From assembly GCF_003318255.1 (NCBI RefSeq), contig NZ_QOCF01000028.1:62001-126000 (forward strand): 64,000 nucleotides of DNA, given 5' to 3'. The DNA comes from Ruegeria sp. A3M17. Lineage in GTDB: Bacteria > Pseudomonadota > Alphaproteobacteria > Rhodobacterales > Rhodobacteraceae. A program made the position numbers and the translations under genes. The notes beneath the pieces were generated by a model that did no database searches, was not told the DNA's origin, and was given only the letters and a program-made list of their open reading frames with translations. Below, in pieces: positions 1 to 64,000 of the stretch (positions are counted from its first letter, which is position 1; every line of letters starts with the position of its first letter).

Positions 1-593
1 AGCCCCATCATCGCCAGATCAATCCGGTGCACCGGCAGGCCCCGTGCTGCGGCGTATTCCGGGTCAAAGGCGACCATAGTCATCGGGCGCCGAATGATCA
101 TGACCAGCAACAATGTCGCTGCTCCGCCAATCGCAATGACCAGCGCATCCGCCCACAGCATCCCTGCGGTCGAGCCCAGCAGGAACCCTTCCAGCCCGGC
201 CTGACGACCGACGCCCATAGTCTGGATCACGGTCAACAGCACAATGCCAAGACCGAAGAACACCGACAGGATGGCACCAATGGCGGCATCCTCGGCCAGT
301 CGTGTGTGGCGTGTCAGCCAGTTCATGCAAAGCAAACCGACCCAGGCCGACACGGCCGATCCGGCCAGCAGACCGATCAGGTTGCGCCCATCGCCGCCAA
401 GGGCGACCAAAACCATGAACCCGAGGCAGACGCCGGGCAGAGTCGCGTGGCTGATTGCGTCGCTGACCAGCGCGCGTTTGCGCAGGAACAGAAACGTGCC
501 GGTCACACCAGCGGATATACCCAGCAAGGTCGCACCAATCGCGACCAGCGTGGCGTTATAACCCAGCTGCAGGGTCAGAGCATCCCAAAGCAT
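1..593 (-). CDS. metal ABC transporter permease (ABC-3 family), 3' part outside window
   Basis: Membrane permease of a manganese/zinc-type ABC importer. The visible 197 codons begin MLWDALTLQLGYNATLV and run off the window's left edge, so the C-terminus is missing. The protein is a string of hydrophobic segments, and the loop with TFLFLRKRALVSDAISH, which contacts the ATPase in the ABC-3 family, is present near residue 35-50. The ATG at 593 lies three bases after the stop of the ATPase gene, so the two are co-transcribed with the binding protein upstream. Metal specificity cannot be read from the permease. The operon as a whole looks more like a Mn system (SitABCD/MntABC) than a Zn one, because of the binding protein's ligands and the operator sequence. 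A second permease could follow outside the window. Confidence 0.85.
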   Translation of the reverse strand, partial: MLWDALTLQLGYNATLVAIGATLLGISAGVTGTFLFLRKRALVSDAISHATLPGVCLGFMVLVALGGDGRNLIGLLAGSAVSAWVGLLCMNWLTRHTRLAEDAAIGAILSVFFGLGIVLLTVIQTMGVGRQAGLEGFLLGSTAGMLWADALVIAIGGAATLLLVMIIRRPMTMVAFDPEYAAARGLPVHRIDLAMMG

Positions 594-596
594 GAT

Positions 597-1400
597 TTAC
601 CCCAATGCGCGTGAAATCTGGTCGATCTGCGCAGTGGCCAGACGGCCGCCATACGCCGATTGCAGGGTTTCGGCGGTAAAGGCCTCGGCCACAGTTCCCT
701 CGGCCACTTTGCGGGTATTGATCAGGAATACATGGTCGAAGTAATCGGTTACGGTGGCCAGATCGTGATGAACGACAACAACGGTCCTGCCCGCCTCTTT
801 CAGCGACTTCAGCACTGCGATAATTGCTTTCTCCGTCGCGGCATCGACACCGGCAAAGGGTTCATCCAACAGATAAAGATCAGCATCCTGCGCCAGAGCA
901 CGGGCAAGAAAAACGCGCTGTTGCTGGCCACCGGACAATTGACCAATCTGACGATCGGCAAAATCGCGCATCCCGACCCGGTTAAGACAGTCCATGGCCC
1001 GGGACATATGCCGGGCACGGACACGACCCAGCAAGCCCAGCTCACGGGACAGACCCATCAACACAACATCAATCACGCGCGTCGGAAAATCCCAGTCGAC
1101 GCTTGCGCGTTGCGGCACATAGGCAATTCGTGCACGCTGTTTCTCCAGCGGTTCACCAAAGACGGACACCTGCCCGGACAGGGGCGAAACGATGCCCAGC
1201 GCCGCCTTCAGAAGCGTAGACTTCCCCGCCCCGTTCGGGCCGATGATCGCCGTCATCGCGCCGGGTTGCACGGTCATATCCACCGAAAACACGGCAGGTT
1301 TCTGACCGTATGAGACAGTCAGACCGCGAATGGCCAGCGGGCAGTCCTTTGTAATTTTTTCAGCAACCGAAGCACCCTGATGCGCAGCCAGCGACAGCAT
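597..1400 (-). CDS. metal ABC transporter ATP-binding protein (Mn/Zn type)
   Basis: ATPase subunit that drives import of a divalent metal through the neighbouring permease. The 267-residue product has a Walker A motif GPNGAGKST (about residues 53-61), the ABC signature LSGGQQQR, Walker B LYLLDEP and the switch histidine VVHHD. The sequence YVPQRASVDWDFP around the Q-loop is typical of MntB/SitB-type ATPases. The start at 1400 follows the binding-protein stop by three bases and has only a weak GGGGT ribosome site; translation is probably coupled. The first 18 residues are not part of the ABC fold, so a slightly later start is possible. Confidence 0.9.
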   Translation of the reverse strand: MLSLAAHQGASVAEKITKDCPLAIRGLTVSYGQKPAVFSVDMTVQPGAMTAIIGPNGAGKSTLLKAALGIVSPLSGQVSVFGEPLEKQRARIAYVPQRASVDWDFPTRVIDVVLMGLSRELGLLGRVRARHMSRAMDCLNRVGMRDFADRQIGQLSGGQQQRVFLARALAQDADLYLLDEPFAGVDAATEKAIIAVLKSLKEAGRTVVVVHHDLATVTDYFDHVFLINTRKVAEGTVAEAFTAETLQSAYGGRLATAQIDQISRALG

Positions 1401-1403
1401 CGT

Positions 1404-2369
1404 TCAAGACCCCGCCGACAATTTGCCGTTCATGCCGCGTTCGGGCACGTCTGCGCCCAGCGCTCCGGCGATCACAGAGATGTTGTGATCCAGCATACCG
1501 ATATAGGTGCCCTCGTAGGTGCCCGGTTCTCCCATAGCGTCGGAATACAGCTCTCCGCCGATGCCAACATCATGATCTTTGGCCGCAGCACCCTCAATCA
1601 GCGCGCGCATGGACCGATCAGAAACCGAGCTTTCCACGAAGACTGCCGTCAGCTGCTGATCCACCAAGGTATCGACCAGCTCGCCAATCCGGTTCAGACC
1701 GGCTTCGGACTGGGTCGAGATGCCCTGAATGCCAAGCACCTCATAGCCGTATTCCTCACCGAAATAGCCAAAGGCGTCGTGCGCCGTCACAAGCACACGG
1801 TTGTTTTCCGGCACCTCGGCCAGCACTTGTTTGCCGTAGGCCTCCAACTGATCGATTTCAGCCAGAAAGGCCTGCGTGTTGGCCGCGAAGGCATCCGCAG
1901 CCTCGGGGCGCGCGTCTGTCAGGGCTTTTTGAACCTCGACCACCACATCGCGCCAAACGGCCGGGCTCATCCATACATGCGGATCATACTTGTCGGCATA
2001 ATCGTCATGCGCACGCAGCTTGGACTTATCGACGCCCTCGGCAACAGCCACAACCGGGCGTTTGCGCCCAAGATCATGGAAAAAGTTCTCCATCTGCGCC
2101 TCAAGGTAAAGACCGTGCCACAGGATCAGATCGGCGCGGGTCATCGCAACGATATCGCTGCGGGTCTGACGATAGGCATGCGGGTCGACGCCCGGGCCCA
2201 TCAGGCCTTTGACCTCAACCTGATCGCCACCGATCTGACGTGCCGCATCAGCGATCATGCCCGTGGTTGCGACCACTTTCAGCGGTGCCTCGGCCCAGGC
2301 TGAGACCGGCAAAGCGGCGGCAAAAGCCAAAGCCGCAAGAAAACTACGACGAATCATTTCTGACCCCAT
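1404..2369 (-). CDS. metal ABC transporter substrate-binding protein (TroA/PsaA-like, probably Mn)
   Basis: Periplasmic metal-binding protein of the ABC importer (321 residues). An N-terminal signal peptide ends near ALPVSAWA. Motifs of the cluster A-I family are visible: VDPHAY and DPHVW supply two histidines, FVESSVSDR a glutamate and LYSDAMG an aspartate. A His-His-Glu-Asp set is the one known for Mn-binding PsaA/TroA-type proteins, whereas Zn-specific ZnuA proteins usually have three histidines and a His-rich loop, which is absent here. The start at 2369 is chosen because AGAGGA lies eight bases upstream; an internal ATG at 2357 (MIRRSF) is the alternative. The gene heads the three-gene operon and its promoter region carries two Fur/Mur-like palindromes. 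Confidence 0.88.
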   Translation of the reverse strand: MGSEMIRRSFLAALAFAAALPVSAWAEAPLKVVATTGMIADAARQIGGDQVEVKGLMGPGVDPHAYRQTRSDIVAMTRADLILWHGLYLEAQMENFFHDLGRKRPVVAVAEGVDKSKLRAHDDYADKYDPHVWMSPAVWRDVVVEVQKALTDARPEAADAFAANTQAFLAEIDQLEAYGKQVLAEVPENNRVLVTAHDAFGYFGEEYGYEVLGIQGISTQSEAGLNRIGELVDTLVDQQLTAVFVESSVSDRSMRALIEGAAAKDHDVGIGGELYSDAMGEPGTYEGTYIGMLDHNISVIAGALGADVPERGMNGKLSAGS

Positions 2370-2394
2370 TTAGGTATCCTCTTGAGAATGAATA

Positions 2395-2441
2395 TGCGAA
2401 CCATTCGCAACTAAGTCAACGCTATTGCGAATTATTCGCAA
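2395..2441. promoter_or_regulatory. two Fur/Mur-like palindromic operators upstream of the metal importer
   Basis: Two inverted repeats lie between the divergent metal importer and deoC: TGCGAA-N3-TTCGCA at 2395-2409 and TTGCGAA-N3-TTCGCAA at 2425-2441. Their centres are 31 bp apart, about three helical turns. Fur-superfamily regulators (Fur, Mur) bind palindromes of this size, and alphaproteobacterial manganese importers are commonly under Mur. They lie 26-72 bp upstream of the importer start codon, a normal repressor position. The regulator itself is not in the window. Confidence 0.75.
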
Positions 2442-2555
2442 GAAAACTCTAATTTTGTCCATTTGGTCAAAAAAAATGCGCGCGAAAGGCTGCTATGCCT
2501 TCCAATCGGCCGCAAGCCGTGCGAATTTGACGCAAACCTCCCAAAGGATGTGAAG

Positions 2556-3554
2556 ATGGAAACGCAGAGCTCAGAAAGCCCCGTGCGCACCGCGCATCTG
2601 CCGCAAGTGACCGAGCCCAGAAATCCCGGCATGGATCTTGATCTGGACTGGGTACGCGCCGTGCAGGTCAATACTTCGGCCATTGAACGCCGCGCCGCGA
2701 CCCTGCCCGGTCGTCGGTCGGTAAAAAAAGAGTATCAGGCTGCATGGCTGCTGAAAGCGGTCACCTTGATCGACCTGACCACGTTGTCAGGCGATGACAC
2801 GGTCGGACGTGTGCGCCGTCTGTGTGCCAAGGCACGGCAACCTGTTGCACCTTCGGTTCTGAAGGCGCTGGATATGCCGCCTATCACAACCGGGGCCGTT
2901 TGCGTCTATCACGACATGATCGAAACCGCCGTGGACGCGCTGCACGGTACCGGCATCCCTGTAGCCGCGGTTTCCACCGGCTTCCCGGCAGGTCTGTCGC
3001 CATTCCATCTGCGCGTGGCCGAGATAGAAGAAAGTGTGAAAGCCGGTGCCGAAGAAATCGACATCGTGATTTCCCGCCGCCATGTACTGTCTGGCGACTG
3101 GCAAGCCTTGTATGACGAGATGAAGGCGTTCCGTGTGGCCTGCGGTGATGCGCATGTCAAAGCCATTCTCGCCACCGGTGAACTGGGAAGCCTGCGCAAT
3201 GTCGCGCGTGCCTCGCTGGTCTGCATGATGGCCGGGGCGGATTTCATCAAGACCTCGACCGGCAAGGAAAGCGTCAACGCCACCTTGCCTGTTTCGCTGG
3301 TCATGATCCGCGCGATCCGCGACTATTATGACCGCACCGGATACCGGGTCGGCTATAAACCGGCGGGCGGCATATCCAAGGCCAAGGACGCGCTGGTATA
3401 TTTGTCGCTGATCAAGGACGAACTGGGCGACCGCTGGCTGGAGCCGGACCTGTTCCGTTTTGGCGCGTCGTCCTTGTTGGGCGATATCGAGCGGCAGTTG
3501 GAACACTATGTAACTGGCGCATACTCCGCCGGTTACCGTCACTCCATGGGCTGA
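2556..3554 (+). CDS. deoC: deoxyribose-phosphate aldolase
   Basis: Cleaves 2-deoxyribose 5-phosphate to glyceraldehyde 3-phosphate and acetaldehyde in deoxynucleoside catabolism. The 332-residue protein has the DeoC barrel: LIDLTTLSGDDT, the strand with AEEIDIVISR, the Schiff-base segment ADFIKTSTGKESVNAT (lysine in FIKTSTGK) and the second lysine in VGYKPAGGIS. The ATG at 2556 is preferred over one at 2463, because AAAGGA sits seven bases upstream and the family begins around METQ. Its N-terminal extension of about 70 residues makes it longer than E. coli DeoC (about 259), which is normal for the long bacterial/eukaryotic DeoC type. The next gene, an aldehyde dehydrogenase, starts 11 bp downstream and could oxidise the acetaldehyde released. 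Confidence 0.95.
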   Translation: METQSSESPVRTAHLPQVTEPRNPGMDLDLDWVRAVQVNTSAIERRAATLPGRRSVKKEYQAAWLLKAVTLIDLTTLSGDDTVGRVRRLCAKARQPVAPSVLKALDMPPITTGAVCVYHDMIETAVDALHGTGIPVAAVSTGFPAGLSPFHLRVAEIEESVKAGAEEIDIVISRRHVLSGDWQALYDEMKAFRVACGDAHVKAILATGELGSLRNVARASLVCMMAGADFIKTSTGKESVNATLPVSLVMIRAIRDYYDRTGYRVGYKPAGGISKAKDALVYLSLIKDELGDRWLEPDLFRFGASSLLGDIERQLEHYVTGAYSAGYRHSMG

Positions 3555-3565
3555 GGACAAAAACA

Positions 3566-5899
3566 ATGACAGTCAAAGAGATATTCGAAACCATGGATTA
3601 CGGCCCCGCCCCCGAAAGTGCCGCCGAGGCTCTGGCCTGGCTGGTCGATCAGGGCGACAAGTTCGGCCACTATATCGATGGTGCGTTCACCAAACCCGGC
3701 AAAGGGTTCGACAGCCGCAACCCGGCGACCGGAGAGGTCTTGGCCAAGCTGACGCAGGCCAAACAGGCCGATGTGGAGGCTGCCGTTTCTGCCGCCCGCA
3801 AGGCACAACCGAAGTGGGAGAAGCTGGGCGGCGCAGGCCGCGCGCGGTACCTCTATGCCATCGCGCGCCTGTTGCAGAAGCATTCGAGGTTATTTGCGGT
3901 GCTTGAGAGCCTCGACAACGGCAAACCGATCCGGGAATCGCGTGACATCGACATCCCGCTGGCGCAGCGTCATTTCTACTACCACGCGGGCATGGCGCAG
4001 CTGATGCAAAGCGAACTGCCCGATGCTGAGGCGTTGGGCGTCTGCGGGCAGATCATTCCGTGGAACTTCCCGCTGCTGATGCTGTCGTGGAAGATTGCCC
4101 CGGCCTTAGCCATGGGCAACACGGTGGTTTTAAAACCTGCCGAGTACACCTCGCTGACAGCCCTGTTGTTCGCCGATATCTGCACTCAAGCTGCATTGCC
4201 GAAAGGTGTGGTCAACATCGTCACCGGTGACGGCGCGGTGGGTGAGATGATCGTGAACTCGGACGTCGACAAGATCGCCTTTACGGGCTCGACTGTTGTT
4301 GGCCGCCGTATCCGTGAAGCGACCGCAGGGTCGGGCAAGGAATTGACGTTGGAGCTGGGTGGTAAGTCGGCTTACATCGTCTTTGACGACGCTGATATCG
4401 ACAGTGCTATCGAAGGTTTGGTCGATGCGATCTGGTTCAATCAGGGTCAGGTTTGCTGCGCAGGGTCCCGCTTGCTGGTCCAAGAAGGCATCGCGGACCG
4501 TTTCCACGAGAAGCTGCGCGCCCGGATGGACTCGCTGCGCATCGGCGATCCGCTGGATAAGTGCATCGATGTGGGCGCGGTTGTAGACCCTGTCCAACTG
4601 CAAACCATCAAGAGCATGGTCGAAAGCAACACCGCCGGTCACGTGCACCAAGCGGCATGCGATCTGCCGGCGAACGGGTGTTATTACCCGCCGACACTGA
4701 TCTCGGGCCTCGAGACATCCGACCCGCTGATGCAGGAAGAGATCTTTGGCCCGGTTCTTGTGTCGTCAACCTTCCGCACGCCGGAAGAGGCGGTCGAACT
4801 GGCCAACAACACCCGTTACGGGCTGGCGGCGACGGTCTGGACCGAGAACGTGAACCTCGCACTGGATATCGCGCCCAAGCTGGTTGCGGGTGTGGTCTGG
4901 GTCAACGCCACCAATCTGTTCGATGCGGCCGCTGGCTTTGGCGGTGTGCGCGAAAGCGGCTTTGGTCGCGAAGGCGGTTGGGAAGGACTGACGGCCTATA
5001 CCAGGCTCAAGGGCAAGGCCAAGCCGCTGGCCAAGGTCGATGCGGCCACCGGCGAAGGTGCTCCGGTCGATCCGATTGACCGCACTGCCAAGATGTATGT
5101 CGGCGGCAAGCAGGCGCGGCCTGACAGCGGCTATTCTAAACCTGTCTGGGGCAAGTCAGGTCTATTGGGCCATGTGGGGGTTGGTAATCGCAAGGATGTG
5201 CGCAACGCGGTTGAGGCCGCGGCAGGTGCCAAAGGTTGGTCCAAGACCACCGGTCACTTGCGGGCTCAGATCCTTTATTACATTGGTGAAAACCTCTCGG
5301 CCCGTGCCGATGAATTCGCTGCGCGTATCGACGCCATGACCGGCAAGAAGGACGGCGCGAAAGAGGTCGAAGCCTCAATTCAGCGCCTGTTCACCGCCGC
5401 CGCTTGGGCCGACAAGTATGACGGTCAGGTGCACGGCGTTCCGATCCGTGGCGTGGCGATTGCCATGAAGGAATCCGTTGGCGTCATCGGTGCGCTATGC
5501 GCGGATGAGGCACCTCTGCTGGGTCTGGTCTCGGCCATGGCCCCGGCGATTGCGATGGGCAACCGGACGGTTCTGGTGGCCTCAGAGCCCTACCCTTTGG
5601 CAGCGACTGATTTCTACCAGATCCTTGAGACATCTGACGTCCCCGCTGGCGTGGTCAACATCCTGACCGGCAGCCACGCGGAACTGGCGAAACCGCTGGC
5701 TTCGCACCTGAACGTGGATGCGGTCTGGTCGTTCTCGTCCACCGACCTGTCGAAGGAGATCGAGGTCGTCTCGGCCGGGAACCTGAAACGGACCTGGGTG
5801 AATAACGCGACGGCAATCGATTGGGGCGTGGACCATTCCCGCCGCTTCCTGCAGGCTGCGACCGAAGTCAAAAACATCTGGGTGCCCTACGGCGAGTAG
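3566..5899 (+). CDS. two-domain aldehyde dehydrogenase, ALDH16 type
   Basis: NAD(P)-dependent aldehyde dehydrogenase of 777 residues made of two consecutive ALDH folds. The first (about residues 30-490) is complete: [24 protein letters not shown] with the general base Glu263 and the catalytic loop GQVCCAGSR with Cys297. The second (about 505-777) keeps Rossmann-like segments ([27 protein letters not shown]) but shows no catalytic Cys motif or ELGGK, so it looks structural. This arrangement is the one described for ALDH16, whose bacterial members were studied from Rhodobacteraceae. Its position directly behind deoC and ahead of an SDR suggests it oxidises acetaldehyde or another short aldehyde from deoxyribose breakdown. 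The substrate is inferred, not shown. Confidence 0.9.
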
Positions 5900-5923
5900 G
5901 GCTCCCCGCCAAGGGAGGCCTAC

Positions 5924-6739
5924 ATGGACTTTTCAGGAAAAACCGTCGTCGTCATCGGCGGAACCAGCGGTATCAATCGCGGCATTGCCGAGGCTTTTGC
6001 GGCCTCGGGTGCCAAGCTGGCGGTCGCCAGCCGATCGCAGGAAAAGGTCGATGACACCGTTTCTGCGCTGAAAGCTGCAGGGGCACAAGACGCCATCGGC
6101 GCGGCCTTTGACGTACGCGACCCAGAGGCCGTGACAGACGGGCTGAAACAGTTCCACGACGCGCTCGGTGACTTCGACGTGCTGGTATCGGGCGCGGCGG
6201 GCAACTTCCCGGCATTGGCGGCCGAAATGTCAGTCAATGCCTTCAAGACCGTGATCGATATCGACCTGATGGGCACGATCCACGTGATGAAGGGGGCCTA
6301 TCCTTTCCTCAAACGTCCGGGTGCCAGCATCATCAACATTTCGGCCCCGCAATCCTACCTGCCTTACGAAGGCCAGGCCCATGTCTGTGCCGCCAAGGCA
6401 GGCGTGGATCAGATCACCCGCACCCTGTCGATGGAATGGGGTGTCGAAGGCATCCGCGTGAACTCGGTCGTGCCCGGTTTCATCGAAGGCACCGAAGGGG
6501 CGAAACGTCTGGCCCCCACGCCAGATGCCGGAGAGGCGCTGCGCAAGGATGTCCCATTGGGTCGCTGGGGTCAGCCGCAGGACGTCGCGAATGCCTGTAT
6601 GTTCCTAAGCTCCGATCTGGCCAGCTACATCAGCGGCACGGTTTTGGCCGTGGACGGCGCGCTGTACCAGCGTGGTTCGGGCAAGTTCGGCCAGATGATG
6701 GGGCAAATGTTGCGCGCGCAGGCGAAAGCACGCTCATAA
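5924..6739 (+). CDS. SDR oxidoreductase, 2,4-dienoyl-CoA/enoyl-CoA reductase-like
   Basis: Short-chain dehydrogenase of 271 residues with a Rossmann N-terminus (VIGGTSGINRGIAEAFA), an NAG-like segment SGAAGNFPA and the C-terminal VPGFIEGTEG. At the place of the usual YxxxK it reads HVCAAKAG, so the lysine is kept and the tyrosine is missing. The same replacement is seen in mammalian peroxisomal 2,4-dienoyl-CoA reductase (DECR2), whose GTEG loop also matches. The start at 5924 has GGGAGG upstream. It follows ALDH16 by 24 bp and is probably in the deoC operon. A CoA-ester substrate is suggested by family; how that ties to deoxyribose use is unclear. Confidence 0.82.
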   Translation: MDFSGKTVVVIGGTSGINRGIAEAFAASGAKLAVASRSQEKVDDTVSALKAAGAQDAIGAAFDVRDPEAVTDGLKQFHDALGDFDVLVSGAAGNFPALAAEMSVNAFKTVIDIDLMGTIHVMKGAYPFLKRPGASIINISAPQSYLPYEGQAHVCAAKAGVDQITRTLSMEWGVEGIRVNSVVPGFIEGTEGAKRLAPTPDAGEALRKDVPLGRWGQPQDVANACMFLSSDLASYISGTVLAVDGALYQRGSGKFGQMMGQMLRAQAKARS

Positions 6740-6824
6740 CGGCCATTAACCTGTGAAATTGTTCATTTACGGCTTCACGGGATTGACGCAGCGTAAAGTC
6801 CATTCATTGAGGGTGGGTCCTGGC

Positions 6825-7556
6825 ATGCTGAATAGTCCATTTGAGTTCACCGAACTTGTCGAACTGGCCACGATGGTCGGCGTGGCCGGGGCTGGCCTTT
6901 ACATTCTGAACTACTTTTTACTGCAAATCGGTATAGTCCGAGGCAATGGCGTGCTCTACCCGGTTCTGGTTATCGTTGCTGCAAGCTGCGTTCTGATCAG
7001 CATGGTAGAAGAATTCAATCTTGCCGGTTCGATCATACAGATGGCCTATATCGCGATCTCGGTCATCGGATTGCTGCGGGGATACCTGTCGCGGCATCTC
7101 ATTCGCTTTTCCGCAGCCGAGCGCCAGTTCATCTCGCATCATCTTGGGTCACTGAAACCGCATCACGCCCGAAAGCTATTGAACACTGCGTCGGTTCAGG
7201 AGTTCGCCAAGGGCGACATTCTGATCGAAGAAGCCAGAACAACAGATTTCCTTGGCTATCTCCTGAGCGGGCGAACAACCATCCTACAAAATGGTCAGGT
7301 CATCAATATTTGCGGCTCGGACGAGACACTGGGAGAGCTGACGTTCGGCCTTGGTTTGCCCGCAACGGCCACCGTCATCGCCTCGGAACCGACAACCTGC
7401 CTGGTGTTCGACAATTACCGTCTGTCGCGCCTGCTGCGCCGGAACCGGCTTATCGACGACGCGTTGAAAGCCGCGCATTTCAGGCATGCGCGGCAAAAGC
7501 TACTGAGCAGCAACAAGCATACGCTTCGGGCACAGAAACAGCCCGTCGCGGCCTGA
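6825..7556 (+). CDS. membrane protein with degenerate cyclic-nucleotide-binding-like domain
   Basis: Predicted inner-membrane protein of 243 residues: an N-terminal part with about three hydrophobic segments (AGAGLYILNYFLLQIGI, YPVLVIVAASCVLISMV, YIAISVIGLLRGY), then a cytoplasmic cNMP-binding-like fold from about residue 115. The fold has the LSGRTTILQNGQVI strand pair and LGELTFGLGLPATATV. In true cAMP sites this cassette contains Arg before the SATV-like strand; here Ala-Thr stands in its place, so classical phosphate binding is unlikely. The architecture resembles Popeye/CBU_0592-like proteins. The start is uncertain: the ATG at 6825 gives the cleanest first membrane segment, and an in-frame codon at 6753 would add 24 polar residues. 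It converges with the M16 operon, seven bases apart. Confidence 0.7.
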   Translation: MLNSPFEFTELVELATMVGVAGAGLYILNYFLLQIGIVRGNGVLYPVLVIVAASCVLISMVEEFNLAGSIIQMAYIAISVIGLLRGYLSRHLIRFSAAERQFISHHLGSLKPHHARKLLNTASVQEFAKGDILIEEARTTDFLGYLLSGRTTILQNGQVINICGSDETLGELTFGLGLPATATVIASEPTTCLVFDNYRLSRLLRRNRLIDDALKAAHFRHARQKLLSSNKHTLRAQKQPVAA

Positions 7557-7562
7557 ACGGGT

Positions 7563-8867
7563 TTAGCCGTCCAGACCCTCGGGCTTGCCGACTATGGTGA
7601 AATGAAGCCCGTCAGGGTCCAGCAATTCGCTGGCGACCCGGTTGATCTCTTCCAGCGTGATCGCATTCACCTTGTCGTTACGGGTGGCAATATAGTCGAT
7701 AGGAAGATCTTCCATCTGCATCCCGACCATGATCCCCGCGATCTGGCCGTTACCGTCGAACCTTAGCGGGTAAGCGCCCGTCAGATAGGTTTTGGCATCG
7801 TCCAATTCTTTCTGGGTTACACCTTCCGACGCAGCCCGAGCCCACTCGTCGCGGATCACCTCGACCGCTTCGGCAATGCGATCATTGCTGGACGACACGG
7901 ACCCCAGATAGACCGACGCCAGGTCCTTGGGCACCAGATAAGTGCCGATACCATACGTCAAGCCACGCTTCTCTCTCACTTCCTGCATCAGGCGGCTTTC
8001 AAATCCGCCCCCACCAAGGATGTGGTTCAGGATGAAGGCGGCAAAGAAATCGGGATCATCGCGGTCAATGCCGGCATGTCCGAACAGGGCCACAGATTGC
8101 GGCGTGTCGAACTCGACAACGCTGACGCCACCGGGAATGGACACATTGGCACGTTCCGGGATCGGCTTACCTGTTTCCGGCAGGTCGGCCAGCAATTTAT
8201 CCAGCAACACGCCCAGCTCTTCGGGGGTGATGTCACCCACTGCGCCTACATACATCCGGTCTTGGACAAAGACATCCTGATAGGCGGTGACCACATCATC
8301 GCGCGTCAGGGCGGTCACGCTTTCGATCGTGCCCTTACCTTCAGTGCCGTAAGGGTGGTCGCCATAGGCCATTTGGGCAAAGTTACGACCCGCAATGTCA
8401 TTCGGGTCGGTTTGATCGGATTTAAGGCCGGACAGCACCTGCGCCTTTACCCGGTCCACCGCATCCTGATCAAAGCGCGGCTCGTGAATGGTGGTGCGCA
8501 GCAGGTCGATCACATCATCCCGGTTTTCGGTCAGGAACTGCGCGGTGATCGACACCGTGTCATCGGTTGCACTGTACCGGAACGAGGCCGCCAGCGATTC
8601 CAGCTCACGCGCATAGGTGCGGGCATCCATGTCACCTGCACCTTCTTCGACAAGACCGCTCATAAGGTAGACCGCACCCCGTTTATTCGGGTCATCCAGC
8701 GATGTGCCGCCGCGGAAACGTAACTCTAGCGCGGTGAAGGGGATCGAGTGATCCTCGACCAGCCACGCGGTGATACCACCAGGAGAGGTGACCTCTTTGA
8801 TCTCGATATCGGCCCACGCAGGCAGAGCGACAACGAACGCGATCAGGGTTGCGAATATCCGTTTCAT
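7563..8867 (-). CDS. M16 (insulinase) family protein, inactive subunit
   Basis: Periplasmic M16-family protein of 434 residues with a signal peptide (MKRIFATLIAFVVALPAWA). It has the two-half clam-shell layout (PF00193-like half to about 210, PF05193-like half after it) and the typical C-terminal EKRGLTYGIG. The zinc-binding HxxEH motif is absent: the equivalent helix reads AVYLMSGLVEEG. In paired M16 peptidases one partner carries the metal and the other, catalytically silent, completes the chamber. The start overlaps the stop of the upstream, active M16 gene by four bases (ATGA), so the two are translationally coupled and probably form a heterodimer. Substrate unknown; a role in degrading periplasmic peptides is inferred. 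Confidence 0.9.
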   Translation of the reverse strand: MKRIFATLIAFVVALPAWADIEIKEVTSPGGITAWLVEDHSIPFTALELRFRGGTSLDDPNKRGAVYLMSGLVEEGAGDMDARTYARELESLAASFRYSATDDTVSITAQFLTENRDDVIDLLRTTIHEPRFDQDAVDRVKAQVLSGLKSDQTDPNDIAGRNFAQMAYGDHPYGTEGKGTIESVTALTRDDVVTAYQDVFVQDRMYVGAVGDITPEELGVLLDKLLADLPETGKPIPERANVSIPGGVSVVEFDTPQSVALFGHAGIDRDDPDFFAAFILNHILGGGGFESRLMQEVREKRGLTYGIGTYLVPKDLASVYLGSVSSSNDRIAEAVEVIRDEWARAASEGVTQKELDDAKTYLTGAYPLRFDGNGQIAGIMVGMQMEDLPIDYIATRNDKVNAITLEEINRVASELLDPDGLHFTIVGKPEGLDG

Positions 8868-10204
8868 TGCGTCACCTCATCATCGCGCATCAGCCAGCCG
8901 GTGACGGATGTTTCCGGTTGTATCACCTCGCGGGCAGCGGCGATGATCTCATCCCCAGTGACAGCCTGCAGAATATCGGGCCAGGCCTGCACATCCTCGA
9001 TAGTCAGGCCGCTGGTCAGCGCGCGGCCATAGCGGTTGCCAATCCCGTCCACATTGTCGCGCGCATAGGTCTGCGACGCCCGCAGCTGCATCTTGATCCG
9101 GTCAAGGTCTTCTTCGTTCACACCCTCAGCGATGAAGTCGGCAACCACCTGATCCAATGCATCTTCGGCCTCTTGCAGGGAAACGCCTGCAGCCGGGACG
9201 ACGATCAGATCAAAGGTCGTATCATCCAGCGAGACACCCCGATAGAACGCCCCGGTGTAGACAACTTTCTGCTGCTCGAACTGCAGCTTTTCGTTCAGGT
9301 AAGATGTCGTGCTTCCGCCCAACAGTTCTGCCAACAGAAACAGAGCAGCTGCTTTCTCCTGTTCGCCCGGATCACGTTCGGGCGCCAGATAGCTGCGTTG
9401 AACATAGGGCTGCGACACGCGCGCATCTTTGTACGTCAGACGGCGTTCTGCCGTTTGCGGCGGTTCCTGCGACCGGACCCGTTCGGGCAGATCAGGGTTG
9501 GCGGGGATCACACCATAATATTGCTCGGCCAGCGACTTGACCTCGTCAGGTTCGACATCACCGGTGACGACCAGTATGGCGTTATTGGGCGCATAATGAG
9601 TCTGGTAGAAGGACAGCGCGTCTTCCATGTCGAGTGTTTCCATCTCGTGCCGCCAGCCGATGATCGGCACGCCATAGCGATGGTTGAGGTATTGCGAAGC
9701 GCTCATCTGTTCGCCGAACAGGGCACGAGGGCTGTTGTCGGTGCGCTGATTGCGCTCTTCTAGGATCACGTCACGCTCGGTGGCGATATCCTCGTAGTTC
9801 AGGCGGATATTGCGCATCCGGTCTGCTTCCATCCGCATCATCAGTTCCAGCCGGTCGGCGGCAACGCGTTGAAAATACGCGGTGTAATCATACGAAGTGA
9901 ACGCGTTGTCGGTGCCGCCATTGGCCGCAACGGTGGCCGAGAATTCGCCCGGGGCCAGAGTGTCGGTGCCTTTGAACAGCAGGTGTTCCAGGAAATGCGC
10001 CACCCCCGACGATCCCACGGGCTCATCCGCTGACCCTGCGCGATACCAGACCATGTGCTGCACAACCGGTGCGCGGTGATCTTCGATCACGACGACATCC
10101 ATGCCGTTGTCCAACGTAAAGGTAGTGACCGCTTCGTGCCCCTCGCTTGCAGCAAGAGGGGTTGCGGCCATCAGGGCTGCCGACAATGCCAGGGCCCGAA
10201 CCAT
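8864..10204 (-). CDS. M16 (insulinase) family zinc metallopeptidase, active subunit
   Basis: Periplasmic zinc peptidase of 446 residues. A signal peptide (LALSAALMAATPLAAS) precedes the M16 domain, which holds the inverted zinc motif HFLEH in GVAHFLEHLLFKGT (about residues 64-80) and the third ligand region DVILEERNQR some 75 residues later. The R/Y-type C-terminal half contains YGRAL. Family members (pitrilysin, PqqL, mitochondrial processing peptidase) cleave peptides inside a closed chamber. The following gene encodes the metal-less partner with a four-base overlap. It is the first gene of the pair, and the 81 bp upstream separate it from a DUF3035 lipoprotein gene on the same strand. Confidence 0.92.
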   Translation of the reverse strand: MVRALALSAALMAATPLAASEGHEAVTTFTLDNGMDVVVIEDHRAPVVQHMVWYRAGSADEPVGSSGVAHFLEHLLFKGTDTLAPGEFSATVAANGGTDNAFTSYDYTAYFQRVAADRLELMMRMEADRMRNIRLNYEDIATERDVILEERNQRTDNSPRALFGEQMSASQYLNHRYGVPIIGWRHEMETLDMEDALSFYQTHYAPNNAILVVTGDVEPDEVKSLAEQYYGVIPANPDLPERVRSQEPPQTAERRLTYKDARVSQPYVQRSYLAPERDPGEQEKAAALFLLAELLGGSTTSYLNEKLQFEQQKVVYTGAFYRGVSLDDTTFDLIVVPAAGVSLQEAEDALDQVVADFIAEGVNEEDLDRIKMQLRASQTYARDNVDGIGNRYGRALTSGLTIEDVQAWPDILQAVTGDEIIAAAREVIQPETSVTGWLMRDDEVTQ

Positions 10205-10285
10205 AGGGCGTCCTCCGTTTGATTTATGCAGTTCAAACTACGGTGGCGCCGCGCGGGTTCAAGGCCAATGACGAAAAGTTAAAGA

Positions 10286-10804
10286 TTATTCATCTACCGG
10301 TGGCGCCGATGGTGTTTCTATCCCGGCCTGGCGTGCCGCCTCATTCTGACGGTCGGGGTTCAGCGTTTCGCGGCGGTAAATCTGCGAATACCGATCCACG
10401 TTGAACATGCGCAGGCGCGTCAGGCGTCCCTGCTTTCTGCGGAATTCTGCATCCTCGGCATCAACCACCTGCCGTGAATTTGCTGCAACCCCATACCGGC
10501 TGGAGGCCGTCACAAGGGCCGCGTCCGTGGATGGAATGGCCGTATTTGTGTTCAGCGAAGATTCGTTCCCGCCAAGGGCAACGACAGCTTCGGCCTTAGG
10601 GTTCGGATCGGTCAGGTTTTCACCACCCAGCGTGGGCGCGGGCAGGAACTTGTAATCCTTGGGCTCGGTCAACGGCTTGACAGGCAGGACCGAGAATTCG
10701 TCCGGCCCCTGCCCGGGCGCTTCGAGATGGCGCAATCCGATATCGGAACAGCCCGCAGCCGCAAAGGCCAATGTCAAAGCAAATATGGAACGCGGCAGCC
10801 GCAT
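10286..10804 (-). CDS. DUF3035 lipoprotein (BamF-like)
   Basis: Small outer-membrane lipoprotein of 172 residues. The signal peptide ends in a lipobox AAAGCSD, with lipidation expected at Cys19. The motif RHLEAPGQGPDEFSVL followed by proline-rich PLTEPKDYKFLPAP is diagnostic of DUF3035, a family confined to alphaproteobacteria. Proteins of this type are often annotated as the BamF subunit of the beta-barrel assembly machine; I recall this from annotation practice and cannot verify it here. It lies between lspA (whose product matures lipoproteins) and the M16 pair, all on the minus strand with short gaps, so an envelope-maintenance operon is plausible. Confidence 0.85.
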   Translation of the reverse strand: MRLPRSIFALTLAFAAAGCSDIGLRHLEAPGQGPDEFSVLPVKPLTEPKDYKFLPAPTLGGENLTDPNPKAEAVVALGGNESSLNTNTAIPSTDAALVTASSRYGVAANSRQVVDAEDAEFRRKQGRLTRLRMFNVDRYSQIYRRETLNPDRQNEAARQAGIETPSAPPVDE

Positions 10805-10854
10805 CAGAGTCTCCAGCCTGTTTCAGGCGCTTTTATCGCATTTCAAATGGCACG

Positions 10855-11325
10855 TCACGAGGCCTTTTTGCCTTCGAACAGCACCAGACCAATCGCTCCC
10901 GCGAAAATGAACACATCAGCAAGGTTGAACACGAAAGGGTTGTTGATGCCGCAACAGGACATGTTCAGGAAATCCAGAACATAGCCATAAAGCAGGCGAT
11001 CCACGACGTTGCCCAGCGCCCCGCCAATCAGCAACCCGCCGCAAACCAGCATCAGTTTCGACGGGGCAGTGCGCATCAGCCAGATCAGCACACCGATTGC
11101 GATGACCATGGAAACACCGATCAACGCCCATCGGGCAGCATCGGTATTGCCTTGAAACAAGCCGAAATTGATGCCCCGATTCTCACCGTATTTGAACACC
11201 AGCAGCGGCGGCAGAACATCAATGTTCCCATCGGCCACGCGCATCACGTGAACGACCAGATACTTGCTGATCTGGTCGATCAGTAACGCGGCCAAAACGG
11301 CCCAGAGAAGCAGACGATAGCGCAT
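10855..11325 (-). CDS. lspA: lipoprotein signal peptidase II
   Basis: Inner-membrane aspartyl peptidase that removes signal peptides from diacylated prolipoproteins. At 156 residues it is the usual length, with four membrane segments. Both catalytic aspartates are in place: [15 protein letters not shown] and [12 protein letters not shown]. The N-terminal D in [11 protein letters not shown] is also a family marker. Its ATG shares one base with the purH stop (TGATG), so it is translated by coupling to purH. Downstream is a lipoprotein gene (DUF3035) that would be a substrate. Confidence 0.96.
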
Positions 11326-12914
11326 CAGTGGCGGAAGTGGCGCATGCCGGTAAAGACCATGGCCAAACCGGCCTCATCCGCAGCTGCGATCACTTCATCG
11401 TCGCGCATCGAGCCGCCCGGTTGGATAACACAGGTCGCGCCGGCCTCGGCCGCTTCCATCAGACCGTCCGGGAACGGAAAAAACGCATCCGACGCCACGG
11501 CAGAACCGATGGTCAGTGGTTGGGCCAAGCCCAGAGCATCAGCCATGCGTTCGGCTTTCTTGGCTGCAATCATCGCCGAGTCCAGGCGGCTCATCTGACC
11601 GGCACCCACACCCACGGTTGCTCCGTCTTTGACATAGACGATGGCATTGGACTTGACGTGTTTGGCGACTTTCCACGCAAACAGAAGATCGCGCATCTGT
11701 TCCTCGGTCGGGGATTTCTTGGTAACGACCTTCAGGTCATTAAGGCCGACAAATCCGTTGTCCTTGTCCTGCACCAGCAGGCCACCGGCAACCTGGCGGA
11801 CGGTTTTACCACCTGCGGTCACGTCCGGCAGACCATCGGTTGTCAGCAGACGCAGGTTCTTTTTGGCGGCAAAGATTGCCTTAGCCTCATCCGACGCACC
11901 CGGAGCGATCACGACTTCGGTGAAAATCCCGGTAATTTCCTGCGCGGTTTCGGCATCCAGCGGCTGGTTCAGCGCAATGATCCCGCCAAAGGCCGAAGTG
12001 CGGTCACAATCGAACGCGGCCTTATAGGCCTCGATCAGTGTCGCGCCCTTGGCAACACCGCAGGGGTTGGCATGTTTGATGATCGCACAGGCCGCGCCTT
12101 GCGCCGGATCGAACTCAGCCACCAGTTCAAATGCCGCGTCCGTGTCGTTGATGTTGTTGTAGCTCAGTTCCTTGCCCTGATGCTGCACCGCGGTCGCGAC
12201 ACCGGGGCGGTTGGTGCCATCAGTATAGAAGACTGCCTGTTGGTGGCTGTTTTCGCCATAACGCAAGGTCTGTTTCAGCTCACCGGCAAAGGCGCGACGG
12301 CGCGGGGCCTGCGCGGCCAGCGCATCAGCCATCCAGTTCGACACAGCCGTGTCATAGGCAGCAGTACGGGCATAGGCTGTCTGCGCCAGGTGCTGACGGA
12401 ACGCATAGGAGGTCTGCCCATCATTGGCCGCCAGCTCGGCCAGGAGCGCGTCGTAATCCTGAACATCCACAACCACATTCACAAAAGCGTGGTTCTTCGA
12501 GGCCGCGCGGATCATCGCCGGGCCACCGATATCGATGTTTTCGATACATTCGTCGTAACCCGCACCTTTGGCTACGGTGGCCTCGAACGGATAGAGGTTC
12601 ACCACCAGCAGGTCGATCGCGCCAATGCCATGTTCGTCCATCGCCGCCACGTGGCTGTCACTGTCGCGCAGGGCCAGCAGCCCGCCATGCACCATCGGAT
12701 GCAGCGTTTTCACACGACCATCCATCATCTCGGGGAAGCCGGTAATCTCGCTGACGTCCTTCACCGCAAGCCCTGCATCGCGCAGCGCCTTGGCTGTACC
12801 GCCGGTCGACAGCAGTTCGACCCCGCGTTCGGCCAGTGCCTTTCCCAGCTCGATCAACCCGGTCTTGTCGGAAACGGAAAGCAACGCGCGGCGCACGGGG
12901 TGAAGATCGGTCAT
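11325..12914 (-). CDS. purH: bifunctional AICAR formyltransferase / IMP cyclohydrolase
   Basis: Catalyses the last two steps of purine synthesis: formylation of AICAR with 10-formyl-THF and ring closure to IMP. The 529-residue protein starts [20 protein letters not shown], the IMP cyclohydrolase (MGS-like) domain through about residue 150, and continues with the AICARFT domain ([43 protein letters not shown]). The ATG at 12914 is chosen because the protein family begins at [13 protein letters not shown]; the open frame extends 38 codons further upstream without homology. lspA follows with a one-base overlap. A 558-codon open frame on the opposite strand is a coding shadow. Confidence 0.97.
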
Positions 12915-12936
12915 GGGGTCAAAGGTCCTTTTGGCG

Positions 12937-14676
12937 TCAGTCAAACTCGGGCTCGTCCCGGTGTATATCCCGCACGGCATAGGCTGTGTCCTGGGCCTTG
13001 CTGAGCGTCCACCGGATGCGCGTCGCATACTCCATTGCGCGGCCAGATAGAACGATCTGTTTTGTCGCGCGTGGTTTTAAACGCCCGTTTTCAAGATAAA
13101 CACTTGGTTCTAAACTTAATTTTCCGACGCCGTCGTGGCGGAAAACCCAGATCTCACCACTTTTCAAGGCCATCGAAACCGCAGCCCCCCCCAGATCCAA
13201 CGCCGCATCCACGTCTGGATGCAGGTGAAACCGGATATCAAAGGCGATGCCTTTCAGGCCCGAAGCGTCCATTGCCTTGTCGAATTGGCGCTTCGCCTTG
13301 TCGGTGGCGGTCAGCAGAATATCCTCACACGCCAGCTCACGCCCATCAAAGCGCAGCTCAAAAGTGCGGGCATGAGTCAATCCGAAGACTTTAGTATACC
13401 CGTCGTGACCCGCCATGAAGCGCGTGCCTTCAAAGGCATCCTCGAAATCAATGGGAACCTCATGCGGCGCATCCACCAGTGCCTCGCGTTCGGCGCCCTG
13501 CGTCGGTGGCGCCAGCCGAGCGCTTGAATACCCATCAAGGCACAGTGTCGAATGCGACGGTGTCGCCCGACCCGCGCGCCGCCATTCCATTCCAAAACTT
13601 TCGCCCGATCCGCAATTGACCACCAGCGGTCTGCGGCCCGAGGTTAGTTCGAACGCCAGGGTCGAGGCATGGGCGTTGTATGACGCCGCCCCCTTGGGCG
13701 GAGTGGCGGCATCCACAATCACGCTGGTTCTGGCCGCATAAAGCCGGGCAAATCCCATGGACAGCCCCGTGTCGTGATGTGGCCTGACACCGCTTTGCGC
13801 CAGTGCCTGATCCAGACGCCCTTCGACACCGCGCCCACCGCCGTGAAATCGGGCCAAGGCCCCGTCCGCATGACGCAGGCTGCGCAAGGTGGGGGCCATG
13901 CGTTTAATGGCACTTGCCTGCGCCCCGGGCGTGCCCCGGCCCAACGCGCTAAGCGCGGCCGAGGTCCATGAAAGCAGCATAAAAACTTCAAGCAGTTCTT
14001 CCGGGTTGCGGGTTAAGATTCCACCCTGTTCGTCGACCTGACTGTCACACTCGCGCGCCAAAGCACGAAGGGCAGGATCAGCCATTTGCTCCAACCCCTC
14101 CAACGCCAATCCGGCCTGCACCAGCCCGGCAAGCGCCTCAAACCGGGGAAGACCCGGGGTCGCTGCCTTCCAGCGCTTGGACAAAAACCAAGTCTGTTGG
14201 GCCAACGAACGAAAAAACATCCTACTTTGGTGTTCATCTGCGCCGCGCAACAGGAAAATCGCATGGTTAATCCAGCGTATGACGCGCCGACCGGTCAGAT
14301 CAGGTGCCCAGCCCGGCCCCTGACCGCGACCATGCGCGTTGATCCAGCCCCAGACCCACCGCTGGGCCTTTTCACGCGCGCGCATATCGCCGACAGCCGC
14401 CAGATCGTCGAGCCAGGCAAAGCCGTGGCGTTCATTGTCGAACCCGGTGCTGGGCGCGGCCACATCCCATAGCTCGGTATCCTGAGCTTCAACCAGAAAG
14501 CCCGCAAATAGCAGATTTCCGGCGACCAACTGACGCCCGCGCGCAAATGAGCCGACCGTGCGTGGTTCCGGCTCGCCAACAAACCCCGAGACCGCTTTGC
14601 GACGCTGGCTGAGCCGCGCGTAGAGACGGTTCTGAAACCGTGTCCACTGATTGGTCATGGTATCTGTCTTCGACAT
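12937..14676 (-). CDS. heparinase II/III family protein
   Basis: Protein of about 579 residues with a helical N-terminal toroid (about 70-300; [30 protein letters not shown]) and a C-terminal beta-sandwich (about 330-560) with the family's [28 protein letters not shown] and [12 protein letters not shown]. Polysaccharide lyases of PL12/PL21 type share this build, but I see no signal peptide, and members beside purH and rsmB in Rhodobacteraceae have no assigned substrate. The start at 14676 (MSKTDT) or 14658 (MTNQ) is undecided. It ends 22 bp before purH on the same strand. Function beyond fold is unknown; a cytoplasmic or non-classically placed lyase or a non-catalytic homologue are both possible. 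Confidence 0.82.
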
Positions 14677-14766
14677 GACGCTCGTTACTCTGCCCCTTGC
14701 GCTCTGCTGGCGCCTGAGACCCAACGATAGACCGGGGCGATCGTCAAGTCATCGAAAAGCGTGCTT

Positions 14767-16023
14767 CTACGCCGATTTGTTCAAGCGTGCGATGTAGAAC
14801 CCATCCATTCCACCAAGATCAGCCCAGTAATCGGGTCGCAGACGCAGGCCGCCTTCCTCGGTGATCCATTCGGACTCGATTCCGGCAATGTTCAAAGCCG
14901 CCCAATCCACCGACATATCGGGGTGTTGGTCCAGCGCTTCTTCGACCTGCACCTCGCCCTCATCCGGCAGGAGCGAGCAGGTGCAATAGACCAGCCGCCC
15001 GCCAGGTTTCAGCAAGCTCCAGGCGTGGGCCAGCGTCCGGGCCTGCAGTTCGATCAACTCACCAAATTCCGATCCGTCTTTGGCAAAAGGCAGGTCAGGG
15101 TGCCTGCGGATCGTTCCCGTGGCAGAACACGGCGCGTCCAAAAGGATGGCGTCATACTGGCCCTGATGTTCAAGCGCGTCGCCTGCGACGACAGTGGCTT
15201 TCAGCCCGGTGCGTTTGAGGTTCTCATGCACCCGCGCCAACCGCGTTTCCGAGACGTCGAGCGCCGTAACATCGGCCCCAGCCGCCGCCAACTGCAGTGT
15301 TTTTCCACCCGGAGCGGCGCAAAGATCGAGGATCTTTTCGCCCGATTTCGGAGCAAGTATGCGCACTGGAATAGCGGCCGCCGCGTCCTGCACCCACCAA
15401 TCACCTTTGGCATAACCCGGAAGGGCCGTGACCTGACCGGCATCGTGCAGCCGCATCGAACCGGTCGGCAGGGTCTCACCCGGTCCGCTGTCGCCCGGCT
15501 TCACAGTCAGGTCAAGCGGTGCGCCAGTAAATTGCGCCTTTTCCATTCCCGCGATTGCATCCTCACCCCATGCCATGATCAGCGGATCACGTAGCCATTC
15601 GGGCAAACGCGGCACGCGCATTTTGGGCCATGCATCGGGCCCTTCGGCGGCCACTTTCCGCAACACGGCATTCACCAGGCCTTTCAGCCGTCCGTGCTTG
15701 CGGGAACGCCCTACGATGTCGACCATTGAATTCACCACACCATGAGCCGCTTCACCGTGGCACAGCTCGACCGCGCCAAGGCGCAGGGCATTGTGCACAG
15801 TCAAAGCCGGCGTACGGTTCAGGTGGTTTTCCAGCAGACGATCCGCACGCTCCAAGCCGCGCAAGGTTTCCAGCGTTAGACGTTGCGCCCGCGCGCGATC
15901 TTCAGGGGCCAACCGGTCCAGCGCACCGGCGGCCAGACATTCGGACAGCAGGCGTCCTTCACCCAGAATCTGATCCAGCAGATAGATCGCGCTGCGTCGT
16001 GCCGCTGTTGCGTTGTCGGACAT
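14767..16023 (-). CDS. rsmB: RsmB-type 16S rRNA (cytosine-C5) methyltransferase
   Basis: SAM-dependent RNA m5C methyltransferase, 418 residues. An N-terminal NusB-like helical domain (about 5-125) is followed by the NOL1/NOP2/Sun Rossmann domain with SAM motif LDLCAAPGGKT, LLDAPCSATGTIRRHPD (PC motif, catalytic release cysteine) and YCTCSLLPDEGE (TC motif, nucleophilic cysteine). The C-terminal LRLRPDYWADLGGMDGFYIARL is typical. In E. coli the enzyme modifies C967 of 16S rRNA; the same target is inferred. The gene reads toward the heparinase-like gene and is divergent from a small SDHAF4-like gene 90 bp away. Confidence 0.92.
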   Translation of the reverse strand: MSDNATAARRSAIYLLDQILGEGRLLSECLAAGALDRLAPEDRARAQRLTLETLRGLERADRLLENHLNRTPALTVHNALRLGAVELCHGEAAHGVVNSMVDIVGRSRKHGRLKGLVNAVLRKVAAEGPDAWPKMRVPRLPEWLRDPLIMAWGEDAIAGMEKAQFTGAPLDLTVKPGDSGPGETLPTGSMRLHDAGQVTALPGYAKGDWWVQDAAAAIPVRILAPKSGEKILDLCAAPGGKTLQLAAAGADVTALDVSETRLARVHENLKRTGLKATVVAGDALEHQGQYDAILLDAPCSATGTIRRHPDLPFAKDGSEFGELIELQARTLAHAWSLLKPGGRLVYCTCSLLPDEGEVQVEEALDQHPDMSVDWAALNIAGIESEWITEEGGLRLRPDYWADLGGMDGFYIARLNKSA

Positions 16024-16112
16024 GGAATCGCCTTTGAATAAATCCTCGCCCGCATTGCCAATGGCGGACGCGGGCGTATATCAAGCCCATGCACGGAAAG
16101 GAACCCGATGTC

Positions 16113-16295
16113 ATGAGTGACGACCGCAAAGACCTGCCGCCCGCCGCCCAGCGCGCCCTGGCCGAAGCCGAAGAGCGCCGCAAGAAAGCCGAGGCAGAGG
16201 CGAAAAAGATGCCCAAGGAACTGGGCGGTCGTGACGGCCCCGATCCGGCCCGCTATGGCGATTGGGAAAAGAAAGGCATCGCGATCGATTTCTGA
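16113..16295 (+). CDS. SDHAF4-like small protein (DUF1674)
   Basis: A 60-residue protein with a charged, alanine-rich helix (QRALAEAEERRKKAEAEAKK) and the C-terminal signature GGRDGPDPARYGDWEKKGIA followed by IDF. This signature defines DUF1674, the family of succinate dehydrogenase assembly factor 4, which in eukaryotes binds the flavinylated SdhA subunit. An equal role in bacterial complex II assembly is inferred from family. The ATG at 16113 is preferred because AAAGGAA sits about ten bases upstream; an in-frame ATG at 16089 would add eight residues. It converges with the LysR gene, four bases apart, and is not near sdh genes in the window. Confidence 0.88.
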   Translation: MSDDRKDLPPAAQRALAEAEERRKKAEAEAKKMPKELGGRDGPDPARYGDWEKKGIAIDF

Positions 16296-16299
16296 TCGC

Positions 16300-18973
<2,674 letters not shown>

Positions 18974-18977
<4 letters not shown>

Positions 18978-19642
18978 GCGCGCCTGAATATATCTTCGAG
19001 GCCAGCTCGAAACCGTCCCTTCCTTGGCACGAGGTTCCGCTGATCCGGGCCACGGACACGTCGGTCAAAGGCTATGGCTGTCTGGTCGACGACCCCGAAA
19101 CCTTCGAGATTGAAATCACCCGTTGGCCGCAACAAGGCTGGCGACCGATTGACGAAGGCACCGGCGACGAGGGCGGCTGGGTCGAAGGCACGTTCAAATG
19201 CGACTGGCAAGGCGACGTGCTTTATGGTGAGAACGAGGCCGTCAAAGGCCACTATGTTCTGGGCTGGTCCGCTGATCCACAACAGGCGCAGACCGACCGC
19301 CAAACAGCACCGCGCGATCAGGTTCTGCTGTGGCACATGAACTATCACCCCGATGGCGGGCAGATGTTCTGGCCGCTGGACAACAAGCCCTTCATCGTGC
19401 CTGTCGCGCTGCCCGGCGACAACCTGTCGCCAGAAAAGGTGGTCGCATTCTGGTGTGACGGCACGCGTGGCCTCTATATTCATCCCGGCATCTGGCACGA
19501 AGGGATATTCCCCGTCGAAGACAACCAGCGCTTCCTTGATCGGCAGGGCCGGGTGCACGCCCGGGTCAGCGCGGATATCGGAAACGAATTCGGCGTTTAC
19601 CTCGCCTGTCCACTGCGCGCGGACAAGATACGTGATCTGTAG
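18974..19642 (+). CDS. ureidoglycolate lyase (AllA)-like protein, third gene of the tmp operon
   Basis: A 222-residue soluble protein whose second half reads like the AllA/ureidoglycolate lyase cupin family: FWPLDNKPFIVPVALPGD, then CDGTRGLYIHPGIWHEG and the closing EFGVYLACPLR. The histidines of IHPGIWHEG fall where AllA proteins place their active-site loop. The N-terminal half (VKGYGCLVDDPETFEIE) is less clearly matched. Its start overlaps the tmpB stop by four bases, so it is an integral member of tmpA-tmpB. No purine or ureide catabolism gene is nearby, so an AllA role in allantoin use is unlikely. I know of no assigned step for it in the TmpAB route. Confidence 0.72.
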
Positions 19643-19740
19643 CCAAACGTGTTGCTTCCGGGCGGCGCTTTTCAGATTCCCTTAACCTTTGCCGCAAACT
19701 TCTGCGATAATCTCCTTGTGCGTGCATAAAGGAGGCGCAG

Positions 19741-20601
19741 ATGGGATTGAACCGTCGGAAACTGGTACAACTGGGCACCGCAGCCACCGCGAGTGCGGTG
19801 CTGCCGCGATTTGCTATCGGCGCAACCGGCCAGAATGAGGCGTTCGAGGCAGAGTTCGCCGAGACACTGGCTGGCCTCAAAGCCGCATTCGCCAAGCTCG
19901 GGTTTTCCGAGTCGCAACCTTTTTCGATTGTCACCGGGAACGTCGACTATAATGGCGGGCTGCGGCACGATTTCGAGCAAAAGAAATTGCGACCAAACGC
20001 TTTCGTTATACAACCGCTGGCACGCGTCGCAGATGTGGAAGAAAAATCCCGCCCCGATGTCCTGCCCCTGTTTCACGAGGTTGGCTGCCATCCGGAAGGC
20101 GCAGTCAGTGGGCGCGACACCACCGAACTTATGGTGCGCCTTCTGGCCGAAGAGTTCAGCCTTGACCCGTCCCGCATTGCTTTTGTCAGCGTGCCTCAGG
20201 CCGATGACGTGCGCCCGGTTCTGGATGAGATGAACTTGCCGTTTTCGCAAAAGGTCCTGCTGCGCGATGAGGCCGAGGCATTGGCCGCCCGCGACGCCTC
20301 AGGCTATTTCTTTCCCGATCCGTTTGGCGAGGATTATCTGGTCACGATGGGCGTCTATTATCGCGTCGGCAATCAAACTGAACCCGCACCCGAATCCTAT
20401 CCCCCCTCTGCCAACTGGACCGAAATCGGAGAGATCATCATCGGCGGCGAGGCCGCACCGTTGGGCATATCAATCGGAGCCGAGCGTCTGACCTATGCGT
20501 TGACAGGTCAGTTCCCGACATGGGACCAGCGTTTGGATGCTCTCTTCGCGCATATCGACCTGCGACATGCAGAACCGCCGGGGATCGCCGCGTTCAGGTA
20601 G
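19741..20601 (+). CDS. Tat-signal protein resembling the alanyl-tRNA synthetase catalytic core
   Basis: A 286-residue protein of unknown function. The N-terminus LNRRKLVQLGTAATASAV resembles a twin-arginine signal cut near residue 27. The rest reads like a shortened class II aminoacyl-tRNA synthetase core of the AlaRS type: NAFVIQPLARVADV (AlaRS has a TSQRCVR-like strand), FHEVGCHPEG (111-120; compare FFEMLGN in AlaRS), DPSRIAFVSVP (compare PKERLWVTV), WTEIGEIIIGG and the motif-3-like GISIGAERLTYAL (242-254; compare GMGLERIAAVL). No tRNA-binding or editing domain follows. A conventional tRNA charging role is unlikely for an exported protein of this size. It sits alone, 98 bp after the tmp operon, with AAGGAGG upstream, and converges with dapB. 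Confidence 0.6.
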   Translation: MGLNRRKLVQLGTAATASAVLPRFAIGATGQNEAFEAEFAETLAGLKAAFAKLGFSESQPFSIVTGNVDYNGGLRHDFEQKKLRPNAFVIQPLARVADVEEKSRPDVLPLFHEVGCHPEGAVSGRDTTELMVRLLAEEFSLDPSRIAFVSVPQADDVRPVLDEMNLPFSQKVLLRDEAEALAARDASGYFFPDPFGEDYLVTMGVYYRVGNQTEPAPESYPPSANWTEIGEIIIGGEAAPLGISIGAERLTYALTGQFPTWDQRLDALFAHIDLRHAEPPGIAAFR

Positions 20602-20607
20602 GACCCC

Positions 20608-21417
20608 TTACAGCCCCAATACATCCACCATGTCATACTGACCCGGAGCCTTGCCTTGCCCCCACAGGGCCGCCTTCAAAGCGCCGCGGGCAAAGATGGC
20701 GCGGTCGGTGGCCAGATGGCGCAGGACGATGCGCTCTCCGGGGGCTGCGAACAGCACGTCGTGTTCGCCGACGATGTCACCGCCGCGAATAGCATGGAAC
20801 CCGATATCGCCCCTCTTGCGCGCGCCGGTGATGCCATCGCGGCCCCGATCGGACACATCGGCCAGATCGACGCCGCGCCCTTCGGCGGCGGCCTCGCCCA
20901 GCATCAGTGCAGTACCCGAGGGCGCGTCGACTTTGTGGTGATGGTGACCTTCGATGATCTCGATGTCGAAATCTTCATCCAGCGCTGCGGCAACCTTTTT
21001 GGTCAGCTGCACCAGCAGGTTGACGCCAAGGCTCATATTCCCTGCCCGCACGATAACCGCATGGCGAGAGGCCGGTTCCAGCGCTGCGATCTGCTCATCC
21101 GACATGCCAGTGGTACCAATCACGTGGACGCACCGTGCCTGCGCGGCCAGTGCGGCAAACTCCAGCGTCGCCTCGGGCGCAGTAAAGTCAATCACCGCCT
21201 GCGCCTGCGAAAACGCCTCTAGCGGGTCGTCTGTGACGGTGACGCCCAGCGCCTGACCGCCCATCGCCTCGCCCACATCCTGACCGATCCAGTCATGGCC
21301 CGTCCGCTCAACAACACCGACCAAACGCGCCTGATCGCTGTCGGTGACGGTCTTGATCAGCATCTGCCCCATACGGCCCGAAGCCCCTGTGATGACGATC
21401 CCCGGAATGTGGGTCAT
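20608..21417 (-). CDS. dapB: 4-hydroxy-tetrahydrodipicolinate reductase
   Basis: NAD(P)H-dependent reductase in the diaminopimelate/lysine pathway. At 269 residues it has the family length, with the N-terminal [14 protein letters not shown] nucleotide site, the signature [19 protein letters not shown] (catalytic His and Lys) and the C-terminal substrate-binding [13 protein letters not shown]. The start at 21417 begins [11 protein letters not shown]; a GGACC stretch precedes it. It is divergent from rbfA, 91 bp away. Confidence 0.97.
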
Positions 21418-21508
21418 TGCGCTGGTCCTTTTGTTGAATTCGGCTCAAAGCCTCCTACCCCGTTCGCGCCCGCTTGGCAAAGCCCTGCTTTGGGCTTAGA
21501 TCGGGGAT

Positions 21509-21904
21509 ATGGCAAAGAACAAATTCCACGATGGCCCCGGCCCGTCCCAACGACAGCTCCGTGTCGGCGAACTGATCCGCCGCACCCTGTCCGAAGTTCT
21601 GGCGCGCGGAGATGTCCACGACCCCGACCTGAACCGCATGTCGATCACCGTAGGTGAGGTGCGCACCTCGCCCGATCTGAAGATCGCCACTGCCTATGTG
21701 CTGCCGCTGGGCGGCAAGGGGCAGGAGGATGTGATCGCGCTGCTGGCCCGCAACAAGGGTGAATTGCGGCGAGCGGTCGGCAAGAAGGTCGGCCTGAAAT
21801 TCTCACCCGATCTGCGGTTCCGGCTGGATGACACGTTTGACCGAATGGATGACACCCGCCGGATGTTCGATCAGGACGCGGTGCGCCGCGATCTGGACGA
21901 GTGA
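21509..21904 (+). CDS. rbfA: ribosome-binding factor A
   Basis: Small KH-fold protein (131 residues) that helps mature the 5' end of 16S rRNA and the 30S subunit. Recognised by [19 protein letters not shown] near the N-terminus and [20 protein letters not shown], with the C-terminal [12 protein letters not shown]. In many bacteria rbfA lies between infB and truB; here truB is two genes downstream and infB is not adjacent. The following gene starts with a GTG that overlaps the rbfA stop. Confidence 0.95.
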
Positions 21905-22638
21905 TCCGCGCATTTGTCATTTTGGGCGCGGTCTTCTGGGCCGCGCAGGCTTCGGCGGTCACGTGCGAGAAGGTGACCCATGAGGACAAGCGGTACACCG
22001 TCTGCGAGGTGGATGCCGCCAGCGAAGAGTTGGGCCTGTTTCTCAATGATGATGACGGTAAGGTGCTGGGCCATTTCTCATCGGTGAACGAGACTCTGGC
22101 CCCACAGGGAAAGCGTCTGGCATTTGCCATGAACGCGGGCATGTATCATGACGACCGCTCGCCCGTCGGGCTTTATGTCGAAGGCGGCCAGGAACAGATG
22201 CGGGTGATCCCCAATGCCGGGCCGGGCAATTTCGGTTTGTTGCCGAACGGAGTGTTTTGCATCCGCGAAAGCCGCGCCGACGTGTTTGAGACATTGGATT
22301 ATGTGGATCAGGACCCGCAGTGCCGTTTCGCCACGCAATCTGGCCCGATGCTGGTCATAGATGGTGAACTGCACCCGCGCTTCCTGCCCGATTCCACCTC
22401 GCGCTATGTACGCAACGGCGTTGGTACCAGCGCAGATGGGACACGGGCGGTATTCGCAATCTCGGACGACTATGTCACCTTCCACGAATTCGGCAGCCTG
22501 TTCCGCGATGTACTGGATACCCCGAATGCCCTGTTCTTCGACGGCAATATCTCTCGGATGTATGAACGCGCGGGCAATCGGTCGGATGTCGGGTTTTCGC
22601 TTGGCCCTATTGTAGGTGTGGTCGAAGATACGCCCTGA
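21901..22638 (+). CDS. exported phosphodiester glycosidase-like protein (NAGPA/DUF2233)
   Basis: Periplasmic protein of 245 residues. A signal peptide ([14 protein letters not shown]) is followed by the NAGPA-domain landmarks [52 protein letters not shown] and [12 protein letters not shown]. The family includes the enzyme that uncovers mannose 6-phosphate signals in animals and bacterial exo-phosphodiesterases; no bacterial substrate can be named here. It starts with GTG at 21901, sharing bases with the rbfA stop, so it is translationally coupled to a ribosome-assembly gene, an odd pairing that may simply reflect gene packing. Confidence 0.85.
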
Positions 22639-22698
22639 AATTGACAGTGGCAGAACGATCCGTTAGGTCGCGCGCCTCGGTAAGATTCAGGGTGTAGA

Positions 22699-23604
22699 AT
22701 GGGACGCAAACGCAAGGGTCGCGACATTTTCGGTTGGCTGGTGGTGGACAAGCCCGCGGGCATGACCTCGACCGCTGTGGTCAACAAGGTTAGGTGGGCG
22801 ATGGATGCCAAGAAAGCGGGCCATGCAGGCACGCTTGACCCCGAAGCAACCGGCGTTCTGGCCGTGGCTTTGGGTGAGGCGACCAAGACCGTTCCCTACA
22901 TCACCGATGCGTTGAAAGCCTACACCTTCACCGTCCGTTTGGGTCAGGCAACCAACACCGACGATGCCGAGGGCGAAGTGATCGCACAAAGCGATGCGCG
23001 CCCTTCGGATGACGACATCAAACAGGCGTTGACCCCGTTTCTGGGCGATATCATGCAGGTCCCGCCCAAATTCTCGGCCGTGAAGATTGACGGGCAACGT
23101 GCTTATAAACTGGCGCGCGATGGCGAGGAAGTAGAGTTATCCGCCCGCCCGCTTTGGGTCGAAGAGTTGATTCTGGTCGACCGCCCAGACGAAGACCACG
23201 TCGTGCTAGAGATGACTTGTGGCAAGGGCGGATATGTCCGCTCGATCGCGCGTGATCTGGGCGCGGCGCTGGGATGCCACGGCCATGTCAAAGTTCTTCG
23301 CCGCGTCTGGTCCGGCCCGTTTGAGGTTGAAGACGGGTTGAGCATCGAACAGATCGATGAAATGGCCAAGACAACCGCCCTGGACGATTACCTGCACCCG
23401 CTGGAAACCGGCCTCGCCGACCTGCCTGAATTGAAATGCACACCAGAAGGCGCCACCCGCCTGCGCAACGGCAATCCGGGCATGGTTCTGGCTTCGGACG
23501 TCGAATACGGCGATGAGGCATGGGCGTCGCTGGACGGCAAAGCGGTGGCGGTGGGTATCTACAAATCCGGCGAATTGCACCCCAGCCGGGTGTTCGTTAC
23601 CTGA
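22699..23604 (+). CDS. truB: tRNA pseudouridine-55 synthase
   Basis: Makes pseudouridine 55 in the T-loop of tRNAs. The 301-residue product has [14 protein letters not shown], the catalytic aspartate in [16 protein letters not shown] (Asp of TLDPEA), [20 protein letters not shown], and [14 protein letters not shown], then the PUA-like C-terminal part. The start at 22699 follows a weak GGTGT site and [14 protein letters not shown] is the usual roseobacter N-terminus. Confidence 0.96.
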
Positions 23605-23625
23605 GCCACGTGCTAGGCGAAGTCC

Positions 23626-24129
23626 ATGATTACCCGTTCCCACACCAAGGGCGACGCGCCCTCGACCGCCATCTATTCCGATTGCGAGAAATATCGCTAT
23701 AGCCTGACCCGCATCTGGGATCCGGCGGGGCGCAAGGCGCTGTTCGTGATGCTGAACCCGTCAACTGCGACCGAGGTTCAGAACGACCCGACGGTGGAAC
23801 GCTGCGAGCGCCGCGCGCGGACGCTTGGGTTCGGCGCGTTCCAGGTGACCAACATCTTCGCATGGCGCGATACCGACCCACGCAAGATGCGCGCCGCCGC
23901 CGATCCGGTAGGGCCCGAGAATGACACGACCATTCTGGACGGCGTGCAATGGGCCGATCAGGTCATCGCCGCCTGGGGCACTCATGGCGCGCATCTGGAC
24001 CGTGGCCCAGCGGTTGAAACCCTTCTGCGCGGCACCGGGCAGACGCTGTTTCATCTGGGGCTGACCAAGGGCGGGCATCCCAAGCATCCGCTTTACATCG
24101 CTTATACCCAGCAGCCCGAACTCTGGTGA
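23626..24129 (+). CDS. DUF1643 domain protein
   Basis: Cytoplasmic protein of 167 residues of the DUF1643 family. The hallmarks are YSLTRIWDP, FVMLNPSTATEVQNDPTVERC, ARTLGFGAFQVTNIFAWRDTDP and the C-terminal HLGLTKGGHPKHPLYI. The family is widespread in bacteria and phages and has no established biochemical role. The gene starts 21 bp after truB on the same strand and may be co-transcribed with it. Confidence 0.88.
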   Translation: MITRSHTKGDAPSTAIYSDCEKYRYSLTRIWDPAGRKALFVMLNPSTATEVQNDPTVERCERRARTLGFGAFQVTNIFAWRDTDPRKMRAAADPVGPENDTTILDGVQWADQVIAAWGTHGAHLDRGPAVETLLRGTGQTLFHLGLTKGGHPKHPLYIAYTQQPELW

Positions 24130-24224
24130 CAAAAGGTTAACCACAAGTTCAGCTTGTCTTTGACCAACTGACTGATCACATGGGATATTTCATCCTCAGA
24201 GCAGTGCGTTCTCGGAGGGTTGCC

Positions 24225-25232
24225 ATGTTTCTGTTCGGATTGCTGAGCCTGGCCGCAATGGGCGGAGCCGCCTATGCGATGGGCGGTATTATCGAGGCTG
24301 ACGACGACACCGAAGAAGACGAGATCATCGAAGATGAACCGCAACAGGTCTCTGACGGCAGCTATCTTGAGATTGGTGAAAACGTCGACGAAGTCGAAGA
24401 GCCCTCGACCGGGACCATAGTCTCAGAATTCGAAGGCGATCTGGTTGTGGCCGGCGACGACCAAGCAGACATTCTGACTGGGCAGGATGGCGACGACCAG
24501 ATCAACGGCTACGGTGGCGACGACACTGTGCTGGGGGGCATAGGCGATGACACCCTGCATGGCGGCGATGGCGTTGATACAATCCAGGGCGGCGAAGGCG
24601 ATGATGTTTTGCACGGCGAAGGTGACGATGACGTCCTGTCCGGAGATGATGGCGACGACAAGCTTTTTGGCCATTTCGGCGAGGACAGGCTGGACGGCGG
24701 CGACGGGGATGACGATCTGTACGGCGGTCAGGACAACGACACGCTGACCGGAGGCGCGGGCGAGGATGCGCTGCATGGGGGCTATGGCGACGATGAGCTC
24801 GTTGGTGGCACAGGTGAAGACGTCTTGTTTGGAGGCGACGGTGACGATGTGCTGACCGGTGAGGATGGCGAAAACGAAGACGCCGAAGATTTTCTGAATG
24901 GCGGTGCCGGCGACGACACTATTGTTGCCCATAGCGGCGATATCGTGACCGGAGGCGAAGGCGCTGACAGCATCCACCTGAACCCCGAGGATGACGACGA
25001 TGCCGTCAAGGTCATGGATTTTGAACCCGGGCAGGACAAGCTGTTGATCTCGTGGGAAGGCGAAGAAGATCCGGAGATTCGCATTGAAACCGACACTGAA
25101 AACGAAAACCTGACCCGTATCATGGTCGACGGACAAGACGTCGCCCAACTGCTGGGTGCCAAAGGGTTGACCCTGGACGATATCCAACTGATCAACGGTC
25201 AGGAACTGTCGCAGCTCAATGCGCTGAGTTGA
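24225..25232 (+). CDS. membrane-anchored RTX-type calcium-binding repeat protein
   Basis: A 335-residue acidic protein. It begins with a hydrophobic segment (MFLFGLLSLAAMGGAAYAMG), then a very acidic linker rich in Asp/Glu (about 25-70), then more than a dozen GGxGxDxL-type nonapeptides (about 80-235; GGDGDDVLTG-like), which fold into a calcium-binding beta roll, and a C-terminal 100 residues (VKVMDFEPGQDKLLISW) typical of the end of RTX repeats. RTX proteins are normally secreted by type I systems with no N-terminal signal, so the N-terminal hydrophobic segment suggests Sec export or membrane anchoring. The ATG at 24225 has GGAGGG upstream and is preferred over an in-frame start at 24180. 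No T1SS genes are nearby. Confidence 0.85.
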   Translation: MFLFGLLSLAAMGGAAYAMGGIIEADDDTEEDEIIEDEPQQVSDGSYLEIGENVDEVEEPSTGTIVSEFEGDLVVAGDDQADILTGQDGDDQINGYGGDDTVLGGIGDDTLHGGDGVDTIQGGEGDDVLHGEGDDDVLSGDDGDDKLFGHFGEDRLDGGDGDDDLYGGQDNDTLTGGAGEDALHGGYGDDELVGGTGEDVLFGGDGDDVLTGEDGENEDAEDFLNGGAGDDTIVAHSGDIVTGGEGADSIHLNPEDDDDAVKVMDFEPGQDKLLISWEGEEDPEIRIETDTENENLTRIMVDGQDVAQLLGAKGLTLDDIQLINGQELSQLNALS

Positions 25233-25283
25233 AGCAATAGAATCCCTTTGCCATTTACCTGAAATCCGCTTATACGCGCCCAT

Positions 25284-25307
25284 CCGCATCGGAATCGGTG
25301 CGGTTTT
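25284..25307 (+). terminator. intrinsic terminator after the RTX gene
   Basis: Stem CCGCATCG / CGGTGCGG with loop GAAT and one G-T wobble, followed by TTTT. It separates the RTX gene from rpsO, whose own promoter would then have to lie within the next 70 bp. Confidence 0.6.
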
Positions 25308-25376
25308 CTCCATGGGCCTGTGCTGGACGACATCCCGGCCTGCGCCATCAACTCTAACCTATTAAAGGAGACCCCG

Positions 25377-25646
25377 ATGTCGATTACTGCCACTGAAAAA
25401 GCACGCGTCATGAAAGAATTCGGCACCAAGGACGGCGACACCGGATCGCCAGAAGTCCAGGTTGCCATCCTGACCTCGCGCATCACCACCCTGACCGAGC
25501 ACTTCAAGACCCACAAAAAAGACAACCACGGTCGTCGCGGTCTGCTGAAAATGGTCGCCCAGCGCCGTAAGCTGCTGGACTACCTGAAGGGCAAAGAAGA
25601 AGCGCGCTACCAGGACCTGATCAAAAAGCTGGGCATCCGCCGCTAA
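25377..25646 (+). CDS. rpsO: 30S ribosomal protein S15
   Basis: The primary 16S rRNA-binding protein of the 30S platform, 89 residues as usual. Landmarks are [35 protein letters not shown] and [11 protein letters not shown]. The ATG at 25377 has AAAGGAG seven bases upstream; the open frame extends 19 codons further upstream without homology. In many bacteria the next gene is pnp. Here a strong terminator follows and pnp is 12.7 kb away. Confidence 0.98.
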
Positions 25647-25675
25647 TACCGGTTTCTGCCGCTTTTGGATTTTAG

Positions 25676-25704
25676 ACGCCCGCCCTAATTGGCGGGCGTT
25701 TTTT
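25676..25704 (+). terminator. strong intrinsic terminator of rpsO
   Basis: Perfect 9-bp stem ACGCCCGCC / GGCGGGCGT with a 6-base loop (CTAATT) and a run of six T. It closes the rpsO transcript 30 bp after the stop codon and so uncouples rpsO from pnp. Confidence 0.92.
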
Positions 25705-25870
25705 GTTGGATTAGGGAACGCGCGCTCGGAGTAGCGGTATGGTGGGGCTCAATCCGGCTTGCAGTTCACTAACTCTGTCGGCACTATCCCGGGACCTGGT
25801 CAACCGCTGCTCAATACCTCAGTCCCCCAAGCACACATCCAGTGTGTGACGACAAGTAAAATGGAACCAA

Positions 25871-26296
25871 ATGAAGCTGGAATTTCATCATATTAACCTG
25901 GTGGCAGACGACGTAGATCGCCTGCACGACTTTTATACAAACGTCTTGGGTTTAGGTGATATTCCGCAGCAGAATTTCCCGCGCTCTGAAGCAACCGAAG
26001 ACGCCGGTTATGACGGCCAGATCCGCTTTGCAACGGACGGCAGCATGCAAATGCATCTGGCGGAACGGGACTTTGACGTCGCTTTTAAAAATGATCAGGT
26101 CATCAATCCGGTGAGCCGCGGACACATTGCGTTCCGAACGGATGATCTTGCCGCTGTCCTGAGGATACTTGATGAAAACGCGGTTCCTTATTCGGACTAT
26201 GGCACTGCCTTTTCGAAAGAGTGGCACCAAGTGTTCTTTCGCGACCCCGAAGGCAACGTTGTCGAAGTTCACCAACAGGTAGCGACTTTGGACTGA
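25871..26296 (+). CDS. VOC-family protein (glyoxalase/dioxygenase fold)
   Basis: A 141-residue single-domain-pair protein of the vicinal oxygen chelate superfamily. It begins KLEFHHINLVADDVDRLHDF (first metal His in HHINLV), has GHIAFRTDDLAAVLRIL at the start of the second module and ends FFRDPEGNVVEVHQ with the metal glutamate. Activity cannot be told from fold: glyoxalase I, fosfomycin resistance and ring-cleaving enzymes share it. It lies in its own unit between the rpsO terminator and a convergent LysR gene, at the left end of the quaternary-amine block. Part of the 224 bp upstream shows no clear element. Confidence 0.82.
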   Translation: MKLEFHHINLVADDVDRLHDFYTNVLGLGDIPQQNFPRSEATEDAGYDGQIRFATDGSMQMHLAERDFDVAFKNDQVINPVSRGHIAFRTDDLAAVLRILDENAVPYSDYGTAFSKEWHQVFFRDPEGNVVEVHQQVATLD

Positions 26297-26341
26297 ACCT
26301 GAGCCCGAAGCTCCACGCGCTGTTCAGCGTGTGACGGCGCA

Positions 26342-27310
26342 CTAGACCATATCGTACTTTACGCTTTTGGCTCCGATGTCGCCCATATGGCCGGTGATGC
26401 GTTGCAGCAATTTCTGCCTGGACATTGCTGCAAGCGCCTCCGGAAAGCTCTGAAGCTCTTCCTTTCTGGCGACAACCGTCAAAGTGCGCGAAAGGCCCGA
26501 GACAGGAAGATCTTTCAACTGCAGGCTCATATTCTCAACCAAGCCATCGATCAGCAATGTCGGCGTCAAAAGGCTGAACCCCTGACCTGCGGAAACACAG
26601 GACGTAACCATGCTGGAGCGGTCCGCCTGGATGACCTTGTCGGGCTCAAACCGCAATCGGCGCAGATGCTGCGCAATCTGGCGGCCCGCGTTGGTTGTAT
26701 CTCCGAACCGCACCAGAGGAAGCCGCGTTTGGATCGCCTCCAGGCTGTCCGTCGGACCGTCATATGTTTCTGGTAGGACCAGAAGGTATCGTTCGGTCAG
26801 AACGTGATGACGCTCCAATCCATCCATATCCAGAAACGGGTTAGATGTGATCGCGAGATCCGCTTGTTTCGTCCGCAGCAGGTGTTCATGGTTACCGCTT
26901 TGACCGGCATGCAGGGTGATATCTTCGACGTTGAACTCACGCTGGGCAAAATCGACCAAGGAGGGCGTCAGCGTTGTGGCGATCGAGGCCTGAATGCCGA
27001 CTCGCAGCAGCGTCAGGGATTTCTGGCCAACATGGCGCAATTCCGTTTCCATGTCGGAAAGTGCATCCAGAATTTTCTGCGCTCTTCCATGCAAACGCGC
27101 ACCCGCATAGGTCAGCCGTGCCGGTCGCGTACTGCGATCCAGAAGCACAGTACCAAAAGCCTTTTCCAACGCAATGACGTGCTGGGAAGCCGCCGGCTGC
27201 GACAGATTCAGAAGTCTTGCGCCCGCCCGCATCTGACCCGTTTCCGCAACGGCGACGAAAACCTCAAGTGAACGCATCAGACTTGGTGAGAGTTTACGAT
27301 GATCCAGCAT
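26342..27310 (-). CDS. LysR-family regulator, divergent from the methylamine operon
   Basis: Transcription factor of 322 residues with an N-terminal winged helix (SLEVFVAVAETGQMRAGARL, LSQPAASQHVIALEKAFG) and a LysR effector domain (LRVGIQASIATTLTPSL onward). It lies divergent to the MttB-family gene, with 80 bp between start codons and a near-perfect dyad midway, so it is the probable regulator of that operon. The effector is unknown; a methylated amino acid or its breakdown product is a reasonable guess. The VOC gene converges on it from the other side. Confidence 0.9.
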   Translation of the reverse strand: MLDHRKLSPSLMRSLEVFVAVAETGQMRAGARLLNLSQPAASQHVIALEKAFGTVLLDRSTRPARLTYAGARLHGRAQKILDALSDMETELRHVGQKSLTLLRVGIQASIATTLTPSLVDFAQREFNVEDITLHAGQSGNHEHLLRTKQADLAITSNPFLDMDGLERHHVLTERYLLVLPETYDGPTDSLEAIQTRLPLVRFGDTTNAGRQIAQHLRRLRFEPDKVIQADRSSMVTSCVSAGQGFSLLTPTLLIDGLVENMSLQLKDLPVSGLSRTLTVVARKEELQSFPEALAAMSRQKLLQRITGHMGDIGAKSVKYDMV

Positions 27311-27321
27311 TGCTCATCCTT

Positions 27322-27342
27322 AGTATAAAAAATCTTTATACT
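27322..27342. promoter_or_regulatory. perfect dyad operator between LysR and the MttB-family gene
   Basis: Arms AGTATAAA and TTTATACT (8 bp each, exact complement) flank a 5-base spacer AAATC. The AT-rich dyad contains the T-N11-A spacing of LysR boxes and starts 12 bp upstream of the LysR start codon and 49 bp before the mttB-like start. It could also contain the -10 element of either promoter. Confidence 0.75.
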
Positions 27343-27390
27343 GTTGGAATTTTCTTGGTTTACGTCAAGCACTCGGTCAACGCTTTGGCC

Positions 27391-28920
27391 ATGACACGTT
27401 CGCGCTCATCTCGACGCCGCAGGGTCGCTGGACCTCGCACTCTTCCCGAGGCGCGCGCGCCGTTTATTCTGCGCAAGCTTTCGACCTTCAATGTCCTCAG
27501 CGAGGCAGGGTTGGAACAGATAGAGGCCAATGCGGATACCATCCTTGCCGAAACCGGGATGGAGTTTCAGGACGACCCAGAGATTCTAGGCATTTTTGCC
27601 GAAGCAGGCTGTGACGTAGATAGCTCGCGTGTGCGGTTCGCGCCGGGGTTCTGCCGCAAAACGATCATGGCAACAGCGCCGGCTCAGTTCGTTCAACATG
27701 CCCGAAACCCGGCCAACAACGTTCAGCTGGGCGGCAACGCCAGCGTGCTATGCCCGGCTTGGGGTCCGCCCTTTGTGCACGATCTGGACCGCGGGCGGCG
27801 CTATGCCTCGCATCAGGATTTCGTTGATCTGGTCAAGCTGCATCACAGCCTGCCCTGGCTGCACCATTCGGGCGGTGTGGTCTGCGAGCCGGTGGATTTA
27901 CCGGCCAACAAACGCCATCTCGACATGCTTTATGGTCATATTCGCCATTCTGACCGCGCCTTTATGGGGGCCTTTATCGGGGCCGAACGCGCGTGCCACG
28001 CGATCGACATGGCAAGGATTGTGTTCGGCGAAGACTTCGTGGCGGAAAACGCCGTCCTGTATTGCGTCTCTAACACAAATGCGCCGCTGGTGATGGACTG
28101 CCACATGTCGGGCGCGTTGAAAACCTATGCCCGGGCCGGGCAACCGGTCGCTTGCACCCCCTGGGTTCTGACCGGGGCCATGTCGCCGTCCACCGTGGCA
28201 GGAACGTTGGCTCAGGTGTTGGCCGAGACCATGGCAGCGATGACGCTGACCCAACTGATAAACCCCGGGGCACCCTGCATGATGGGCAGTTTTGCCTCAA
28301 CCATGTCGATGAAGTCCGGGGCACCCACCTTTGGTACGCCCGAAGCCGGGTTGATGGTTTTGGCGGCCGGTCAGCTTGCCCGCAGGCTGGGGGTGCCGCT
28401 GCACACGGTTGGCACGCTCAGCGCCTCAAAAGTTCCGGACGCTCAGAGCCAGCAAGAGGCCACATGGGGCCTGATGATGTCGATGTTCGCAGGTGCCAAT
28501 CTGATCAACCATGCCACGGGATGGCTCGAAGGTGGGTTGGTGACCTCGTTCGAAAAAACGATCCTGGATCATGATCTGTGTGGCAAAGTCGGACGGTTTT
28601 TCGATGGCATCGACATGAGCGAGAATGCGCAGGCGATGGAGGCAATTGCCGCGACCGGCCCGGGGCAGCACTTCCTAGGGTCCGAGCATACACAGGCCAA
28701 TTTCATGTCCGCATTGTTCCGGCCCTGGACCCCGGATGACAATTCATTTGAACAATGGCACGCGGCCGGAGAGCTGGACGCCGCAGCCCGCTCCAATGCA
28801 ATCTGGAAAGAGCGGCTTGACGCGTATGAAGACCCCGGACTTGACCCCGGCATTGACGCAGAGTTGCAGGACTATATCGCGCAGCGCAAATCCGAAAAAC
28901 CAGATCAGGATTACTTTTGA
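27391..28920 (+). CDS. MttB-family (trimethylamine methyltransferase-like) protein, no pyrrolysine codon
   Basis: Methyltransferase of 509 residues in the MttB superfamily, which transfers a methyl group from a quaternary or tertiary amine, classically to a corrinoid protein. Family landmarks include ILAETGMEFQDDPEIL, the central NAPLVMDCHMSGALK and WVLTGAMSPSTVAGTLAQ, and GAPTFGTPEAGLMVLAAGQL. The frame is open throughout, with no internal amber codon, so it belongs to the non-pyrrolysine group that includes glycine betaine methyltransferase MtgB. No corrinoid protein gene (MttC/MtgC) is adjacent; instead a DMGDH-like flavoprotein overlaps its stop (TGATG). The start ATG at 27391 lacks a clear ribosome site. 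It probably removes the first methyl group from a quaternary amine, with the acceptor unknown. Confidence 0.85.
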   Translation: MTRSRSSRRRRVAGPRTLPEARAPFILRKLSTFNVLSEAGLEQIEANADTILAETGMEFQDDPEILGIFAEAGCDVDSSRVRFAPGFCRKTIMATAPAQFVQHARNPANNVQLGGNASVLCPAWGPPFVHDLDRGRRYASHQDFVDLVKLHHSLPWLHHSGGVVCEPVDLPANKRHLDMLYGHIRHSDRAFMGAFIGAERACHAIDMARIVFGEDFVAENAVLYCVSNTNAPLVMDCHMSGALKTYARAGQPVACTPWVLTGAMSPSTVAGTLAQVLAETMAAMTLTQLINPGAPCMMGSFASTMSMKSGAPTFGTPEAGLMVLAAGQLARRLGVPLHTVGTLSASKVPDAQSQQEATWGLMMSMFAGANLINHATGWLEGGLVTSFEKTILDHDLCGKVGRFFDGIDMSENAQAMEAIAATGPGQHFLGSEHTQANFMSALFRPWTPDDNSFEQWHAAGELDAAARSNAIWKERLDAYEDPGLDPGIDAELQDYIAQRKSEKPDQDYF

Positions 28921-31286
28921 TGACTGGTACCTTGATCATCGGAGGCGGCGCTATTGGCCTGAGTCTGGCTTACCATCTGGCCAAACGCGGTTCGAATGAC
29001 CTCACTGTTCTGGAGCGCAATCAGCTGACCTCGGGTACTTCCTGGCATGCGGCGGGGATTGTCGGCCCGCTTCGAGCAACTCCAAACATGACCCGATTGG
29101 CAATGGCCGCACTTGAGGTTTTTCCGACCCTTGAGGCCGAGACTGGCATGTCCACTGGATATCGCCAAACCGCTGGCTACTGGCTGGCCCGCGACCCCGC
29201 CCGCCTGGACGAGCTGCGCCGGATTGCCGATCTGGGCCAGGTGCTGGGACTGACCCCACGCATGGTCAAGGCCTCGGGCGTGCCTCTGTCGCATCTTGAT
29301 CTGAGCAACCATGTTGGCGCGTTGCATGTGCCGGAAGATGCCAATGTGAATCCGGTCGATTTGTGCATGGCATACGCCAAAGGTGCACGGGATCGTGGGG
29401 TGACTATACGCGAATATACCGGGGTTCAATCCTTGCGAAAGCAAGGCGGGCGCATTACCGGTGTTACCCTGACCGATGGAACAGAACTGGACGCCGATCA
29501 GGTCGTAATTGCGACCGGCGCTTGGTCCCGCGAGCTGGCCGCCAGCGTTGGCGTCGCTCTGCCTTTGCAGTCGGTCGAACACATGTATGTGGTGACCGAA
29601 CCCATGCCCGACCTGCCCAACCCGTTCCCGGTGATCCGGGATCTGGACCGGGGCATCTACATCAAGGGCGACGCGGGCAAGCTGGTGATTGGCGGCTTTG
29701 AACCCAATGCCAAATGCTGGGACGCATGCGGCCCCGAAGGCGACCGGCCCTTTCTTGAACTGGCCGAGGATTGGGATCAGTTCGCTCCCTTCATGGAGGC
29801 CGTATTAGAGCTGTGCCCCTGCCTTGAAACCGTCGGTATCCAGCATTTCATGAATGGCCCGGAAAGCTTTACCGCGGACACAAGGCCGCTTGTTGGTGAA
29901 ACCACGGTCGATGGATTGTTTGTGGCTGCGGGTATGAACTCGGTCGGGGTCATGTCTTCGGCGGGGATTGGGCGGGCGCTGGCGGATTGGATGGTCGACG
30001 TCCACCCCCCGATGGATATGTGGGAGGTCGATGTCGCCCGGGTCGACCCGCACACAGCCAGCACCGAACATATGGCCGACCGCATGGAAGAGGCCGTCGC
30101 GGATCTTTTCGCGTTGCATTGGCCATTTAAACAGCCCAACGCCGGCCGAAGTCTGCGCACCACAGCACTGCACGATTTCTGGGCTGAGGCTGGGGCGCAT
30201 TTTGGCCTGACGGCCGGTTGGGAACGCGGGCTGTATTACGGACCGGCACAGCCCTATTCGACAACAGATCAGGGGTGGTGGCCGCTGGTTGAGGCCGAAG
30301 CGGCGGTCTTGGATCAGGGCACTGCGCTGATTGACCTAAGCCCGTTTACCAAACTGGACATCACCGGGCCGGATGCTCTGAAGGCATTGAACCACCTGAC
30401 GACCGCGCAGATGGATGTGCCCCTTGGTCGGGCTGTCTATACGCAGATACTTAACGCGCGCGGTGGGATCGAAATGGATGTGACCATCACGCGGTTGGGT
30501 AGGGATGCGTTTCATCTGACCTCAGGTGCCGCCACGCGGATGCGCGATCGGATGTTCCTGCGCAGGCATTTGAAGGGCGATGTGTCTGTAAAGGATTTGA
30601 CCGAAGCATTCTGCACAATCGGTGTAATGGGAGGTGGCAGCCGGACGCTGCTACAGGGTCTTGGCAGCCTTCCAGAAATGACATTTGGCCATGCCGCCAC
30701 CGCCAAAATGGCAGGCATTACTTGCCGCGCCACGCGCGTTAGTTTCGTCGGAGAATTGGGCTGGGAAATGACCGTTCCCAACGCGCAGGCCCCTCAGCTG
30801 TTCGACACCCTTCACACGGCAGGCGCGCGCCCGCTGGGCCACTATGCGGTGGATGCCTGCCGGTTGGAGAAGGGCTTCAAACACTGGGGCCATGAACTTG
30901 GCCCCACGATCACTCCGCTGGAAGCCGGTCTGGGGTTCACCATCGACTGGGCCAAGGAGTTTCAGGGCAAAGCGGCGCTGGAACAGCAAAAGTCCAACGG
31001 CTTGCAACAGCGCCTGATCCTTCTGCAGGTTCACGGCAATGCCCTGATGTTGCATGACGAACCGGTGTTCGAGGACGGCATCCATGTGGGGCTGACAACC
31101 TCGGGCGGGCGCGGGCCGCGTACGGGACTGAACCTGTGTTTTGCCATGGTCGCGGTCCAATCGGGCGAGACGTTGACCCAGACATGCGATCGAAAATTCG
31201 CGGTTCGGGTCGCCGGGCAGGACTATCCCGCGCAGCCCTTGCGACGTCCGCCCTTTGATCCCTCAGGCGAAAGGATGCGCGCATGA
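28920..31286 (+). CDS. DMGDH-like flavoprotein with GcvT domains (first copy)
   Basis: FAD-dependent demethylase of 788 residues. An N-terminal DAO domain (1-370) has the nucleotide motif LIIGGGAIGLSLAYHL and SGTSWHAAGIV, whose histidine is the covalent FAD site in dimethylglycine and sarcosine dehydrogenases. An FAO middle part follows and then GcvT-type folate-binding domains (about 430-780; DVTITRLGRDAFHLTSG, GELGWEMTVPNA, RLEKGFKHWGHELG). Such enzymes oxidise an N-methyl group and pass the one-carbon unit to tetrahydrofolate. The ATG shares one base with the stop of the MttB-family gene and its stop overlaps the next start. The neighbour is a diverged paralogue, so the two probably act on successive N-methyl groups. 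Confidence 0.87.
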   Translation: MTGTLIIGGGAIGLSLAYHLAKRGSNDLTVLERNQLTSGTSWHAAGIVGPLRATPNMTRLAMAALEVFPTLEAETGMSTGYRQTAGYWLARDPARLDELRRIADLGQVLGLTPRMVKASGVPLSHLDLSNHVGALHVPEDANVNPVDLCMAYAKGARDRGVTIREYTGVQSLRKQGGRITGVTLTDGTELDADQVVIATGAWSRELAASVGVALPLQSVEHMYVVTEPMPDLPNPFPVIRDLDRGIYIKGDAGKLVIGGFEPNAKCWDACGPEGDRPFLELAEDWDQFAPFMEAVLELCPCLETVGIQHFMNGPESFTADTRPLVGETTVDGLFVAAGMNSVGVMSSAGIGRALADWMVDVHPPMDMWEVDVARVDPHTASTEHMADRMEEAVADLFALHWPFKQPNAGRSLRTTALHDFWAEAGAHFGLTAGWERGLYYGPAQPYSTTDQGWWPLVEAEAAVLDQGTALIDLSPFTKLDITGPDALKALNHLTTAQMDVPLGRAVYTQILNARGGIEMDVTITRLGRDAFHLTSGAATRMRDRMFLRRHLKGDVSVKDLTEAFCTIGVMGGGSRTLLQGLGSLPEMTFGHAATAKMAGITCRATRVSFVGELGWEMTVPNAQAPQLFDTLHTAGARPLGHYAVDACRLEKGFKHWGHELGPTITPLEAGLGFTIDWAKEFQGKAALEQQKSNGLQQRLILLQVHGNALMLHDEPVFEDGIHVGLTTSGGRGPRTGLNLCFAMVAVQSGETLTQTCDRKFAVRVAGQDYPAQPLRRPPFDPSGERMRA

Positions 31287-33661
31287 TCAAGGCGCAGGTT
31301 ACTATCATCGGCGGCGGGGCCATGGGCGTGTCGCTGATGTATCACCTGGTCAAGGCTGGCTGGTCCGATGTTCTGCTGGTCGAGAAAAACGACCTGACCC
31401 ATGGGTCAACCTGGCATGCGGCAGGTCTGTGCACGCATTTCGCGCATAATCCCACCATTCAGGAATTGCGCGCCACATCTGTCCGGCTCTATCGCGATAT
31501 CTTGCCTCAGGAAACCGGACGCGATTGCGGTTTTCACCGGTCGGGCGCGATGCGGATCACACGCAACCCCGACCGGATGGACGAGTTTCGCCATGTAGCC
31601 AGCCTGTCCGAATTCACCGGCTACCCGCTGGAGGTGCTGACGCCCGACCGGATCGCCGAGCTTTTCCCTCTGGCCAAACTGGATGGGCTGATCGGTGGGA
31701 TCTATGAACCCGATGACGGTCACGTAGACCCGACGCTGGCAACCCACGCGATGGCCGAGGTTGCCCGGCGCGGCGGGGCGCGGATCATGCGAAACTGCCC
31801 GGTTACTGCGATTGAGCGTCGACGGGATCACTGGTGGATTGAGACCGAGAAAGAGACCATCGAGACCGTCCACGTGGTCAATGCCGCAGGCACTTGGGGC
31901 TGGGAGATCGGCCATATGATGGGGCTCAACATCCCGTCGGTTCCGGTGTTGCACCAGTATCTGGTGACAGACACGGTTGAGGCCGTATCCTCCCGGATCA
32001 AAGCCGGCTTGCCCGAGCTGCCAATCATCCGAGACCCTGAAGAAAGCTGGTATGTGCGACAAGAGCGCGATGGGCTGATCCTTGGGCCGTATGAAAAAGA
32101 CGCCAAGGTTTGGTCCGTTGATGGTGTGCCACCGGAGTTTGGCGCGGACCTGATGCCGCCGGATCTCGATAGTGTGGAACACATCATACTGGCCGCAATG
32201 GAGCGCATACCCGCGCTGGAGACCGGCGGCGTCAAGTCGGTGATCAACGGGCCGATTACCTTCACCCCGGATGCAAATCCATTGATCGGACCTGCATACG
32301 GGCTGGAAAACGCGTGGCTTTTGACCGGCTCGTCCATGGGGGTGATGGAAGGTGGTGGCGCAGGTTGGTTTCTGGCCCATTGGATGACCCGCGGCGCGCC
32401 GCCGATGGATGCGCTGGCCGTGGACTCGCGCCGCTTTGGGTCCTGGGCTGATCGTGATTATCGCGTGGCCAAGGCCGTCGAGTGTTTCGGCTTGCAATTT
32501 GGAGTGCACTATCCGCATGAGGAACGGCCCGCAGGGCGCGGCCTGCGGCTGTCCCCGCTGCACGACCTGATGGTCGAACGCGGAGCGGTGATGGGCGCGG
32601 CTTATGGGTGGGAGCGTCCAAACTGGTTCTCAAACACGCCCGGAGCAGTCGCCGATGAAACCTTCCGCCGCGCCAATTGGTTTGAACCCGTGGCGCAAGA
32701 GGTCGAGGCCGCGCACAACCGCGTCGCCATGGCGGACCTGTCGGTGTTTTCAAAATTCGACGTCATCGGCCCCGATGTTGCGGCCTTCCTGAAAACACTG
32801 GGCGCGAACCGCGCGACCCGTCAGGGCCGGATCGGCCTGACCCATGCGCCGACCCCTGCAGGCGGCGTGTTGTCGGAATTTACTGTCACACGCTTGGCCG
32901 AGGGTCACGCCTATCTGACCAGCGCTGCCGCGGCCGAGCAGATCGACCATGATCTTCTGACACGGGTTGCCAAGAGTTTTGACGTCACCGTTCGGAACGT
33001 CACCGAGGATTTGGCAGTTATCGGCGTTATGGGCCCCAAATCCGCCGATGTGTTGCCCGAGTTGAACCATATGCCATGGCTCACCGCGCAAGAGATCCAT
33101 GTAGCGGGGTTTCCCCTGCGTGCCCTGCGGGTGTCCTATCTGGGCGAATGCGGCTGGGAACTGCATGTGTCCGCAGAACATGCCGCGCAGCTATTCCTGA
33201 AGCTTGAAGAGATCGCCAAACCACATGGCCTTGGGTTCTATGGGGCCTATGCTGCAAACTCCATGCGCCTTGAAAAAGGCTATCGCGGTTGGGGCAGTGA
33301 TCTGACGACCGAACGCAGCCCACTTGAGGCCGGTCTGACCCCGTTTGTCCGAAAGGACCTGCGCGAGGGGCTGGCCCGGGACAACGAATGGGTCATGGTG
33401 CTGCTTGAGGTCGAGGCCGGTGAGATAGATCCGTTCTACGCGCACACGGTCTGGAAAGACGGTCTGCCGGTCGGCATCGCCACCTCGGGTGCCTACGGCC
33501 ATCGGACCGGCAAGGTTCTGGCCTTGGCCTATCTGCGCGACCCGGCTGGGCGCGAGGGGCTGACCATCTCAATCCTGGGCAAGCATCGTGCAGCAACGAT
33601 CCTGTCTGAGGCCCCCTTTGACCCCGAAAACTCACGCCTGAAAACCAGAGGTTCCAAATGA
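31283..33661 (+). CDS. DMGDH-like flavoprotein with GcvT domains (second copy)
   Basis: Second FAD/folate demethylase of the operon, 792 residues, with the same order of domains: VTIIGGGAMGVSLMYHLV and GSTWHAAGLCTHF (FAD histidine) at the N-terminus, then IRDPEESWYVRQE, and GcvT domains with EFTVTRLAEGHAYLTS, YLGECGWELHVSAEH and NSMRLEKGYRGWGSDLT. The latter half is closer to the textbook dimethylglycine/sarcosine dehydrogenase pattern than the first copy's. It overlaps both neighbours by four bases. The two copies differ greatly in sequence, so this is not a recent duplication. A role in the last N-demethylation is inferred. Confidence 0.9.
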   Translation: MIKAQVTIIGGGAMGVSLMYHLVKAGWSDVLLVEKNDLTHGSTWHAAGLCTHFAHNPTIQELRATSVRLYRDILPQETGRDCGFHRSGAMRITRNPDRMDEFRHVASLSEFTGYPLEVLTPDRIAELFPLAKLDGLIGGIYEPDDGHVDPTLATHAMAEVARRGGARIMRNCPVTAIERRRDHWWIETEKETIETVHVVNAAGTWGWEIGHMMGLNIPSVPVLHQYLVTDTVEAVSSRIKAGLPELPIIRDPEESWYVRQERDGLILGPYEKDAKVWSVDGVPPEFGADLMPPDLDSVEHIILAAMERIPALETGGVKSVINGPITFTPDANPLIGPAYGLENAWLLTGSSMGVMEGGGAGWFLAHWMTRGAPPMDALAVDSRRFGSWADRDYRVAKAVECFGLQFGVHYPHEERPAGRGLRLSPLHDLMVERGAVMGAAYGWERPNWFSNTPGAVADETFRRANWFEPVAQEVEAAHNRVAMADLSVFSKFDVIGPDVAAFLKTLGANRATRQGRIGLTHAPTPAGGVLSEFTVTRLAEGHAYLTSAAAAEQIDHDLLTRVAKSFDVTVRNVTEDLAVIGVMGPKSADVLPELNHMPWLTAQEIHVAGFPLRALRVSYLGECGWELHVSAEHAAQLFLKLEEIAKPHGLGFYGAYAANSMRLEKGYRGWGSDLTTERSPLEAGLTPFVRKDLREGLARDNEWVMVLLEVEAGEIDPFYAHTVWKDGLPVGIATSGAYGHRTGKVLALAYLRDPAGREGLTISILGKHRAATILSEAPFDPENSRLKTRGSK

Positions 33662-34983
33662 CCGACCACGCCCTTCACACCGACTGGGACTTCTCGAACA
33701 CAGCCGCGCGACGGGACCAGTACTATGCGGCCTCACTGACAAAGTTCACACCGTTTCGCGAACCCATCGTTTTCAAGAAAGGTCAGGGCCAATACCTTTG
33801 GGATACGGAGGGGCGAAAATACACTGACCTGCTGGGCATGAACGTCTGTATCTCCGTCGGACATTCGCATCCTCGTGTTGTGGCGGCGGCAACTGCACAG
33901 GCGCAAGAGCTGACCCACTGCACGACAATGTTCTACCACCCAACACCTGCGCATCTGGCCGAAGAATTGGCCGCGACCATGCCCAAAGGACATGAATGGG
34001 TCGTGCATCTGACCAACTCCGGATCCGAGGCGGTTGATCTGGCGATGACCATGGCGCGCACATACACTGGCAATCTGGACTTGCTTGCCTTGCGTACCGC
34101 CTATCACGGGCCAACGGCTGCGGCGCAGTCGATCACCGGTATCTCTGGCTGGCGCCACCCGGGCATGCCCGGCAACGTGGCCTTTTTGCCGGAACCCAAC
34201 CAATATCGCGGCATCTTTGGGCCGGGCACGCAGCCCTATCTGGATGAGATCGATCGCACCATCGCCACAGCCACATCCGGCAATGTGGCGGGCATCTTTG
34301 TCGAAAGTGTGCAGGGCTATGGCGGCATCATCGAAATGCCCCCCGGTTATATGTCCGGCGCGGCCGAACGCGTGCGCGCGGCAGGCGGACTTTATATCGC
34401 GGATGAGGTTCAATCGGGCTTTGGCCGCACGGGCGAAAACTTCTGGGGGTTCGAGGCAGACGGCGTTGTTCCGGATATCGTCGTCATGGCGAAGGGTCTG
34501 GGAAATGGCTTCCCGATCGGGGCGGTTGTGGCTAAGAAATACATTGCCGAGCCCATGGCCGAAAGGTTCATGTTCCACACCTATGGTGCCAACCCGACAT
34601 CGGCTGCCGCGGCCCGCGCCGTTCTTGCCGTAATGCGGGACGAGGGATTGCAGGAGAACGCCCGTACCGTCGGCGCTGCGCTGCTGGAAAGGCTGCATAG
34701 CCTGAAAGAGAAGTTTCAGGTCATCGGCGATGTTCGCGGAAAGGGCCTGATGCTTGCGCTGGAGTTCGTCAAAGACCGGGACAGCAAGACGCCTGACAAG
34801 GACATGACGACAGAGGTTTTCGAAGCCTGCCGCGCACAAGGGATTATCTTGTCGAAATCCGGTCCATTTCAACAATGCCTGCGGATGGTGCCACCGCTTT
34901 GTTTGTCACTGGACGATGTGGATCAGGTGGCGAACAGTCTTGATCAAGCGCTCGAAGCTGCCGTGAATGTCGCCAAAGCATAA
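33658..34983 (+). CDS. class III PLP aminotransferase, AGXT2-like
   Basis: PLP-dependent omega-aminotransferase of 441 residues. The pattern YIADEVQSGFGRTGENFWGF, followed by VVMAKGLGNGFPIGAV with the PLP-binding lysine, and HTYGANPTSAAAA, is that of alanine-glyoxylate aminotransferase 2, whose family members act on beta-alanine, 3-aminoisobutyrate and related omega-amino acids. As the last gene of the MttB/DMGDH/DMGDH operon (four-base overlap) it would take the fully demethylated primary amine and turn it into an aldehyde or keto acid. This suggests a beta- or gamma-amino acid betaine as the original substrate. The amine itself is not determined by sequence. Confidence 0.88.
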   Translation: MTDHALHTDWDFSNTAARRDQYYAASLTKFTPFREPIVFKKGQGQYLWDTEGRKYTDLLGMNVCISVGHSHPRVVAAATAQAQELTHCTTMFYHPTPAHLAEELAATMPKGHEWVVHLTNSGSEAVDLAMTMARTYTGNLDLLALRTAYHGPTAAAQSITGISGWRHPGMPGNVAFLPEPNQYRGIFGPGTQPYLDEIDRTIATATSGNVAGIFVESVQGYGGIIEMPPGYMSGAAERVRAAGGLYIADEVQSGFGRTGENFWGFEADGVVPDIVVMAKGLGNGFPIGAVVAKKYIAEPMAERFMFHTYGANPTSAAAARAVLAVMRDEGLQENARTVGAALLERLHSLKEKFQVIGDVRGKGLMLALEFVKDRDSKTPDKDMTTEVFEACRAQGIILSKSGPFQQCLRMVPPLCLSLDDVDQVANSLDQALEAAVNVAKA

Positions 34984-35054
34984 TCGACAGGGCCACAGAT
35001 CCGTGCCATTTGGCCTCGAAGTTTCCGGGCTTTTTCGGTTGTCCAGTGACAATA

Positions 35055-35080
35055 AAGCGCCCGCCAAAAGGCGGACGCTT
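35055..35080 (-). terminator. hairpin terminator between convergent aminotransferase and BCCT genes
   Basis: Stem of 11 pairs with one C-A mismatch (AAGCG-C-CCGCC / GGCGG-A-CGCTT) and an AAAA loop. On the minus strand it is followed by TTATTGT, so it best serves the BCCT gene 21 bp upstream in that direction; it may also stop transcription from the plus strand. Confidence 0.7.
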
Positions 35081-35101
35081 AAAGGTTCCTAGATCAAGAA
35101 T

Positions 35102-36703
35102 CTACATCTTGGCCAGTTCCGATTTCAGCGCCAACCACAAGCAGTAGCACATGATCAGAACGACCAGCGTGAACGGGATACCGGTCGAAACCGCCGCGCC
35201 TTGCAGGGCTGCAAGACCGCCGCCGAGCAACAGTGCAATGGCAACCAACCCTTCAAGCGTACACCAGAACACCCGCTGTACAACCGGGGCGTCCATCTTG
35301 CCACCTGCGGTAATCGTGTCGATCACCAGTGAACCGGAATCCGACGAGGTGACGAAGAAGATCACGATCAGGACCAGTGCGATTGGCGCGACAATACCAT
35401 AAAGGGGCAGCTCTTTCAGGAAGCCGAACAGTGCGCCTTCGGGAGCGTAGCTGTCGATCACCGTAGCGCGGACACCTTCGGCTCCGCCTGCGTTCAGCAT
35501 GTCGATGGCAGCACCACCAAAGGTCGACATCCACAAGGCACAGACTGCCGTCGGTGCCAGAAGGGCGCAGAGGATGAACTCGCGCACTGTGCGACCCCTC
35601 GAGATGCGGGCGATGAACATGCCGACGAAGGGTGACCATGCGATCCACCAGGCCCAGTAGAAAGTGGTCCAGCCGTGGAAATAGCTGGTGTCTTCACGTC
35701 CGAACGGGTTGGACAATGCCGGAAGGTGCAAAACGTAGTCTGTCATCACGTTGAAATACCGTGCGAAGGCAGTGCCGACCCCGGTAACAACGATCACGAA
35801 GATAAACAGACCCACGGCCATGATCATGTTGATTTCACTCAACCGTTTGACGCCAGCATCCATGCCCATCAGGACCGAGCCCAGCGCAATCAGCGTGATG
35901 CCGATGATAAGCAAAACTGTGACGGTTGGGCTGGGTTCGATGCCGAACACCTCATACAATCCTGCCGCAACTTGCTGCGCCCCAAGCCCAAGCGAAGTGG
36001 TCAGTCCGAAAAGCGTCGCAAATACAGCCAGAGTATCGATGATATGGCCCCACCAACCCCACACACGCTCTCCGAGGATCGGATAGAAGGCCGACCGCAG
36101 GGTCAGGGGAAGATCAAGGTTATATGCAAAGATGGCCAAGCTAAGACCAACTGCGGCATAGACCGCCCAGCCTTCCAGCCCCCAATGGTGGATCGTTCCG
36201 ACGATACCAGCATATTCATTGCCCGGAACCGCGATATCGATACCCAGCGGCACCGCGTTCCCGTCTTCGGCAAAATTGTAATAGACGGGCTCCATCACCC
36301 CAAAGAACAACAGCCCGATGCCGATACCGGCCGCGAACATCATCGCAATCCATCCGGCATAGGAATAGTCGGGCTTTGCGTCCTTGCCGCCGATCCGCAC
36401 CTTGCCAACCGGCAACACGATCAGAACAAGACAGAACAACGTGATTGCATCGACCGACAGGACCAGGAACCAGTCAAACGTGCTGGTGAGCCATGGTCGT
36501 AGCCAGCCAAAAAGTGCCGCAGCACCCTCTTGATTGGCCAATGCGATCAGAACAAACGCGAAGATCAGGATGCTCGAGATCAAAAAGACTGGGTTATGGA
36601 TGTCCAAACCGAATGGCCGGACGTTGTCTTGCCCAAGCTCGTATTCGGTCTCGAAGTCGTAAATCCGGGGGTCCGGATCCAGCATTTTCTTGGTTTGTGC
36701 CAT
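35102..36703 (-). CDS. BCCT-family (betaine/choline/carnitine) transporter
   Basis: Sodium- or proton-coupled importer of quaternary ammonium compounds, 533 residues and twelve predicted membrane spans. Markers are FAAGIGIGLLFFGVMEPVYY, HWGLEGWAVYA and the aromatic-rich signature FYWAWWIAWSPFVGMFIARI, followed by SRGRTVREFI. The BCCT glycine/tryptophan core is intact. The substrate of BCCT members cannot be told apart by eye. Standing tail to tail with the demethylase/transaminase operon, it probably takes up that pathway's substrate. The ATG at 36703 is used (MAQTKKML), with AAGG nine bases upstream; the frame extends 12 codons further. Confidence 0.92.
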   Translation of the reverse strand: MAQTKKMLDPDPRIYDFETEYELGQDNVRPFGLDIHNPVFLISSILIFAFVLIALANQEGAAALFGWLRPWLTSTFDWFLVLSVDAITLFCLVLIVLPVGKVRIGGKDAKPDYSYAGWIAMMFAAGIGIGLLFFGVMEPVYYNFAEDGNAVPLGIDIAVPGNEYAGIVGTIHHWGLEGWAVYAAVGLSLAIFAYNLDLPLTLRSAFYPILGERVWGWWGHIIDTLAVFATLFGLTTSLGLGAQQVAAGLYEVFGIEPSPTVTVLLIIGITLIALGSVLMGMDAGVKRLSEINMIMAVGLFIFVIVVTGVGTAFARYFNVMTDYVLHLPALSNPFGREDTSYFHGWTTFYWAWWIAWSPFVGMFIARISRGRTVREFILCALLAPTAVCALWMSTFGGAAIDMLNAGGAEGVRATVIDSYAPEGALFGFLKELPLYGIVAPIALVLIVIFFVTSSDSGSLVIDTITAGGKMDAPVVQRVFWCTLEGLVAIALLLGGGLAALQGAAVSTGIPFTLVVLIMCYCLWLALKSELAKM

Positions 36704-36947
36704 TCGTCTGCCCTTCTGTTCGCTAAGTGCAAACGCCAAGGTATTCGACCAGCGGACGGAAACGAGATTTTGTCCCTTGGCGCTTCTCCGTCAATTCGAC
36801 CGCGGGCTTCGTGATAACAGCTTACACTGACGACATAATTTCACCAAACGCATTCCCGTTAGTGAATTTATCTGACTTGATAGACGATTTTGGGCGGCAC
36901 CGGGATCATTGGTCCCAACTTCTGGCCAAGGGGCTTTATCCGTGTTA

Positions 36948-37004
36948 TTCACCCAAATGGTTGACTGAAGCAGAATAAGGATATAATTCATCCATATGGT
37001 TGAA
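36948..37004. promoter_or_regulatory. two matching operator-like repeats at the ArsR gene start
   Basis: Two related 17-18-mers: TTCACCCAAATGGTTGA at 36948-36964 and TTCATCCATATGGTTGAA at 36987-37004. The second is palindromic apart from one base pair and covers the start codon of the ArsR gene at 36996. The copies are 39 bp apart. Position and symmetry fit autorepression by the ArsR protein. Confidence 0.65.
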
Positions 37005-37349
37005 CGAGAGAGTCGCTCTGATCTGAGCGCGATATTGAAGGCCGCGTCCGACCCGACCCGCCGTGCGATCCTGACGATGCTTGCGCAGCAGGGACCCTTG
37101 CGGGTGACGGACATCGCGCGGCAATTCGATATGAGCCTCAATTCGGTATCCAAGCACATAAAGGTGCTGGAAAACGCCGAACTGGTGCGGCGCCGGACGG
37201 AATGGCGCGAGCATTTGATCGAGGTTCAAATGGATCCCTTGTCAGCCGTGGATGAATGGTTTGCCGGTTTGCGTTCGATCTGGGCGCTTCGGCTGGACGC
37301 TTTGGAAACTGCTTTGGAGGACCCAAAAGATGACGGACCTGTCTCTTGA
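36996..37349 (+). CDS. ArsR-family repressor
   Basis: Winged-helix regulator of 117 residues: ILKAASDPTRRAILTML, LRVTDIARQFDMSLNSVSKH (recognition helix) and VLENAELVRRRTEWREH. The metal-binding CxC of the arsenic sensors is absent. Proteins of this subgroup commonly sit next to SRPBCC (AHSA1) genes, as here: the next gene starts 20 bases inside this one. Two operator-like repeats lie at its start codon. The inducing signal is unknown. Confidence 0.9.
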   Translation: MVERESRSDLSAILKAASDPTRRAILTMLAQQGPLRVTDIARQFDMSLNSVSKHIKVLENAELVRRRTEWREHLIEVQMDPLSAVDEWFAGLRSIWALRLDALETALEDPKDDGPVS

Positions 37350-37752
37350 AATTACACGCGCAATCCCGCACCCACCTGAAAAGGTGTTCGACGCCTGGCT
37401 GAACCCGGATATGCTGGCCAAATTCATGCTGCCAGGGCCGGGCATGACGGTGCCCGAGGCGCATTCCGACGCAAAGGTCGGTGGGCGATTCAAAATCATT
37501 ATGCGTGCACCCGAAGCGGGTGACTTGCCGCACGAGGGCGAATACAAGGTCATCGACCGCCCGAACCGGCTGCAATTTACGTGGAATTCTCCGTACAGTC
37601 AGGATGATTCCACCGTGACGCTGGATTTCACGCCAACCGATGCAGGGACCGAATTGCGCCTGCATCACGTCAGATTCCCATCACAGGAAAGCCGCGACAA
37701 TCACGAGGGCGGATGGGCTGCGATCCTTGCAGCGCTGGAGACAGCGCTATGA
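37330..37752 (+). CDS. SRPBCC/AHSA1-domain protein
   Basis: A 140-residue START-like fold protein. It starts LSLEITRAIPHPPEKVFDAW, with LAKFMLPGPGMTV and VGGRFKIIMRAPE in the middle and ESRDNHEGGWAAIL near the end, all AHSA1 hallmarks. The fold binds hydrophobic ligands or, in eukaryotes, Hsp90; the bacterial role is unknown. It is translated from an ATG inside the ArsR gene and its stop overlaps the next start (ATGA). Confidence 0.87.
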   Translation: MTDLSLEITRAIPHPPEKVFDAWLNPDMLAKFMLPGPGMTVPEAHSDAKVGGRFKIIMRAPEAGDLPHEGEYKVIDRPNRLQFTWNSPYSQDDSTVTLDFTPTDAGTELRLHHVRFPSQESRDNHEGGWAAILAALETAL

Positions 37753-38117
37753 TCAACTGGCTGGCTCTTGCAGCGGGGGTGATCGCGGCCTTTCTGCTGG
37801 GATGGCTGGTCTATGGACCGGTCGGATTCCAGAAACGCTGGGCCGAAGGAACGCGGATTGATCCGACACCTCCGGAAACGCCGCCATTGCCTCAGATGGC
37901 CGCGCAGATCGTGTTCCTGATCTTGCTGGCCACTGTGATCGCGCTCACCGAAACCACCAACAGTCTGGGCGTCGCCCTTCTGGCCATCCTTGCAGTGGCG
38001 GCGCAGACGGCCTCGGTCGGGGCCTGGGCGCAAAAAAACGTGTTCGCGATCATGGTAGATACTGGCTATGCTCTGGGATGCGGCGTGGTGATGATCCTCG
38101 CGCACGCAATCTTTTGA
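37749..38117 (+). CDS. DUF1761 membrane protein
   Basis: Small integral membrane protein of 122 residues with four hydrophobic segments. The family signature is the N-terminal GWLVYGPVGFQKRWAEG between the first two segments and the C-terminal DTGYALGCGVVMIL. No function is established. It closes the ArsR-SRPBCC operon with a four-base overlap. The 231 bp that follow hold the leader of pnp. Confidence 0.82.
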   Translation: MINWLALAAGVIAAFLLGWLVYGPVGFQKRWAEGTRIDPTPPETPPLPQMAAQIVFLILLATVIALTETTNSLGVALLAILAVAAQTASVGAWAQKNVFAIMVDTGYALGCGVVMILAHAIF

Positions 38118-38278
38118 ACGGCTCTGGCCCGGTCCAAAATGGATCGGGCGTAAGCTGTGCAGTCCTCCACCGGCCTTGTGCGGTTCCCCTTTCCTTCTAC
38201 ACCAATCTCATGTATGCGCGCGGTATCTGAGACGTTGTGCCCTGATCCCGGCACTCAGACGAAAGCTAAAATGGGATC

Positions 38279-38333
38279 GGCGGCAATGTGGCCGCCATGC
38301 AAACGGGAGACCCGCAGGGGCGGGAGTGCTCCC
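38279..38333 (+). promoter_or_regulatory. hairpin-forming leader of pnp
   Basis: Three stems are predicted just upstream of pnp: GGCGGC-AATGTG-GCCGCC (38279-38296), CGGG-AGA-CCCG (38304-38314) and GGGA-GTGC-TCCC (38322-38333). In enteric bacteria a pnp leader hairpin is cut by RNase III and PNPase to give autoregulation. A like role here is inferred. No terminator-type T run follows. Confidence 0.45.
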
Positions 38334-38348
38334 ATCTAGGATACGCAT

Positions 38349-40499
38349 ATGTTTGATGTAACGAAAAAATCTATGCAGTGGGGCGAAGAGACGCTCACAC
38401 TGGAAACCGGCAAGGTTGCCCGTCAGGCTGACGGCAGCGTGATCGCGACACTGGGCGAAACCAGCGTCATGGCGAACGTGACCTTTGCGCGGCAGCAAAA
38501 ACCGGGTCAGGACTTTTTCCCTCTGACCGTCCACTATCAGGAAAAATACTATGCCGCCGGTAAGGTTCCGGGTGGCTTCTTCAAGCGTGAGGCGCGCCCG
38601 ACCGAAAAAGAGACGCTGACCGCGCGTCTGATCGACCGTCCGATCCGCCCGCTGTTCGTTGACGGCTTCAAAAACGAAGTTCTGGTGATGTGCACCGTGC
38701 TGTCCCACGATCTGGTCAACGACCCCGACATGGTTGCGATGATCGCTGCCTCGGCCGCGCTGACGATTTCCGGCGCGCCGTTCATGGGTCCGATCGCCGG
38801 TGCCCGCGTTGGTTTTGAGGACGGTGAATACGTTCTGAACCCGACCGTTGACGACATGCAGGACCTGCGCCTGAACCCTGAACAGCGCCTGGATCTGGTT
38901 GTTGCCGGTACCAAAGACGCCGTGATGATGGTTGAGTCGGAAGCCTACGAGCTGTCCGAGGCCGAAATGCTGGGTGCGGTCAAATTCGCACACGAGCAGA
39001 TTCAGCCGGTCATCGACCTGATCATTGATCTGGCCGAAGACGCTGCAAAAGAACCGTTCGACTTTCAGCCTGCCGATTACTCAGAGCTGTCTGCTGCTGT
39101 CAAAGCTGCTGGCGAGACTGAGATGCGCGCCGCATTTGCGATCAGCGACAAGCAAGAGCGCACTGCCGCGGTTTCCGCCGCACGTGACACCATCAAAGCC
39201 GCTTTGACCGAAGAGCAGCTGGGTGACGCGAATCTTGGTTCGGCCCTGAAAAAGCTTGAAGCTGGCATTCTGCGCGGCGACGTTGTCAAAACCGGCAAGC
39301 GTATCGACGGTCGTGCGACCGACGAGATCCGCAGCATCGTTTCGGAAACCGGAATGCTGCCCCGGACGCACGGTTCCGCCCTGTTCACCCGTGGTGAAAC
39401 GCAGGCGCTGGCTGTGACCACGCTGGGCACCGGCGACGATGAGCAGTTCATCGACGCGCTGCATGGCAACTTCAAATCGAACTTCCTGCTGCACTATAAC
39501 TTCCCTCCCTACTCGGTTGGTGAAGTTGGCCGCGTTGGTGGTCCGGGCCGTCGTGAGATCGGCCACGGCAAGCTGGCATGGCGTGCGCTTCAGGCGGTTC
39601 TGCCTGCAGCGACAGACTTCCCCTACACGATCCGCATCGTGTCGGAGATCACTGAATCCAACGGCTCGTCCTCGATGGCGTCTGTCTGCGGCGGTTCGCT
39701 GTCGATGATGGATGCGGGTGTTCCGCTGAAATCAGCGGTTGCCGGTGTGGCCATGGGTCTGATCCTGGAAGATGACGGCGAATATGCCATCCTGTCCGAC
39801 ATTCTGGGTGACGAAGACCACCTGGGCGACATGGACTTCAAAGTTGCGGGTACCGAAAACGGCATTACCTCGCTGCAGATGGACATCAAGGTTGCGGGCA
39901 TCACGCCCGAGATCATGGAGAAAGCCCTGGCGCAAGCCAAGGACGGCCGGATGCACATTCTGGGTGAGATGGGCAAAGCCCTGTCCGAGACCAACGAATT
40001 CTCAGTCCACGCCCCGCGCATCGAGACCATGAACATCCCCACCGACAAGATCCGTGAAGTGATCGGTTCGGGCGGTAAGGTGATCCGTGAGATCGTCGAA
40101 GTTTCAGGTGCCAAGGTCGACATCAACGATGACGGCGTGATCAAGATCGCCTCGCCCGATGGTGAATCGATCAAGAAGGCTTATGAGATGATCCACTCGA
40201 TCGTCGCCGAGCCGGAAGAAGGTCAGGTTTATACCGGCAAGGTCGTCAAAATCGTCGACTTCGGTGCCTTCGTGAACTTCTTTGGCAAGCGCGACGGTCT
40301 GGTGCACGTGTCCCAGATCGAAAACCGCCGCCTGAACCATCCGTCAGACGTTCTGAAGGAAGGTCAGGAAGTAAAGGTCAAGCTGCTGGGCTTTGACGAT
40401 CGCGGCAAGGTCCGCCTGTCGATGAAAGTTGTCGATCAGGAAACCGGCGAAGAGATCGTTCCCGAGAAGAAAGAAAAGAAAGAGGAAAGCGCAGAGTAA
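38349..40499 (+). CDS. pnp: polyribonucleotide nucleotidyltransferase (PNPase)
   Basis: Phosphorolytic 3'-5' exoribonuclease and degradosome component, 716 residues. Domains in order: RNase PH 1 (about 10-140), helical linker (about 240-310), RNase PH 2 (about 325-460; [19 protein letters not shown]), KH (about 555-615; [10 protein letters not shown]) and S1 (about 620-690; [19 protein letters not shown]), ending in an acidic/lysine tail. The ATG at 38349 has AGGA eight bases upstream. It is normally placed behind rpsO; here 12.7 kb of accessory genes stand between. Confidence 0.98.
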
Positions 40500-40522
40500 T
40501 CTGCCCCTCTTTTAAATGATCA

Positions 40523-40554
40523 AGGCCCCGGCAGAACTGCCGGGGCCTTTTTTT
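40523..40554 (+). terminator. strong intrinsic terminator of pnp
   Basis: Perfect 12-bp inverted repeat AGGCCCCGGCAG / CTGCCGGGGCCT around AA, followed by seven T. It lies 23 bp after the pnp stop codon. Confidence 0.95.
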
Positions 40555-40658
40555 GTCTTTGCGCCATCTGGTTAGGTCTGATGCTCAGAACTTACTTAAC
40601 CCGCCTCACTCTGCCATTGGTGCCATAGGTCCCGAAACAAGAAATCAGCACCTTATAT

Positions 40659-40679
40659 AATACACGCATTGCGTGTATT
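40659..40679. promoter_or_regulatory. perfect 10-bp palindrome upstream of the Hint gene
   Basis: Arms AATACACGCA and TGCGTGTATT are exact complements around one central T. It stands 49 bp before the Hint-protein ATG in an otherwise unremarkable 228-bp gap after pnp. No T run follows, so it is more like an operator than a terminator. The binding protein is unknown. Confidence 0.65.
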
Positions 40680-40728
40680 GTGGTGGGAATGAAGATGAGT
40701 GTTTCAATTTCAGGGGCATCGTTAATCC

Positions 40729-41706
40729 ATGAATTTTTTTACACTGTATCAAGTAAGTGCCGATCCGCTTGGTAATCCGAATGTCACGGTCACGAACGCC
40801 TTTCAGGTGGCAATTACCGACAATGACAACCAACTTGAAAACCCGGACGCCGATGGCAGCCAGCAATTTGATGTGAGCGGCATCGCTGGGTTGAATACTT
40901 CCGAAGATTTCCAGGTTTTTGAGAATTACACCGCCAATGTCGGCGGATCGCCAGTAACTTTTACTTTGCTGCAATGGCAAGGAACTCAGTACATCGTTGT
41001 CACATCCGGTCAGGTTGCCGTCAACGATGTACTGTCAGGCAACACACTGACGCAAAACCCTGCGTCGCCTTCGGTCTACGATACACTTCCAACTTTCGTT
41101 TGCTTTACTTCCGGGTCCCTGATCCTTACGCCGTCAGGTCGACGCCTAATTGAAACACTGGAACCCGGAGACGAAGTGATCACGGCAGATGGCAGTGCGC
41201 GGCCGGTGCGCTGGATTGGCCGGCGCCAGTTATCTGCGCAAGAGTTGAAACGTGATCCGCACCTTTGCCCGGTTCGTATCCGCGCCGACCGCTTTACCGA
41301 AGGTTGTCCTAGTCGGGATCTATTGGTCTCTCCCCAGCATCGGATTGCTGTAACCTCTGCTGTTATGGAGCTGTATTACTTTGATACTGTAATGCTGGCC
41401 CCGGCCAAAGGCATGGTCGACGGTCAGGGCATCGAACAACTCCCTCCGGAACAAGGGGTCGAATACATCCATATATTGTTCGACAAACATGAGCTAGTGA
41501 ATGTCGAAGGTGTCTGGTCCGAGTCCTTTTTCCCCGGCGACACCACAATGAGCGCAATGGCCCCGGCCACCAAACGCGAGCTGTTTGAACTGTTCCCCGA
41601 ACTTATGTGCAGCAAAACGGGTTATGGCGAGACCGCTCTGCCAGTCCTCAAACCCTACGAAGTCCGCCTTCTTCGGTCAGACCTGTCGGTCCCAATGATT
41701 TGGTGA
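40729..41706 (+). CDS. Hint-domain (Hint_2) protein
   Basis: A 325-residue protein with an N-terminal beta-rich part (about 1-120) and a C-terminal Hint_2 domain. The Hint module starts at the cysteine of FVCFTSGSLILTPSGRR, continues IETLEPGDEVITADG and PVRWIGRR, and contains LLVSPQHRIAV (block B-like His) and VEYIHILFDKHELVNVEG. Inteins and hedgehog proteins use this fold for autoproteolysis, with the first Cys as nucleophile. Roseobacters carry many such stand-alone Hint_2 proteins, often with RTX or adhesin parts, without known roles. There is no extein after the domain. The start has no strong ribosome site. Confidence 0.85.
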   Translation: MNFFTLYQVSADPLGNPNVTVTNAFQVAITDNDNQLENPDADGSQQFDVSGIAGLNTSEDFQVFENYTANVGGSPVTFTLLQWQGTQYIVVTSGQVAVNDVLSGNTLTQNPASPSVYDTLPTFVCFTSGSLILTPSGRRLIETLEPGDEVITADGSARPVRWIGRRQLSAQELKRDPHLCPVRIRADRFTEGCPSRDLLVSPQHRIAVTSAVMELYYFDTVMLAPAKGMVDGQGIEQLPPEQGVEYIHILFDKHELVNVEGVWSESFFPGDTTMSAMAPATKRELFELFPELMCSKTGYGETALPVLKPYEVRLLRSDLSVPMIW

Positions 41707-41807
41707 CACCACCTACGCAGCGGAACACTCTGCCTAAGTCCACTTTCGGGTTTACTATGAGCCTATGAGTTCGGGTTTGGTTTAGTCATGCCCGTGTGTC
41801 GCATCTG

Positions 41808-42443
41808 TCAGTGTGAAACGCCGCTTGGACCGTGTTTCATGACATGCCATTGGCCATAACTGTCGTTCAAATCCAGCGAGATCGCGGCATCTGCCTTGGT
41901 CGAGGCGCTGCCAATCTCGGCCAGGGTAAATTCGATACCACCGGGAATGTCGATCCGAACGCGATGCGGACCACCGCCATGTGGGGCCTCGATAGGACGG
42001 CCAGTTGAGCTCAGCACCTCACCGATTGAGACTTTGGCAGTGCGCCCATCCATGTCCATCTCAAAATCAATCGGCACATAAAGGGTCTCGTGAACCGTGT
42101 CGCACATCGTGCGGAAGACATGCCAGTGGGTTGCCATTTCCTCGGTCTCTTCCCCGTGAAAGACCTTTTCCAATGCGGCCCGTTGCGCGTCCGAGGCGCT
42201 TGGGTCGATGATCACCTGCATCTGGCCGCCGCCCTCAAAGATCGGGCCAGGCCAGGCGTAGATCAGCGCAGCTTTTGTGCCCGCAAGGTCGGTGTCGCCA
42301 AAATGTCCTTTGGAAACCTCAAGCACCTCAAAGCCGCGGCAATTTCCGTGGGTTGGTAATTCTTCGAACTGACAAGGGCAGGCATAGCCGCAATTGCAGT
42401 TCCCGAATGCATCGCCTTCAACGTACCAATCTGTGAATGCCAT
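41808..42443 (-). CDS. DUF1326 protein
   Basis: A 211-residue cytoplasmic protein. The cysteine-rich N-terminus GNCNCGYACPCQFEELPTHG and GNCRGFEVLEVSKGHFGDTDL define DUF1326, followed by VIIDPSASDAQRAALEKVF. The clustered cysteines suggest metal or cluster binding, though none has been shown that I know of. The ATG at 42443 has AGGAG upstream; the frame extends 74 codons further without homology. It is divergent from the PepSY-like gene, 237 bp away. Confidence 0.88.
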   Translation of the reverse strand: MAFTDWYVEGDAFGNCNCGYACPCQFEELPTHGNCRGFEVLEVSKGHFGDTDLAGTKAALIYAWPGPIFEGGGQMQVIIDPSASDAQRAALEKVFHGEETEEMATHWHVFRTMCDTVHETLYVPIDFEMDMDGRTAKVSIGEVLSSTGRPIEAPHGGGPHRVRIDIPGGIEFTLAEIGSASTKADAAISLDLNDSYGQWHVMKHGPSGVSH

Positions 42444-42680
42444 CGTCTTCTCCTGTTTTACACAGTCTGAACGCCCGACGTCTTGGTTATATGCCTGTAG
42501 AATTCCCCCGCATAACCCTAGCACAAATCGGTCAAATGCAGAACCAGGTGGCCTGAAACCGTATTTTTCCGGGATAAACCTTGGTCCAATTCCTTGCGTT
42601 TCAACCAAAAGCCAATCGCAGCGCACCCGCCCTGTTCCCAGTTTCACAACATCGGCACAACGCAAAAAAGGAGATGCAAA

Positions 42681-42953
42681 ATGGAAACCTTGAAACTGCT
42701 GACACTGACCGGATTGATTGCAACAGCGCCAGTTCTTGCATTGGCCAATGTCGGGCTGGGCGACAAACTGGGCACCAGTGAGGCTGATATCCGCGCGACC
42801 CTAGAGGCGCAGGGATACCAGATCAGAAAGATCGAATTCGAAGACGGTGAGATCGAGGTTGAACTCATCAAAGATGGTGTAGAAACTGAACTTGTCCTAT
42901 CCGAGACCGACGGCGTGGTAACTGCCATCGAACTCGAAGAGGACGATGACTGA
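42681..42953 (+). CDS. small periplasmic PepSY-like acidic protein
   Basis: A 90-residue protein with a signal peptide (LLTLTGLIATAPVLALA) and a short PepSY-like body: LGTSEADIRATLEAQGYQI, RKIEFEDGEIEVELIKDG, and a very acidic end. PepSY domains often bind ligands or inhibit peptidases. AAAAAGGAG lies eight bases before the ATG. The next gene, a membrane-anchored LuxR-type regulator, starts 23 bp later, so this protein might be its periplasmic partner. Confidence 0.78.
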   Translation: METLKLLTLTGLIATAPVLALANVGLGDKLGTSEADIRATLEAQGYQIRKIEFEDGEIEVELIKDGVETELVLSETDGVVTAIELEEDDD

Positions 42954-42976
42954 CCCAACGAACTCTCAGGAGCCTC

Positions 42977-43498
42977 ATGAAGCTTTCACAAACGTCATTG
43001 CTTTGGCTTCTTCTGGTGGTGCAGGCCGTCTGCGCCGCCTTTTTCGTGACGGACGCGATGTTGGACTGGACTGGTGGGGAAAGCGCGGGCTTTCGCCACC
43101 TGCATAGTTTCGAACTGGTTCTGGCGCTGGCATTGCTCGGCGGTCTTGCCGCAACGATTGCACTGATCAGGTCCCAGAACAGGCGTGTGCGCGACATGCA
43201 GCGACAGCTGAGTGTCGCGAAGGGCGCGTTTGCTCTACTCATTGCCTCTCAATTCACTGAGTGGAACCTGAGTGATGCTGAACGTGACGTTGCCCTGTTG
43301 TCTATCAAGGGTCTGTCAATTGCGGACATCGCGACATTGCGGCAAACCAAAGAAGGCACGGTCAAAGCGCAATGCGCCGCGGTGTATCGCAAGGCAGGAG
43401 TCACGGGACGCGTGCAATTGCTGAGCTACTTCATCGATGAGCTGCTTTCCGAACCTTTGCTGACAAACAGTTCTGAAAGGTCGAATTCGACCACATAG
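42977..43498 (+). CDS. membrane-anchored LuxR-type HTH regulator
   Basis: A 173-residue protein with two predicted membrane helices (SLLWLLLVVQAVCAAFFV, about 7-24, and LVLALALLGGLAATIALI, about 47-64), a short linker helix, and a GerE/LuxR-type helix-turn-helix (about 98-155; LSDAERDVALLSIKGLSIAD, TKEGTVKAQCAAVYRKAGV). There is no receiver or autoinducer domain. The periplasmic loop between the helices is only about 20 residues. It follows a small periplasmic PepSY-like gene by 23 bp. A one-component membrane regulator is inferred. Confidence 0.87.
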   Translation: MKLSQTSLLWLLLVVQAVCAAFFVTDAMLDWTGGESAGFRHLHSFELVLALALLGGLAATIALIRSQNRRVRDMQRQLSVAKGAFALLIASQFTEWNLSDAERDVALLSIKGLSIADIATLRQTKEGTVKAQCAAVYRKAGVTGRVQLLSYFIDELLSEPLLTNSSERSNSTT

Positions 43499-43648
43499 AC
43501 CGTGAATCAAAATGTTAGTTCGGTGCTGATCATATTCACTCACACACGCCCAATATCCTGTGAATTGAAGTGAAGGGCTGGCGCCTTTCATTCCTGCCTT
43601 TACTGCCCACATGTGCGCCATACCAATTGTGGAACAAAGGACATGGTC

Positions 43649-44338
43649 ATGGTTACGCGTCTTCTTCTCGCCTCGACAGCTTTGACGATCAGCGCGTCCG
43701 CGCTGGCCGCACAGAGCCTTTCCGAGGGTCTCTATCTTCAGGGCTTTGCCGGGTACAGCCAGCTACAGGACAGCGACTTTAGCGGCACGATCAATGGATC
43801 GTCGCAGTCGGTGGATACCGATTTCGATGGCGGCTATGGGCTGGGCATCGCGGTCGGCAAAGAGATCCCGCAATGGTCGAACGATCAGTTTGGCACCCGG
43901 ATCGAGCTGGAGCTGTCCTATCGTGATAATGGCGTGGATGGCGTCAATTTCTCGGGCAACGGTCCCGGCGCGGAAGGCAACATTTCGGGCGACGTGTCGC
44001 AGACGTCGTTGTTCGCCAATGTGCTGGTCGATTTTAAACAGGCAGGGGCCTTCACACCCTATGTCGGCGTCGGCCTGGGTGCCACTTACTCTGATCTGGA
44101 TTTTGTCTACGGACCGGGCGTCGAACTGAACGACACCGACACCACCTTCGCGGCACAAATCATTGCCGGCGTTGCTTATGAAATCAGCCCAAATTCCTCT
44201 CTGACCTTGGATACCCGATATGCCCGTGCATTCGACGTATCCTCGGCACGTTTGGCACCAAACGGTGCGTCCACGGGTACGGTTGAGGATGACATCGACG
44301 CCTTCAGCGTCAATGTCGGCCTGCGATACGGTTTCTGA
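43649..44338 (+). CDS. outer-membrane beta-barrel protein (porin-opacity type)
   Basis: A 229-residue outer-membrane protein with a signal peptide (LLLASTALTISASALA). The body is an eight-strand-type barrel with alternating polar/hydrophobic strands (GLYLQGFAGYSQLQDSDF, IELELSYRDNGVDGV, TPYVGVGLGATYSDLDF) and ends in NVGLRYGF with the C-terminal aromatic needed for BAM insertion. The ATG at 43649 is favoured because AAAGGA is eight bases upstream; the one at 43643 is too close. Role unknown, general surface or immunogenic type. Confidence 0.85.
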   Translation: MVTRLLLASTALTISASALAAQSLSEGLYLQGFAGYSQLQDSDFSGTINGSSQSVDTDFDGGYGLGIAVGKEIPQWSNDQFGTRIELELSYRDNGVDGVNFSGNGPGAEGNISGDVSQTSLFANVLVDFKQAGAFTPYVGVGLGATYSDLDFVYGPGVELNDTDTTFAAQIIAGVAYEISPNSSLTLDTRYARAFDVSSARLAPNGASTGTVEDDIDAFSVNVGLRYGF

Positions 44339-44408
44339 TACGTCATGGGGAAGTGTTTCTTTCGGGTTTCTCTTCCCCCTTTCGTCGCTGTGTTCTATGC
44401 ACTGTGCC

Positions 44409-45131
44409 ATGAAGACTTTTGTCATCCATATGACGGCAAGCACAGCGCGGCGACCCAACGCCGAACGGCTGTGTGCCAGTCTGCCCAATGCGGAACTGTT
44501 CGAGGCCGTCAATGGGAAAGACCCCGCTCAAATCGCGGATGTACAATTGTTTCCGGGCGATCTGTACCGCCCCAGATACCCATTTCCGCTACGCCCCGCG
44601 GAGATCGGAGTTTTCGCGAGCCACCGGCGAATCTGGCGCAAGCTCGTTGATGAAAAGATCGACCGCGCTATTATTACCGAGGATGATCTGCGCATAGATC
44701 CGTGCCGTATGGCCTATGCGTTAGAGATGCTGGATCCGCTTGCGACCCCGGATCACTATATCCGAATTCCCGTGAAACAGCGCGAGGATGCGGCACGAAC
44801 GCTTGTAAAGCAAAACGGATTGCGTCTGATCCTGCCAAAAGTCATTGGCCTGCAATGCGTCTGCCAGGTGGTCGGGCGGCGTGCGGCTGAGCGGTTGCTT
44901 GCCGTAACCGACCAGATTGACCGACCGGTCGACACGTTCCTGCAAATGCACTGGGTGACCGGGCAGCCGATCCTTTCCTTGCAAGGAAGCGGCAATCAGG
45001 AAGTCGCGCACGAAATCGGCGGTTCGACCATACAGGCAAGCCCGCCGCTGGCCGACAAGCTGACGCGTGAATTCAAGCGTGCTGCTTATCGCCGGAAACT
45101 GTATCTGCACCCCCAACGATCCGCGGCCTAA
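44409..45131 (+). CDS. glycosyltransferase family 25 protein (LPS-type)
   Basis: Predicted sugar transferase of 240 residues: MKTFVIHM start strand, RRPNAERLCASLPNAELFEAV, LRPAEIGVFASHRRIWRKL and the acidic metal motif IITEDDLRID. This matches GT25, which adds galactose to lipooligosaccharides. The donor and acceptor are unknown. The start at 44409 is the first Met giving the family N-terminus. It lies 70 bp after the outer-membrane barrel gene and converges with the peroxiredoxin. Confidence 0.85.
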   Translation: MKTFVIHMTASTARRPNAERLCASLPNAELFEAVNGKDPAQIADVQLFPGDLYRPRYPFPLRPAEIGVFASHRRIWRKLVDEKIDRAIITEDDLRIDPCRMAYALEMLDPLATPDHYIRIPVKQREDAARTLVKQNGLRLILPKVIGLQCVCQVVGRRAAERLLAVTDQIDRPVDTFLQMHWVTGQPILSLQGSGNQEVAHEIGGSTIQASPPLADKLTREFKRAAYRRKLYLHPQRSAA

Positions 45132-45154
45132 AGGCCGTGGCAGGCATATTGGAA

Positions 45155-45181
45155 TCGGGCAGAGCTTAGCGCCCTGCCCGA
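45155..45181. terminator. hairpin between convergent GT25 and peroxiredoxin genes
   Basis: Perfect 8-bp stem TCGGGCAG / CTGCCCGA with an 11-base loop. A smaller CGGCC-TAAA-GGCCG hairpin lies just before it at 45124-45137. Neither has a T run, so termination by them is a guess from position between convergent genes. Confidence 0.4.
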
Positions 45182-45187
45182 GCTGCT

Positions 45188-45838
45188 TTAGCTGGGCGCT
45201 TTGGTTTTACGCAGATACGGGAAGATGGTTTCGAACTCACCGAACTTTTCTTTTGCCTCGTCATTCGACACCGCAGGCGGGATGATCACGTCTTCGCCCG
45301 GCACCCAGTTCGCGGGGGTGGCCACGCCCTTGGCGCTCATCTGCAGACCGTCCAGCGCGCGCAGGATTTCGGCAAAGTTCCGGCCCACGGTCATCGGGTA
45401 GGTCATCGACAGTTTCAACTGTTTGTCCGGGCCGATGATGAACACCGAACGCACGGTTGCACTGTCGGCAGGGGTGCGGCCATCAGGCAGGTACGCCTCG
45501 GCGGGCAGCATGTCGAACGCCTTGGACACGGCCAGACCGTCATCAGCGATGATCGGAAAACCGGGGTTGGCGTTGCCATAAGCCTCGATGTCCTTCTTCC
45601 ACTTCTTGTGGTCCTCGACACCATCGACTGAGACGCCCATCACCTTGGTGTTGCGGGCTGCCCATTCGTCGTTCAACTGCGCAACGGCCGAGAATTCGGT
45701 GGTGCAGACCGGCGTGAAATCCTTGGGGTGTGAGAACAGGATCGCCCAGCTGTCACCGATCCAGTCATGGAACTGAAAAGTGCCCTGATCCGTCTCTGCA
45801 GTGAAATTCGGAACGGTGTCATTGATGCGCAAACCCAT
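45188..45838 (-). CDS. 1-Cys peroxiredoxin (Prx6 type)
   Basis: Thiol peroxidase of 216 residues. The peroxidatic site is HPKDFTPVCTTEFSAVAQL; it is the only cysteine in the protein, so this is a 1-Cys enzyme of the Prx6 group, with the C-terminal ATPANWVPGEDVIIPPAVSNDE typical of it. Such enzymes reduce H2O2 and organic or lipid peroxides with outside reductants. The ATG at 45838 has AAAAAAGGAG upstream; the open frame beyond it is not coding. It is divergent from an aldehyde dehydrogenase, 206 bp away. Confidence 0.93.
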   Translation of the reverse strand: MGLRINDTVPNFTAETDQGTFQFHDWIGDSWAILFSHPKDFTPVCTTEFSAVAQLNDEWAARNTKVMGVSVDGVEDHKKWKKDIEAYGNANPGFPIIADDGLAVSKAFDMLPAEAYLPDGRTPADSATVRSVFIIGPDKQLKLSMTYPMTVGRNFAEILRALDGLQMSAKGVATPANWVPGEDVIIPPAVSNDEAKEKFGEFETIFPYLRKTKAPS

Positions 45839-46044
45839 GGGGCATCTCCTTTTTTGTGAAACAAACCGAGTCGGTTGCTGGAAACCTAATAACTCTGCGC
45901 CATTGTTAAACCATTCGCTGCTTGAAAGGGTATTCATTTTTGAGGAAATTAATTTGATCAAATTGCGCCTTGCCACACAGATACGCCGGTGCCAGAGTGG
46001 CGCAAATTCCCGCCATCCGGGCCACGGGATCAGGAGGACACGTG

Positions 46045-47484
46045 ATGATCGAGAAACGCAATTTCTACATTGACGGAACATGGGTCACCCCATCTGCAGC
46101 GAATGATTTCGAGGTGATCAACCCCTCGACCGAGGAACCCTGCGCGGTGATCTCACTGGGCGCGCAGGCTGATACCGACGCCGCAGTTGCTGCCGCAAAG
46201 GCCGCCCTGCCCGGCTGGATGGCCACGCCTGTCGAGGATCGCATCGCGCTGGTCGAAAAACTGATCGGGATTTACCAAAGCCGTTCCGAAGACCTGGCCC
46301 AGGCGATGTCTCTTGAGATGGGAGCGCCAATCGACATGGCGCGCACCCAGCAATCCGGCGCGGGCATGTATCACCTTGCGAACTTTGTGCGCGCAGCCAA
46401 GGCGTTCCAATTCGACCGCCCGCTGGGGGATCACGCGCCCAATGACAGGATCATCTATGAGGCCGTCGGTGTTGCCGCCCTGATCACGCCGTGGAACTGG
46501 CCGATGAACCAGGTCACGCTCAAGGTCGGCGCGGCGGCGATTGCAGGCTGCGCCATGGTTCTGAAACCATCGGAACAAAGCCCGCTGAACGCAATGATCT
46601 TTGCCGAGATGATGGATGAGGCCGGCTTCCCCGCCGGTGTGTTCAATCTGGTGAACGGCGATGGCGTGGGCGTTGGTTCCCAGCTGTCGGCTCATCCGGA
46701 TGTGGATATGGTCAGCTTTACCGGCTCGACCCGCGCTGGCACAGCGATCTCAAAAAGTGCTGCAGACAGCTTGAAGAAGGTACATCTGGAGCTGGGCGGC
46801 AAGGGTGCAAACGTGGTCTTTGCCGATGCCGATGAAAAGGCCGTCAAACGTGGCGTTCTGCACATGATGAACAACACCGGCCAAAGCTGTAATGCGCCCA
46901 GCCGCATGCTGGTGCAGCGCCCGATCTACGATCAGGCTGTGGAAACTGCGGCTGAAGTGGCCAGCATGGTTTCGGTGGGCAGCGCGCAGGAAGAAGGCCG
47001 CCATATCGGCCCCGTCGTGAACGAGTTGCAGTGGAACAAAATCCAGGACCTGATCCAGAAGGGCATCGACGAAGGCGCCCGTTTGGTGACGGGAGGCACC
47101 GGGCGGCCCGAAGGGCTGAACAAGGGCTATTATGTACGTCCGACCGTCTTTGCCGATGCCAATAACCAGATGACCGTCGCGCGCGAAGAGATCTTTGGCC
47201 CGGTCCTGACCATGATCCCCTTCGACACCGAAGAAGAGGCCGTCGAGATTGCCAACGACACGCCATACGGCCTGACCAATTACGTTCAGACGCAAGACGG
47301 CGCGCGGGCCAACCGAATGGCACGTGTGCTGCGGTCCGGAATGGTCGAAATGAATGGCCAGTCGCGCAGTGCAGGATCACCGTTTGGCGGCATGAAACAG
47401 TCCGGCAACGGGCGCGAAGGCGGCTTGTGGGGGTTGGAAGACTTCCTTGAGGTCAAAGCCGTCGGTGGCTGGGCGGCAGAGTGA
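46045..47484 (+). CDS. aldehyde dehydrogenase family protein
   Basis: NAD(P)-dependent aldehyde dehydrogenase of 479 residues. Visible are the proton-relay asparagine in LITPWNWPMNQ, KPSEQSP, FTGSTRAG, LELGGKGANVVFAD (general base Glu) and NTGQSCNAPSRM with the catalytic Cys, then [10 protein letters not shown] and SPFGGMKQSGNGREGG. The pattern is that of a broad-specificity ALDH rather than a betaine-aldehyde or succinic-semialdehyde enzyme. GGAGG is seven bases before the ATG at 46045. The gene stands alone with its own terminator. The substrate is unknown. Confidence 0.93.
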   Translation: MIEKRNFYIDGTWVTPSAANDFEVINPSTEEPCAVISLGAQADTDAAVAAAKAALPGWMATPVEDRIALVEKLIGIYQSRSEDLAQAMSLEMGAPIDMARTQQSGAGMYHLANFVRAAKAFQFDRPLGDHAPNDRIIYEAVGVAALITPWNWPMNQVTLKVGAAAIAGCAMVLKPSEQSPLNAMIFAEMMDEAGFPAGVFNLVNGDGVGVGSQLSAHPDVDMVSFTGSTRAGTAISKSAADSLKKVHLELGGKGANVVFADADEKAVKRGVLHMMNNTGQSCNAPSRMLVQRPIYDQAVETAAEVASMVSVGSAQEEGRHIGPVVNELQWNKIQDLIQKGIDEGARLVTGGTGRPEGLNKGYYVRPTVFADANNQMTVAREEIFGPVLTMIPFDTEEEAVEIANDTPYGLTNYVQTQDGARANRMARVLRSGMVEMNGQSRSAGSPFGGMKQSGNGREGGLWGLEDFLEVKAVGGWAAE

Positions 47485-47504
47485 CGCCAGACCAGAACTT
47501 AACA

Positions 47505-47543
47505 AAAGGGCGCGGCGGTGGTTACCCGCCGCGCCCTTTTTTT
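47505..47543 (+). terminator. strong intrinsic terminator of the aldehyde dehydrogenase gene
   Basis: Perfect 14-bp stem AAAGGGCGCGGCGG / CCGCCGCGCCCTTT with a 7-base loop and seven T. The T run touches the stop codon of the convergent gene. Confidence 0.95.
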
Positions 47544-47976
47544 ACGTGGGTCGAACGATCAGTTGTGGTCGGCCGTCCGAGGTATGCCGCGTGGATCGAC
47601 CATCCCAGCCAATCTCACCGGTCACGCGTTGCCGATAGGCCGAGAAGCTGTCGAACTGAACGACATCCACGGGTGTTTCAAAGTGTAAGGTAACGCGCCG
47701 ATGCGACCCGTCACCCAACAGGGTCATACCACGGATTTCCGCCTTGAATGGCTGACCCAGATAAAGCCCTTCAACCCGGTCACCAACACGCAAATGCATG
47801 CGATTTCCGGCCATTGCGTGCAACGTATTCCAATCGCGCACCCCATGTTGATGCGCCAACAATTCCAGCGATTCACTATGCGAGAGCGTGACCCCTGCAC
47901 CGCGCAGCCTGTCGCGCAATCGCTTCGCCTGCGCTTTTAGCTCCTCAAGCGGAGCAATACTATTTGAACGTGTCAT
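47542..47976 (-). CDS. glyoxalase-superfamily (Glyoxalase_8-like) protein
   Basis: A 144-residue cytoplasmic protein. The N-terminal half, LEELKAQAKRLRDRLRGAGV and ESLELLAHQHGVRDWNTLHA, matches a helical module widely annotated as glyoxalase-superfamily/Glyoxalase_8. The C-terminal half is beta-rich (RVGDRVEGLYLGQPFKAEI, RRVTLHFETPVDVVQFD). No metal-binding VOC pattern is visible, so enzymatic activity is doubtful. Its stop overlaps the T run of the facing terminator. Confidence 0.7.
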   Translation of the reverse strand: MTRSNSIAPLEELKAQAKRLRDRLRGAGVTLSHSESLELLAHQHGVRDWNTLHAMAGNRMHLRVGDRVEGLYLGQPFKAEIRGMTLLGDGSHRRVTLHFETPVDVVQFDSFSAYRQRVTGEIGWDGRSTRHTSDGRPQLIVRPT

Positions 47977-48154
47977 TTCTTGCCTCGTTTCCTTAAACGG
48001 GCGCCAAGTCAGGACGGGGTTCGCATTGCCATCCGCGCGCCAGGAAAGGGCAACAGATGTTCATCAACCGGGTTTCACCAATGCCAAATGGCTGCGAACG
48101 GCAGGGGACCCAAACCTGACGGCAACATTTCGCACTGGCAGATGTGTCTGTCAA

Positions 48155-49048
48155 TCAGGCTCTGGTACTTTTTAACTCGCTGTCCGGTTCCAGATGGATG
48201 ACAAAGACTGACCCCGGAAACTTCTTGTTCAGGGCCGCCTCGATATCGTCGCAGATGTCATGCGCGGCCGCGACCGACGTGGCACCGTCGACGACAAGGT
48301 GAAACTCAACAAAAATCATGTTGGCTGACCTGCGACCGCGCAGATCATGATACTCCAACGCCGGGCCCAAATTGGCTTCGATTGTTTCGCGCACAGACGT
48401 CAATTCCCCATCGACCAGCGAAGCATCCATCAACCCGTCGACAGAGCTGCGGATGACCTTCCACCCCTCCCACAGAATATTGACGGCCACCAGAATCGCG
48501 ATAATGGGATCAAGGATCAACCAACCTGTCGCCATCGCAATAAGCAACCCGACAACAACACCGACCGAGGTCATAAGGTCGGTCAATATGTGCTTTCCGC
48601 TTGCCTCTAACGCTGGTGAGGATTCTCGTCGCCCAACCCGCAACAGCAAATACGCCCAGATACCATTCAGGCACGTCGCACCCACATTTATGGCAATGCC
48701 CAGGAACGGTTCCCCGGCCAGATGCGGATCAGGCAATGCGAAAACAGCTTCACGAATGATCAGCAGCGCCGCCAGAACAATCAGCGTCCCTTCGACCACA
48801 GCCGACAAGTACTCGGCCTTCTTATGCCCGAACGGGTGCTTTTTGTCCGGCGGCATGCCTGAAATGCGCACCGCGAAAAACGCAAGCAGGGCGGCCGCCA
48901 CATTCACCACTGATTCCAGGGCATCCGATAGCAGAGCCACCGAACCAGTCACCCACCAGGCCAGAAGTTTCAGCAGCAAAACCGCCACTGAAACCGGAAT
49001 GGCCCACGCCGCGAATGTCTGTGTGATCTGCCTGCTTTCCTGCTTCAT
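48155..49048 (-). CDS. cation diffusion facilitator (CDF) transporter
   Basis: Inner-membrane divalent-cation exporter of 297 residues with six predicted spans and a C-terminal cytoplasmic metallochaperone-like domain (about 210-297; IFVEFHLVVDGATSVAAAHD). His153 and Asp157 (SGKHILTDLM) match half of the FieF transport site. The other half, normally DxxxD, reads SDALESVVN (Asp42, Ser46), so the second aspartate is a serine. His71 and His75 of KKHPFGHKKAEY are kept. The metal could be Fe, Zn, Co or Mn. It stands alone; the 178 bp between it and the glyoxalase-like gene show nothing I can name. Confidence 0.88.
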   Translation of the reverse strand: MKQESRQITQTFAAWAIPVSVAVLLLKLLAWWVTGSVALLSDALESVVNVAAALLAFFAVRISGMPPDKKHPFGHKKAEYLSAVVEGTLIVLAALLIIREAVFALPDPHLAGEPFLGIAINVGATCLNGIWAYLLLRVGRRESSPALEASGKHILTDLMTSVGVVVGLLIAMATGWLILDPIIAILVAVNILWEGWKVIRSSVDGLMDASLVDGELTSVRETIEANLGPALEYHDLRGRRSANMIFVEFHLVVDGATSVAAAHDICDDIEAALNKKFPGSVFVIHLEPDSELKSTRA

Positions 49049-49099
49049 GGAGTCTCACTATCACAGGATGCAGCAGCGCAAAGTCTGTTTTTGACGTGA

Positions 49100-49951
49100 C
49101 TATGCGTCGGCCTGAGCGGCCTCAAATGCCAGCATTGCGCGTTTGACCGGCAGGCCCCAGTGATAGCCACCAAGTCCGCCGGATTTGCGCAGCGCCCGGT
49201 GGCAAGGGATCAGCCAGCTGACCGGGTTGCGACCAACCGCGGTTCCTACGGCACGCACGGCTTGTGGCGATCCCACACGCTGTGCGATCTCGGAATAGGT
49301 GGTGACCTGGCCTGACGGGATGTGCATCAGCGCCTCCCAAACCTTGATTTGCAAAGGCGAGCCAATGAGGTACAGCGGCGTAGGTTCCAGCCGGTCGCTT
49401 GCCGCGCCAAAAGCACTTAGAACCCAAGGGCGCAGGCGCATCGGATCTTCGATGAATTCGGCCTTGGGCCACCGCGAGATCATATCCTCCATCGCGTTCT
49501 CTTCGCCGGTTTCAGCACCAAAAGCCATGCCGCAAATGCCCTTGTCGGTTCCCATCACCAGTGCCGGGCCAAATGGGCATTCGAACCAGCCCCAATAGAT
49601 GGTCAGCCCGATGCCTCTGCGTGCGTATTCGCCGGGGCTCATGGACTCCCATTTCAGGAACAGATCGTGCAGGCGTCCACTGCCGGACAGGCCGACGTTA
49701 TGCGCGGTTTCCAACGTGGTGAACCGTTCCCGCAACAATGTCTTGGCGTGGCCCAGCGTCAGATATTGCTGGTAGCGTTTCGGCGACACCCCGGTCCAAC
49801 GCGAGAACAGGCGCTGGAAATGCGCCGGGCTCATATCCATCTGGCGGGCTAGCTCTTCCAGGCTCAGGCCCTCGCCGCCCTGATCAATCAGGTCGATCGC
49901 GCGGCGCATGACGTTGTAGTGGTATCCGCTTTCCGGTGTCTGGACGTTCAT
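49100..49951 (-). CDS. Ada-like AraC regulator/O6-methylguanine methyltransferase
   Basis: DNA repair and regulatory protein of 283 residues. An AraC-type HTH (about 10-110; LARQMDMSPAHFQRLFSRWT, HNVGLSGSGRLHDLF) is fused to the MGMT domain with the acceptor cysteine in SWLIPCHRALRKSGGLGGY and VTTYSEIAQRVGSP. The N-terminal phosphotriester-sensing zinc domain of enteric Ada is missing, so it cannot be activated by methyl phosphotriesters in the usual way. The start at 49951 gives MNVQTPESGYHYNVM. It is divergent from nth, 118 bp away, joining two DNA repair genes. Confidence 0.92.
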   Translation of the reverse strand: MNVQTPESGYHYNVMRRAIDLIDQGGEGLSLEELARQMDMSPAHFQRLFSRWTGVSPKRYQQYLTLGHAKTLLRERFTTLETAHNVGLSGSGRLHDLFLKWESMSPGEYARRGIGLTIYWGWFECPFGPALVMGTDKGICGMAFGAETGEENAMEDMISRWPKAEFIEDPMRLRPWVLSAFGAASDRLEPTPLYLIGSPLQIKVWEALMHIPSGQVTTYSEIAQRVGSPQAVRAVGTAVGRNPVSWLIPCHRALRKSGGLGGYHWGLPVKRAMLAFEAAQADA

Positions 49952-50069
49952 GGCTATTACCTCATTGTCTTGACCAAACCATAGCGCGCAGGTTACGCCC
50001 TCGCGACCCGGAACTTGCGCATTGGCTTTGGACTTGTATCGACGCGCCCCGAACGGCATTAAGACGCGG

Positions 50070-50714
50070 ATGGCAAAACAACTCGGATATCACCGGATCC
50101 GCGAGATCTTTACGCGCTTTCAGGAAGCTGACCCCGAACCCAAGGGCGAGCTTGAGCATGTCAACGTCTATACTCTGGTGGTCGCCGTGGCCCTGTCTGC
50201 ACAAGCCACCGATGTCGGTGTGAACAAAGCCACCCGCGCGTTGTTCAAGATCGCCGACACGCCGCAAAAGATGCTGGATCTGGGCGAAGAAGGTCTGATC
50301 GAGCATATCAAAACCATTGGCCTGTTTCGGCAAAAGGCGAAGAACGTCATCAAGCTCAGCCGTATTCTGGTCGACGACTATGGCGGCGAGGTGCCCAATT
50401 CCCGCGCAGCTCTGCAATCACTGCCGGGTGTGGGCCGCAAGACGGCAAATGTGGTGTTGAACATGTGGTGGCGGTATCCGGCGCAAGCAGTCGACACGCA
50501 TATCTTCCGTGTTGGCAATCGCACAGGCATTTGCCCCGGCAAGAATGTGGACGCCGTCGAACGCGCCATCGAAGACAATATCCCGACCGACTTTCAGCTG
50601 CATGCGCATCACTGGCTGATCCTGCATGGCCGCTATCATTGCAAGGCGCGCAAGCCCATGTGCGGCACCTGCATCATCCGCGATCTCTGCGAATTTGAGG
50701 ACAAGAACCTATGA
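50070..50714 (+). CDS. nth: endonuclease III (DNA glycosylase/AP lyase)
   Basis: Base-excision repair enzyme for oxidised pyrimidines, 214 residues. It has the HhH motif LPGVGRKTANVVL with the catalytic lysine, the aspartate in AVDTHIFRVGNRTG and a 4Fe-4S loop C-x6-C-x2-C-x5-C (YHCKARKPMCGTCIIRDLCE). The start ATG at 50070 (MAKQLGYHRIREIF) is the family N-terminus; in-frame codons upstream lack homology. The next gene overlaps by four bases. Confidence 0.96.
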   Translation: MAKQLGYHRIREIFTRFQEADPEPKGELEHVNVYTLVVAVALSAQATDVGVNKATRALFKIADTPQKMLDLGEEGLIEHIKTIGLFRQKAKNVIKLSRILVDDYGGEVPNSRAALQSLPGVGRKTANVVLNMWWRYPAQAVDTHIFRVGNRTGICPGKNVDAVERAIEDNIPTDFQLHAHHWLILHGRYHCKARKPMCGTCIIRDLCEFEDKNL

Positions 50715-51700
50715 AAACCTACCAACTGACCGGCATCGGAAATGCTGTTGTGGACGTGATTTCCCAGGCCGACGACAGTTTCCTGGAGCTGATGGGCATC
50801 GAAAAAGGCATCATGCAACTGATCGAACAGGAGCGTGGTGAAGTCCTATATGCCTCGATGGAAGGCCGAGTACAGACGCCGGGTGGTTCGGTTGCCAACA
50901 CCATCGCTGGCGCAGGTGCGCTAGGGCTTGATTCAGCGTTTATCGGGCGGGTTCATGATGACGCTCTGGGCCGGTTCTACGCGGACGCAATGAATGAAGA
51001 TGGCGTTGATTTCGTGAACGCTCCGGTGCCGGGGGGCGAGCTGCCAACTTCGCGCTCGATGATCTTTGTCTCGCCCGATGGGGAACGGTCGATGAATACC
51101 TATCTGGGGATTTCCTCGGAACTGTCGTCGCAGGACGTATCGGATGACGTCGCAGGCAACAGCCAGATCATGTTCCTTGAGGGCTATTTGTTCGACAAGG
51201 AAAAGGGAAAGGCCGCGTTTCTTGAGGCCGCGCGCGCGTGCCACAAAGGTGGCGGCAAGGCGGGTATCGCCATTTCCGACCCCTTCTGTGTGGAACGCCA
51301 CCGTGTCGATTTCCTGCTGCTGATCGAAAACGAACTTGATTTCGTCATCGGCAACGAGGCCGAGATCAAATCCCTGTTCGAAACCGACGATCTGGAAGAG
51401 GCGCTGGCCAAAACCGCCGCGATCTGCTCGCTTGTCGTATGCACCCGCTCCGGCGACGGCGTGACTGTCCTAAGCGAGGGGCAGCGCGTCGACGTACCAG
51501 TCGAGAAAGTCGTGCCCGTGGACGCAACCGGTGCGGGCGATCAGTTTGCCGCCGGCTTCCTGTTTGGCATGGCCACAGGCCGCGATCACGAAACCTGCGC
51601 CAAGATCGGCAATATCTGCGCCCGCGAGGTCATCAGCCACATCGGCCCGCGCCCCGAGGCGAACATGCAGGAACTGCTGCGCGCCGAAGGGTTGCTGTAA
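50711..51700 (+). CDS. PfkB-family carbohydrate kinase (adenosine kinase-like)
   Basis: Sugar or nucleoside kinase of 329 residues. Marks are YQLTGIGNAVVDVI, the first PfkB signature GGSVANTIAGAGALGLDSAF, and the second, VVPVDATGAGDQFAAGFLFG with the catalytic Asp in GAGD. The sequence style fits the adenosine kinase group found beside nth in alphaproteobacteria, with no purine-specific proof. It overlaps nth by four bases. A DUF547 gene converges with it, eight bases away. Confidence 0.88.
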   Translation: MKTYQLTGIGNAVVDVISQADDSFLELMGIEKGIMQLIEQERGEVLYASMEGRVQTPGGSVANTIAGAGALGLDSAFIGRVHDDALGRFYADAMNEDGVDFVNAPVPGGELPTSRSMIFVSPDGERSMNTYLGISSELSSQDVSDDVAGNSQIMFLEGYLFDKEKGKAAFLEAARACHKGGGKAGIAISDPFCVERHRVDFLLLIENELDFVIGNEAEIKSLFETDDLEEALAKTAAICSLVVCTRSGDGVTVLSEGQRVDVPVEKVVPVDATGAGDQFAAGFLFGMATGRDHETCAKIGNICAREVISHIGPRPEANMQELLRAEGLL

Positions 51701-51708
51701 TCCGCTGA

Positions 51709-52548
51709 TTAAGATCCAGCCGCCGCGTCGTTCAAGGCCCAGTCATACTGATACGCTTTGACACGCGGCGTCTGCTGAAGACGGGCGCGCAGCTCGGGTT
51801 CAGCTGCTGTCGCGATATAGGCCAGCACGGATTTTTCATTCGGTCCGAAATCCTCGCGGAACCAGATAAAGATCTTTGACAGGATCAATCCGCCACGCGC
51901 GTCGAACTGCACGCCGCGCGGGTCGTTGATATAGGCGTGTTCGGCGGCGGCGAAATCTCGCTCTAATGTCTCGGCCTGCCAGGCGCGGTCCATCAGGTTG
52001 GGGCAGCCCACAGCAGCACAGTTCAGCGCATAGTGGATGCGCGGTTCACCGAATGTGGGCCGGATGATGCGGTGTTCAATGTCATTGAGGGTCAACTCCT
52101 GCCCGGCCACCTGCGCCAGAGGATGATTCCACGGCCCAATCGAAAATCGCCCGTTTTTGATGTCACGGATCGAAGCGACGGGATAGTTTTCAAGAACCAC
52201 ATCCACCGTCAGTGCATTGTACAGATTGATCCAATAGGCCAGTTGCTGATCACGTGTCAGCCGCGCAGGGTCAACGGCTTGCAGATCGACCAGATATTCG
52301 TCCAGGTGCGCCCGGTCTGCCTGTGTCACCTGTCCATAAGTTACCCGGTTCACGCCCTTCCCGTCGGTGACGACATAGCGGTGCAGAAAGGCGGTCCAGT
52401 CGCGGTGATCGACCTTTTCGCCCGGCGGGGACGCAAATCTGGTCAGGGTCTGCCCCGGCAATGCCTCGGGGGCGGGCAAAGCCAGACGCTCGACACTTGC
52501 GCATGCGGTCAAAACCGGAAGCAACAGCAGGATCAAGAGTTTTCTCAT
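51709..52548 (-). CDS. DUF547 lipoprotein
   Basis: A 279-residue protein with lipobox LPVLTACASVER (Cys lipidation near residue 14) and the DUF547 core: QLAYWINLYNALTVDVVLE, PVASIRDIKNG, LTLNDIEHRIIRPTFGEPR and IHYALNCAAVGCPNL. The DUF547 fold has a papain-like Cys-His arrangement (here the NCAAVGCP cysteines), but activity is unproven. Its start overlaps the end of the upstream radical SAM gene by four bases, making a two-gene operon. Confidence 0.88.
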   Translation of the reverse strand: MRKLLILLLLPVLTACASVERLALPAPEALPGQTLTRFASPPGEKVDHRDWTAFLHRYVVTDGKGVNRVTYGQVTQADRAHLDEYLVDLQAVDPARLTRDQQLAYWINLYNALTVDVVLENYPVASIRDIKNGRFSIGPWNHPLAQVAGQELTLNDIEHRIIRPTFGEPRIHYALNCAAVGCPNLMDRAWQAETLERDFAAAEHAYINDPRGVQFDARGGLILSKIFIWFREDFGPNEKSVLAYIATAAEPELRARLQQTPRVKAYQYDWALNDAAAGS

Positions 52549-53918
52549 GATACGTCCTTTTGGTTCCGGCGCATGGCCCGCATCTGCCCCTTGAGCCGCT
52601 TGAGCGGGGCCAGACCCGGATCGCACAGGTCCGGCAGATCGGGTCCAGCGGACAGATGGGGGACGGCAGCATTCCACCAGCTTGGGCCAGAATCTCCGTC
52701 GACTTGGTCCGGTGCGGCCAGATGCATGTCACGCTGCGCGTTGTGAACGCACATGGACAGTGGCCCGTTCGCGGTTGCGACCATAAAGACGCAAGAGGCA
52801 CAGCGATCATCCTCCAACGCGTCGGCGGCCATGAAGTTATGAATGAACACCGATTGCCGACGGACAGGTCCCCGCAATAAACCTCGGCCCAAACGCAGCA
52901 CGCATCTCAGCAGATGCAAGCCCGCCCGCAACGCTAAAAACGGGTTGCGCCGCGCCATACGCCGGACGCTGTCACGGGTGTCGATATGGCCGTCGGTTGA
53001 TTGGTCGGCCCGGCTTAGCGCGGCAATCACTTTCTGAGTCAGGCGTTTGGTGGACAGAATCGAAACCGCGCGCCCGCCGGCAGTAACAACACTTGCATAG
53101 CGATTGCATTTCGAATGCCCAACGGCTGCCGTGTCGAAATGCAGGGGCGTTTCATATCCGACCTCGATGGCACGCATGACACTTTCCTGCGTGATCGCGT
53201 CGGGACGTTCGCGCAACACCCCGCGCCCGGTATCGGCTTGCATCTGGAAGGACACAAAGGCGACCTCGGGGCGGTCTCGCATGAACCGTGCCAGCGCAGA
53301 CAGTTCAGCAATATTGCCGCCGAAGACCGTCGTGTTGAACAACACCCGCAGGCCCAGTCCGCGCGTGTGGCGGATATAGGCGCGGCGCACCACATTTAAC
53401 TCAGTCTCGCTGTTGAACCCCTTGCGCTCTTGCGTCATGTCGACGTGAAAGGCCGCGTCATCCAACCCCGCCGCCGCAAGCCGTGTCAGAAACGCCCGGC
53501 TGGCGCGAATGCCGTTGGTCATCAGGCACGACCGCATGCCCAGACGGCGAATCTCGCGGCACAGTGCTTCAAGGTCTTCCACCTTGCGCAGGGTCGGATC
53601 GCCGCCTGTCAGCTGGATCGACACACCAGGGCCATAATGGCTGTGGATTGTGGCAAGGCGCGCAAACAGAACCGACAGCGGTGGGTCATAGGTCATCTCG
53701 GCCCGGTCCGAGAGGTAACACAGTGTGCAATCCAGATTGCAGCGTTGCGTGACCTCAAGCGCGACGCAGGCGATGGGGTAGAACCGGCCTGCCGTCTGCC
53801 CTGCGCCATATTCCCCGCACCCTTGCAGGCCGCCGCGCAAAGGCCCGCGACGGTCGGTGCCGGTGAACTTGCGCCCGGCGGGCGCGATGGTCGATAGGAG
53901 TGACGCAGTATCTTTCAT
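52545..53918 (-). CDS. radical SAM protein with C-terminal cysteine-rich segment
   Basis: Radical SAM enzyme of 457 residues. The cluster motif is CNLDCTLC (C-x3-C-x2-C, about residues 60-67), with the SAM-binding GGDPTLR after the second strand. The C-terminal region carries CASCVFMV and MCVHNAQRD, which may hold an auxiliary cluster. The sequence TQRCNLDCTLCYLSDRAEM is not one I can assign to a named subfamily. It is coupled to a DUF547 lipoprotein by a four-base overlap. The target may be a lipid or a small peptide, but no such gene is in sight. Confidence 0.82.
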   Translation of the reverse strand: MKDTASLLSTIAPAGRKFTGTDRRGPLRGGLQGCGEYGAGQTAGRFYPIACVALEVTQRCNLDCTLCYLSDRAEMTYDPPLSVLFARLATIHSHYGPGVSIQLTGGDPTLRKVEDLEALCREIRRLGMRSCLMTNGIRASRAFLTRLAAAGLDDAAFHVDMTQERKGFNSETELNVVRRAYIRHTRGLGLRVLFNTTVFGGNIAELSALARFMRDRPEVAFVSFQMQADTGRGVLRERPDAITQESVMRAIEVGYETPLHFDTAAVGHSKCNRYASVVTAGGRAVSILSTKRLTQKVIAALSRADQSTDGHIDTRDSVRRMARRNPFLALRAGLHLLRCVLRLGRGLLRGPVRRQSVFIHNFMAADALEDDRCASCVFMVATANGPLSMCVHNAQRDMHLAAPDQVDGDSGPSWWNAAVPHLSAGPDLPDLCDPGLAPLKRLKGQMRAMRRNQKDVS

Positions 53919-54112
53919 ACCTGCGAAGCTAGACAGGTCGAGTGCACCCGACCACGCCCCCTCACGCCAACGTGCGGGACGGTGATTGAACTAACCGCAC
54001 CATCCCCCGGTTTGTTTCAATGGAAAGGTGGCAGGGGCTGCATTCTGGTTTGCACCGCGCCCCAGCCCATGCGCGCGATACTTGGACCAGATGGCCTTAT
54101 TTACATGCCGCT

Positions 54113-54598
54113 TTATGTCAGGTGATCGGCAAAGGCGGCAATCACCTGCTGATACACCTCACGTTTGAACGGCACGATCTCGTCGATCAGCTTACTTGGC
54201 TCCTGCCATTTCCAGCGGGTGAATTCCGGATGTTTTGTCTGAATGTCGATCTGGTCGTCCCGGCCGGTAAATCGCAGCAGGTACCATTTCTGCTCTTGCC
54301 CGCGATAGCGGCCTTTCCAGATTTTGGGCACGATGTCGTGGGGCAGATCATACGGCAACCAACCATCCGTCTCGGCCACGATCTCGACCAGATCCGAGGT
54401 CACGCCGGTTTCTTCCCACAGCTCACGCAGGGCCGCATCCCGTGGATCTTCGCCCTTGTCCACGCCGCCCTGAGGCATTTGCCATGCCTCCTTGTGGCGA
54501 TCATTGCGCTGACCGACGAAAATCCTGCCCTCGGCATTCATCAGCATAAGCCCCACGCAGGGGCGATAGGGCAGTTTGGCGATCTCTTCGGGGGTCAT
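54113..54598 (-). CDS. rppH: RNA pyrophosphohydrolase (Nudix)
   Basis: Removes pyrophosphate from the 5' end of mRNA or cleaves dinucleoside polyphosphates. The 161-residue protein starts [20 protein letters not shown], with [20 protein letters not shown] and the Nudix box completed by LWEETG, and [19 protein letters not shown]. The ATG at 54598 has GAGG six bases upstream and the family N-terminus. The 194 bp downstream up to the radical SAM gene show no other element. Confidence 0.93.
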
Positions 54599-54685
54599 GT
54601 GCAGCCTCATAAACATGCTTTGCAGGTTCTGTAGCAAGCAGCGGAGTGAAGGCAAAGGGTGTGACGTTAGGTTTCGCGTGACAAC

Positions 54686-56763
<2,078 letters not shown>

Positions 56764-56789
56764 CGCTTTTGTCACAATTGCTCTGACGA

Positions 56790-56817
56790 AAGCCGCTTCG
56801 AAGGAGGCGGCTTTTTT
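56790..56817 (+). terminator. intrinsic terminator of fadH
   Basis: Stem AAGCCGC / GCGGCTT with a 10-base loop and a run of six T, 27 bp after the fadH stop. Confidence 0.85.
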
Positions 56818-56837
56818 CGTGCCACTTGACTCTATTG

Positions 56838-56857
56838 GTACTTAGGTACATATGTAC
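56838..56857. promoter_or_regulatory. three GTAC half-sites at exact 8-bp spacing over the start of the RHH gene
   Basis: GTAC occurs at 56838, 56846 and 56854, and the intervening tetramers are TTAG and ATAT. The last two make the palindrome GTACATATGTAC. They overlap the ribosome site (TTAGG) and the start codon of the ribbon-helix-helix gene, with TTGACT just upstream (56826). This is a fitting place for autorepression by an RHH dimer. Confidence 0.65.
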
Positions 56858-57112
56858 TTGATGAGTCAAAAAATTGAACGCACCCAAACCGGGATTCGAA
56901 TCGAAAAGCGTCTGCTGAAAGTCCTCAAGGGATTGGCAGAGTCACTAGACATGACCCTTGGCGATCTGATTGAGGGGATGGCCCTGCATAGCTTTGAGAA
57001 CAAGCCAGCGTTTTCCGAAGAAACGCTGGTGAAAATCAAGCAACTCAAAATTGTCTACGACCTCGACTGGACAGCCGATGACAGCCACCGTTTCAAGGAG
57101 GACGGAGAATGA
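56852..57112 (+). CDS. ribbon-helix-helix-like small DNA-binding protein
   Basis: An 86-residue protein whose middle (QTGIRIEKRLLKVLKGLAES and LDMTLGDLIEGMALHSFEN) reads as strand-helix-helix in the MetJ/Arc style, with GIRIEKRLL as the DNA-contacting strand. The C-terminal half (FSEETLVKIKQLKIVYDLDW) is helical and acidic. The start at 56852 has AGG upstream; an in-frame ATG at 56861 is possible. Its stop overlaps the next start by four bases. The pairing of a small RHH gene with a downstream partner is like a toxin-antitoxin pair in layout only. Confidence 0.68.
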   Translation: MYLMSQKIERTQTGIRIEKRLLKVLKGLAESLDMTLGDLIEGMALHSFENKPAFSEETLVKIKQLKIVYDLDWTADDSHRFKEDGE

Positions 57113-57486
57113 GCGCCGACATCACCAGCGCGTTTGAGGCACACGCCGTCGACAACACAACGTTCGGACATGCCGAACATGTACAGGTCGCATATGATCT
57201 GCTGCGCAAGTATGATTTCATCGATGCCGCAGCGAACTACGCCAAAGGAATCCGAACACTTGCGGCCAAGGCCGGCGCCCCGGATAAGTTCAACCTGACG
57301 ATCACCTACGCGTTCATGAGCCTGATCGCAGAGCGTCTTGCCAGCTCGCAAACCAGCGCTTTCGAGGCATTCGTTGCGGAAAACCCCGATTTGATGGCCA
57401 AGTCAGCCCTCAGCCAATGGTATCCACAAGAACGGCTGAATTCGGCGCTGGCGCGCCGCATTTTCCTATTGCCCGACGTGGCATAG
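57109..57486 (+). CDS. conserved hypothetical protein (FxHxxHVxxA type)
   Basis: A 125-residue helical protein of unknown function. The motif FGHAEHVQVAYDLLRKY (about 19-35) and AAKAGAPDKFNLTITYAFMS (about 52-71) recur in many bacterial hypothetical proteins, which I recognise by pattern but cannot name. Two histidines in FGHAEH could bind a metal. It overlaps the RHH-like gene by four bases and converges with the DUF4399 gene, 27 bp away. Confidence 0.65.
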   Translation: MSADITSAFEAHAVDNTTFGHAEHVQVAYDLLRKYDFIDAAANYAKGIRTLAAKAGAPDKFNLTITYAFMSLIAERLASSQTSAFEAFVAENPDLMAKSALSQWYPQERLNSALARRIFLLPDVA

Positions 57487-57512
57487 TTGCCTGTGCCGTG
57501 AAGGCACGTCGG

Positions 57513-57953
57513 TTACTCGACCGTAATCGTGATCACCTGGGACACAATAGGCGGGGAGTGTGGCACATGCCCGGCGTCGCCCAGCACCAATTGCAGCGTG
57601 TGCGCTCCAGGGGCCAATTCCGTAGTCACCTCGGTCTGTCCCCCACCAAAATGTAGATGGTTGTCGTCCGCAGGCAAACCATAAGCCAGCTCGTCCACAC
57701 CGTCCTCGCCCTCACCAATCGGCGGGCGGTCGATCAGCAAGTGGTGGTGACCGGTGTTTTCCGCCTCGGTTCCAGCGGGGGCCACGCCCATCCCGCTTAA
57801 CCCAAAGACCACGGTCACCGGCGATGAAACCGTGTCGCCGTCCGACAGGTTTACAAAATAGACCCGTGCGTCCGGGTTCGACGGCGTCTCGCCACCAGCC
57901 CATGCGAAGGTCGCGGACAGACATATGGCTGCAATGGTATTAATGGCTTTCAT
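57513..57953 (-). CDS. periplasmic DUF4399 protein
   Basis: A 146-residue exported protein: signal peptide INTIAAICLSATFAWA, then RVYFVNLSDGDTVSSPVTVV, VFGLSGMGVAPAG and GHHHLLIDRPP, ending LGDAGHVPHSPPIVSQVITI. These are DUF4399 signatures. The histidine groups suggest metal (possibly copper) binding, without proof. The ATG at 57953 follows GGAG at five bases. The 227 bp to the divergent LysR gene contain a palindrome described separately. Confidence 0.87.
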   Translation of the reverse strand: MKAINTIAAICLSATFAWAGGETPSNPDARVYFVNLSDGDTVSSPVTVVFGLSGMGVAPAGTEAENTGHHHLLIDRPPIGEGEDGVDELAYGLPADDNHLHFGGGQTEVTTELAPGAHTLQLVLGDAGHVPHSPPIVSQVITITVE

Positions 57954-58048
57954 GATCTCCTCCGTGGTCACAAATTTGCCATTGTCATCCTAGCATATCC
58001 GGCCGAAATCACCCAAAACCCTTGGCTTACAGGCTTTGTGGCCATCTA

Positions 58049-58064
58049 GGAAACCATCGTTTCC
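58049..58064. promoter_or_regulatory. palindrome GGAAAC-N4-GTTTCC upstream of the LysR gene
   Basis: GGAAACCATCGTTTCC has exact 6-bp arms, and a second GTTTCC follows at once (58068-58073). It is midway between the divergent DUF4399 and LysR genes. A LysR operator is possible, though the T-N11-A core is not evident. Confidence 0.5.
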
Positions 58065-58181
58065 GCGTTTCCCAATCGCAAACGATCCGAATTGAAACCC
58101 TGATATTATCCCATGTCCGCCCTGTTTCCGCCTAGATTGGACGTCAGGTTGGAAAAAAGAACTAAGACCTGGGGAATGAGA

Positions 58182-59087
58182 ATGGACCGACTGACCGAAA
58201 TGGAAGCCTTTGCCAATGTGGTGGACCAGGGTGGCTTCACCGATGCGGCCAAGAAAATGGGCATCTCCAAATCGGCCGTGTCAAAGCATGTTTCCAGCCT
58301 CGAGGCCCGTCTGGGCGCACGGCTGCTGAACCGCACGACCCGGCGTGTGTCACCGACCGAAATTGGCCTGGCATATTACGATCGCGCGCGGCGCGTTCTA
58401 AATGATGCGGGTGAAGCTGATGCGCTTGTGACTTCGATGCAATCCGCCCCCTCGGGTCTGCTTCGGATCAGCGTTGCGACGGATTTCGGCGTCAATCACC
58501 TGTCTCCGGTTCTGTCGGATTTTCTGGCGGCCTATCCTGATATCACTGTGAACATGGTGCTGAACAACCGCTACGTCGAGCTGATTTCCGAAGGGTTCGA
58601 TGTCGCCGTCCGGATTGGCGAGTTAGAAGACAGCACCCTGCGCGCACGCAAACTGACCGAAACCGTCAAGCGGATGGTCGCGGCACCCAGCTATGTCGAG
58701 AAATTCGGCAGGCCGCAGAAAATTGACGATCTGAACGAACACAAGCTGCTGCATTACTCGAGCCAGTCCTCTGGCAATGTCTGGAGGCTGACCGCGCCGT
58801 CGGGTGAAAAAAGACAGGTTCGCACCGCAGGCTGGCTGAGCGTGAACGATGGGCAATCCCTGTTGAACGCCGCCATCTCTGGTCTGGGGATAGCATATCT
58901 GCCCAGCTATCTGTACGCAGAAGCGCTGAAATCCGGTGCCGTTGTGGATGCGATGCCATCGCTGCCGGACGAGGTTCAGGGCGTCTACGCCGTTTACCCG
59001 CCCGGACGCTTTACACAGCCCAAGGTGCGGGCATTCATAGATTTTCTCGTCGATGCCTTTCACGAAAAAGGCCCGATGGACTGGTGA
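58182..59087 (+). CDS. LysR-family transcriptional regulator
   Basis: A 301-residue regulator with a winged helix (MEAFANVVDQGGFTDAAKKM, ISKSAVSKHVSSLEARLG) and effector domain (LRISVATDFGVNHLSPVLSD onward). It belongs to the common group with RTTRRVSPTEIGLAYYDRA that regulates many small oxidoreductases. The ATG at 58182 is preferred over 58176 because GGGGA is seven bases upstream. Its only divergent neighbour is DUF4399, so its target is not evident. Confidence 0.9.
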   Translation: MDRLTEMEAFANVVDQGGFTDAAKKMGISKSAVSKHVSSLEARLGARLLNRTTRRVSPTEIGLAYYDRARRVLNDAGEADALVTSMQSAPSGLLRISVATDFGVNHLSPVLSDFLAAYPDITVNMVLNNRYVELISEGFDVAVRIGELEDSTLRARKLTETVKRMVAAPSYVEKFGRPQKIDDLNEHKLLHYSSQSSGNVWRLTAPSGEKRQVRTAGWLSVNDGQSLLNAAISGLGIAYLPSYLYAEALKSGAVVDAMPSLPDEVQGVYAVYPPGRFTQPKVRAFIDFLVDAFHEKGPMDW

Positions 59088-59109
59088 ATTAACCTCGGTA
59101 AACTGTACG

Positions 59110-59138
59110 GCCCGCGCCAATTGCGTGGGCTTTTTTTT
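59110..59138 (+). terminator. intrinsic terminator of the LysR gene
   Basis: Stem GCCCGCG / CGTGGGC (one G-T pair) with a 7-base loop, followed by eight T. Confidence 0.85.
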
Positions 59139-59169
59139 GCAGATCATGAATTGATCGCCGCCGCAGGTG

Positions 59170-60072
59170 TCAGTTGACCAGCAAGACCGCCTCAACCCGG
59201 CGATTCAGGTCGCGGCCTTCCGGTGTGGCATTCGAGGTGAGCGGGGCCAGATAGCCGATCCCGCGCGCTTCGACCCGGTCTGCCGCGATCCCATGTGCCT
59301 GTATCAACCGGGCGCGCACGGCCTGTGCCCGGCCGGTACTGACCGAGATATTGGCATCCAGCGCACCAGTGTCATCCGTGTGGCCCACAAGTGCCAACCG
59401 GGTATTTGGTTTTTTGTTCAGAAACTCCGCAACCAATTTCAGCGACGCAAAAGGCCCCTCGCCCAACGTCATCTCTCCGGTGCGGAAATGAAGATCTTCC
59501 AGTATTGCGTGGCCGTTTTGTTCCAAACTGACCAATAGGTCGCTGGGCGACGTGACCGGCTCGTCGATCACAAGCGGCGGCGGAGCCTCTGCACCCACCG
59601 GTGTGACGCGGATCATCTGCACATACCCGTCAGGCGGATTGCGGCTGACCAACAGACTGACCACGTTGCCACCCCTAATGGCGGACAAAAAGCGATAGTC
59701 CTGAATGGCAACATACATGTCGGGTGTTGGCACGACTTCGGTGCCAAAACGAAAATCGAACCCGCCACACGTTTTGGCCTGACACTCAAGCAAGATCTCG
59801 TACCCTTGTGCGGCGATCTGATCCCGCAGCGGAGCCAGCAATTGCAGCGTGGTGCTAGAGCCCGATTGCAGCCGCCAGGTTAACCGCTCGACCTTGCCTT
59901 CTACCTCTCTTGCGGGCACCGCACCGTCAGCGAAAGGGCCGATTGGCAGCTCATAGCTGTCCAATTCGCTGGTCCGGTCGCTGACCAGCCGCGCGCCTGA
60001 AGGCAACGTCAGGTTCTGCGCAAGACCCTGACTGGCCATCAGTATCAGAAAAAGGGCTGCGGTTCGGATCAT
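59170..60072 (-). CDS. OmpA-family protein
   Basis: Exported protein of 300 residues: signal peptide (ALFLILMASQGLAQ), an N-terminal domain of unknown fold (25-185, with paired cysteines LLECQAKTCGGFDF) and a C-terminal OmpA/MotB peptidoglycan-binding domain (about 190-300; LALVGHTDDTGALDANISVS, GRAQAVRARLI, EGRDLNRRVEAVL). It likely tethers the outer membrane to the wall. The start overlaps the stop of the AhpD-like gene (ATGA); it is the last of four coupled genes. Confidence 0.9.
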   Translation of the reverse strand: MIRTAALFLILMASQGLAQNLTLPSGARLVSDRTSELDSYELPIGPFADGAVPAREVEGKVERLTWRLQSGSSTTLQLLAPLRDQIAAQGYEILLECQAKTCGGFDFRFGTEVVPTPDMYVAIQDYRFLSAIRGGNVVSLLVSRNPPDGYVQMIRVTPVGAEAPPPLVIDEPVTSPSDLLVSLEQNGHAILEDLHFRTGEMTLGEGPFASLKLVAEFLNKKPNTRLALVGHTDDTGALDANISVSTGRAQAVRARLIQAHGIAADRVEARGIGYLAPLTSNATPEGRDLNRRVEAVLLVN

Positions 60073-60650
60073 CGGGCCTGCGTATGGTACTCGTCGTTCG
60101 GGGCCATCGCTGTTGCGCTGGCCACCCGATTCGACATGTTGAAAAAGCCGGTCACATTGGCAATGTCCCAAATGTCCCGGTCGCTGAACCCAACATCGCG
60201 CAGATGTTGACGATCAGGTTCTTCGATCTCGGTACTTGCAGTCGTCATCTTGGCAGCAAAATCCAGCATGGCGCGTTGACGGTCGTCCAGAGGGGCCACG
60301 CGGTAGTTCATAACCAGCATCTCGCCCAATTGCGGATTGCCCGACAGTTGCCGAACAGCTGCACCATGGGCCACCAGACAGTAAAAGCACTTGTTGATCG
60401 CGGACACGACCACCGCAATCATTTCGCGTTCCAGCTTGGACAACCCACTATCGCCAAGCATCAGGTCGTTATAATTCGCCGTAAACGCGTTCAGCTTGTC
60501 GATGTCGAAGGCATAAGCCTTCAGAACATTGGGCACAAAGCCCAGCTTTTCGACACATATATCAAAGTACTTCTGCGTCTCAGGCGGCAGCGGGTCCACC
60601 ATCGGCAGGTCCAGCGCGGTAGGCAGGGTTTGGTCGGTCACAGCAGTCAC
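60069..60650 (-). CDS. AhpD-like/carboxymuconolactone decarboxylase family peroxidase-related protein
   Basis: A 193-residue helical protein. The active motif is NKCFYCLVAHGAAVRQL, the CxxC with downstream His of AhpD-like proteins, within the uncharacterised peroxidase-related group. DIWDIANVTGFFNMSNRVAS near the end also fits. It may act as a thiol peroxidase. It overlaps genes on both sides by four bases. Confidence 0.88.
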   Translation of the reverse strand: MTAVTDQTLPTALDLPMVDPLPPETQKYFDICVEKLGFVPNVLKAYAFDIDKLNAFTANYNDLMLGDSGLSKLEREMIAVVVSAINKCFYCLVAHGAAVRQLSGNPQLGEMLVMNYRVAPLDDRQRAMLDFAAKMTTASTEIEEPDRQHLRDVGFSDRDIWDIANVTGFFNMSNRVASATAMAPNDEYHTQAR

Positions 60651-61366
60651 TCTCCTTGGACAAGCTGACGGTAATGGTATTCTCCGGTGATCTCCATCCC
60701 GAGCGCATGGTAGAGACCATTTGCCCCGTCATTGGCCTTGGTGCAGATCACGCTCAGCGTCTTCGCGCCATTCTTCTGCGCCCAGATTGCAGCCGTGCGC
60801 ATGGCCCATTGACCCAGGCCCTGACGCCGGTGGACCGGGAGGATTTCCAACGCATGAACCATGGCGACGTCGTCGTAAGTGGCGACAAATCCGGTTCCTG
60901 CCGGGTGATCGGAATGGCGCAGGAATATCCCCGTTTTCGGCCCCTCGGCGCGGTCCATGATGGCCAGCCGTTCCGGTCCGATACCGCCTTGCGCCCAGAT
61001 CTCGTTCATGATCGCCAGCGGGCTCCAAATCGTAAAGGCCGTGACCCGAGGAATCGGTATATCAGTCAGGTGGCTCACCGGGCATTGGTAGATGTTGACT
61101 GGGTCAAGAATGTCATAGCCCCGATCCGCAAGCTGCTGATCCAGCCCTTCGTCGCCCGGTCGCAGGCAGAATATGGGCCGCTGCCCCATCGCGCGCATCG
61201 CCCCTTCAGCGGCTATAATATCCGCGTCGGTCGCCGATGCCAGAGCGCTGGCCGCGGAAACGCGCGAGCCACCACCCAACCCCTGCCGAAGGCGAAAAGG
61301 GCCAATTGTCTCGAACCGAGCCGCCGGCCATGTGCCGTCGACAACGTCGGCCCAGTTCGGGCTCAA
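60647..61366 (-). CDS. GNAT-family N-acetyltransferase
   Basis: A 239-residue protein with the GNAT acetyl-CoA site HRRQGLGQWAMRTAAIWAQK after the strand VAMVHALEILPV, and the C-terminal GANGLYHALGMEITGEYHYR. The N-terminal half is a degenerate GNAT-like repeat. The acceptor is unknown. It is the second of four overlapping genes. Confidence 0.88.
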   Translation of the reverse strand: MSPNWADVVDGTWPAARFETIGPFRLRQGLGGGSRVSAASALASATDADIIAAEGAMRAMGQRPIFCLRPGDEGLDQQLADRGYDILDPVNIYQCPVSHLTDIPIPRVTAFTIWSPLAIMNEIWAQGGIGPERLAIMDRAEGPKTGIFLRHSDHPAGTGFVATYDDVAMVHALEILPVHRRQGLGQWAMRTAAIWAQKNGAKTLSVICTKANDGANGLYHALGMEITGEYHYRQLVQGE

Positions 61367-62085
61367 AGCGCCAGCTCTTTCGCCAAACGGGTCGTGGCCG
61401 CATCGACCTGTGACCCGTTCGTGCCCCGAACCACCACGTTAGAGCCGAATACACCATTTACCTGAAACGGATAGCTGCCGATGGCGAGATCAGGGTAGTC
61501 CTCAGCCAAAGCCGACAGGGTCGAGGCGATATCACCTTCACCCCGATTGATCCTCAGCGTCTGTGACAACAGGGGATCGCCGCCGATCAGCTTAGGCAAA
61601 ACACTGGCGACCATAGCCTGAAAGATCGTGGGGATTCCCGCCATGACGTGCACGTTGCCAAGGGTGAAGCCCGGCGCAGTTGAGACCGGATTGTCGATCA
61701 ATGTCGCACCTTCCGGAATACGTGCCATACGCAGGCGCGCGGCGTTCAGTTCCAGCCCAGAATTTTCATAATGCCGCTCCAACAGCGCTCGGGCGTCGGA
61801 GCGCACGTCGATCGACGCACCAAAGGCCTGGGCGATACAATCAGCAGTGATGTCGTCATGTGTTGGACCTATTCCGCCGCTAGTGAACACATGCTCAAAG
61901 CGGTCCGACAGGGCGCGCACGGCCTCTTCGATGTCAGTGGCGTCATCGCTGACCATCCGGACCTCTATTAGGTCAATGCCCTGCTTGGTCAGTTCCTGAG
62001 CAAGGTAATGCATGTTCGCATCCCGGGTGCGTCCCGACAGGATTTCATCCCCGATCACAAGCATTGCTGCGGTTGGGTTCGGCAT
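61363..62085 (-). CDS. molybdopterin-binding-domain protein (CinA N-terminal type)
   Basis: A 240-residue protein with the MoaB/MogA-like fold: AAMLVIGDEILSGRTRDANM, HVFTSGGIGPTHDDITAD and GFTLGNVHVMAGIPTIFQAM. It lacks the C-terminal amidase domain of full CinA. This short form may be the COG1058 ADP-ribose pyrophosphatase type rather than a molybdenum cofactor enzyme. The start at 62085 gives MPNPTAAML. It heads the operon with GNAT, AhpD-like and OmpA-like genes, all joined by ATGA overlaps. Confidence 0.88.
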   Translation of the reverse strand: MPNPTAAMLVIGDEILSGRTRDANMHYLAQELTKQGIDLIEVRMVSDDATDIEEAVRALSDRFEHVFTSGGIGPTHDDITADCIAQAFGASIDVRSDARALLERHYENSGLELNAARLRMARIPEGATLIDNPVSTAPGFTLGNVHVMAGIPTIFQAMVASVLPKLIGGDPLLSQTLRINRGEGDIASTLSALAEDYPDLAIGSYPFQVNGVFGSNVVVRGTNGSQVDAATTRLAKELAL

Positions 62086-62155
62086 GACCTGTCCTTTCCT
62101 GATATGGCACAGGCCGCAAGATATCGTTCCTGCTGAACCTCGCAAGGCCCGTTTG

Positions 62156-62719
62156 TCATTCTCGCAACGCTTGGGCAGGCAAATCGGCAGTGACGCGTTG
62201 GAACAGGTCCATATCGTTCATCGACCGCGCCAGGATCATCGCCCCTTCCAGGCGGGCAATCGTTTCCCCTGCTCGGGCTTCGGGATTTGCGGCACCAGCA
62301 GCCCGGAATACCGTTTCCAGCCATACGAGGTTGCGCTCGAAAAACTCGCGAGTCCGTCTGGCGACCGGGTCCGGCAACCTTGCGATTTCAGCACCGAACA
62401 TACCGCATAGGCACATCAGATCCTGTTCAATCAGCGCTTGTCGATATGCCGCCACGTATTGTTCAAGAGATTCCATAGGCGTGGCTTCGTCCAACCGCCC
62501 CAACGCCCCTAGGAACCGATCAGTGTACCGGGTAACCAGCGCCTCGCCCAAGGCTTCCTTGGTGGGAAAATGGTAGTGAATGCTGGCAGATTTGATTCCG
62601 ATTTCAGCTGCGATGTCGCGAAAGCTGAAAGCATAATACCCGCCTTGTCGCGCCATATGCTCGGCCACATCTAAAATACGGCTGGCAGTTTCTGACAGGG
62701 GTTTTTCCGTTTTGGGCAT
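62156..62719 (-). CDS. TetR-family repressor
   Basis: A 187-residue regulator: N-terminal HTH with ILDVAEHMARQGGYYAFSFR and AEIGIKSASIHYHFPTKEAL, then a helical ligand domain with C-terminal TetR_C pattern. The start could be 62719 or 62725; neither has a good ribosome site. It is divergent from an SDR gene, and the 99 bp between them contain two nearly equal operator copies, so it probably represses both genes. Confidence 0.9.
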   Translation of the reverse strand: MPKTEKPLSETASRILDVAEHMARQGGYYAFSFRDIAAEIGIKSASIHYHFPTKEALGEALVTRYTDRFLGALGRLDEATPMESLEQYVAAYRQALIEQDLMCLCGMFGAEIARLPDPVARRTREFFERNLVWLETVFRAAGAANPEARAGETIARLEGAMILARSMNDMDLFQRVTADLPAQALRE

Positions 62720-62740
62720 CTGCATATCAATCTAAAAATT

Positions 62741-62809
62741 ACCTACCACTAGATAGGGGGTTGTATTTCAAAATTCAAACTCAATATATCTACCTATCAG
62801 TAGATAGGG
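62741..62809. promoter_or_regulatory. two matching operators between TetR and SDR genes
   Basis: ACCTACCACTAGATAGGG (62741-62758) and ACCTATCAGTAGATAGGG (62792-62809) agree at 16 of 18 positions, in direct orientation 51 bp apart. Each has internal dyad symmetry of the ACCTA/TAGGT kind usual for TetR sites. One is near each gene's start. Confidence 0.8.
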
Positions 62810-62818
62810 AATCTGATC

Positions 62819-63574
62819 ATGACACAGACAACAACACTTATTGTCGGCGGATCCAGCGGAATGGGTCTGGCCACAGCGCGCCAAATCATAGCAAGCGGCG
62901 GGCACGTGACCCTTGTCGGGTCATCCGCTGGCAAGTTGGACGCGGCGAAAGCGGAACTTGGCGACAACGCGGACACATACCGCGCGAACCTGCGCGACGC
63001 GGCAGACGTCGAAAGGCTGATCAACCAGATCAAATCGAACACGCGTCACATTCAGGGATTGGTGAATGCAGCCGGTACATTTGCGCCAAAACCGTTCCTG
63101 GAACACACTGCCGAAGACTATGACAGCTATCTGGATCTGAACCGCGCGACCTTTTTTATCACACAGGCCGTGGCCGAAAACATGAAAGCCAACGGAGGCG
63201 GCAATATCGTTAACATAGGCTCTATGTGGGCAAAACAGGCAGTTCGCGCCACACCGTCCTCGGCCTATTCGATGGCCAAAGCCGGACTTCATTCCCTGAC
63301 GCAGCATCTGGCAATGGAGCTGGCGGAACATAAAATCCGGGTGAATGCGGTTTCTCCAGCGGTGGTGGTGACCCCCATCTATGGAGCCTTCATCGCACCG
63401 GATCAAATCGAGGCGACCTTGACTGATGCCTTTGACGCTTTTCACCCGATCGGCCGCGTCGGCCGCCCTGAGGATGTGGCGCATACCGTCACCCATCTTC
63501 TGTCCGATGATGCGGGTTGGGTCACCGGGGCAGTCTGGGATGTGGATGGTGGCGTGATGGCGGGCCTCGTCTGA
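62819..63574 (+). CDS. SDR-family oxidoreductase
   Basis: Classical short-chain dehydrogenase of 251 residues with the nucleotide motif VGGSSGMGLATA, the NAAG-like VNAAGTFAP, catalytic Ser in NIGSMWAKQ and YSMAK (YxxxK), and the C-terminal DVDGGVMAGLV. NADP or NAD use is not clear. Divergent from its probable TetR repressor, it may respond to and remove a xenobiotic aldehyde, ketone or quinone. AGGGA precedes the ATG. Confidence 0.9.
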   Translation: MTQTTTLIVGGSSGMGLATARQIIASGGHVTLVGSSAGKLDAAKAELGDNADTYRANLRDAADVERLINQIKSNTRHIQGLVNAAGTFAPKPFLEHTAEDYDSYLDLNRATFFITQAVAENMKANGGGNIVNIGSMWAKQAVRATPSSAYSMAKAGLHSLTQHLAMELAEHKIRVNAVSPAVVVTPIYGAFIAPDQIEATLTDAFDAFHPIGRVGRPEDVAHTVTHLLSDDAGWVTGAVWDVDGGVMAGLV

Positions 63575-63613
63575 CACTTCCCATACGGGCGGGCGCGCGT
63601 TAAGCCGGGTAGC

Positions 63614-64000
63614 ATGAAGTTTGCCACCCCATTGATCCCCGCCCGCCTGATCCGCCGCTACAAACGCTTTCTGGCCGATTGTCAGTTGGAGGACGGGCGC
63701 GAAGTAACCGCCCATTGCGCCAATCCGGGGTCAATGATGGGCCTGGCGGAACCCAGCGAGAAGATCTGGCTGGAGCCTAACGACGACCCGAAGAAAAAAC
63801 TGAGATACGGCTGGCGACTGGTCGATCATGAGAACGGGCATTTTACCGGTGTTGACACCTCGGTGCCCAACAAAGCCCTGCGCGCGTCCCTTGAGGCCGG
63901 CGAAATCTCCGAACTGGCGGCTTATGAAACCGTAAAGCCCGAGGTGAAATACGGCCAGAACAGCCGCATAGATTTCCTGCTGACCCAACCGGGCCTGCCG
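63614..64000 (+). CDS. sfsA: SfsA sugar fermentation stimulation protein homologue, 5' part
   Basis: First 129 codons of an SfsA-family protein: FATPLIPARLIRRYKRFLAD, VTAHCANPGSMMGL and GVDTSVPNKALRASL are diagnostic, with VKYGQNSRIDFLL at the edge. Full members have about 235 residues and a possible nucleic-acid-binding/nuclease-like fold; the physiological role is not settled. The gene runs off the right end of the window. Confidence 0.93.
   Translation, partial: MKFATPLIPARLIRRYKRFLADCQLEDGREVTAHCANPGSMMGLAEPSEKIWLEPNDDPKKKLRYGWRLVDHENGHFTGVDTSVPNKALRASLEAGEISELAAYETVKPEVKYGQNSRIDFLLTQPGLP

Follow-up and report, generated by a model that had tools for sequence, protein, structure and literature searches.

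The 64,000-nucleotide stretch of Ruegeria sp. A3M17 analysed here (the window) carries a LysR-linked gene cassette that we consider fairly likely to encode an aerobic route for degrading a trimethylammonium compound that is not glycine betaine. Judged from its genes, the cassette probably removes the nitrogen of a non-glycine betaine after taking off its three methyl groups. Four genes, flanked by a LysR gene and a BCCT gene, lie consecutively on the forward strand: M (27391–28920, 509 residues), a non-pyrrolysine MttB-family methyltransferase and the proposed first demethylase; A (28920–31286, ATG start) and B (31283–33661), two DMGDH-type flavoprotein/GcvT fusions, each proposed as second or third demethylase; and T (33658–34983, 441 residues), a class-III PLP aminotransferase proposed for the last step. 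The LysR-family regulator (26342–27310, reverse strand; PF00126 and PF03466) is divergent from M, and the BCCT transporter gene (35102–36739, reverse strand; PF02028), a neighbour only, is tail to tail with T. M and A overlap by a TGATG read in the sequence at 28918–28922, and the A/B and B/T overlaps, taken from gene coordinates, are ATGA. A sequence-only reading of this DNA had described an MttB methyltransferase, two DMGDH/GcvT fusions and a class-III aminotransferase joined by such overlaps, and coordinates and domains bear this out.

M, A, B and T co-occur beyond chance. Scanning genome contigs with an alignment of A orthologues matched 321 stretches, 284 of which encode relatives; the best 80 of these 284 made up the locus survey, in which genes were scored by tblastn in all 80. 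These loci include close strains, and the counts are not of independent events. A was present in 80/80 loci, M in 76, B in 74, T in 69 and BCCT in four, with the complete M, A, B and T set in 68/80. Scattering of the four genes, the outcome that the sequence-only reading had named as telling against its pathway, did not occur. The LysR gene, missing from that earlier gene list, adjoins the cassette in 62/80 loci and belongs to the conserved unit. Two arrangements dominate the complete loci, LysR divergent from M-A-B-T (35/68) and T-M-LysR divergent from A-B (23/68). Nine have M-A-B-T without a LysR match, one has T-M divergent from A-B, and gene order is rearranged in 24 of the 68 complete sets. 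A Mesorhizobium plasmid presents a third order (T, LysR, A, B, M, then betaine/choline ABC transporter genes). Hosts of complete sets span Alpha- and Gammaproteobacteria, including Rhodobacterales, Hyphomicrobiales, Geminicoccaceae, Granulosicoccaceae and a Chromatiales symbiont; M and A are present on a SAR116 contig.

Twelve loci are incomplete: four with A only, three cut by contig ends (L136, L146 and L149) and five without an adjacent T. The A-only loci (L143, L144, L145 and L150) hold just a 55–56% A relative; they have one gene family in common, which is LysR in the one that is annotated. T is missing beside M, A and B in L079, L091 (whose contig ends 0.9 kb after B), L138, L139 and L142. 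A protein search of these five genomes, with the relatives' neighbours outside its scope, placed a T relative of 57–74% identity elsewhere in four, and found none above 32% in the genome of L142. Flanking genes are mostly dissimilar between loci, near kin excepted, as for a movable cassette, and the five-gene set of LysR, M, A, B and T is mobile-looking on this comparison.

A phylogenetic profile of 196 related genomes (own included) gives a similar picture. A is found at an identity of at least 54% in 19 genomes, and, at the search thresholds used, B in 17 and T in 20. In all 17 genomes with B, A and T are present and M is adjacent; the identity of M is 77–100% in 11 and 50–51% in the six with the second arrangement. 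In G041, a 55% A relative sits on a 12-kb contig from which M, B and T are absent. T occurs in three further genomes, two of which have decayed cassettes or remnants. The contig of G190 ends inside A; G116 still has the final 57 residues of B upstream of T; and in G018 T is shortened by ~72 residues at its start and interrupted by an in-frame stop, and the other cassette genes were not found in 19.5 kb. The 17/17 co-occurrence and the state of these extra T genomes suggest that gains and losses affect the whole set. A broader, class-wide search with the A alignment put 102/385 genomes above threshold and was kept out of the counts, because it also catches ordinary paralogues such as C13:231558 and identities were not given.

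The surroundings of the unit are less constant. The BCCT importer that the sequence-only reading had added to the pathway does stand tail to tail at this locus, but its rarity in the survey removes it from the conserved unit; it is a possible importer in close kin of the strain. Choline-type ABC permeases occur in 6/80 loci, and transporters vary from locus to locus (BCCT, choline-type ABC, TRAP and LIV-type). Reading the substrate from neighbours was given up, as transporters differ in this way and the genes around off-cassette T relatives did not settle it. At L171:4598–12343, a 61% T relative is accompanied by a choline-sulfatase (TIGR03417, 682 bits), a TRAP transporter and a regulator of the MocR type. 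In several relatives the interval from M to A contains a frame of ~262 residues, which was considered as a fifth operon gene and rejected as the antisense shadow of a sulfotransferase-like gene. The latter, absent from the window, is found in 32/80 loci, in or beside the cassette and on either strand (for example, L114:14776–15540). It encodes a protein of ~254 residues with a Sulfotransfer_5 domain and the motif HPRSxST, whose profile found three matches among solved structures (best 4gox, E 0.0035); this neighbour may be a clue to the substrate. Elsewhere in the window, 8 kb from the cassette, 16300–18977 holds a reverse-strand LysR gene, tmpA (17254–18390; NF049936, 595 bits against a cut-off of 400) and tmpB (in 18303–18977; NF049941, 360 bits against a cut-off of 300), tmpAB being a route from 2-trimethylaminoethylphosphonate to glycine betaine. 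The nearest aldehyde dehydrogenase gene of the window is at 45970–47484, 11 kb from the cassette.

A and B each combine DAO, FAO_M, GCV_T and GCV_T_C in one chain, the domain set of the DMGDH/SARDH family. In DMGO and DMGDH, the WHAAG histidine and the active-site histidine and tyrosine have known roles. A retains H44, H222 and Y248 in 81/81 rows and D521 in 80/81 (the four A-only loci included), and B retains H45, H224, Y257 and E532 in 65/65. Eleven loci with a stop in the tblastn stretch, where the alignment may overrun the gene end, were omitted from the B rows, and one from the T rows. The folate-domain acid is an aspartate in A, as in DMGO, and a glutamate in B, as in mammalian DMGDH; B is also much closer to the mammalian enzyme (4p9s; 618 bits versus 357 bits for A). 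Both fusions thus keep their flavin and folate residues and are predicted demethylases.

M is a whole MttB-family protein (PF06253 over residues 3–503 of 509, 645 bits), with a frame that is open and free of in-frame amber codons; it scores 255 bits with TIGR02369, below the cut-off of 525, and so is not the pyrrolysine equivalog. Docking into DhMtgB (no ligand-bound structure) led to Y94, N199, R309 and H345 being proposed for glycine betaine, four residues also present in a methanogen's enzyme (PMC6855144). We mapped these sites by alignment, taking the first printed DhMtgB residue as number 2, onto 79 cassette M rows from 83 loci (the window, L059 and L071–L151); the four A-only loci contribute no row, and second MttB copies (24–39%) in L111, L117 and L131 were left out. 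The pocket reads W-N-H-H in all 53 type 1 rows, the window's M included, and F-N-H-H in all 26 of type 2. Y94 is therefore replaced by W or F, and R309 by H, in 79/79 rows, with the N199 and H345 equivalents kept. As a control we took all 46 non-cassette rows among 64 MttB rows, 46–56% identical to M: these read Y,N,R,H in 43 cases and Y,N,R,Q in three, keeping Y94 and R309 throughout (46/46). Among seven paralogues in the strain's own genome, L062 has Y,N,R,H, L063–L065 keep N, R and H with T, S and A at site 94, and L066–L068 match none of the four sites, the alignment there being doubtful. Because site 94 varies in other paralogues too, it is R309 to H that we regard as the cassette-specific change. 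With two of the four residues replaced, M falls outside MtgB as defined by Y94, N199, R309 and H345, and at the level of aligned residues the W/F-N-H-H signature separates cassette M from glycine betaine-type enzymes.

Loss of R309 suggests an anionic group placed differently than in glycine betaine, as would be the case in beta-, gamma- and omega-amino acid betaines, sulfonates and phosphonates. Our first guess at the substrate is a beta-, gamma- or omega-amino acid betaine, for example beta-alanine betaine or gamma-butyrobetaine. The same pathway logic could apply to taurine betaine, trimethylaminoethylphosphonate or N6-trimethyllysine (a sulfonate, a phosphonate and a lysine derivative), whose different or differently positioned anionic group would also fit the changed pocket. 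The sulfotransferase-like gene of 32 loci leans towards such a substrate, as do P152 and Y221 of T, which occupy positions with carboxylate-linked residues in GABA transaminase. Yet an annotation view (not gene-by-gene) of the conserved unit noticed no Xsc, PhnX or lysine-pathway genes, and the window already has another route for trimethylaminoethylphosphonate in tmpAB; we consider these substrates unlikely.

In the M tree, types 1 and 2 are each fully supported (100/100) and are joined with support of 99/94, apart from 4yyc, L062 and L063. The two types are ~50% identical, type 2 being on the longer branch. We considered whether the second arrangement had acquired a substitute M, which proved unnecessary: the two types group together in the M tree, and a single type 2 clade is not rejected by the A+B tree (p-AU 0.315); the poorly resolved T tree was left out of this comparison of arrangement histories. 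L062 is 61% identical to 4yyc and M 52%, which indicates that M coexists with an MtgB-like gene in this genome. We take 4yyc to be an S. meliloti protein, and from this origin and the mtgBCDE genes of that species we infer that it is a glycine betaine enzyme; mtgBCDE are found together in S. meliloti (PMC6855144).

A redundant glycine betaine pathway also has to be weighed, with M as MtgB, A and B acting on dimethylglycine and sarcosine, and T acting on glycine/glyoxylate. The 52% identity of M to 4yyc and its retained N199 and H345 equivalents are in keeping with this, but Y94 and R309, replaced in every cassette row, are kept in every non-cassette row. The 618-bit match of B to mammalian DMGDH has to be set beside a genome that already contains the MtgB-like L062 and a DMGDH-type protein at C13:231558. 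Glycine betaine is a known substrate type in Ruegeria (PMC12478193); a P0002 match (E at most 3.5e-162) is nevertheless present in all 54 same-genus genomes (own included), cassette or not, and an omega-transaminase would be superfluous for glycine. We regard the redundant pathway as quite improbable, and return to a non-glycine betaine as the preferred substrate.

Glycine betaine demethylation in R. pomeroyi uses the corrinoid protein MtgC and the pterin-binding MtgD, shared with methionine synthesis, along with MtgB candidates; marine bacteria with mtgC and mtgD have up to seven MttB-type genes, for which other substrates are suggested, most of them open (PMC12478193). The 4.44-Mb genome of our strain (G000) has eight MttB genes, B12-binding domains at three places (one in a small frame of 259 residues), and one RACo reactivase with a second pterin-binding protein 1.8 kb away. 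Domain, size and position point to MtgC, MtgD and reactivase roles for these genes. Other MttB genes of the genome lie in candidate betaine loci of their own. In L063 (G000:C8:100500–120400), an MttB protein 41% identical to M is accompanied by a BCCT transporter, a DMGDH-type protein and a member of the enolase superfamily whose nearest family, matched below its cut-off, is cis-3-hydroxyproline dehydratase; this locus is perhaps for a proline-type betaine. MttB adjoins a class-III aminotransferase in L068 (G000:C11:40500–60400), and DMGDH-type genes in L065 and L067.

T carries the class-III transaminase signature, with PF00202 and with K279, D249 and R409 in 69/69 rows. In class-III transaminases an arginine of the C-terminal region binds the carboxylate, and dialkylglycine decarboxylase has an arginine at the position of R409. 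Positions 152 and 221 are P in 68/69 and Y in 69/69 rows, setting T apart from GABA transaminase, in which they are presumably arginine and glutamate. The sequence-only reading likened T to AGXT2, a name that does not appear among the family and structure matches listed for T; the best of those listed are PRK06149/PRK06148 (375 bits) and, as solved relative, the ethanolamine-phosphate phospho-lyase 6tor (271 bits). Ten further T relatives are present in the genome, the best at 36%. In our reading, T is a transaminase of the pyruvate or glyoxylate type. The 6tor match raises a route from phosphocholine (or phosphorylated choline) to phosphoethanolamine by demethylation, with T as the phospho-lyase and a precedent in MthB, the Eubacterium MttB homologue that demethylates phosphocholine (PMC12155760, PMC12478193), but we hold it to be highly improbable, with R409 of every T row a lysine in both phospho-lyases compared (6tor and 5g4i), with T lacking the two-residue gap that both have after LD, and with no choline kinase seen among annotated neighbours.

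For the preferred non-glycine betaine, M would demethylate the quaternary nitrogen once, loading the methyl group onto a shared MtgC-like corrinoid protein, and an MtgD-like protein would hand it on to tetrahydrofolate. The two remaining N-methyl groups would be oxidized to methylene-tetrahydrofolate by A and B. T would then transfer the resulting primary amine, probably with pyruvate or glyoxylate as acceptor, and an aldehyde would be left. We infer every reaction, the step order, the acceptor and the substrate from gene content and overlaps, conservation of the unit, catalytic residues, the altered M pocket and the candidate corrinoid, pterin-binding and reactivase genes. A counterpoint is that no aldehyde dehydrogenase lies within the conserved unit. 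The demethylate-then-transaminate logic of the earlier reading, shorn of BCCT as a member, agrees with the conserved unit, the flavin and folate residues of A and B, the T signature and the non-MtgB pocket of M, as expected of such a pathway for another betaine.

A more far-reaching proposal, which we see as evenly poised, is that this is an unreported, complete aerobic pathway on a cassette movable among Alpha- and Gammaproteobacteria, sending three methyls of a betaine other than glycine betaine (beta-alanine betaine, gamma-butyrobetaine or a sulfonate analogue) to folate and B12 carbon metabolism and its nitrogen to transamination, with W/F-N-H-H marking a new MttB specificity. No description of this cassette was found in the open-access literature. 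If the proposal is true, another marine osmolyte class depends on B12 for its recycling, and the cassette may represent a route, missed so far, by which nitrogen and B12-linked carbon are cycled. One marine MttB-type gene is now tied to two demethylases, a transaminase, a regulator and a residue signature that lets the substrate be tested directly in marine bacteria.

Several known systems share parts of this design. T shares its fold family and its catalytic lysine and aspartate with class-III PLP enzymes, ethanolamine-phosphate phospho-lyase among them, but the two phospho-lyases carry a lysine in place of arginine 409. Gamma-N-methylaminobutyrate oxidase (MABO) is a GcvT-type fusion. In Paenarthrobacter nicotinovorans it demethylates N-methyl-GABA with transfer to tetrahydrofolate (PMC6214936), the chemistry that we propose for one of the two fusions, A or B, acting on a gamma-amino acid, although MABO belongs to a nicotine pathway without a quaternary step or a linked transaminase. 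MtyB, MtcB, MtpB and MthB of Eubacterium limosum are non-pyrrolysine MttB proteins for gamma-butyrobetaine, carnitine, proline betaine and phosphocholine (PMC12478193); compared with M by description only, they come from an anaerobic acetogen and remove one methyl. Ruegeria pomeroyi MtgBCD, with its DMG and sarcosine dehydrogenases, shares with the cassette an MttB-family methyltransferase and folate-domain DMGDH-type follow-up enzymes (PMC12478193, PMC4744692), and the corrinoid and pterin-binding partners are expected to be common to both (PMC12478193). In contrast to MtgBCD, cassette M is of another subfamily with a changed pocket, and M, A, B and the transaminase are gathered in one cassette with its own LysR regulator. 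The cassette appears to be a new form of the glycine betaine route already described.
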